A DNA stretch of 21,600 nt from a virus, in the IMG/VR virus record IMGVR_UViG_3300008954_000319, positions 1-21,600 of that record. One strand, written 5' to 3'. Made by a program: the position numbers and the translations under genes. How positions within the stretch are numbered: the stretch's first letter is position 1; each line of letters begins with the position of its first letter. Below the pieces are notes generated by a model, which worked only from the letters and a program-made list of their open reading frames with translations, had not been told where the DNA came from and made no database searches. Of this stretch, positions 1 through 21,600 are shown in pieces.

Positions 1-183
1 TTCAACGCAGATTATGCCGATAAGATTGTCCGTAGATACATGAAGCGTTATGCTACTGAAAAGCGTTTGGGTCGTGAAGTTACAATGGAAGACATTGCAC
101 GAATCCACAATGGTGGGCCAAATGGTTACAAGAAGCAATCTACGAAAAAGTATTGGGATAAGGTTCAGAAGGAACTACGATGA
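1..183 (+). CDS. Lysozyme-like protein, C-terminal part (cut by window edge)
   Basis: An open frame enters from the left edge and ends at TGA 181-183, giving about 60 residues. The visible part contains ARIHNGGPNGYKK followed by a Y-W-D-K-V ending. This resembles the C-terminal ARIHNGGP...YW.KV signature of invertebrate-type (destabilase) lysozymes and of related phage peptidoglycan hydrolases. A likely role is cleaving peptidoglycan during lysis or entry, but the catalytic Glu/Asp would lie upstream of the window. It overlaps the next gene by ATGA, so the two are translationally coupled. The family assignment is from motif memory only. Confidence 0.6.
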   Translation, partial: FNADYADKIVRRYMKRYATEKRLGREVTMEDIARIHNGGPNGYKKQSTKKYWDKVQKELR

Positions 184-533
184 TTAAAGTAAATGGTGGA
201 AAACAAGACGAACAGGCAATTGTCCTGAAAACCGTTAATTGGTGTTTCGATGCGGGTGTACTATCTAGAATGCCGGACATCAATGTAGAAATTTGTAAGT
301 ACAATACCTACAATTGTTTCGGTACTTGTGTAGAATGGGATGATGATATGACTTCGTTCGATATCACCGTAGCGAATGACCAAACTATTCGTGACTTTGT
401 TGCGACCCTGATACACGAATTAATTCATGTGAATCAATACATGACTGGAATATGGAAGGGTGACGGAGAGAAAGAATGTGATGACCGTCAATATCCCCTG
501 ACAGATAAACTCTGGAAAGAAGGTATCCTATAA
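180..533 (+). CDS. Small HExxH zinc metallopeptidase-like protein
   Basis: The 117-residue protein contains ATLIHELIHVNQY (about residues 75-87). HELIH fits the HExxH zinc-binding motif of gluzincin/SprT-type metallopeptidases, and the preceding helix (TIRDFVATL) is typical of them. A third zinc ligand is not obvious. Cys residues at about 22, 39, 46, 50 and 101 could form disulfides or bind metal. The start ATG overlaps the stop of the lysozyme-like gene (ATGA), with AGGAAC upstream as ribosome binding site. The substrate is unknown. Its position next to a cell-wall hydrolase allows a lysis role or processing of a phage or host protein. It could also be a catalytically dead zinc-binding protein. 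Confidence 0.7.
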   Translation: MIKVNGGKQDEQAIVLKTVNWCFDAGVLSRMPDINVEICKYNTYNCFGTCVEWDDDMTSFDITVANDQTIRDFVATLIHELIHVNQYMTGIWKGDGEKECDDRQYPLTDKLWKEGIL

Positions 534-784
534 TGGCAGCGAGCGTTCATAACTTTATATTGGATTATCAAGAATTGAATCTTGTAAAAGAATCACTTGG
601 TGATAAAATAAACAATACTCATGACGAGAACTCTCGGAATGAACTGAAACGATTGCAGGAAAAACTGCATCATCAACAAGGGCAAACATATCCAGCGATG
701 GAATATCCCTTCTGGCGAAAACTGTGTACGACAGAAAAAGAACTTCTGAAACACACAATAGAAAATAGGAAAATAAGAACATGA
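533..784 (+). CDS. Hypothetical protein, charged and helical
   Basis: This 83-residue protein has no motif I recognise. Residues 20-50 are rich in Lys, Glu, Asn and Gln (KESLGDKINN, ELKRLQEKLHHQQ) and are probably alpha-helical, possibly a short coiled coil. The start ATG shares a base with the previous stop (TAATG), with GAAGG upstream. The next gene starts inside its stop (ATGA). This tight coupling supports it as a real gene despite the missing family call. Confidence 0.65.
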   Translation: MAASVHNFILDYQELNLVKESLGDKINNTHDENSRNELKRLQEKLHHQQGQTYPAMEYPFWRKLCTTEKELLKHTIENRKIRT

Positions 785-987
785 GATTAATAATGATAAT
801 GACCATTTATATTGTAGCGCTTGCTGCTTTGTTTGGGTGTTCGATGTTTGGTGTGTGGTTGTTTGACCTCATCCTTTCGAACTTCGGGTATTGGTGGTCG
901 GTGATATTGTTCACGGGTCTTGGGTTTATTCGATTAATAGCGGAGGTATCAAAAGATAAATCTCCCGTAACCTTTCTGAAAAGTTGA
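781..987 (+). CDS. Small membrane protein with two transmembrane segments
   Basis: The protein has 68 residues. Residues 5-30 (starting IMTIYIVALAALFG) and 34-53 (GYWWSVILFTGLGFI) are strongly hydrophobic, giving a helical hairpin in the inner membrane with a charged C-tail (EVSKDKS). The start overlaps the preceding stop (ATGA), and AGGAAAATAAG lies upstream. A small phage membrane protein could be a holin, antiholin or superinfection-exclusion factor. Nearness to a lysozyme-like gene makes a lysis role worth testing, but there is no specific signature. LFGC resembles a weak lipobox, though lipidation is unlikely this deep in a hydrophobic span. Confidence 0.65.
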   Translation: MRLIMIMTIYIVALAALFGCSMFGVWLFDLILSNFGYWWSVILFTGLGFIRLIAEVSKDKSPVTFLKS

Positions 988-999
988 TTGCTAGTCCCG

Positions 1000-1413
1000 A
1001 TGAATCCTGATTATCCCAAATACAACCCGAAGCACAAAAAGCATACCATTTCGTATGTGTTGGTTAACGATGCCGGCGAAACAAAGCGGTTCCGTCCCGA
1101 CCATGACAAGGGCACAGTTACCATACACTCATACGACAAAGATGGAAAACTTGTTGATACCCAATCGTATCTAGCAAAAGCGGCCCGAGGGATTTGGGAC
1201 AATCATACAAGGGCTGGTTATTCCCGTGGGAAAGATATTAGAAATCTGCCCAAGCATGTTGATGACTACCTCATTGAATACATGGAAAAGTCGAAAGAAA
1301 TCATTAAAGATATTTACGAAGACGGCGATTTGTTAGAAATGCGAATCGACCCGAAAGAATTTTACAAGAAGATGTGTACAGAGGACTACGAAAACTACGC
1401 ACTTAATGCTTGA
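1000..1413 (+). CDS. Hypothetical protein
   Basis: This protein has about 137 residues counted from ATG 1000 (MNPDYPKYNPKHKK). An in-frame TTG at 988 gives a slightly longer version. Neither start has a clear Shine-Dalgarno, so the start is uncertain. The N-terminal half looks beta-rich and repeats short polar strands (HTISYVLVNDAGETKRF, GTVTIHSYDKDGKLV), like a small domain of paired strands. The C-terminal half is acidic and helical (DYLIEYMEKSKEIIKD). No catalytic motif is visible. The promoter for the next gene overlaps its last codons. Confidence 0.6.
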   Translation: MNPDYPKYNPKHKKHTISYVLVNDAGETKRFRPDHDKGTVTIHSYDKDGKLVDTQSYLAKAARGIWDNHTRAGYSRGKDIRNLPKHVDDYLIEYMEKSKEIIKDIYEDGDLLEMRIDPKEFYKKMCTEDYENYALNA

Positions 1414-1437
1414 CTTTTGTTGAACATAGTGTATAAT
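1410..1437 (+). promoter_or_regulatory. sigma70-type promoter (TTGACT-N16-TATAAT)
   Basis: TTGACT at 1410-1415 and TATAAT at 1432-1437 are separated by 16 bp. The -35 element overlaps the stop of the upstream gene. The expected start near 1444 falls on the AGGAG ribosome binding site of the next gene, so the leader would be very short. It has the same 16-bp spacing as the promoters at 4999 and 5652, consistent with early transcription by host RNA polymerase. Confidence 0.75.
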
Positions 1438-1452
1438 TACACAGGAGTAAAA

Positions 1453-1713
1453 ATGATGCCCAGTTGGGACGAATACAATTGTAAACAGTTAACCACCACT
1501 ACTACTAGTGAGGTTACTATCTCTGATATCGTATACAGAGTTGAAGATATAAAAGAACATCAATCCGAACGGGTTGGTAATAAATACATCGTAAAACGGC
1601 AAGGAGTTCATGGAGAATTCTTTTCTATAGAAGACGATGAAGCGGAATATGTTATTAACACAATGTATGCTGCTGACGAACGATTTAATACATTTGAGGA
1701 ACCACCGTTTTGA
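1453..1713 (+). CDS. Hypothetical protein
   Basis: The 86-residue protein starts at ATG 1453, preceded by AGGAGTAAAA. An in-frame TTG at 1417 would lie upstream of the predicted transcription start and is rejected. It has a Thr-rich stretch (QLTTTTTSEVTISDIVY) and a strand-rich core (GNKYIVKRQGVHGEFFSIEDDEA), and is acidic at the C-terminus. It resembles no family I know. It is the first gene behind the promoter at 1410, so it is probably an early gene. Confidence 0.65.
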   Translation: MMPSWDEYNCKQLTTTTTSEVTISDIVYRVEDIKEHQSERVGNKYIVKRQGVHGEFFSIEDDEAEYVINTMYAADERFNTFEEPPF

Positions 1714-2057
1714 CACATAACACAGAACCACATTACAGTGTACACCACGACCACCGAAGAGGATTTTCTATCACTTTCGAAAACGGATATCGTGTGTCTG
1801 TACAATTTTCACCAAGTAATTATTGTGATAACTATGATTTGGGAGTTGACCTTCCTGATGTTACAGAACACGCAACCCAGTGGAACAGTTGCGGGGATGC
1901 CGAAGTTGGAGTAGTTTCTCCTACAGGCGGAATGGTTCGTATGTATAGGAACCAAGTGGATGATATCCTCAATAATGTTGAACCCGATTTACTCGCAATG
2001 ATTATTAATCGAGTGTCGGAGTTTAAAGGAGTTAATAATTATGCGTATTCTAGTTGA
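1710..2057 (+). CDS. Conserved phage protein of unknown function, TTG start
   Basis: The 115-residue protein is read from TTG 1710, which overlaps the previous stop (TTGA). GAGGAACC eight bases upstream supports this start, and no ATG occurs before residue 75. The N-terminal block RRGFSITFENGYRVSVQF followed by SPSNYCDNYD matches a small protein I have seen often in phage genomes (FENG..VSVQF...NYC), whose function is unknown. Later come a Gly-rich turn (SPTGGMVRMY) and a short helix. Its last 17 bases overlap the next gene. Confidence 0.7.
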   Translation: MTHNTEPHYSVHHDHRRGFSITFENGYRVSVQFSPSNYCDNYDLGVDLPDVTEHATQWNSCGDAEVGVVSPTGGMVRMYRNQVDDILNNVEPDLLAMIINRVSEFKGVNNYAYSS

Positions 2058-2322
2058 CGAAGAATTCGGATATAGACATTGGATTTGGAATCCACCAGTT
2101 GAAAATAAAGATGAACTGGTGGAATGGTGGCGTTCTACTATGACGCCGGAATTTGTTAATGAATTTGTTTTCTACGACATAGCCGAAATGGAAGGCGAAT
2201 GGGAAGAAGTAGATTCATTTGATTCTCGTATAGACGAGGACTTTGATGGATATGCCGAAATACACACCTCAGAAGATACTTTGCTTCGTTTAGGCAAAGA
2301 TACATATTTAGTTGAGGATTAA
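2041..2322 (+). CDS. Hypothetical acidic protein
   Basis: The 93-residue protein starts at ATG 2041 with AAGGAG upstream, inside the end of the previous gene. It is strongly acidic (about one third Asp or Glu) and Trp-rich at the N-terminus (RHWIWNPP, ELVEWWR). Small acidic phage proteins of this kind are sometimes DNA mimics or host-enzyme inhibitors, but nothing in this sequence proves that. It ends seven bases before tRNA-Leu. Confidence 0.6.
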   Translation: MRILVDEEFGYRHWIWNPPVENKDELVEWWRSTMTPEFVNEFVFYDIAEMEGEWEEVDSFDSRIDEDFDGYAEIHTSEDTLLRLGKDTYLVED

Positions 2323-2328
2323 GACATT

Positions 2329-2401
2329 GCGACTGTAGCCCAATGGCAGAGGCAATGGACTTAAAATCCATCCAGTGTGGGTTCGAGTCCCACCAGTCGT
2401 A
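2329..2401 (+). tRNA. tRNA-Leu(UAA) with short (class I) variable loop
   Basis: The acceptor GCGACTG (2329-2335) pairs with CAGTCGT (2394-2400), and the discriminator is A. The anticodon stem ATGGA/TCCAT encloses CTTAAAA, giving anticodon TAA, which reads UUA. The T arm is GTGGG-TTCGAGT-CCCAC. No CCA is encoded. The variable loop is only CCAGT, whereas bacterial leucine tRNAs normally have a long variable arm. It lies between two protein genes, apart from the main block. Confidence 0.88.
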
Positions 2402-2424
2402 CATTATTTTTTAAGGAGTTTAAA

Positions 2425-2688
2425 ATGAACAGAGAAACTATTACAGAAAACTTACATCGTGGAATTTGCACGGTAACATTTACGAAGGTAAACGGGGAAT
2501 CCCGTACAATGCAATGTACGCTACATCCTGATTATCTTCCAGAACCCCGTCTTCTAAAAGAAGACGGTACTGACCGCACACAAGACCCTAACACATTACC
2601 TGTGTGGGATGTTGAAAGTAAAGGATGGCGTTCCTTCCGATTTGACAGTGTGACTAATTTTAATTCAAGTACATTATTGAAGGGATAA
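2425..2688 (+). CDS. SH3-like small conserved phage protein
   Basis: The 87-residue protein starts at ATG 2425, with AAGGAGTTTAAA directly upstream; longer frames run into the tRNA. The pattern CTVTFTKVNGESRTMQCTL, then VWDVESKGWRSFRFDSV, matches a family common in T4-like marine phages and annotated there as an SH3 beta-barrel fold protein. Its function is unknown; the fold suits binding of nucleic acid or peptides. The spacing suggests it is translated from its own site, not coupled. Confidence 0.75.
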   Translation: MNRETITENLHRGICTVTFTKVNGESRTMQCTLHPDYLPEPRLLKEDGTDRTQDPNTLPVWDVESKGWRSFRFDSVTNFNSSTLLKG

Positions 2689-2691
2689 TAT

Positions 2692-2913
2692 ATGTTAACA
2701 AAAGAACAACAACAAGCAGCACTCCAAGATATGGTGACAATCTATAATAAGATTGATGCTGACCTTGCCAATCTTCGTGACAAACAACAATTGTTTGCGG
2801 GATTGATTCAAGGTTATAGTACTATTCTGAATCCACAACCAGAGGCCGAAGAAACGGCAAGTGGTACTTCTAAGAAGAAAAAGTCAAAATTAATCGTTAA
2901 CGATGGGGAGTAA
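2692..2913 (+). CDS. Hypothetical coiled-coil protein with lysine-rich tail
   Basis: The 73-residue protein starts three bases after the SH3-like gene, with AGGGAT upstream. Residues 1-45 are one long predicted helix rich in Gln, Leu and Asp (KEQQQAALQDMVTIYNK, DADLANLRDKQQLF). A linker with acidic residues and a basic patch (SKKKKSK) follows. It could be a small oligomeric scaffold or nucleic-acid-binding factor. No family is recognised. Confidence 0.6.
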   Translation: MLTKEQQQAALQDMVTIYNKIDADLANLRDKQQLFAGLIQGYSTILNPQPEAEETASGTSKKKKSKLIVNDGE

Positions 2914-2928
2914 TCCTAGACGGATTGT

Positions 2929-3147
2929 ATGGTGACCTACAAAGATGATGAAAAATTTAATGTTTGGATGAGAGAGATTATCGAATCGGCCTGGCAGGCA
3001 GTTGAGGAATATGAAACCTTTCTGCGTGGTACGGAAAAGTCAAGCAAAAAACTTTCAATCAAAATGCGTAAGTTATACGAACAACTTCCTGTAGACCCCG
3101 ACCGAAAGAGGCGGGGTCTGGATAAAAAAAAGAAAGACCCTATGTGA
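2929..3147 (+). CDS. Hypothetical basic protein
   Basis: The 72-residue protein has an acidic, helical N-terminal half ([20 protein letters not shown]) and a strongly basic C-terminal half ([16 protein letters not shown], then [12 protein letters not shown]). No clear Shine-Dalgarno precedes ATG 2929; GTG 2932 or ATG 2962 are alternatives. Its stop overlaps the guaC start (TGATG), which couples the two genes. Function unknown. Confidence 0.55.
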
Positions 3148-4142
3148 TGCGAATCATTGATGATTTGAAACTTGATTATTGTGATGTTTTAATTAGACCA
3201 AAACGGTCAACACTACAATCCAGAAAAGATGTAGACCTAACCAGAACCTTCCAATTTAGAAATGGTAGGGTATGGACGGGTATTCCTATTGTTGCTTCAA
3301 ACATGGATAATGTTGGTACGATAGAAATGTCAAAAGTTTTATCCGAATACAACATGATTACTTGTTTGAGTAAACATATTCAAACAAATGAATGTGGTGA
3401 AAACACAGCACTTTCCTTTGGTATGACTGAACTCGATACCGAAACACTAGGAGAGGGTATCGGAGATATTGAATTTGTTTGTCTGGATGTAGCAAATGGA
3501 TACAATGAAAAATTTGTAGACTTTGTTAGGTGGGTTCGAAAGGTATATCCCGATACAATTATCATTGCAGGTAATGTTGTAACGGCAGAGCAAACCGAAG
3601 CGCTTATACTAGCGGGTGCGGATATTGTTAAAGTTGGAATTGGGCCAGGCAGTGTTTGTACAACACGAAAAATTACAGGCGTTGGATATCCCCAACTTTC
3701 AGCAGTCATTGAATGTTCCGATGCTGCACATGGTCTTGGTGGTCATGTGATGGCAGATGGTGGATGTACCTGTCCCGGCGATATTGCCAAGTCATTTGGT
3801 GCGGGTGCAGACTTTGTGATGTTGGGTGGTTTACTTGCCGGACATGACGAGTGTGGTGGTGAAGACATGATAGACGATGGTGTACGATACAAGCAATTCT
3901 ATGGCATGTCTAGTGACACTGCTATGAAGAAGCACAATGGCGGTGTGGCGACTTACAGAGCGTCTGAGGGGAAGACAGTACAGGTTCCATATAGAGGCCC
4001 TGTCGCAGATACAGTACAACAGATTTTGGGTGGATTAAGAAGTGCCTGCACTTATGTTGGTGCAAAGAACATTAAACATTTGCCAAAGTGTACGACATTT
4101 ATTAAAGTATACAGACAACTAAACACAGTTTATGGAGAATAA
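3147..4142 (+). CDS. guaC: GMP reductase
   Basis: The 331-residue protein converts GMP to IMP with NADPH, releasing ammonia, and so feeds guanine nucleotides back to the adenine branch. It matches E. coli GuaC along its whole length: [20 protein letters not shown] at the start, NMDNVGT, the active-site loop [13 protein letters not shown] with the catalytic Cys near residue 168, [51 protein letters not shown] and [13 protein letters not shown]. There is no CBS pair, which argues against IMP dehydrogenase. ATG 3147 is chosen over GTG 3144 because it aligns with the family start. It is intact, so the enzyme is probably active. In an AT-rich phage it may shift the host purine pool toward A. Phage-borne guaC is uncommon. 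Confidence 0.93.
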
Positions 4143-4144
4143 TA

Positions 4145-4696
4145 GTGACCCTCACAAAGAATACAACTAGACAAAAATTAAAAGGTTCGGAATTTCCGTA
4201 TCTCGTATACGAAGGTGATACTTGGAGAAAGCAAAAATTCTTAAATGAAGCAATAAAATGTTATGACAACGCCGGTTGTGAAGTTGACGAAAACTTCATG
4301 CAGGTAATTAAGAAGGTTTGGATTGACTTTAATATTAGTACTAAGACCGAAAGAGTAAGAAACAAGAAGTTGGGTCTACTAAATCCTGATTACTTATTGA
4401 CATTAGCAACAGATACTTGTAAATGTTGCGGTAAAATTATGTGGTACGGTCGAGTACATAATATGGTTGAAGGTTATGCATCACCATCACTTGACCGAAT
4501 GAATAACAAACACGGATACCGTGACGATAATGTTTGGATTATTTGTAATAAATGTAATATGAAAAAGAGCGATGCTTCTGCACCACATGACCTATATCGA
4601 ATAGCCGCTGAGTGGGACAAAGAAGTTTCACTCCGTGAAGAACAGTACAAAACTTACTGTGAACAAAATATGACAACACTTTATGATGGAGAATAA
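4145..4696 (+). CDS. HNH-type endonuclease-like protein
   Basis: The 183-residue protein starts at GTG 4145, eight bases after GGAG. The C-terminal half carries a zinc-finger nuclease pattern: CKCCG (about 94-98), SPSLDRMNNKHGYRDDNVW (about 113-131), then CNKCNMKKSD. This fits the treble-clef HNH fold, although the first His of the canonical motif is replaced in the SLDR version typical of phage members. The N-terminal 90 residues are basic and helical, probably for DNA binding. It may be a free-standing homing endonuclease or a recombination or packaging nuclease. It sits between guaC and a small acidic gene, with no interrupted gene or intron visible nearby. Confidence 0.72.
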   Translation: MTLTKNTTRQKLKGSEFPYLVYEGDTWRKQKFLNEAIKCYDNAGCEVDENFMQVIKKVWIDFNISTKTERVRNKKLGLLNPDYLLTLATDTCKCCGKIMWYGRVHNMVEGYASPSLDRMNNKHGYRDDNVWIICNKCNMKKSDASAPHDLYRIAAEWDKEVSLREEQYKTYCEQNMTTLYDGE

Positions 4697-4697
4697 T

Positions 4698-5018
4698 ATG
4701 TACGAAGAATTTGACAACACACTAAATGAATTAGAGAACCTGCATCTGAGTTATCAGAAGAGGATGTCTACCCTGTGTACTTTCCCGATTGATTATATCG
4801 AGGACGGCGGATATGGAGTTTATGCTAAAGAGCGGGAATCTGGAAAAATGGTTCTACTCAAAACTGATGATAATGTTTGGAATCTGTTCGAGTATATTAC
4901 CACCATCGCTGGTAGCGAATCACAATGCGAATTGTCCGAAATGGCAATTTTCTTAAATGACCTTGATGAAATGGTCGAAGAAAATCCAGAAGATTTTATT
5001 GACAATGATTGGGAGTAG
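4698..5018 (+). CDS. Hypothetical acidic protein
   Basis: The 106-residue protein starts at ATG 4698, behind GGAGAATAAT, which also encodes the last codons and stop of the nuclease gene; ATG 4683 lacks such a site. It is acidic, with an N-terminal helix (EFDNTLNELENLHLSYQKR), a central strand region (YIEDGGYGVYAKERESGKM) and an acidic C-terminal helix. No family is recognised. The -35 element of the promoter at 4999 lies in its last codons. Confidence 0.6.
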   Translation: MYEEFDNTLNELENLHLSYQKRMSTLCTFPIDYIEDGGYGVYAKERESGKMVLLKTDDNVWNLFEYITTIAGSESQCELSEMAIFLNDLDEMVEENPEDFIDNDWE

Positions 5019-5026
5019 TGTATAAT
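4999..5026 (+). promoter_or_regulatory. Strong sigma70-type promoter (TTGACA-N16-TATAAT)
   Basis: TTGACA at 4999-5004 and TATAAT at 5021-5026 are both perfect consensus hexamers, separated by 16 bp. Transcription would start near 5033 and first pass the leader and terminator ending at 5116, then the tRNA block. This is the best-scoring promoter by eye in the window. Confidence 0.85.
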
Positions 5027-5032
5027 ATACAC

Positions 5033-5116
5033 TTAACCCGAAAGTGGGAACATAACGGTTATAGAAAAAGTTTTATTAACAAACACTAAACCGTTGAATC
5101 AATCAACGGTTTTTTT
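5033..5116 (+). promoter_or_regulatory. Leader RNA with possible antiterminator/terminator switch
   Basis: An RNA of about 84 bases runs from the predicted start of the 4999 promoter to the terminator U-tract. AACGGTT at 5054-5060 is identical to the 3' arm of the terminator (5105-5111) and can pair with its 5' arm AACCGTT (5089-5095). That gives a 7-bp helix excluding the terminator hairpin. Such three-strand competition is the hallmark of attenuators. A small CCC-GAAAGT-GGG hairpin (5037-5048) lies at the 5' end. Alternatively the product is simply a free small RNA. No ligand or leader peptide is recognisable. Confidence 0.5.
5088..5116 (+). terminator. Intrinsic terminator upstream of the tRNA block
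   Basis: The stem ACCGTTGA (5090-5097) pairs with TCAACGGT (5103-5110) around the loop ATCAA, followed by a run of seven T. A-T pairs extend the stem on both sides. It lies between a strong promoter and tRNA-Pro, so full tRNA expression would need readthrough or antitermination. Confidence 0.85.
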
Positions 5117-5121
5117 AATGA

Positions 5122-5195
5122 CAGGGTATAACTCAGTTTGGTAGAGTGTTCGCTTTGGAAGCGAAATGTCGTAGGTTCAAATCCTGCTACCCTGA
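5122..5195 (+). tRNA. tRNA-Pro(UGG)
   Basis: The acceptor CAGGGTA pairs with TACCCTG, and the discriminator is A. The D arm is ACTC...GAGT. The anticodon stem TTCGC/GCGAA holds loop TTTGGAA, giving anticodon TGG. The T arm is GTAGG-TTCAAAT-CCTGC. First pair C-G fits proline identity. No CCA is encoded. It is the first gene of the tRNA block, six bases past the terminator. Confidence 0.93.
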
Positions 5196-5227
5196 TTTGA
5201 CAAGTAAATAGATTAGTACAAAAAACA

Positions 5228-5303
5228 GTGGTTGTACCTTCCCGTAGTTTGGAAGCAGAACGGCAGAAGCCGGAAGTCACGGGTTCGATTCCCGTCAACC
5301 ACA
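5228..5303 (+). tRNA. tRNA-like element without a recognisable anticodon loop
   Basis: The acceptor GTGGTTG (5228-5234) pairs fully with CAACCAC (5296-5302), and the T arm ACGGG-TTCGATT-CCCGT is perfect. Between them, CTTCC/GGAAG forms a D-arm-like hairpin with GTAGTTT in its loop. In the anticodon position is a CGGC-AGAA-GCCG hairpin, with a four-base loop and no U33 or anticodon. At 76 bases the size is that of a normal tRNA. It may be a decayed tRNA (tRNA-Gly or His by acceptor) or a tRNA mimic comparable to the stable non-tRNA RNAs of the T4 tRNA cluster. Confidence 0.6.
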
Positions 5304-5305
5304 TA

Positions 5306-5389
5306 CCCGATGTAGTTCAATTGGTAGAATAATACGGCTCAGGCGCCTTAGAGTTTCGTATCGTCTTGGTTCAAGTCCAAGTATCGGGT
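5306..5389 (+). tRNA. tRNA-Leu(CAG)-like gene with irregular anticodon arm
   Basis: The acceptor CCCGATG pairs with TATCGGG (one G-U). The D arm is GTTC-AATTGGTA-GAAT and the T arm is CTTGG-TTCAAGT-CCAAG. Its 84-base length suits a class II tRNA with a long variable arm. The anticodon stem TACGG (5333-5337) pairs with CCTTA (5346-5350) with one C-U mismatch, and the loop CTCAGGCG has eight bases and would show CAG. Alternatively ATACG (5332-5336) pairs with CGTAT (5357-5361), giving a long hairpin with no anticodon loop. The discriminator is T, unusual for leucine. Identity is therefore tentative. Confidence 0.55.
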
Positions 5390-5395
5390 TTTAAT

Positions 5396-5469
5396 GGAGT
5401 GGTAACTCAATTGGTTAGAGTACCGGCCTGTCGAGCCGGTTGTTGCGGGTTCGAGTCCCGTCCACTTCG
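5396..5469 (+). tRNA. tRNA-Asp(GUC)
   Basis: The acceptor GGAGTGG pairs with CCACTTC (one G-U). The D arm is ACTC/GAGT. The anticodon stem CCGGC/GCCGG holds loop CTGTCGA, giving GTC. The T arm is GCGGG-TTCGAGT-CCCGT. The discriminator G is correct for aspartate. No CCA is encoded. Canonical in every part. Confidence 0.94.
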
Positions 5470-5475
5470 TTCTTT

Positions 5476-5550
5476 GCGAGAGTATCCCAATTGGCAGAGG
5501 AGTCAGTCTTAGAAACTGGTTGTTGTGGGTTCGAGTCCCTCACGGGGTAC
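5476..5550 (+). tRNA. tRNA-Leu(UAG)-like gene with defective acceptor stem
   Basis: The D arm TCC...GGA, the anticodon stem TCAGT/ACTGG with loop CTTAGAA (anticodon TAG) and the T loop TTCGAGT are clear. Its 5' half resembles tRNA-Leu(UAA) at 2329. The expected acceptor strands GCGAGAG (5476-5482) and ACGGGGT (5542-5548) do not pair. A seven-pair alternative exists between GTATCCC (5482-5488) and GGGGTAC (5544-5550), but it removes the D stem. It is a degenerate or recombined tRNA, or one with unusual folding. Confidence 0.5.
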
Positions 5551-5557
5551 AATTTCA

Positions 5558-5628
5558 GCGGATGTCGTATAATGGCATTACCCAAGGTTTCCAACCTTGA
5601 GATGAGAGTTCGATTCTCTCCGTCCGCT
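5558..5628 (+). tRNA. tRNA-Gly(UCC)
   Basis: The acceptor GCGGATG pairs with CGTCCGC. The D arm is GTA/TAC. The anticodon stem CAAGG/CCTTG encloses TTTCCAA, giving TCC. The T arm is GAGAG-TTCGATT-CTCTC. The discriminator T agrees with glycine. No CCA is encoded. It is the last gene of the tRNA block and is followed by TTTTTAAAAA without a real terminator hairpin. Confidence 0.92.
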
Positions 5629-5651
5629 TTTTAAAAATAACAAATTAAGTC

Positions 5652-5679
5652 TTGACATATGTTTATATTATGTTACAAT
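5652..5679 (+). promoter_or_regulatory. sigma70-type promoter (TTGACA-N16-TACAAT)
   Basis: TTGACA at 5652-5657 and TACAAT at 5674-5679 are separated by 16 bp. Transcription would start near 5686 and make a leader of about 75 bases before the regulator gene. In that leader GGACT (5683-5687) can pair with AGTCC (5735-5739) just ahead of the AGGAG site, so the leader may regulate translation. Confidence 0.78.
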
Positions 5680-5759
5680 ATGGGACTACGAAGGAAACGG
5701 TGTATGTGGAGCACCACTATCCTTAAATTTTGAAAGTCCACAATTAGGAGTTTGTCAAC

Positions 5760-6017
5760 ATGGCAACTAAAACTTATACAAAGAAGCAACGAGTAATGAA
5801 CCACCTCGCTCGAGGAAACGACATTACACCCAAGCAGGCATTTAGCCGTTTCGGTGTTGCAAATCTGCGAGCTACGATGAGCAACATCAAGGCTCAGGCA
5901 GAGGCATATGGCAACTGGAAAGTTACCACTCGCACGCTTGACAATGGCGTTACTTGCTACTCAATGGATTACACGGGTCGTGCAAATCCATTCGCTGTTA
6001 AGGCAGGTATCCTCTAA
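5760..6017 (+). CDS. Helix-turn-helix regulator, winged-helix type
   Basis: The 85-residue protein starts at ATG 5760 with AGGAG upstream. Residues 8-45 (KKQRVMNHLARGNDITPKQA, then FSRFGVANLRATMSNIK) match small winged helix-turn-helix domains of the type found in phage regulators (HTH_39-like). The following strands (WKVTTRTLDNGVTCYSM) would form the wing. It is basic at the N-terminus, as expected for DNA binding. It has its own promoter and a structured leader and is followed directly by a 577-base gene-free stretch, so the two may be transcribed together. Its target is unknown. Confidence 0.72.
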   Translation: MATKTYTKKQRVMNHLARGNDITPKQAFSRFGVANLRATMSNIKAQAEAYGNWKVTTRTLDNGVTCYSMDYTGRANPFAVKAGIL

Positions 6018-6594
6018 ATTATAATTTAATTTAGAACACCCTCTGGTGATAGGGGAAGGCTTCGAATATTACGCCTATTACCAGATTTTTAAAACTGAAT
6101 AAGAACATATGCATGGGGGTAATTGCCCGTGCATCGGACGGTGACAGAACAATTTTTTGTTATTGAAGATAATGTATATGATTCCCTGTAGTGGGGTGTG
6201 AATGCTCATATGAGTAAAGCAGAATTTAACTGATTCAATTGTAGTGCGATTAGGGAATATCAATACTAGATAACCCCGAAAGTTGTGGGTAAATGTTAGT
6301 CCCACCCGTCCACGAACAACTCCATTGAGAGGGCAAGCGTTATTGAGTTAATGCCACCTTCCCAAGGCGCCTTACCCTCAAGGTGTAAAAAGCGAGGTAA
6401 TCCTGAATATGATTCAAACTATTTCGTTCTTGCCATGCGTAAATTACGGCACTTGCGGCTGAGTATCCGTGACTGAAAACTGCTCTCAAACTTCTCGTTC
6501 CTTCGAGTACAAGGCCTTCGGTGACATCACGATGCAACCCAATGCGGAAGCACACGATGTGAAGATGATGTAAGATTCATTACGACTTGAGTGA
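6018..6594 (+). ncRNA. Gene-free stretch, candidate large structured RNA
   Basis: This is the longest stretch without a + strand gene in a tightly packed genome. It holds many complementary segments: 6043-6052 with 6075-6084 (10 pairs), 6109-6117 with 6126-6134 (9 pairs), 6181-6187 with 6252-6258 (7 pairs), 6281-6286 with 6316-6321, 6325-6332 with 6375-6381, 6355-6360 with 6380-6385 (competing, possible pseudoknot), and 6494-6497 with 6504-6507. It lies downstream of a promoter, a tRNA block and a regulator. Size and setting recall giant phage RNAs such as GOLLD, which also sit near tRNA genes. I cannot confirm a family. No intron or ribozyme core is recognised. Confidence 0.5.
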
Positions 6595-6621
6595 GTGGCC
6601 CTCACTAGGAACGAACAAACT

Positions 6622-6993
6622 ATGAAATACTACGACCACAAAGGTGAAGAAGGTACGCAGGGTTATTACGAACAGTTTCGTGATGAGTGGTTGGTGGAAT
6701 GCCAGAAGTTAGTTAGTGAGCATATGCGTAACTACTCTTGGAAAAACAAACTATCTGTTCACAAGGGTAGGAGATATGATAAGATTGTAAGTACAGATGT
6801 TGGTTCGTCTTCTAATCAAAGCAGAGTGTGGGCATTCGTAGACAAGACAAATGGCGATATACTGAAACCAGAGTCGTGGAGAAAACCTGCGAAACACGCA
6901 AGAGGAAATATCTACGAAGAGGATAGAATGCTTTTCGTGAGTCATAGTGGCCCAGCATACATGGACACAATAAAGGAATATTACGGAGCATGA
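6622..6993 (+). CDS. Conserved phage protein of unknown function
   Basis: The 123-residue protein is taken from ATG 6622, with AGGA 11 bases upstream; an in-frame GTG at 6595 lies in a hairpin (AGTGAG/CTCACT). The block DKTNGDILKPESWRKPAKHA then RGNIYEED belongs to a small protein found in very many phages (K..W..PAKHARGNI), with GPAY near the C-terminus. Its function is unknown. It overlaps the next gene by ATGA. Confidence 0.72.
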   Translation: MKYYDHKGEEGTQGYYEQFRDEWLVECQKLVSEHMRNYSWKNKLSVHKGRRYDKIVSTDVGSSSNQSRVWAFVDKTNGDILKPESWRKPAKHARGNIYEEDRMLFVSHSGPAYMDTIKEYYGA

Positions 6994-7361
6994 TTAATAG
7001 AAAACCAACAGTTTATGTTGCGGGCCCGATGCGTGGGTTTGATGAATATAATTATCCTGCATTTGACAGATGTGCAAAAGTTCTACGAGCACAGGGATGG
7101 CGAGTCATTAATCCAGCAGAACTTGACCGTGATGCCGGCAAACCGATGAGTGACCCTATGAGTTTCTCACCAGACACAAACTACGAAGACCACGAATTCA
7201 TGCGGAAAGCACTGAAGCGTGACATGGATGCAATTTGTGACGAATGTACAGCAATTTACATGATGTCCAATTGGGAAAAAAGCAAAGGTGCAAAAACAGA
7301 ATGGGCTCTGGCCAAGGCATTGGGTCTTGAAATATTTTACGAAGCACCGCTACCAGAATGA
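6990..7361 (+). CDS. DUF4406 / nucleoside deoxyribosyltransferase-like protein
   Basis: In this 123-residue protein, VYVAGPMRGFDEYNYPAF (about residues 8-25), then GWRVINPAE, a central RDMDAICDECTAIYMM and the end WEKSKGAKTEWALAKALGL match the DUF4406 family. That family is related in fold to nucleoside 2-deoxyribosyltransferases, which cleave or transfer the base of deoxynucleosides. The Asp and Glu in these blocks occupy positions usual for the active site. A role in nucleotide salvage or in hydrolysing modified nucleotides is plausible, and guaC in the same window fits that theme. It starts at ATG 6990, overlapping the preceding stop. Confidence 0.8.
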   Translation: MINRKPTVYVAGPMRGFDEYNYPAFDRCAKVLRAQGWRVINPAELDRDAGKPMSDPMSFSPDTNYEDHEFMRKALKRDMDAICDECTAIYMMSNWEKSKGAKTEWALAKALGLEIFYEAPLPE

Positions 7362-7366
7362 ATTCT

Positions 7367-7439
7367 GGGCTAGAAGCGGACGGCATTAGCAGCACCGCTT
7401 ATAACGGTGTCTTCGTGGGTTCGAGCCCCACCTGGCCCA
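7367..7439 (+). tRNA. tRNA-Ile(UAU)
   Basis: The acceptor GGGCTAG pairs with CTGGCCC (one U-G), and the discriminator is A. The anticodon stem CACCG/CGGTG holds loop CTTATAA, giving TAT, which reads AUA. The T arm is GTGGG-TTCGAGC-CCCAC. The D arm is irregular (only GC/GC pairs clearly) and position 8 is A rather than the usual T. AUA is a rare codon in many bacteria, so this supplement suits an AT-rich phage. Confidence 0.82.
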
Positions 7440-7465
7440 CTTATTAACTTTAAAAGGAGATTAAC

Positions 7466-7681
7466 ATGAGTTATATCAAAGGAACATATTTAGAAGAAAT
7501 CATTGACCGTGCGGTTGATGGTTGGGCAGAAATTTTAGGATTCAATGACCCGTATGATAGAGGACGAGAAAGCGATGGAACATTTAAAGCAGATGACACA
7601 TCCACTCCCGACACAAACGAGGCATGGAAATCTGGGAAGTCCCCAAAGAAGAAAAGGGTTACTAAAAAAACCAAAAAGTAA
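7466..7681 (+). CDS. Hypothetical protein with basic tail
   Basis: The 71-residue protein starts at ATG 7466 with AAGGAGATTAAC upstream. The N-terminal part is helical (YLEEIIDRAVDGWAEILGF), the middle is acidic and disordered (RESDGTFKADDTSTPDTNE), and the tail is basic (SPKKKRVTKKTKK). No family is recognised. The 148 bases that follow hold a hairpin AACGAGT/ACTCGTT (7703-7709 with 7720-7726) without a T-run, and only a doubtful 31-codon frame. Confidence 0.6.
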   Translation: MSYIKGTYLEEIIDRAVDGWAEILGFNDPYDRGRESDGTFKADDTSTPDTNEAWKSGKSPKKKRVTKKTKK

Positions 7682-7829
7682 TTTGTTATGAGTAGTATCT
7701 GGAACGAGTGGGGTTGGGAACTCGTTAGGTGTACATGGCGTCAAGTCTTGATCGTTCGCATTGATTCATACGCATCAGCATAGCACGGCGTACACACTGA
7801 TTACTACGATTGACTACAAGGAAAATATT

Positions 7830-8096
7830 ATGAAAAAGATTACATTAGAATTTGATGCGAGTTGCCTCAAGGAACAGAAGCGTGTTCCTGCAAAGAAGGG
7901 TCGCAGTTATACCTACAAGACGGTTCCTGTAAACAACCCGAAGGCGTGGGAAGTTATTATGGTAGAAAATTCTGCTACCTATATGCCTGGCCAACGATTG
8001 AACAAGAAGCAGGTTCAAACTCTTTGCCGTGGTGCAGGTTTTGATGTTGCAATCGGCCAACCCGGCCAATTTAGGGTGACTGATAGTAGGTATTAA
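7830..8096 (+). CDS. Hypothetical small protein
   Basis: The 88-residue protein starts at ATG 7830, behind AAGGAAAATATT; an upstream extension to 7761 has no ribosome binding site. It is basic (KEQKRVPAKKGRSYTYK) and ends with a compact region (LNKKQVQTLCRGAGFDVA, then GQPGQFRVTDSRY). No family is recognised. It lies one base upstream of the next start and appears to be co-expressed with it. Confidence 0.62.
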   Translation: MKKITLEFDASCLKEQKRVPAKKGRSYTYKTVPVNNPKAWEVIMVENSATYMPGQRLNKKQVQTLCRGAGFDVAIGQPGQFRVTDSRY

Positions 8097-8097
8097 T

Positions 8098-8646
8098 ATG
8101 TCTGAAAAATCAAGACTATGTGCAATGACTCAAGAGGAAGTAGATTCCTACTTGAAAGAAAAGAACATCAATGTATCCGTTATGATGGAACACGGTTATA
8201 ACAAAGATGACGATTGGGCAGAAGAAATCCGTGATGAAAAAGGATACTTCGTTAAGTTTGGTGATGACTGTGTAAGAACAGTACAGTTGTGGGGATTCTC
8301 TAGTCCAAATGGTTTCCATACCTTTGAGTTTGAAGAACCAAAAATGACAGAGGCACTTGCACAGTATATGACTGTGTTGTTTCATAAACTCTATGAAGAA
8401 TATGATGTATCTTGGGGTAGTGCAGAGGCACTTTCACTTGCATATGTTATGAGTGAATTCCAAGTTCCTTATGTTGAGAGGGAGTGGGATAAAAAACCAG
8501 ATATGTCTACAGAAGAAGGACAGGAAGAAGTTCGTAAGAAACTACTTGATTGTATTGAATCTGGTAATCTTATTATTCCCGAACCTATTCAAGAAGCGAT
8601 AGATGAAGGTCGTGTAAAAATTACCGATTCTAAAAGTGATACATAA
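8098..8646 (+). CDS. Hypothetical acidic protein
   Basis: The 182-residue protein starts at ATG 8098. The upstream AGTAGG lies inside the preceding gene. It is acidic, with helical segments near the start (MTQEEVDSYLKEKNINVSVM) and across residues 85-125 (MTEALAQYMTVLFHKLYEEY). No motif is recognised. It ends three bases before the tmRNA, so tmRNA transcription probably includes this gene and needs processing at its 5' end. Confidence 0.62.
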   Translation: MSEKSRLCAMTQEEVDSYLKEKNINVSVMMEHGYNKDDDWAEEIRDEKGYFVKFGDDCVRTVQLWGFSSPNGFHTFEFEEPKMTEALAQYMTVLFHKLYEEYDVSWGSAEALSLAYVMSEFQVPYVEREWDKKPDMSTEEGQEEVRKKLLDCIESGNLIIPEPIQEAIDEGRVKITDSKSDT

Positions 8647-8649
8647 ACA

Positions 8650-8983
8650 GGGGTCGAACGGTATCGACTGGTTAACAGAATAAGAGATAGCATGTCGAGG
8701 TTGGTCAGCACGCCTCGTAAAAAGCAGACCAAATGCTTAACTGGCAACAATAGTTACTCTCGAGCGGCTTGACCGCTTGACCACAATTTCTTTACTCCGA
8801 TAGAGAAGGCGTGGCAAACATCGGATAGATACGACCAGATGGTGGTGACAGAAAGTATCGAAATTACACCCACCAACCTCACCAAGTTTGTCGCCGAACA
8901 ACAGTGAGTACAACAGGCGACTATGCATGTAGACATCCTTTGGAAGTTAATGCAGCACGGGGGTTCGAATCCCCCCGACTCCA
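8650..8983 (+). ncRNA. ssrA: tmRNA (one-piece, phage-encoded), predicted tag GNNSYSRAA
   Basis: tmRNA rescues stalled ribosomes and adds a degradation tag. The 5' end GGGGTCGAACGG and the 3' end with GGGGG-TTCGAAT-CCCCC followed by CGACTCC-A form the tRNA-like domain, with acceptor GGGGTCG (8650-8656) paired to CGACTCC (8976-8982). The tag frame reads GGC AAC AAT AGT TAC TCT CGA GCG GCT TGA (8743-8772), giving Gly-Asn-Asn-Ser-Tyr-Ser-Arg-Ala-Ala. The end is Arg-Ala-Ala instead of the usual Leu-Ala-Ala. No CCA is encoded. At 334 bases, size and order are normal for a one-piece tmRNA. tRNA-Glu follows after 12 bases. Confidence 0.95.
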
Positions 8984-8995
8984 TTCCCCAAATTC

Positions 8996-9070
8996 GACCC
9001 CATCGTCTAGTCAGGTCTAGGACATCAGGTTTTCATCCTGAAGACAGGAGTTCGAATCTCCTTGGGGTCA
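8996..9070 (+). tRNA. tRNA-Glu(UUC)
   Basis: The acceptor GACCCCA pairs with TGGGGTC. The D arm is GTC...GAC. The anticodon stem TCAGG/CCTGA holds loop TTTTCAT, giving TTC. The T arm is AGGAG-TTCGAAT-CTCCT. The discriminator is A (G is commoner for glutamate). No CCA is encoded. It lies directly behind the tmRNA and is probably processed from the same transcript. Confidence 0.92.
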
Positions 9071-9089
9071 TTAACTAAAAGGAAAAAAC

Positions 9090-9230
9090 ATGGCAAAAAA
9101 TAGTGGATACGACCCATCGGTGGCGAATAGGGTTTCAGTGGGAAAACCTAGAACTTCAAAACTGTTTCGAAAGAAGGGAAATGCAGCCGCCAAAACTTCT
9201 AAAAAAGGAAACGGGAAGCGACTGAGATGA
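9090..9230 (+). CDS. Small basic protein
   Basis: A 46-residue frame runs from ATG 9090 (AAAGGAAAAAAC upstream) to TGA 9230. The protein is very basic, with Lys/Arg/Gly/Ala repeats in the second half (SKLFRKKGNAAAKTSKK) and the end NGKRLR. It overlaps the next start by ATGA. Composition suggests nucleic-acid or ribosome binding; no family is recognised. Its good ribosome site and exact coupling support it as real. Confidence 0.62.
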   Translation: MAKNSGYDPSVANRVSVGKPRTSKLFRKKGNAAAKTSKKGNGKRLR

Positions 9231-9358
9231 CAGGCAAACACAGCGCTGGAAAAGGCAGTCGCTATCGTAAAATAGATCAAAAGAAATGGGAAGAAGGTTG
9301 GGAAAAAGCATTCGGCAAAAAGAAACCCACCCCCAAAAAACCAAAAGGAAAAAAATAA
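9227..9358 (+). CDS. Small conserved phage protein (GKGSRYRKID type)
   Basis: A 43-residue frame runs from ATG 9227 to TAA 9358, with the next gene starting at the very next base. The sequence HSAGKGSRYRKIDQKKWEEG, then WEKAFGKKK, resembles a short protein conserved across many phages (GKGD.YR..D...Y..NW..IFGK), of unknown function. The C-terminus is a Lys/Pro-rich tail. Coupling by ATGA on the 5' side supports translation. Confidence 0.68.
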   Translation: MTGKHSAGKGSRYRKIDQKKWEEGWEKAFGKKKPTPKKPKGKK

Positions 9359-9712
9359 ATGGCAAATGATATAAAAGAAATCAACGCTCGATTTCCAGAT
9401 AAAGAAATCGGCATTAGAATAGTTCGTTTAACATCGGGCGAAGAAGTACTCTGTAACCTATCAGAGCACAAAACAAATTATATACTTAAGAAACCACATA
9501 TTCTTCTACCACAAGGTGAAGGACGATTAGCAATTGCGCCATGGTGCCCCTATGCAGATGTTGGTACATCGGGTGTGACACTAAGTAAAGAACATGTTAT
9601 GTTTATTGTTCGTGCGGGTGCAGATATGGAAGGTCAGTATAAAGAAATGACTACTGGACTGGTTATGCCTCCCGCAGGAATGGATGCAAGTAAATTGAAG
9701 TTGACTACTTGA
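9359..9712 (+). CDS. Sm-like (LSm/Hfq-fold) protein of marine phage type
   Basis: In this 117-residue protein, IGIRIVRLTSGEEVLCNL (about residues 17-34), then NYILKKPHILLPQ, resembles the Sm1 and Sm2 strands of LSm proteins. The remainder (LAIAPWCPYADVGTSGVTLS, MFIVRAGADMEGQYKEMTTG) matches a protein frequent in cyanophages, for which an Sm-like structure has been described. LSm proteins form rings that bind U-rich RNA, so it may act as a phage RNA chaperone. Its setting among tRNA and tmRNA genes fits. It starts directly after the preceding stop; the ribosome site lies in the Lys-rich tail (AAAAGGAAAAAAAT). Confidence 0.72.
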   Translation: MANDIKEINARFPDKEIGIRIVRLTSGEEVLCNLSEHKTNYILKKPHILLPQGEGRLAIAPWCPYADVGTSGVTLSKEHVMFIVRAGADMEGQYKEMTTGLVMPPAGMDASKLKLTT

Positions 9713-9723
9713 GGAAAATAATA

Positions 9724-10122
9724 ATGATTAGACCACACACATTTAATGATATGTTCCTTAATGAACTTAATACAAAGACACAAGACATTCAGATGAACAT
9801 AACAAAACTTTATAGTAATGCAAAAGATTATAGTATTAAAGAAGATATACTTCATTATATTTTAGATTCGACCGAGGCTCTTGACGAGTTTCGTAATTTG
9901 ATAGCAGACGAAGATGCGAAATGTTGTTCTGACCCAGACCAAGCCGATTGTGACCCTGGCGATTGTGCTCCCGGCCATGAAGATGAAGACACCGTTACCT
10001 CTCCTGATACACAACAAGTTGAAGAAGTTTTATGTAAACTGATTCGTGGTTGTGAACTTGGATATCTCGATATCCCCACATCTCTACAGACGGAGATTGA
10101 TAGATGCCTTCTGCGCCTGTAG
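9724..10122 (+). CDS. Hypothetical protein with acidic Cys-rich segment; stop lies inside tRNA-Arg
   Basis: The 132-residue protein starts at ATG 9724, behind GAGGAAAATAAT; a TTG at 9709 is less likely. It has an N-terminal helical region (FNDMFLNELNTKTQDIQMN), a central acidic segment with five Cys (CCSDPDQADC, DPGDCAPGHEDEDT) that could bind metal, and a C-terminal helix. Its last codons and TAG stop (10120-10122) are part of the acceptor stem and position 8 of tRNA-Arg. The protein end is thus fixed by tRNA sequence, which suggests the tRNA was inserted here or the ORF end was replaced. Function unknown. Confidence 0.65.
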   Translation: MIRPHTFNDMFLNELNTKTQDIQMNITKLYSNAKDYSIKEDILHYILDSTEALDEFRNLIADEDAKCCSDPDQADCDPGDCAPGHEDEDTVTSPDTQQVEEVLCKLIRGCELGYLDIPTSLQTEIDRCLLRL

Positions 10123-10186
10123 CTCAGTTGGATAGAGCAACGGCCTTCTAAGCCGTAGGTCGCAGGTTCGAATCCTGCCGGGCGTG
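10113..10186 (+). tRNA. tRNA-Arg(UCU)
   Basis: The acceptor GCGCCTG pairs with CGGGCGT. The D arm is GCTC/GAGC. The anticodon stem ACGGC/GCCGT holds loop CTTCTAA, giving TCT, which reads AGA. The T arm is GCAGG-TTCGAAT-CCTGC. The discriminator is G. It overlaps the last ten bases of the preceding coding region. AGA is a rare codon in many hosts, so this is a classical phage supplement. Confidence 0.94.
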
Positions 10187-10191
10187 TTTAG

Positions 10192-10204
10192 AAATTATAC
10201 ATAC
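10192..10204 (+). promoter_or_regulatory. TTATACATAC motif, copy 1 (possible phage late promoter)
   Basis: AAATTATACATAC lies 64 bases upstream of the hsp20 start. The same 13 bases recur at 11446-11458, and TTATACATAC recurs at 11650-11659. No -35 hexamer is visible. The form is similar to the T4 late promoter TATAAATA, which also lacks a -35 element. Confidence 0.5.
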
Positions 10205-10267
10205 TACCGAGTCGCCTATCGTAGGGACTCAACTTTGAATAGAACTCGCTTAATAAGGAGAACTAAA

Positions 10268-10720
10268 ATGAACGAACACTATTCACTATCGTTTCCTAGT
10301 AACTTCGGAATTGGTTTCGAAGAAATGTTTAACCGTCTTGCAGGATTGCAAGAAATGAAAACTACGGGAAATTACCCACCTTACAATATCATTCAAGAGA
10401 ACGAAACAGAATGCATTGTCGAAATGGCAGTCGCTGGTTTCGGAGAGAATGACCTTGATATTGAGGTGGACAATAATAAACTTACAATCACAGGACAGAA
10501 GGATGTGAAGATGGACGATGCAAAGTATCGTCATCAAGGTATTGCGTATCGAAACTTCAGTCGTACCTTTGCCCTTGCAGACCACATCGAGGTTAATGGT
10601 GCATCCGTTAACGATGGTGTGTTGCGGGTCTATCTTGAACAACAGATTCCAGAGGAATTTAAACCCAAGAAGATTGAGATTACAAGTGATGCACAATTCC
10701 TCACAGAAGAGGAAGAGTAA
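10268..10720 (+). CDS. Small heat shock protein, Hsp20/IbpA type
   Basis: This 150-residue ATP-independent chaperone holds unfolding proteins. Residues 40-130 form the alpha-crystallin domain: YNIIQENETECIVEMAVAGF, then LDIEVDNNKLTITGQK, and AYRNFSRTFALADHIEVNGA, ending with VNDGVLRVYLEQQIPEE. The N-terminus SLSFPSNFGIGFEEMFNRLA is like that of IbpA and cyanophage Hsp20, and KPKKIEI fits the usual C-terminal anchor region. It starts at ATG 10268 behind AAGGAGAACTAAA. An intrinsic terminator follows. Hsp20 is common in marine T4-like phages, probably helping virion assembly or protecting host proteins. It may be expressed from the TTATACATAC site upstream. Confidence 0.93.
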   Translation: MNEHYSLSFPSNFGIGFEEMFNRLAGLQEMKTTGNYPPYNIIQENETECIVEMAVAGFGENDLDIEVDNNKLTITGQKDVKMDDAKYRHQGIAYRNFSRTFALADHIEVNGASVNDGVLRVYLEQQIPEEFKPKKIEITSDAQFLTEEEE

Positions 10721-10751
10721 TCGACCTGTACCGTAAGGTGGATTAATAGAA

Positions 10752-10778
10752 AAGGCTAGGAAAATCCTAGCCTTTTTT
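10752..10778 (+). terminator. Intrinsic terminator after hsp20
   Basis: AAGGCTAGGA (10752-10761) pairs with TCCTAGCCTT (10765-10774) around an AAA loop, followed by TTTTTT counting the last paired bases. The stem is ten perfect pairs. It ends the hsp20 unit. Confidence 0.93.
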
Positions 10779-10843
10779 ATTTGAAAGCATTAATTGATAT
10801 AGATATCTGTGTTACGACATTTACTATTTTTTGGAGAATAAAA

Positions 10844-11437
10844 ATGAAATTACTTGCACTTGCCTTGGCTTTACTAATCCCATCTTCGGTTGTTACCGCA
10901 ACTCCCCCACATAAGAATAAAAGACCTCATGGTGTTAAAATGCACGATGTTACTGATTTAATGCAGGACACTCCACATTTTGATAATGCACCACGATTCC
11001 GCATGGATGAGGCTTTGAGGGGTGGAAGAAATCTTTTTGGACAACCCAGAGGAGAACGAAGGCCGAAAACAAAAGAAATGAAGGCTGCCGAACTTCTTAA
11101 TCTATTAAACGAATTATACGGCGAAGATGTTACTTTAACTGTTGCAACAATCGGCGGAAAAGTAATAATCTTTGAAAAGGAAAATAAGGCTTCTGCCTGG
11201 CCCGGCCGGGCAAAACGAGATGGTGAAAAACCAGAACGAAACGCCAAACGAGATGGTTCTTCGAGAGAAAAGTATGCTGAACTCGGCAGAAAAATTCGAG
11301 AAGCAATCGCAAACGGTGAAATGACTAAAGAAGAAGGCCGTGAAAAAATGGCTGCTCTTCGAGAACGACTTAGGAAACAATCGTCCACCAAGGGACATCC
11401 TGATCGGTCACGACACGATAGAAACAATAAGCAGTAA
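10844..11437 (+). CDS. Secreted, highly charged protein with signal peptide
   Basis: The 197-residue protein starts at ATG 10844, behind TTGGAGAATAAAA. Residues 1-19 (MKLLALALALLIPSSVVTA) form a typical Sec signal peptide with probable cleavage after VTA or TAT. The mature part has a disordered basic region, a short folded segment at about residues 82-112 (ELLNLLNELYGEDVTLTVAT, IGGKVIIFEKEN) and a basic helical C-terminus (REKYAELGRKIREAIANGEM, then KEEGREKMAALRERL). It would be exported to the periplasm, unusual for a phage gene outside lysis. Function unknown; it could be a spanin-like, envelope-modifying or exclusion protein. Terminators on both sides make it an independent unit. Confidence 0.72.
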   Translation: MKLLALALALLIPSSVVTATPPHKNKRPHGVKMHDVTDLMQDTPHFDNAPRFRMDEALRGGRNLFGQPRGERRPKTKEMKAAELLNLLNELYGEDVTLTVATIGGKVIIFEKENKASAWPGRAKRDGEKPERNAKRDGSSREKYAELGRKIREAIANGEMTKEEGREKMAALRERLRKQSSTKGHPDRSRHDRNNKQ

Positions 11438-11445
11438 TATCACGC

Positions 11446-11458
11446 AAATTATACATAC
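11446..11458 (+). promoter_or_regulatory. TTATACATAC motif, copy 2 (possible phage late promoter)
   Basis: These 13 bases are identical to 10192-10204. They lie just after the secreted-protein gene and about 47 bases before a terminator hairpin, so transcription from here would give an RNA of about 75 bases. The site also overlaps an inverted repeat TATACA-N5-TGTATA (11451-11467), which could be an operator. Confidence 0.45.
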
Positions 11459-11504
11459 AGTGTATATGTCAATAAACGGAAACAACAAGAGACTGATCAT
11501 AACG

Positions 11505-11540
11505 GACGGCATTGCCCTAGAGCAATGCCGTCTATTTTAT
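11505..11540 (+). terminator. Intrinsic terminator
   Basis: GACGGCATTGC (11505-11515) pairs with GCAATGCCGTC (11522-11532) around CCTAGA, followed by TATTTTAT. Eleven perfect pairs make a stable stem, though the U-tract is imperfect. It would end the secreted-protein transcript or the short RNA starting after 11458. Confidence 0.8.
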
Positions 11541-11608
11541 AGGCCCGAGCAAACAGTGTAACTCGTTACTCTGTTCATGTGCAAAGGAATTTCGCTACCT
11601 TTGGGCCT
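11541..11608 (+). ncRNA. Candidate three-way-junction RNA element
   Basis: AGGCCC (11541-11546) can close on GGGCCT (11603-11608). Inside are a hairpin AACAG-t-GTAA/TTAC-t-CTGTT with CTCG loop (11552-11575) and a hairpin AAAGG/CCTTT with a ten-base loop (11583-11602). The element is bounded by terminators at 11505 and 11619. No gene crosses it convincingly. It may be a small RNA or a processed leader element. It matches no RNA family I can name. Confidence 0.4.
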
Positions 11609-11618
11609 TCATAGTGGG

Positions 11619-11650
11619 AAGTCGTGGTAGGAAACTACCACGACTTTCTT
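11619..11650 (+). terminator. Strong intrinsic terminator before the virion-type operon
   Basis: AAGTCGTGGTAG (11619-11630) pairs with CTACCACGACTT (11635-11646), twelve perfect pairs with a stable GAAA tetraloop, followed by TCTTTAT. It separates the upstream units from the long operon starting at 11701. Confidence 0.92.
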
Positions 11651-11659
11651 TATACATAC
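11650..11659 (+). promoter_or_regulatory. TTATACATAC motif, copy 3 (possible late promoter of the virion-type operon)
   Basis: TTATACATAC lies directly behind a strong terminator and 41 bases before the PAP2 start. Something must restart transcription here, and the only promoter-like signals are this motif and a weak TTGATT/TATAAC pair (11670-11687) with poor spacing. The match to copies at 10195 and 11449 supports a phage-specific promoter class. Confidence 0.5.
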
Positions 11660-11700
11660 AAAGAGTATGTTGATTAATATGTATAACATGGAGTTTCTGT

Positions 11701-12360
11701 ATGAAAAGTTTTTCCGAGTTCAAAAAAACACCTAACCTGTCCGAATTGGTCTATAAGACTGCTCCCGATTTTAATGATCATCGTGTCATGACGAAGGAAG
11801 TGGTTTTATTTGATATGTCCCAACCCTTCGATATAAACCCACCTTTAGCAAATGATAGTGAAGAGGTATATGTTGAATTGATGGAGATTGCCGACCATAT
11901 GGAATTAACTTTATTCGAAGATAAACAACAGGCAGAAGAGTATGATACCATAACATTTTCTGATGCATTTATTGATTATTGTATAGAGAATGGTCTTCCT
12001 ATCAACGAATCTAAGATAGTTAAGATGACAAAAGAGATGGGCATTATTGATAGACAGATGAAATATCGATTCAATCGACCACGACCATCACAGATTGCAG
12101 AAGCAAGAGAAGTTAAATTTCCTGAAATCCATACTAATACAGGCAACACGCCATCGTATCCATCAGGACACGCATTGGCATCACGGGTCTTTTCGTTGTA
12201 TTTGGGTAACATATTCCCATCTCACAAACAAGAATTCCTAAATATAGAAGAACAAATAGGGATATCCCGTATGCAACTTGGTGTACACTTCCCAAGTGAT
12301 ATTGAAGCGGGTGCATCAGTTGGGAACCAACTATACCAAAGGTTAAAGGATAAGACATGA
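11701..12360 (+). CDS. PAP2-family (class A acid) phosphatase with capsid-targeting-like leader
   Basis: This 219-residue phosphatase uses a covalent phospho-histidine intermediate to remove phosphate from lipids, nucleotides or sugars. All three PAP2 motifs are present: KYRFNRPRP (KX6RP, about 121-129), YPSGHA (PSGH, about 152-157), and SRMQLGVHFPSD (SRX5HX3D, about 187-198). The enzyme should be active. No membrane spans are seen, so it resembles soluble acid phosphatases. The N-terminus MKSFSEFKKTPNLSE looks like a T4 capsid-targeting leader ending in L-x-E. The gene starts at ATG 11701 with GGAG upstream, heads the operon, and overlaps the next gene by ATGA. The substrate is unknown. Confidence 0.9.
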   Translation: MKSFSEFKKTPNLSELVYKTAPDFNDHRVMTKEVVLFDMSQPFDINPPLANDSEEVYVELMEIADHMELTLFEDKQQAEEYDTITFSDAFIDYCIENGLPINESKIVKMTKEMGIIDRQMKYRFNRPRPSQIAEAREVKFPEIHTNTGNTPSYPSGHALASRVFSLYLGNIFPSHKQEFLNIEEQIGISRMQLGVHFPSDIEAGASVGNQLYQRLKDKT

Positions 12361-13700
12361 AATCATTTATGACACACTCTGAGTTACTAGTAGAGGCAGA
12401 CACTTCTGCTTCTACGCTTTTTGAACAAGTAATTTGCGATTGTTGGAATATTATCTCCAAGAATCCTAAAATGACTTTTGAACAATGGATGGGGTCATCG
12501 AAGAAAGAAATGGCATTCCTTAAATCGTTTGTGAAAAAATATGGTGGGAAGAAATTTGGTATCCCTGCTGTAAAGAAAAACGATTACGAACCAGCACTCG
12601 GCAAAATGTATAGATTTGCAAAACTTCTCCACAATAAAGCAAGTAAACTTGGTGGTTCAGCCGAACAGGTTGGAAGAGACAAGGGTGCAGTATCGGGTTG
12701 GTGGAAAGACATGACAGCCAAGAAGGTGGACACTTGGAAAACGGATATTGCGATTGGTTCTGCACGAATATCTGTTAAAAATGGTAAGGGTGCAAGGCTT
12801 ATGTCTGGAGTCACCGAAGAATCTGTCGCAACTCTTCATGCTGCCGCTAAAAAGTCTAAACTAGATGAAGTACTTCGAACAGATATAGAAATACTAATGA
12901 ATGAGTTCGTATCATTAAAACTTTGGAATCAGCCAGGCACTCCATTGGCCAATCCAAATACGGGTGCTGGTGAGAAGGTTTTGAAAATTGATAAGAAAGA
13001 AAGAGATAAATGGTTATCTGATAGAAACAAAGAGTCACTCGAAATTTTACAAGAAGGTTACGACCTAAAAGACAAAGTTGTTAAAGCGGTAGAAACGGCC
13101 TTTAGTTCCAATCCATCATTTCAAAGAGCATTTGCATATGAAGCCTGTACAGGATGGGAAAAGTTTGGTGGTAAAGTTTTCGGAAAAGCCGGTGAAGATG
13201 CTGCTCGTGCAGATTACATGTTAGCATTCTCGGAAGACCTCGAAAAACTAAGAATAGAACACATGGGTTCGGTTAGTTCTAAAGTCATCGGGCATATTGC
13301 AGGGCAAATGTCAATAGCCCCCGATTTCAAGAGCAATCGCTTTTCAGAAAGAGGGAAGAAGGCCGGACAAAAAATTTATCAATCATTTCAAATGAAACTG
13401 ACAACAATCTTTAAAGATGCAGATAAAATCCAAAAAGAATCAAATGAAGAAATTGAAAAATGGGAAAACATGTTGACTGAAGGACTTATTTCAGAACTTG
13501 CATTATGGGACAAGATAAAATCTATCACATCGAAGATGTGGAATGCTTTCAAGGAGATGTGGGCCCGAGCAAGAACAGCAATGTTGGAATTTGTTGATAA
13601 GGTAAAGCAAGCACTTAACGAAGGATTGAATGGCATACTTGCCGCCTTCGATTTTGATATTAGTGCAGTAAAACACAAAACGGAGGTTAACCTATTATGA
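12357..13700 (+). CDS. Possible PD-(D/E)xK nuclease-like virion protein with capsid-targeting-like leader
   Basis: The 447-residue protein has a leader MKSFMTHSELLVE followed by Ala, which matches the T4 prohead protease site (L/I-x-E, then A/G). Residues 127-152 contain WKTDIAIGSARISVKNGKG followed by RLMSG. The spacing of Asp130 and S-x-K (139-141), with a second strand between, resembles the D...(D/E/S)xK core of restriction-endonuclease-fold nucleases. The rest is helical, and the C-terminal 100 residues include amphipathic helices (WNAFKEMWARARTAMLEFV). A strong site GGAGG near its end drives the next gene. If the leader is cleaved, this could be a nuclease injected with the DNA. The function is an inference; a purely structural role is possible. 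Confidence 0.6.
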   Translation: MKSFMTHSELLVEADTSASTLFEQVICDCWNIISKNPKMTFEQWMGSSKKEMAFLKSFVKKYGGKKFGIPAVKKNDYEPALGKMYRFAKLLHNKASKLGGSAEQVGRDKGAVSGWWKDMTAKKVDTWKTDIAIGSARISVKNGKGARLMSGVTEESVATLHAAAKKSKLDEVLRTDIEILMNEFVSLKLWNQPGTPLANPNTGAGEKVLKIDKKERDKWLSDRNKESLEILQEGYDLKDKVVKAVETAFSSNPSFQRAFAYEACTGWEKFGGKVFGKAGEDAARADYMLAFSEDLEKLRIEHMGSVSSKVIGHIAGQMSIAPDFKSNRFSERGKKAGQKIYQSFQMKLTTIFKDADKIQKESNEEIEKWENMLTEGLISELALWDKIKSITSKMWNAFKEMWARARTAMLEFVDKVKQALNEGLNGILAAFDFDISAVKHKTEVNLL

Positions 13701-14026
13701 GCGAAGACACACCACTAGAAAACTATTTCGAAGAAGTCGATTTTGGATTCACGGCTGTCGATGCCGATTCTGTAGAAGGAAACGAAACAGATGGCACACA
13801 ATCTTCCGAATCTCTTCAACGACTTGAGGGCAAGGTTGATTCTTTAATCAGTTGTGCCACAACGGAAAGTGCATACAGAGATAAGTTCGATGATATCGAA
13901 GCACTCATTATTCCCCTCCTCTATAACCTGAAGAAAAACCCAGATAAAGAATATATCTATTGGCCTGATCGAGAAGAAAAACTTCAAGAACAGATTGATA
14001 AGATTATCAGTATCACTAGGAGTTGA
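13697..14026 (+). CDS. Conserved marine T4-like phage protein of unknown function
   Basis: The 109-residue protein starts at ATG 13697 with CGGAGGTTAACC upstream, overlapping the previous stop. The acidic start ENYFEEVDFGFTAVDAD, a short helix (LQRLEGKVDSLIS) and the end LLYNLKKNPDKEYIYWPDRE, with a final helix, form a pattern I have seen in T4-like marine phages, without known function. The Tyr/Trp-rich end and helix suggest a protein-protein contact, perhaps in the head or as an adaptor. It carries no leader peptide of the MKxF type. Confidence 0.68.
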   Translation: MSEDTPLENYFEEVDFGFTAVDADSVEGNETDGTQSSESLQRLEGKVDSLISCATTESAYRDKFDDIEALIIPLLYNLKKNPDKEYIYWPDREEKLQEQIDKIISITRS

Positions 14027-14028
14027 CG

Positions 14029-15222
14029 ATGAAAGTGTTTAGTGAGTTCCTAACGGAGTCAAAAAATCTCCACATGGAACATCTGGAAGATTCTGTTTTT
14101 AACGAAGGGTCGGCCGGTGTGCTTGACGCTATTCGTTTTCTAGAGTCTATCAAGAACATGTTAACTTCGTCTGAAGAAAGTGGTATTCGTGTTACAGTAA
14201 AATGGGACGGTGCGCCTGCTGTGTTTGCGGGAACCAATCCAGAGAATGGTAAATTCTTTGTAGGAACCAAATCAATATTCAATAAAGTCACCCCAAAGAT
14301 TAATTACACAAATGCAGACATTGACTCGAATCACAGTGGTAATCTTGCAAGTAAATTAAAGGTTGCATTGAAGTATATGCCAGACTTAGGAATTAAAGAT
14401 GTATTACAGGGAGATTTATTATTCACCGATGATGTTGCACCCGAAAAAATCGATGGTGAAATTTATTACACCTTTACACCAAACACTATCACTTATGCGG
14501 TTCCTGTTACCAGTGACATGGGCAAAGTAATTAAAAAAGCAAAGATGGGTATTGTATTTCACACCAAATATTCTGGTAAAACCATGGCAGACATGAAGGC
14601 ATCCTTTAATCCAAATGTAAAATCATTATCCTCCTCATCGGACATCTATTTCAGTGATGCAGATGTAGAAGATTTTTCTGGTGTTATGATTACAGATACC
14701 GAGAAAAAAGATATAGAAGATTCTCTTGCAAAATGTAAATCGCTTTTAAGAAAATCAACAAAAGTAATTGATATAATTTCTAACGATGCCAGTTTAGTAG
14801 AACAGATTAAAATATTCTCTAATACTTTAATTCGTGCTGGTGCGGTTAATGCAACGGTTGATGCATTTCTAGAACACATGGAGAATAGATTTGATGGTGA
14901 GATAGAAAAAGCAAAAAGTGATAAAGGAAAAGCAAATAAACAAAAAGCAAAGAAAGATTTCATGAAGAAGATTAAGAAATCTGCATTGCAGGCTTCATTC
15001 GCATTACATACTGCTTTGATAGATGCAAAGATGCCTCTTATTCGTAAATTAGAATCTATTAAATCAATGGGTTCATTTATTAAAACAAACAACGGTTATC
15101 GTGTAACCGCCCCTGAAGGGTTTGTTGCTGTGGATTTAGACGGCAAAGCCCTTAAACTTATTGATAGATTAGAATTCAGTCGTGCGAACTTTACAGTCGC
15201 AAAGAACTGGGATAAAACCTGA
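14029..15222 (+). CDS. DUF6267-like protein with KxDG motif and capsid-targeting-like leader
   Basis: The 397-residue protein starts at ATG 14029 behind TAGGAGTTGACG; the TTG at 14023 is rejected. The leader MKVFSEFLTE fits the series in this operon; a second site, VFNE then Gly, lies at 23-27. Residues 55-68 read VTVKWDGAPAVFAG. KWDG matches motif I (KxDG) of ATP-dependent ligases and nucleotidyltransferases, where Lys takes the AMP. A later KMGIVFHTKYSG could be the motif IV-like strand. The overall pattern matches a family common in marine T4-like phages (DUF6267, by memory). The C-terminal third is Lys-rich and helical. Possible roles are nucleic-acid end joining or adenylation, but activity is unproven. 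Confidence 0.68.
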   Translation: MKVFSEFLTESKNLHMEHLEDSVFNEGSAGVLDAIRFLESIKNMLTSSEESGIRVTVKWDGAPAVFAGTNPENGKFFVGTKSIFNKVTPKINYTNADIDSNHSGNLASKLKVALKYMPDLGIKDVLQGDLLFTDDVAPEKIDGEIYYTFTPNTITYAVPVTSDMGKVIKKAKMGIVFHTKYSGKTMADMKASFNPNVKSLSSSSDIYFSDADVEDFSGVMITDTEKKDIEDSLAKCKSLLRKSTKVIDIISNDASLVEQIKIFSNTLIRAGAVNATVDAFLEHMENRFDGEIEKAKSDKGKANKQKAKKDFMKKIKKSALQASFALHTALIDAKMPLIRKLESIKSMGSFIKTNNGYRVTAPEGFVAVDLDGKALKLIDRLEFSRANFTVAKNWDKT

Positions 15223-15245
15223 TACATAGAATAGGAGAAACAACT

Positions 15246-15377
15246 ATGAGACGATCAGAAGTAAGAAAAACCGATTCAAGAGCTAAGGAACGAAGAAGAC
15301 GAGCCGAAGCCGCAGAGCAAGTTGCAGTTGTAGCACCTGCCCCTGTAAAAAAGAAATCTTCTGTTAAGAAGAAGTAA
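15246..15377 (+). CDS. Small basic protein
   Basis: A 43-residue frame runs from ATG 15246 (AGGAGAAACAACT upstream) to TAA 15377. It is very basic at both ends (MRRSEVRKTDSRAKERRRRA and KKKSSVKKK), with an Ala/Val/Pro linker in the middle. Composition suggests DNA or RNA binding, for example a DNA-condensing internal protein. No family is recognised. The good ribosome site and position between two operon genes support it. Confidence 0.62.
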   Translation: MRRSEVRKTDSRAKERRRRAEAAEQVAVVAPAPVKKKSSVKKK

Positions 15378-15388
15378 AGGAAACTATT

Positions 15389-15493
15389 ATGTTTGAAGAT
15401 ATTTGGTGGAGCGCTTTAATGTTCATCGGTGGAGCACTTATTGGTGTACCTCTGTGGAATTGGCTCAAAACAAAGTTGCCTTGGAGCAACTAA
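15389..15493 (+). CDS. Small single-span membrane protein
   Basis: A 34-residue frame runs from ATG 15389 (AAAGGAAACTATT upstream) to TAA 15493. Residues 5-25 (IWWSALMFIGGALIGVPLW) form one hydrophobic span with flanking Trp residues, and the tail is NWLKTKLPWSN. It would insert in the inner membrane. The role is unknown: possibly lysis timing, injection or membrane anchoring. Confidence 0.6.
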   Translation: MFEDIWWSALMFIGGALIGVPLWNWLKTKLPWSN

Positions 15494-15553
15494 TTAATTA
15501 GAGGTCGTGACCAGAGGGCAAACGGTGGTTGACGAACTCGGAGGTGATCAAAA

Positions 15554-17842
15554 ATGATCGATTTTCAATCTTTACAAAATAAACTCGATGAAAAGCGTGC
15601 GAACGCTGTCGTTTTTACATTTGGCAGATTCCAACCACCCACCTCTGGTCATGAGTTCTTAATTAATAATACAATTAAAGAAGCAAAGAAAAGAGGGGCA
15701 GAGAATAGAATCTACATGAGTAGAAGAGATGAACCAAAAAAGAATCCTCTTAAAATACGAGACAAGATTAAATTCCTGAAGAAGTTCTTTCCGAAAGCCA
15801 ACATCATGAACGACCCAAAGGCCGATAATCCTTTTCAGGTTTGTGAACAATTAACGGCAGAAGGTGTACGAGATGTTATTATGGTCGTTGGTTCTGACCG
15901 TGTACAAGAATTTAAAGATGGAATCGAACAATATATTGGCCCCGATGGATATGATTTTGATTCGTTTGATGTAGTAAGTGCTGGTCAGCGTGACCCCGAA
16001 GCATCTGGTGTTGTTGGTATGTCTGGAACAAAGATAAGAGCGGCAGTAACAAATAATGATTTCACAACCTTTAACCAAGGACTACCAAGTACGGCAAAAG
16101 ATAGAGATGCTCGTGCATTGTTTGATGCAATGAAAAAAGGAATGGGTATTCGTGAAGAAGTTATATCCGAGGGCATCAGTAACACACAACTTAAAACTAT
16201 TGCAAAAGATAGAGATGTTGTTGATATGTTGAAAGACCTCTACAGAGAACCCCACGAAACTATTGGAATCGCTCTTTTATCGTTGCCTCATGTGGAAGAT
16301 GTTCTTGGTGCAATTAGTGACCGCATAGTTCGGCAATTCATTACTAAAATTCCTATGCTTATGAATTTTGCAAGCATTGTCAGTCATGTAGAATCTCCAG
16401 CAAAACCAGTTCTGTCTGAAATAACGAGCCAACCTGCGGTGCGACTAGCTGACCCCCTAACACCCCGCATTTTCCTTAATGAACAGGAAGATAAAAAGAA
16501 AGACCCCATCATTGTTACTGCTCTAACATCAGGTGAAGGTGATGACAGTAAAGATACTGTTACTAAAATTGAAAAATCTTGTAAGAAGTTTGGACTTACA
16601 ATGCACACTGTTAGAGTCGGAGAAGCATATGTTGTGGATGACGATTTGAATGATGATAAGATTACCATATACAACTACGATGGAGATAAAAACGACTTAG
16701 ACATCGAAGCCTCCAAGACATGTTGTTTTGTTCGTGGTGGTGCCCTTGTTGACATTACTGGAATAGGAATTGCAAAAACTCTACAAGAGGCTGGTGTTTT
16801 CTTAATTAATGACATGGAGGCAATGGAACTTTGTCAAAATAAATTTGCAACATCTATTGCACTTCAGAAGGCAGGAATCCTTCATCCCAAAACTGCACTT
16901 GTAACAAACGAAGATGCCATCGAAACTGTACACGAAAAGGTCGGTGGTAAGTTCCCTGTGGTTGTAAAGACCATCACTGGTGCAGAAGGAATTGGTGTCA
17001 TGATTATTGATAGTATGCCATCCCTCAAGTCTGTACTACAGGGTTTGTGGAAATACAATGCAGAACTAATCGTTCAAGAGTACATGGACATCGACTTTGA
17101 TGTTAGAACACTTGTACTAGACGGAAAGATTCATGCATCCGTAAAACGATTAAAATCAAACTCAAGGGAGTTCCGTACTAACAAGGCCTTGGGCAACGAT
17201 ACAGAACCTTATATTCTGAATGAGGGTGAAAAGAAAATCATATTAAAGGCTGCAAGTATATCGGGTTGTTATTATTGTGGTGTTGACCATGTTGTTGTAA
17301 ATGGTGAAAATCTAATACTAGAAGTTAACGGTTCGCCGGGTTCTGGTGCAGAACCATACATGAGTTATTATAAGGAAGATAAAAAAACAACTGGCCAAGA
17401 AATGATTGATAATGTTGTTGAATATATTTCGGATACAGACAACTGGGACAGAGATAAAGTTGTTGTTGGTGTCGTTGAGAATGTTGATATAGAAGGAATG
17501 AAGTTTAAAGCAAAGATGGATACGGGAAATGGAAGTTACACGGCTATTCATGCTACTGACATTAAACAATTGAGTGATACACGGGTTTCATTTAAGATAG
17601 AAGGTAAGAAATTTATCAAACCTATCGAGGGAGTGAAACGCATTCGTGTAAGTGGTGCAGAAAAGAAAGAAGAAAGATTTGTTGTAGAACTGGACATGGG
17701 TTTCGGTACGGGGAAAAAATCTTCAACACTGTTTAGTTTAGATGACAGGGATGATATGATTTATCCTGTACTAGTCGGCAAACGAGAATTATTGAAACGG
17801 GGGTATATCGTTGATGTTGGGAAGAAATTTACGATATCCTAG
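15554..17842 (+). CDS. Tripartite fusion: nucleotidylyltransferase + RimK-like ATP-grasp ligase + RimB-like protease domain
   Basis: The 762-residue protein starts at ATG 15554 behind a perfect GGAGGTGATC site. Residues 15-200 are a cytidylyltransferase/NMNAT-type domain: FTFGRFQPPTSGH (HxGH-like, 21-33) and MSGTKIRAA (ISSTxxR-like, 156-164). Residues 200-318 are a linker. Residues 319-630 are RimK-like ATP-grasp: QNKFATSIALQKAG (428-441), KFPVVVKT (466-473), LIVQEYMD, and LILEVNGSPGSG (587-598), which supplies the metal ligands. Residues 636-762 resemble the 'ATP-dependent zinc protease'/RimB family: FKAKMDTGNGSYTAIHA (651-667, with the D-T-G) and YPVLVGKRELLKRGYIVDVG. RimK adds glutamates to ribosomal protein S6 or joins amino acids to peptides, and RimB is its operon partner. 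The fusion suggests a self-contained modifying system with unknown substrate. Confidence 0.85.
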   Translation: MIDFQSLQNKLDEKRANAVVFTFGRFQPPTSGHEFLINNTIKEAKKRGAENRIYMSRRDEPKKNPLKIRDKIKFLKKFFPKANIMNDPKADNPFQVCEQLTAEGVRDVIMVVGSDRVQEFKDGIEQYIGPDGYDFDSFDVVSAGQRDPEASGVVGMSGTKIRAAVTNNDFTTFNQGLPSTAKDRDARALFDAMKKGMGIREEVISEGISNTQLKTIAKDRDVVDMLKDLYREPHETIGIALLSLPHVEDVLGAISDRIVRQFITKIPMLMNFASIVSHVESPAKPVLSEITSQPAVRLADPLTPRIFLNEQEDKKKDPIIVTALTSGEGDDSKDTVTKIEKSCKKFGLTMHTVRVGEAYVVDDDLNDDKITIYNYDGDKNDLDIEASKTCCFVRGGALVDITGIGIAKTLQEAGVFLINDMEAMELCQNKFATSIALQKAGILHPKTALVTNEDAIETVHEKVGGKFPVVVKTITGAEGIGVMIIDSMPSLKSVLQGLWKYNAELIVQEYMDIDFDVRTLVLDGKIHASVKRLKSNSREFRTNKALGNDTEPYILNEGEKKIILKAASISGCYYCGVDHVVVNGENLILEVNGSPGSGAEPYMSYYKEDKKTTGQEMIDNVVEYISDTDNWDRDKVVVGVVENVDIEGMKFKAKMDTGNGSYTAIHATDIKQLSDTRVSFKIEGKKFIKPIEGVKRIRVSGAEKKEERFVVELDMGFGTGKKSSTLFSLDDRDDMIYPVLVGKRELLKRGYIVDVGKKFTIS

Positions 17843-17853
17843 CATTTAAAAGA

Positions 17854-17863
17854 GATAAATAAC
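17854..17863 (+). promoter_or_regulatory. T4-late-promoter-like motif (GATAAATAAC)
   Basis: GATAAATAAC agrees with the TATAAATA late promoter of T4 and its cyanophage variants at most positions, and is similar to the TTATACATAC motifs in this window. Transcription would begin at about 17868, inside the start of the next ORF. If used, translation would therefore begin at ATG 17974, which has its own GGTGAGGAG site. Confidence 0.35.
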
Positions 17864-17865
17864 TT

Positions 17866-18780
17866 ATGAGTAAAAAAACAAAATGTACTAGTGGTGCTGG
17901 AGAAGAAGGAACAGACCAACTTCGAAAAAACTACGAAGAAGATACGCCCGGCCAGGGTGAGGAGAAAAAGAAAATGAAGTTTAAAGAACTTAGAAATAAG
18001 ATCAATGAGTGGTCAACGGGTCACAATGAATTCGAAATTGCGGGTTCGGACACTGACATCATGTATATTGAAAATGCTGAAACCCGTGTTCGTCTTAATA
18101 CCTTTATCAAAGCTGTTGCACATCACCCAACCCTTAATGTTTATGAAACATTGGCAAAGGTTCGGGTCAAGTTGAATGGTGCTGGATTAGATTTTGAACC
18201 ACCTAAAAGTGGTGCAGTACAAGAGGTAATGGAATTTCCTTTATCCCTGTTCGGTGGCAGAACTGGCATGGGTGATGATGGACAACCAATCAATGATGAT
18301 GGATTAAAGAATCGTACAGGTCGTGAATGGGTTCTTCGTGTTACTTCTGAAGAAACTTCAGATGGTTATGTTCTTAGTCCTTCGATTGAAGAAGTTGCAC
18401 TTGTTGAAGAGTCTTGGATACCAGAAGGAACTGAACCTGAAAATTTTGAATTAGCCGAGGGCAAAATCGAAGAGAGAGAACTAGAACTGTTTGTTGCAAA
18501 CGATGCTCAAATCTACCGTTCTCGGCTGCAACCAATTTATAAGAATCTTATTACTAAGATTGCTCAAGGTAAGTATGACGAAAAAAAGGCAGTGAAAGCT
18601 TTCATGTATGCTGTTGATGATGCAGCAAAGAAGTACACGAAAGATTTCGGTACGCCTGGTGATGAAATATTTGACAAGAAGACCAAGTTAGCAGTTGCTG
18701 CTACTCTTGCTTCTGAATTTAAAGATGAGGCCGATGAAGGAAATTATGACGACATGCTTCCAAAGAAATATCGTTCATGA
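17866..18780 (+). CDS. Virion-associated protein of unknown function, two possible starts
   Basis: The 304-residue ORF begins at ATG 17866. Its first 36 residues (KCTSGAGEEGTDQLRKNYEE, then DTPGQ) resemble a peptide I have seen in marine phage proteins, so they are probably translated. ATG 17974, behind GGTGAGGAG, gives a shorter form starting MKFKELRNKINE, like the leader peptides of neighbouring genes (I-x-E at the end). Middle: YIENAETRVRLNTFIKAVAH, then GRTGMGDDGQPINDD; C-terminus helical (NLITKIAQGKYDEKKAVKAF). I recognise it only as a likely conserved T4-like marine phage structural or internal protein. Its stop is followed after one base by the next start. Confidence 0.65.
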   Translation: MSKKTKCTSGAGEEGTDQLRKNYEEDTPGQGEEKKKMKFKELRNKINEWSTGHNEFEIAGSDTDIMYIENAETRVRLNTFIKAVAHHPTLNVYETLAKVRVKLNGAGLDFEPPKSGAVQEVMEFPLSLFGGRTGMGDDGQPINDDGLKNRTGREWVLRVTSEETSDGYVLSPSIEEVALVEESWIPEGTEPENFELAEGKIEERELELFVANDAQIYRSRLQPIYKNLITKIAQGKYDEKKAVKAFMYAVDDAAKKYTKDFGTPGDEIFDKKTKLAVAATLASEFKDEADEGNYDDMLPKKYRS

Positions 18781-18781
18781 G

Positions 18782-19150
18782 ATGAATATTGAACTAGATG
18801 ATGATAACCTTTTGAACTATGCGATGAAGCACTATGACAATCCAGAGTGCAAATCAATTGAAGAATTTCAAGAGGACTTGACCAGAACCAAATATATTAA
18901 ACGGTTGTTTCGCAAGTATAAATCGTCTGGTGAATTAAAAGAACGATTGATTCTAAATCATATTATTATTTTTTACAATGTATTTGGCATTGAAGCGGCA
19001 ACAAACATTTTGTTTTTTAAGATTGAAGATGAATTTTGGCCCTTATTGAAAACCTTTCTAGTTTACCTAGACATGTTCCCCGAAAATGATATAGAGAAGA
19101 TTAGGATTCCGTTAGAGAACACAGTCATTGAAGTATTAAGGAAAATCTAA
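18782..19150 (+). CDS. Conserved T4-like marine phage protein of unknown function
   Basis: The 122-residue protein starts at ATG 18782, one base after the upstream stop; the longer ORF to 18695 is the shadow of that gene. The sequence YAMKHYDNPECKSIEEFQED, then KYIKRLFRKYKSSGELKERL and ILNHIIIFYNVFGIEAATNI, is a pattern I associate with a small conserved virion-region protein of marine T4-like phages. It is mostly helical, with a hydrophobic middle. It overlaps the next start by TAATG. Function unknown. Confidence 0.72.
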   Translation: MNIELDDDNLLNYAMKHYDNPECKSIEEFQEDLTRTKYIKRLFRKYKSSGELKERLILNHIIIFYNVFGIEAATNILFFKIEDEFWPLLKTFLVYLDMFPENDIEKIRIPLENTVIEVLRKI

Positions 19151-19716
19151 TGAGTGCTTTAGACATCTTTGTTGCCTACAAGTTTATTAAGATACTTACC
19201 ACGCCGTTTGAAAAAACGGATGCATATAAACTGGGAATCATAGACAAAAAAGGTGAGATTTTAAAGAAGCGCAAAAAATTAGTAACAGGTAAAGAGAAGA
19301 TGGCATATACTATCTTCCATACCCTCGGATGGAATCTTAAAAAACTTTTAGCTAAGTTTCCCCCAACCAGAACAAAACTTGGATCATTCGCTGCTGCACT
19401 TTATCTTTTGAAAGAAGAGGCCAAGTGCAACGATGAACATTTAATAGAGAACACATTTATAGATTTTCTACATACTAATGGTTATACTTTTGTCATAAAT
19501 GAGAGTATTACCGAAGCAGTATTAGAAAAGGGTGATTATGCCCTTGTAGTTGATGTGGATACTCCCAAAGAACCCGTTCATCAGGGAGACATTGTTAGGG
19601 TAGACAAGGACACGGAACACTTTACATTAATGATGGGGAAACCTTTATTCAAGGTGACACATCTTAAATCAGGAAAAACATTGGTGGTATCAGATGAAGA
19701 CTTGGAAAAAATTTAA
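19150..19716 (+). CDS. Conserved T4-like marine phage protein of unknown function
   Basis: The 188-residue protein starts at ATG 19150. The N-terminal part FVAYKFIKILTTPFEKTDAY, then KLGIIDKKGEILKK and EKMAYTIFHTLGWNLKKLLA, is strongly similar to a family I know from cyanophages and other marine T4-like phages, where it lies in the structural region. The C-terminal 60 residues have alternating strands (DYALVVDVDTPKEPVHQGDI, LFKVTHLKSGKTLVVS) like a small beta-barrel. Its last 23 bases overlap the leader of the next gene in another frame. Function unknown. Confidence 0.74.
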   Translation: MSALDIFVAYKFIKILTTPFEKTDAYKLGIIDKKGEILKKRKKLVTGKEKMAYTIFHTLGWNLKKLLAKFPPTRTKLGSFAAALYLLKEEAKCNDEHLIENTFIDFLHTNGYTFVINESITEAVLEKGDYALVVDVDTPKEPVHQGDIVRVDKDTEHFTLMMGKPLFKVTHLKSGKTLVVSDEDLEKI

Positions 19717-21082
19717 AACAGACAACATCCACGAAGCAGAAACTCTTAGTTGGAAATCTTTGAATCCCAGTGAGAGAAAAGACCTTCTAAAAGATGCTGG
19801 TTTACCCCCTTCGTTTGCTAAAGAGACTTGGAAAGAATTAGATTTCCGTGCCAAAGAACGAATCGGTAAGATGATTCATAAGACTACCCAAGGTGAGTTC
19901 CGAATGGATGAAGCGTGGACACCAGATAGTGTAACTCGAAATGCTGAAATCGGTTCTAAAAAAGGTTATGGTATCAATATCAAAAAGGGTGGTGGAGTTA
20001 CCAAAACCCCATTCAAACACATGCTTATGACAATTCGCAAACACGGGAATGTCAGAGTTACTTTTGACCACGGTAAAGATGAGTTTGAAGGTACGCCCCA
20101 ATCAGTTGCCCTTCACATTAATAAAATCCTTGGTATTAAAGAATCCGTTGAAGTGGATGAAAAACATGCACCCTTGCCAGCGTCAACCAGTTTTGCATTG
20201 GTGTATTCCTACAAAGGAAAGACCAATAAGTTCGTCACCAAACTTACTAACCTCGGTGGTAAGTTAGACCGTGCAAAGAAAGAAGTTCGTTTTGAATTTA
20301 AAAGTGCGGCCGCAAGAAAGAATTTTAAGAAGAAAAACAAAGAGATATTAGACAACCTCGGTGAGTCTGCTGTACTTCATAATCTACTAGATGAAGCCCC
20401 CAACACCCTAATTGATAAAGCAATGAAATATATTGATAAAAAACGGGGAGTTGGAGGAAAGGTTTGGGGCGACAGATGGAAAGTCCGTCAAGACATGAAA
20501 CTAACCAAAGCAACATCTGATTCTGGTGGTTCAGTTGAGAAGTTAAAACATGAGGAGTATAATCAAATGAAAACATACAAACAACTTATCACAGAGTTAT
20601 TCGATAACCCATATAAACTAAGTCCAAGTTTTAAAACAAAACCACAGTATTATGATGACAATGAAGGTTATACTTTTAAAACCAAGGACGGTAGAAAATA
20701 CGAAATCAATGCACAACATATTACCCTTCTTGGGGTAGACCACCATAGCAATCAGAAAATCGAGATTGCATTTGCAGTTGTATATGACGATGGTAGAAAA
20801 TCTGACGATATGACAAACAAAGGTGATGCGGGTAGAATTTTTGCAACTGCAATGGAATTCATAGACAAAATAATTAAAAGAGATGACCCAAAACAATTAA
20901 TATTTGCGGCCAAACAGAATGAAAGAGAAAAGGGTGAAAATCTAAGCAGTAGAGAGAAATTATATAGAAGGTTTATAATGAAATTAGCAAAAAAATACAA
21001 ATATAAGGCGTATATGTATAAAAGTGACGGTGAAGGTAAAACCTATTTTGAACTAGAAAAGAAAAAGGAAATAAAAATATGA
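19694..21082 (+). CDS. Putative internal head protein, two-part with a second leader inside
   Basis: The 462-residue protein starts at ATG 19694 with leader MKTWKKFKTDNIHE then Ala, a good match to the I-x-E|A prohead-protease site. Residues 16-60 (SWKSLNPSERKDLLKDAGL) resemble a phage internal-protein module. Residues 151-227 form a basic module (FALVYSYKGKTNKFVTKL) that recurs in the next gene. LLDE then Ala at 231-235 is another candidate cleavage site. Residue 292 begins a second leader, MKTYKQLITE, with GAGGAG nine bases upstream. The part after it (FAVVYDDGRK, RIFATAMEFIDKIIK, SSREKLYRRFIMKLAKKY) is a separate domain common in phages, of unknown function. It is either a processed polyprotein or a gene with an internal start. 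Confidence 0.7.
   Translation: MKTWKKFKTDNIHEAETLSWKSLNPSERKDLLKDAGLPPSFAKETWKELDFRAKERIGKMIHKTTQGEFRMDEAWTPDSVTRNAEIGSKKGYGINIKKGGGVTKTPFKHMLMTIRKHGNVRVTFDHGKDEFEGTPQSVALHINKILGIKESVEVDEKHAPLPASTSFALVYSYKGKTNKFVTKLTNLGGKLDRAKKEVRFEFKSAAARKNFKKKNKEILDNLGESAVLHNLLDEAPNTLIDKAMKYIDKKRGVGGKVWGDRWKVRQDMKLTKATSDSGGSVEKLKHEEYNQMKTYKQLITELFDNPYKLSPSFKTKPQYYDDNEGYTFKTKDGRKYEINAQHITLLGVDHHSNQKIEIAFAVVYDDGRKSDDMTNKGDAGRIFATAMEFIDKIIKRDDPKQLIFAAKQNEREKGENLSSREKLYRRFIMKLAKKYKYKAYMYKSDGEGKTYFELEKKKEIKI
20144..20374 (+). repeat. Duplicated basic module (second copy at 21145-21369)
   Basis: About 75 residues are shared between the protein at 19694 and the next gene: LPASTSFALVY versus LPKATGFALTY, VTKLTNLGGKLDR versus VTKLTKLGGKVDR, SAAARKNFKKKNKEIL versus TAAARTKFRKKNKELL, ending in SV then acidic residues. 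It is a protein-level paralogous duplication, already diverged in DNA. The module is basic and may bind DNA in the head. Confidence 0.8.
20567..21082 (+). CDS. Possible separate internal head protein from an in-frame internal start
   Basis: ATG 20567 is in frame within the larger ORF and is preceded by TGAGGAGTATAATCAA, an excellent ribosome binding site. The product would have 171 residues and begin MKTYKQLITELFDNPYKLSP. This resembles both T4 internal-protein leaders (MKTY.EFI.E) and the T4 Alt leader (ELITELFDED). The domain behind it is independent of the upstream part. Such a site is unlikely to occur by chance at a domain border, so a distinct protein is probable, alone or in addition to the long form. 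Confidence 0.5.
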   Translation: MKTYKQLITELFDNPYKLSPSFKTKPQYYDDNEGYTFKTKDGRKYEINAQHITLLGVDHHSNQKIEIAFAVVYDDGRKSDDMTNKGDAGRIFATAMEFIDKIIKRDDPKQLIFAAKQNEREKGENLSSREKLYRRFIMKLAKKYKYKAYMYKSDGEGKTYFELEKKKEIKI

Positions 21083-21600
21083 AAACTTTTAAACAACATA
21101 TTACCGAAGTACGAAGGATGACGGGTTATCCTTATCAGGAAGATTCTGTAGATGAAAGAACCTCACGACTTCCAAAAGCAACAGGATTTGCATTGACATA
21201 TCCTATGAAAGACAACCAGCAAGTCACAAAACTTACCAAACTTGGTGGAAAAGTAGACAGAGTAAATAAGAGAGTAGTTTTTAATTTTAATACTGCGGCT
21301 GCAAGAACTAAATTTCGTAAGAAGAATAAAGAACTTTTAGCAACTATAAAAGAATCCGTTGAACTGGATGAATCCTTCCCCAAGGGCCCTTGGGATACAA
21401 ATATCCCTGCGGATAAGAAAACCAAAGGATATATCGAAAGTGGTAGAGCAAAGATTCTAATAAATGTGCCTTCTTCTCTCTATCCTTCTGCTCGGTTTGT
21501 TGTGGCAAAAAATCCCAACAAAGGTAGCAACCAAGACAAAGTGATGATGTTTACCATTAGTGACCCAGACCGTGGCCGTATCAAAATGTTCTCATTCCAC
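21079..21600 (+). CDS. Putative internal head protein, partial (cut by window edge)
   Basis: ATG 21079 overlaps the upstream stop (ATGA), with AAAAGGAAATAAAA upstream. The 174 visible residues start with MKTFKQHITE, a leader of the same type. Residues 23-97 are a paralogue of the basic module in the preceding gene. After SVELDESFPKGPWDTNIPAD a new domain begins (AKILINVPSSLYPSARFVVA, DKVMMFTISDPDRGRIKMF), with strands and basic residues, and runs off the window. It is probably a DNA-associated capsid cargo protein. Confidence 0.72.
   Translation, partial: MKTFKQHITEVRRMTGYPYQEDSVDERTSRLPKATGFALTYPMKDNQQVTKLTKLGGKVDRVNKRVVFNFNTAAARTKFRKKNKELLATIKESVELDESFPKGPWDTNIPADKKTKGYIESGRAKILINVPSSLYPSARFVVAKNPNKGSNQDKVMMFTISDPDRGRIKMFSFH

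What the first reader, a model, noticed from the sequence alone, without database searches (positions are those of the whole stretch)
11701..21600. Operon of proteins sharing a capsid-targeting-like N-terminal leader
Seven products with unrelated downstream domains start alike: MKSFSEFKKTPNLSE (PAP2), MKSFMTHSELLVE|A (nuclease-like), MKVFSEFLTE (KxDG protein), MKFKELRNKINE (ATG 17974), MKTWKKFKTDNIHE|A, MKTYKQLITE (internal, 20567) and MKTFKQHITE (21079). T4 internal proteins begin MKTYQEFIAE, and gp21 cuts after that Glu during head maturation, leaving the cargo in the capsid for injection. The leader on enzymes implies a set of capsid-packed effectors delivered with the genome. The shared peptides are seen directly; packaging is inferred.
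Basis: partly seen in the sequence, partly recalled or inferred. Interest (0 to 1): 0.82.

Follow-up and report, generated by a model that had tools for sequence, protein, structure and literature searches.

The report
Phage enzymes tagged for capsid delivery
A marine relative of phage T4 puts the same short, cuttable N-terminal tag on a row of mostly unrelated proteins, and in related phages enzymes with this tag are found in purified virus particles, so the tag very probably loads them into the virus head for delivery into the host.

Summary
The window is a 21.6-kb fragment of a marine T4-like phage. Eight starts at 11701-21600 begin with a 10-15-residue leader ending in [LI]xE; two internal ones (17974, 20567) have their own AGGAG Shine-Dalgarno. 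A T4-based pattern fits six of them and 0 of 22 upstream genes; 20,000 shuffles never gave more than one match. In the window plus 85 related loci and genomes the strict leader is on 159 of 1,480 ORFs (12.6 expected), in 44 of 559 families. Conservation stops after residue 10, and the conserved positions (4, 7, 8, 10) are those that mutagenesis of the T4 IPIII capsid-targeting sequence found to govern targeting and processing. T4 IPI has the same extended form. Decisive test: in cyanophage S-CREM2 six of 219 proteins carry the leader and five are non-structural virion proteins by published mass spectrometry (p = 2e-4). Leader-bearing cytidylyltransferases are also virion proteins of S-SM1 and S-SZBM1. 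DUF6267 orthologs without the leader start at the predicted cut. Cleavage and injection in this phage remain inferred.

The parts
11701..12360 (+). PAP2-family phosphatase (219 aa) with extended leader MKSFSEFKKTPNLSE|L (11701-11745)
   Evidence: Pfam PF01569 E=5e-14 at residues 120-208; RPRP, PSGH and SR...H...D motifs in relatives; SD GGAG
12357..13700 (+). 447-aa protein of unknown fold with leader MKSFMTHSELLVE|A (12357-12395)
   Evidence: Relatives have MQGFKTFLSE|A, MKTFKQHLTE|A, MKSYQQFLLSE|A at the same place; AlphaFold pLDDT 28 for residues 1-10, below 50 to residue 17, over 80 from residue 21; no PDB match
14029..15222 (+). DUF6267 protein (KWDG motif) with core leader MKVFSEFLTE|S (14029-14058)
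   Evidence: PF19782 E=5e-117 starts at residue 13; leader in 73 of 84 family members; absent in P-HM2, DSL-LC02, S-SZBM1, S-SM1 and S-CRM01
15554..17842 (+). Cytidylyltransferase / RimK ATP-grasp / Zn-protease fusion (762 aa) with weak leader-like start MIDFQSLQNKLDE|K
   Evidence: phrog_3041 and PF08443, PF05618; relatives start MKKFRDILAEA (L006) or MKKFSEIIEA (Melnitz); leader-bearing cytidylyltransferases are virion proteins in S-SM1, S-SZBM1, S-CREM2
17974..18780 (+). Protein starting at an internal ATG with leader MKFKELRNKINE|W, inside ORF 17866-18780
   Evidence: AGGAG 9 nt upstream; orthologs start at this place: Melnitz MKNFKNHIAE|E, HTVC008M MKSFKDFQNVNE|K
19694..21082 (+). 462-aa multi-module protein with extended leader MKTWKKFKTDNIHE|A (19694-19735)
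   Evidence: pattern match; residues 1-74 conserved in L086
20567..21082 (+). Internal start with core leader MKTYKQLITE|L giving a 171-aa protein
   Evidence: AGGAG 9 nt upstream; region matches phrog_16075 and a Vibrio phage nt-1 protein from residue 2
21079..21600 (+). Protein (cut by the contig end) with core leader MKTFKQHITE|V
   Evidence: shares a 47%-identical module with the 19694 product
13697..14026 (+). 109-aa protein between leader genes, no leader
   Evidence: 42-member family without the core leader
18695..19150 (+). DUF7207 (phrog_407) protein, no leader; neighbour conserved in HTVC008M, Melnitz and cyanophages
   Evidence: PF23837 E=4e-44; 24-member family without the leader
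19150..19716 (+). 188-aa phrog_18642 protein, no leader in the window

Best explanation
The 10-15-residue N-terminal leaders are capsid-targeting propeptides of the T4 internal-protein type. Residues 4 and 7 (aromatic or His) dock each protein onto the prohead scaffold core while the head assembles. The gp21-type prohead protease then cuts after the Glu of [LI]xE, the sort of site where it also cuts gp23. The enzymes stay free in the head with the DNA and enter the host at infection. The locus is thus a cassette of head-packed proteins (a PAP2 phosphatase, a KxDG protein, probably a cytidylyltransferase/ATP-grasp fusion, and others). The leader is a detachable module that many protein families have gained or lost. 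Shown: the shared leader, its boundary, its modularity, and virion location of leader-bearing relatives. Inferred: scaffold binding, cleavage, and injection in this phage.
For: Window statistics and Shine-Dalgarno sites. 159 core leaders in 1,480 ORFs against 12.6 by shuffling; without DUF6267 86 against 11.4. In 34 families, one representative each, consensus MK[ST]FKQ[YF][IL]xE; K2, [ST]3, K5 and Q6 were not imposed by the search pattern, and conservation drops to below 1 bit from residue 11. P3 is Leu or Ile in 75 of 78 leaders though the pattern also allowed V, F, M (p = 7e-19). T4 control: the pattern finds IPII and IPIII; T4 IPI is MKTFKEFTSTTTPVSTITE|A, the extended form, and 95 minus 19 gives the known 76-residue mature form. 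S-CREM2 virion test. S-SM1, S-SZBM1 and S-CRM01 virion enzymes with leader. Leaderless S-SZBM1 DUF6267 is not in the virion list. gp21 and gp23 in relatives, with gp23 junctions such as QYLKE|AAP and EVLSE|AVP. Leader not part of the fold.
Against: No capsid genes lie in this fragment, so the protease and scaffold of this phage are not seen. No mass spectrum shows a cut leader; the published proteomes used CsCl-purified particles and the S-CREM2 authors allow that highly expressed proteins may contaminate. Several non-structural virion proteins lack the leader (e.g. S-SZBM1_139), so it is not the only way in. The S-CREM2 N-termini had been seen before the pattern was applied, though the allowed residues come from DUF6267 and T4. 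HTVC008M has no strict-core leader. Five of the eight window leaders are of the extended form, for which T4 IPI is the only proven precedent.
Confidence: 0.84

Rival explanations
1. The leader is a scaffold-docking tag for head assembly only: the proteins enter the prohead as core parts or assembly helpers and have no job in the next host.
For: T4 IPIII mutants have head-assembly defects (PMC9026906); the predicted docking residues are the same.
Against: The cargo consists of enzymes acting on cellular substrates (PAP2, SAM lyase, adenylate kinase, kinases, cytidylyltransferase), it varies from phage to phage, and T4 Ip1-3 act after injection.
Confidence: 0.12
2. The shared N-terminus only reflects translation-start preference (A/T-rich MK codons) or chance.
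For: Lys and Phe codons are A/T-rich and K2 is common in phage proteins (general knowledge).
Against: Composition-preserving shuffles give 12.6 against 159; 22 upstream genes of the same phage have none; P3 is almost only L/I and conservation ends after E10.
Confidence: 0.01
3. The leader targets proteins to another virion site (tail, baseplate, portal) or to the host membrane as an amphipathic helix, not to the head interior.
For: Virion proteomics does not resolve position; S-CREM2 ORF136 lies between the terminase genes.
Against: The motif matches the T4 head signal at every mapped position and ends in the prohead-protease consensus, which a tail or membrane protein would not need; structural tail proteins lack it.
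Confidence: 0.05
4. Leader-bearing proteins were found in virion preparations only as contaminants of abundant late proteins.
For: The S-CREM2 authors mention this possibility.
Against: Contamination would not select proteins by an N-terminal motif: 5 of 6 leader proteins are detected against 47 of 213 others; the same enzyme was found in virions of three phages.
Confidence: 0.05

Closest known systems
T4 internal proteins IPI, IPII, IPIII and their capsid-targeting sequence (PMC9026906, PMC3012670)
   Same: 10-19-residue N-terminal propeptide with key residues 4, 7, 8, 10; [LI]xE cut; unrelated mature parts; short (IPII, IPIII) and extended (IPI) forms
   Different: T4 IPs are small (95-193 aa), anti-restriction where tested; here the cargo includes large enzymes of many families, up to 462 and 762 aa in the window and 821 aa in S-CRM01
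T4 Alt ADP-ribosyltransferase
   Same: Enzyme packed in the head, cut by gp21, injected
   Different: Its N-terminus (MELITELFDE) is not of the MKxFxxF type
Virion-associated enzymes of cyanophages S-CREM2, S-SM1, S-SZBM1, S-CRM01
   Same: Same leader, partly the same families (cytidylyltransferase), virion location reported
   Different: The passages read here do not connect them with a capsid-targeting leader
Ejection proteins of giant phages phiKZ and SPN3US; DarA and Hdf of P1
   Same: Head-packed proteins, protease-matured in the giant phages, that act at infection
   Different: Other cut motif (S/A-x-E in phiKZ); targeting signals not compared here

Membership tests
T4-type capsid-targeting (internal protein) system | N-terminal propeptide of 10-19 residues with aromatic residues at 4 and 7, hydrophobic 8, Glu 10 | tested here: met
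   Window starts (position 7 is F, H or L, and the 17974 leader is one residue shorter at this place); 34 families in relatives; positions per PMC9026906
T4-type capsid-targeting (internal protein) system | Propeptide ends in gp21 consensus [LI]xE | tested here: met
   Eight of eight in the window; 75 of 78 with L/I at P3 in relatives
T4-type capsid-targeting (internal protein) system | Leader is a detachable module on unrelated mature proteins | tested here: met
   44 families with leader; leaderless DUF6267 orthologs start at or beside the predicted cut
T4-type capsid-targeting (internal protein) system | Phage encodes a gp21-type protease and T4-type scaffold/capsid | tested here: inconclusive
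   Window is a fragment without head genes; met in all six relatives with contigs over 50 kb and in S-CREM2, Melnitz, HTVC008M
T4-type capsid-targeting (internal protein) system | Leader-bearing proteins are in the virion | tested here: met
   In relatives only, from published proteomes: S-CREM2, S-SM1, S-SZBM1, S-CRM01; not tested in the window's phage
T4-type capsid-targeting (internal protein) system | Leader is removed by the protease during maturation | not testable with these tools
   Needs N-terminal peptides from virions
T4-type capsid-targeting (internal protein) system | Proteins are injected into the host | not testable with these tools
   Needs infection experiments
DUF6267 as a ligase-like nucleotidyltransferase | Nucleotidyltransferase fold matching solved ligases | tested here: inconclusive
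   Invariant KxDG, but the best ligase matches have E of 1.1-2.5 and there is no sequence match

The most novel reading that the evidence does not exclude
Marine T4-like phages own a general, swappable delivery tag: dozens of unrelated protein families have been fitted with the same cleavable leader, giving each phage its own set of up to about nine head-packed effectors (phosphatases, kinases, SAM lyase, nucleotidyltransferases, zeta-toxin-like kinases) that act in the host before any phage gene is expressed.
Probability: 0.6. Interest if true: 0.82.

Novelty: new variant of a known kind. Interest (0 to 1): 0.7.

Why it matters
It explains why cytidylyltransferases, kinases and a SAM lyase keep turning up in cyanophage virions, a point which the authors of those proteomes left open, and it turns that into a sequence rule. 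With the leader, head-packed effectors can be read directly from genomes and metagenomes of one of the most common virus groups in the sea. It also widens the T4 capsid-targeting signal, known for small anti-restriction proteins, to whole enzyme cassettes, which matters for counter-defence and for protein-delivery design.

Tried and rejected
Chance or composition as the cause: rejected by shuffles. Leader as an ancestral piece of one family only: rejected, 42 other families carry it. The 12357 product as a nuclease: no Pfam, PHROG, PADLOC, PDB-sequence or fold support; only an invariant K.D...S.K pattern remains. DUF6267 as a ligase: KxDG is invariant but the fold search gave only E above 1. 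S-CREM2 ORF12 'Cas9': no Pfam or PADLOC match; its leader-like LRFASFMAE|AA begins at a CTG codon inside a longer N-terminus, so I did not count it. T4-type late promoter TATAAATA: none in the window. Close relatives of the 12357 product by pattern scan in IMG/VR: none. A first, too strict pattern missed several leaders.

Full report
What the window is. The window is the whole of a 21.6-kb virus record from a marine T4-like phage. Its DUF6267 protein is about 36-44% identical to proteins of cyanophages, Pelagibacter phage HTVC008M and the Melnitz phages, and gene order at 12-20 kb follows HTVC008M 103.8-116.4 kb and Melnitz 12.2-23.7 kb. No head genes are in the fragment.

The observation. Each ends in [LI]xE. 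An eighth, weaker one is at 15554 (MIDFQSLQNKLDE). With a pattern based on T4 IPI-III, six of 12 starts in the cluster match, against none of 22 upstream genes, and shuffling residues 2-20 never gave more than one match in 20,000 trials. The starts at 17974 and 20567 lie inside longer ORFs. Both have AGGAG nine bases upstream; only four of 76 internal ATGs in the cluster have a Shine-Dalgarno match of five bases or more. Orthologs in Melnitz and HTVC008M begin exactly at the 17974 leader.

The leader in relatives. I fetched 80 relatives of the DUF6267 gene with flanks from IMG/VR, three more loci and two complete genomes. In 1,480 ORFs of these and the window the strict core leader occurs 159 times against 12.6 expected by shuffling. 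Leaving out DUF6267 it is 86 against 11.4; 44 of 559 families have it. One 21-kb locus (L015) has nine leader-bearing ORFs, six of them with the strict form. With one sequence per family (34 families) the consensus is MK[ST]FKQ[YF][IL]xE. Residues 2, 3, 5 and 6 were free in the search pattern yet are conserved (1.7-2.6 bits), and every position from residue 11 on has less than 1 bit. P3 is L or I in 75 of 78 distinct non-DUF6267 leaders, p = 7e-19 against the residues that the pattern allowed.

Comparison with T4. The same pattern, run on T4, finds IPII and IPIII (MKTYQEFIAE|A) among five hits; T4 IPI is MKTFKEFTSTTTPVSTITE|A. The ipI gene encodes 95 residues, and removal of 19 gives the 76-residue mature form reported in PMC3012670. 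IPI is therefore a proven example of the extended form seen at 11701, 12357 and 19694. Mutagenesis of the IPIII propeptide put targeting mainly at residues 4 and 7 and processing at residues 8 and 10, and gp21 cuts after L/I-x-E (PMC9026906). Those are the positions conserved here.

The leader predicts virion location. PMC10665884 lists 52 virion proteins of cyanophage S-CREM2. I translated all 219 proteins of its genome. Six have the core leader, and five of these are non-structural virion proteins: SAM lyase (PF23780) MKDFDSFLEE, an APH-like kinase VKRFDAFLTE, cytidylyltransferase MKNFSSFLTE|A, ORF13 MKDLHSFLTE and ORF136 MQTFSMFFSE. Among 167 undetected proteins one 55-aa ORF matches (Fisher p = 2.4e-4). 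Caveat: I had seen these N-termini before running the pattern, but its residues come from DUF6267 and T4. In S-SM1 the virion protein T4-GC190, a cytidylyltransferase (PMC3037559), begins MKKFSAFLNE|A. In S-SZBM1 the virion cytidylyltransferase (PMC9146016) begins MRFRQFIIE|A, while its leaderless DUF6267 neighbour is not in the virion list. The S-CRM01 kinase, reported in virions according to PMC10665884, begins MISFDQFLSE. The S-CREM2 authors could not decide between packaging and contamination; the leader argues for packaging.

The leader is a module. DUF6267 of P-HM2, DSL-LC02 and S-SZBM1 starts MSKNTHLEH, MKNTHLEH and MAKNTHLEH, that is at or next to the residue after the predicted cut, with no leader in frame upstream. 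The Pfam model also starts after the leader. In the AlphaFold model of the 12357 product residues 1-17 are below pLDDT 50; in that of DUF6267 residues 1-15 are mostly coil at pLDDT 61-69 against about 90 for the first helices.

The protease. All six relatives with contigs over 50 kb encode gp21 (PF03420) and gp23. Their gp23 proteins have junctions like EVLSE|AVPTN and QYLKE|AAPAN where T4 has FLTE|AEIGG; S-SZBM1 has GILTE|AAPT and Melnitz AFLSE|AAPT. The leader thus ends in the same kind of site. The cut sites in these gp23 proteins are by comparison with T4, not by experiment.

What the cargo does. Families with the leader include PAP2 phosphatase, DUF6267, cytidylyltransferase (alone or fused to other domains), adenylate kinase, zeta-toxin-like P-loop kinase, a 5'-nucleotidase-like protein, SAM lyase and a kinase-like protein. 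Many are unknown. A plausible common theme is early control of host nucleotide, NAD and restriction chemistry, but that is inference. SAM lyase as counter-restriction would fit the role of T4 Ip1-3 against type IV restriction enzymes (PMC12373910).

Verdict. The finding is real and its interpretation is well supported: a T4-type capsid-targeting system expanded to enzyme cargo. I searched the held library for an earlier report of such leaders in marine T4-like phages and saw none, though PMC9026906 does suggest that the CTS may let T4-like phages pack various proteins, so the general idea is not new. The library lacks most subscription journals.

Noticed in passing
window 8650-8983: A phage-encoded tmRNA with predicted tag GNNSYSRAA; Melnitz also carries a tmRNA.
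   Followed up: no
window 5305-5390: A tRNA-like gene with a four-base anticodon (cagg) by ARAGORN, possibly a frameshift-reading tRNA or a degenerate one.
   Followed up: no
window 3144-4142: An IMP dehydrogenase/GMP reductase-family gene (PF00478, E=3e-76) in a phage.
   Followed up: no
window 15554-17842: Fusion of cytidylyltransferase, RimK-like ATP-grasp and putative ATP-dependent Zn-protease domains in one protein.
   Followed up: partly
window 17866-17973: A stretch just before the 17974 leader (residues 10-30, GAGEEGTDQLRKNYEEDTPGQ) recurs at 76% identity in another gene context (L034 3930-3992); a mobile motif or a fused small gene.
   Followed up: no
window 19694-21600: The 19694 and 21079 products share a 47%-identical module, with several internal [LI]xE sites between modules of the 19694 product, so further cuts by the prohead protease are possible.
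   Followed up: partly
L094 7704-10313 (S-CREM2 ORF12): A virion protein annotated as Cas9 nuclease has no Pfam or PADLOC support; it has a leader-like LRFASFMAE|AA after a 16-residue extension, and S-CRM01 g128 has a similar start.
   Followed up: partly

What the first reader, a model, noticed from the sequence alone, without database searches (positions are those of the whole stretch)
15554..17842. Fusion of nucleotidylyltransferase, RimK-like ligase and RimB-like protease domain
Three domains normally encoded separately are in one 762-residue protein among virion-type genes. RimK adds glutamates to ribosomal protein S6, or related ligases build peptides or modify them; the RimB family is the functional partner of RimK in bacteria. 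The N-terminal adenylyl- or cytidylyltransferase domain could activate a substrate. Such a phage enzyme could modify host ribosomes or a phage protein. Putative L/I-x-E sites in the linker (VISE|G 203-207, VLSE 286-289, FLNE 307-310) would even allow separation of the domains by a prohead protease.
Basis: partly seen in the sequence, partly recalled or inferred. Interest (0 to 1): 0.75.

Follow-up and report, generated by a model that had tools for sequence, protein, structure and literature searches.

The report
Phage head-packaged RimK–RimB enzyme precursor
A marine T4-type phage gene joins three enzyme domains (a nucleotide transferase, a RimK-type amino-acid ligase and a RimB-type protease) in one protein whose relatives carry head-packaging signals and whose joints carry phage-protease cut motifs, so it is probably packed in the virus head, cut apart and injected to modify host proteins at the start of infection.

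Summary
ORF 15554-17842 (+) is one intact 762-residue frame: an adenylyltransferase domain (about 14-206), a RimK ATP-grasp ligase (about 318-630) and a RimB/RloA retropepsin-like domain (about 635-762). Catalytic motifs of all three are kept, and invariant or nearly so across 70 and 42 relatives. The fusion is real: ten distinct fused loci from IMG/VR, in at least two tree groups.

[LI]xE motifs are about 4-fold denser at domain joints than inside domains (p about 1e-10). In the 75%-identical homologue the joint sequences differ but the motif stays. Stand-alone RimK-RimB relatives (21 of 29 nonredundant, versus 23 of 413 control ORFs) begin with a T4-type capsid-targeting peptide (MxxFxxFITE|). 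Seven of eight long related contigs encode the S77 protease. A relative of the NTase, with such a peptide, was found in cyanophage virions by published mass spectrometry.

Best reading: a head-packaged precursor, processed by the prohead protease and ejected with the DNA, delivering a glutamate-type ligase plus its trimming protease. Packaging and cleavage are inferred; the substrate is unknown, and ribosomal S6 is only one candidate. The RimB-RimK pairing itself is already known in bacteria (opposite order).

The parts
15554..17842 (+). Whole 762-residue ORF: NTase - helical linker - RimK - RimB
15554..15592 (+). Predicted propeptide / capsid-targeting peptide MIDFQSLQNKLDE| (residues 1-13), motif conserved as NRLDE| in L002
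   Evidence: inference from the T4 gp21 rule L/I-X-E (PMC9026906)
15593..16171 (+). Adenylyltransferase (NMNAT/NadD/CoaD-like) domain, residues 14-206
15623..15652 (+). NTase motif GRFQPPTSGH (residues 24-33); G24, R25, P28, G32, H33 invariant in 70 relatives
16016..16039 (+). NTase motif GMSGTKIR (residues 155-162; ISTKIR-like); G155, S157, K160, R162 invariant in 70 relatives
16160..16171 (+). Predicted prohead-protease site VISE| (203-206); VLSE| in L002
16172..16483 (+). Linker 207-310, with sites VLSE| (286-289; SLDE| in L002) and FLNE| (307-310; DIVE| in L002)
16484..17455 (+). RimK-type ATP-grasp ligase, residues 311-634; K430, K472, E509, D516, R518, R532, R541, N543, D578, E590, N592 invariant in 42 relatives
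17456..17839 (+). RimB/RloA retropepsin-like domain, residues 635-762
17519..17530 (+). Active-site motif D656-T-G-N659; D, G and N invariant in 42 of 42 relatives
14023..15222 (+). Conserved upstream partner gene (DUF6267, PF19782), N-terminus ...KVFSEFLTE|S; DUF6267 lies within 3 kb upstream of the NTase in 75 of 87 related loci; fused to the NTase family in phrog_455

Best explanation
The gene encodes a precursor of capsid-internal, ejected enzymes in a T4-type (Kyanoviridae-like) marine phage. During prohead maturation the S77 protease (gp21 homologue) cuts after L/I-x-E at residue 13, at 206 and/or 289, and at 310, releasing an NMNAT-like adenylyltransferase and a two-domain RimK-RimB enzyme that remain in the head and enter the host with the DNA. 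In the host the RimK part uses ATP to add glutamate (or another amino acid) to a host protein, while the RimB part, a dimeric aspartic protease, trims the added tail and may stimulate the ligase, as RimB does for RimK in Pseudomonas. Shown here: domain identity, conserved catalytic residues, enrichment and conservation of L/I-x-E at joints, targeting peptides on stand-alone relatives, protease gene in related genomes. Inferred: packaging, cleavage, ejection, amino acid and target.
For: Catalytic residues invariant. RimK is the nearest solved relative by sequence (profile E 1.6e-56 versus 4e-31 for LysX) and heads the fold list (VIA Z 29.4 over 289 residues, tied with ArgX and LysX). [LI]xE density 42/1183 at joints versus 50/5742 in domains, Fisher p 1.3e-10. 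All seven fused proteins with a tail after RimB have [LI]xE there (p 5e-5 by shuffling). Joint motifs kept in L002 while residues change: LDE/LDE, ISE/LSE, LSE/LDE, LNE/IVE. Stand-alone RimK-RimB: 21 of 29 with F..[FYILV][ILVFT].E in the first 25 residues versus 23 of 413 controls, p 1.3e-17. S77 protease in 7 of 8 long contigs; [LI]xE just before the conserved core in gp23 of several of them. T4 gp21 cuts after L/I-X-E, and 10 residues of IPIII suffice for packaging (PMC9026906). Virion mass spectrometry: S-SCSM1 ORF91 (same phrog_395; starts MKSFLQFLKE|A) and S-CREM2 ORF154, 3 peptides (PMC9602691, PMC10665884). The YerA41 RimK-RimB homologue was found with purified particles (PMC7354516).
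Against: No fused member and no CTS-bearing RimK-RimB has virion proteomics that I could find. The YerA41 particle list also holds polymerases and nucleotide enzymes, so co-purification is possible, and its homologue is listed outside the late genes. Authors of the cyanophage proteomes raise the same caveat. The window itself, a 21.6-kb fragment, does not contain the protease gene. The protein's own N-terminus (MIDFQSLQNKLDE) is less typical of a targeting peptide than those of its relatives. For the joint just before RimK taken alone, shuffling gives only p 0.015 (7 of 10). Three [LI]xE also lie inside the RimK part (410-412, 555-557, 588-590), presumably buried. Stand-alone RimK-RimB genes seen here lie beside replication genes (regA, DNA polymerase), not in the late structural block.
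Confidence: 0.62

Rival explanations
1. The enzyme acts inside the assembling head: RimK adds amino acids to capsid or internal phage proteins (for example to change internal charge), and RimB limits the tails; no host target is involved.
For: Targeting peptides place the relatives in the prohead; YerA41 copy associated with particles.
Against: RimK needs ATP and free amino acid, which are unlikely to be kept in a packaged head (inference); packaged enzymes of T4 with known function, such as Alt and IPI, act in the host.
Confidence: 0.12
2. It is an ordinary intracellular auxiliary enzyme made during infection (host translation control, poly-glutamate or NAD metabolism), and the L/I-x-E motifs at its joints are chance or only flexible-linker composition.
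For: Stand-alone genes sit among replication genes; the YerA41 copy is not a late gene; RimK-only genes of S-RIM12 and S-RIM8 lack a targeting peptide, so phage RimK can be cytosolic.
Against: Enrichment at joints (p 1e-10), N-terminal signals in 21 of 29 RimK-RimB (p 1e-17), conserved motif with changed residues, virion detection of the NTase family.
Confidence: 0.18
3. The three domains stay joined and form one pathway: the NTase makes an adenylylated or dinucleotide substrate that the ligase attaches to a protein.
For: Fusion in ten loci and at least two tree groups.
Against: [LI]xE motifs before RimK in most fused proteins; NTase fused to unrelated passengers (zeta-toxin/AAA_33, SET, DUF192, DUF5824); RimK-RimB common without an NTase fused to it; RimK chemistry needs only ATP and an amino acid.
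Confidence: 0.08

Closest known systems
RimBK hybrid of Desulfotalea psychrophila and others (PMC11957791)
   Same: RimB-type aspartic protease and RimK-type ligase in one chain; RimB part active on polyglutamylated S6
   Different: Bacterial hybrid has RimB at the N-terminus of RimK; the phage proteins have RimK first and RimB last, an NTase in front, and L/I-x-E joints. The one near-full-length match in the cellular genome scan (L173) is itself a T4-type phage fragment
T4 internal proteins and Alt (head-packaged, gp21-processed, ejected; PMC9026906)
   Same: N-terminal targeting peptide ending in L/I-x-E (in the relatives), S77 protease, delivery of an enzyme acting on host machinery
   Different: T4 examples lose an N-terminal propeptide; here several enzymes in one chain would be separated by internal sites; chemistry is amino-acid ligation, not ADP-ribosylation
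RloA/RloC of Pseudomonas aeruginosa (PMC12239564)
   Same: Pairing of a retropepsin-like protease with an ATP-grasp protein; nearest NCBIfam protease model is RloA3
   Different: RloA is secreted and separate; the phage domain is fused, without a secretion signal seen, with DTGN instead of DTGA
Cyanophage virion NMNAT / cytidyltransferase (S-SCSM1 ORF91, S-CREM2 ORF154)
   Same: S-SCSM1 ORF91 belongs to the same NTase family phrog_395 and has an N-terminal targeting-like peptide; both proteins detected in virions
   Different: No RimK-RimB passenger in S-SCSM1 ORF91; the sequence of S-CREM2 ORF154 was not examined here
Polyvalent proteins of phages and conjugative elements (PMC5512222)
   Same: Several unrelated enzyme domains in one invasion-phase protein, released by proteolysis
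   Different: Those are released by embedded peptidases; here the joints fit the head-maturation protease; RimK is not mentioned in that paper

Membership tests
RimK-type ATP-grasp ligase (PF08443, TIGR00768) | Family profile match | tested here: met
   PF08443 114.6 bits over cut-off 21; TIGR00768 139.2 bits, just under its cut-off 143.4
RimK-type ATP-grasp ligase (PF08443, TIGR00768) | Catalytic and Mg/ATP residues (two Lys, D..E.N, FRxN) | tested here: met
   K430, K472, D578, E590, N592, F540-R541, N543 invariant in 42
RimK-type ATP-grasp ligase (PF08443, TIGR00768) | RimK fold | tested here: met
   7qys Z 29.4, rmsd 2.8, 289 aligned
Ribosomal protein S6-glutamate ligase (equivalog PRK10446) | Equivalog score | tested here: not met
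   78.1 bits versus cut-off 331
Ribosomal protein S6-glutamate ligase (equivalog PRK10446) | Glutamate ligation to S6 | not testable with these tools
   needs enzyme assay
RimB/RloA retropepsin-like proteases (PF05618) | Profile match | tested here: met
   50.2 bits, cut-off 27; solved RloA-type structures 9g58 and 9g59 matched, E 2e-12
RimB/RloA retropepsin-like proteases (PF05618) | Catalytic DTG | tested here: met
   D656 and G658 42/42, T657 40/42
RimB/RloA retropepsin-like proteases (PF05618) | Ala after DTG (stated for RloA) | tested here: not met
   Asn659 in 42/42; feature from PMC12239564. So a sister branch rather than RloA itself
RimB/RloA retropepsin-like proteases (PF05618) | Dimer with two catalytic Asp | not testable with these tools
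   only monomer modelled
NMNAT/NadD adenylyltransferases | T/HxGH and ISTKIR-like motifs | tested here: met
NMNAT/NadD adenylyltransferases | NMN/NaMN as substrate | tested here: inconclusive
   NadD first by Foldseek, CoaD and NadD/NMNAT tied by VIA; PF01467 18 bits under cut-off 21
T4-type head-packaged gp21 substrates | L/I-X-E at propeptide end and joints | tested here: met
T4-type head-packaged gp21 substrates | Typical targeting peptide at N-terminus | tested here: inconclusive
   typical in stand-alone relatives, atypical in this protein
T4-type head-packaged gp21 substrates | S77 prohead protease in the same genome | tested here: inconclusive
   7 of 8 long contigs of relatives; window is a fragment
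T4-type head-packaged gp21 substrates | Presence and cleavage in virions | not testable with these tools
   only relatives reported (PMC9602691, PMC10665884, PMC7354516)
Polyvalent proteins | Polyvalent-specific LPD domains and embedded peptidase | not tested
   Pfam showed only the three domains

The most novel reading that the evidence does not exclude
NTase-led proteins of T4-type marine phages are a modular, head-packaged effector system: a targeting peptide and NMNAT-like domain in front, interchangeable C-terminal cargo behind, cut apart by the prohead protease. The RimK-RimB cargo is an injected writer-plus-eraser of protein glutamylation acting on the host translation or transcription machinery before any phage gene is expressed.
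Probability: 0.4. Interest if true: 0.82.

Novelty: new variant of a known kind. Interest (0 to 1): 0.63.

Why it matters
If true, widespread marine T4-type phages (508 or more IMG/VR stretches encode a relative in one capped scan) carry a protein-glutamylation enzyme and its reversing protease inside the capsid, so host takeover could begin by post-translational amino-acid addition, a chemistry I did not find described for phage virions in the papers searched. It would also show the prohead protease acting as a polyprotein processor that lets one targeting peptide deliver several enzymes, and gives a simple sequence rule ([LI]xE joints) for finding other injected effectors.

Tried and rejected
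Assembly or frameshift artefact: rejected, frame intact and nine other fused loci. Cellular origin of the fused module: the genome scan (one peptide pattern) found one near-full-length match, L173, whose neighbours (gp45, gp44, regA, gp43-like) make it a T4-type phage fragment filed under Parcubacteria; absence elsewhere is not proof. LysX/ArgX or glutathione synthetase instead of RimK: profile E-values favour RimK, although VIA Z ties RimK with ArgX and LysX. NTase substrate from sequence: PDB profile search gave nothing trustworthy. DUF6267 as RNA-ligase-like: suggestive motifs but no PDB sequence match. S-RIM12 and S-RIM8 RimK-only genes served as a contrast: no targeting peptide. A paper on amidoligases that may bear on RimK partners (PMC3268129) was not held. 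The C-terminal RimB part was hardly tested by the fold search because RimK hits filled the list.

Full report
What is there. The frame 15554-17842 (+) is intact and encodes 762 residues. Pfam places a RimK ATP-grasp domain at 428-597 and a Zn_protease/RimB domain at 637-760, both well above cut-off, and only a weak CTP_transf_like match in the N-terminal part; PHROGs identify that part as the phage 'cytidyltransferase' family with E-values near 1e-54. AlphaFold models built on alignments of loci fetched here are confident (pLDDT 89.5 for 1-210; 86.8 for 311-762). The first resembles NadD, NMNAT and CoaD adenylyltransferases; these tie, so the fold is set but the substrate is not. The second resembles RimK (VIA Z 29.4, 289 residues, rmsd 2.8; ArgX and LysX tie in fold), and by sequence profile RimK (E 1.6e-56) lies far ahead of LysX (4e-31). 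The RimB part matches solved RloA-type retropepsin-like proteases by profile (9g58, 9g59).

Are the active sites kept? Yes. Across 70 NTases G24, R25, P28, G32, H33 and G155, S157, K160, R162 are invariant; across 42 RimK-RimB proteins K430, K472, E509, D516, R518, R532, R541, N543, D578, E590, N592 and D656, G658, N659 are invariant, T657 nearly so.

Is the fusion general? A profile scan of IMG/VR gave at least 508 stretches encoding RimK(-RimB) relatives and at least 594 encoding NTase relatives, 80 of each kept. Ten distinct loci hold NTase and RimK(-RimB) in one frame, the window included; one of them, L113, is cut by the contig end. On a tree of 42 RimK-RimB domains the fused rows need at least two changes, so the fusion arose or was lost more than once; two long branches meet there and rooting is arbitrary. 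Stand-alone RimK-RimB also occurs in isolates: Pelagibacter phage Mosig and Yersinia phage YerA41. The phage order, RimK then RimB, is the reverse of the bacterial RimBK hybrid, where RimB is N-terminal (PMC11957791).

The joints. T4 gp21 cuts after L/I-X-E, and the first ten residues of IPIII suffice to bring foreign proteins into the head and, on infection, into the host (PMC9026906). In this protein [LI]xE occurs at residues 11-13, 199-201, 204-206, 287-289 and 308-310, that is, before the NTase, after it, and just before RimK. In the 75%-identical L002 the same places read LDE, IRE, LSE, LDE and IVE. Over the ten fused proteins the motif density is 3.6% at joints versus 0.9% in domains (Fisher p 1.3e-10); background in other ORFs is 1.25%. 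Fused proteins with extra sequence after RimB have the motif there in seven of seven cases (shuffle p 5e-5), while the joint before RimK taken alone gives 7 of 10 and p 0.015. Sequences are related, so these p-values are approximate.

The head signal. Twenty-one of 29 nonredundant stand-alone RimK-RimB proteins begin with a peptide such as MEKFKSFITE|, against 23 of 413 other ORFs of the same loci once DUF6267 is left out (p 1.3e-17). RimK-only genes of cyanophages S-RIM12 and S-RIM8 do not have it. The S77 prohead protease is present in seven of eight long contigs of relatives, and gp23 of several of them has [LI]xE just before its conserved core. S-SCSM1 ORF91, of the same NTase family and starting MKSFLQFLKE|A, and S-CREM2 ORF154 were detected in virions by mass spectrometry (PMC9602691, PMC10665884); their authors caution that abundant enzymes may co-purify. 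A YerA41 'ribosomal protein modification protein' (g112, taken here to be the RimK-RimB gene YerA41_066) is listed among particle-associated proteins, but that list includes replication enzymes and the gene is not in the late class (PMC7354516).

The NTase as a carrier. Of 45 NTase proteins scanned, nine carry RimK plus RimB, fifteen DUF5824, two zeta-toxin/AAA_33, two SET, one DUF192, among others. Nearly all have DUF6267 just upstream (75 of 87 loci), itself often with a targeting peptide (27 of 56). The NTase and the RimK-RimB part therefore look like separate cargo sharing one precursor, not one pathway.

Mechanism and limits. The most likely course is packaging, cutting by the prohead protease, ejection with the DNA, and immediate ligation of glutamate or another amino acid to a host protein, tuned by the RimB part. 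Domain identity, residue conservation, motif enrichment and the protease gene in relatives are shown; packaging of this particular protein, the cuts, the amino acid and the target are inferred. Ribosomal S6 is possible, but the S6-ligase equivalog test is not met (78 vs 331 bits). The window is a 21.6-kb fragment without its own protease gene, and its N-terminus is a less typical targeting peptide.

Verdict. A real, recurrent, probably virion-borne multi-enzyme precursor; a new variant of the T4-type packaged effector, combined with a domain pair already known from bacteria.

Noticed in passing
window 8650-8986 (+): A tmRNA gene (Rfam RF00023, 120 bits; ARAGORN tag GNNSYSRAA) in a phage fragment that also holds eight tRNA genes.
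   Followed up: no
window 14023-15222 (+): DUF6267 carries motifs resembling covalent nucleotidyltransferases/RNA ligases (KWDG, QGD, EGFV, KLxDR) conserved in nearly all of 57 homologues; it is the constant upstream neighbour of the NTase. No PDB sequence match.
   Followed up: partly
window 11701-21600 (+): Several neighbouring genes start with targeting-like peptides containing L/I-x-E (PAP2 phosphatase 11701, 12357, 14023, 19694, 21079), so the block may be a cassette of head-internal proteins.
   Followed up: partly
window 6111-6315 (+): manA RNA motif (RF01745), 60 bits, just above the gathering score.
   Followed up: no
L002:4166-6589 (residues about 301-360), L116 and L091 C-termini: A recurring basic module (K..F..RYG.D...VMY.TATKMA) follows or separates domains in several of these proteins (phrog_12788 in L002 and L116).
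   Followed up: no
L173 (PBQF01000074.1): Contig filed as Parcubacteria MAG is a T4-type phage fragment by its genes.
   Followed up: partly
window 5305-5390 (+): ARAGORN reports a tRNA with a four-base anticodon (cagg), a possible frameshift suppressor or degenerate tRNA.
   Followed up: no
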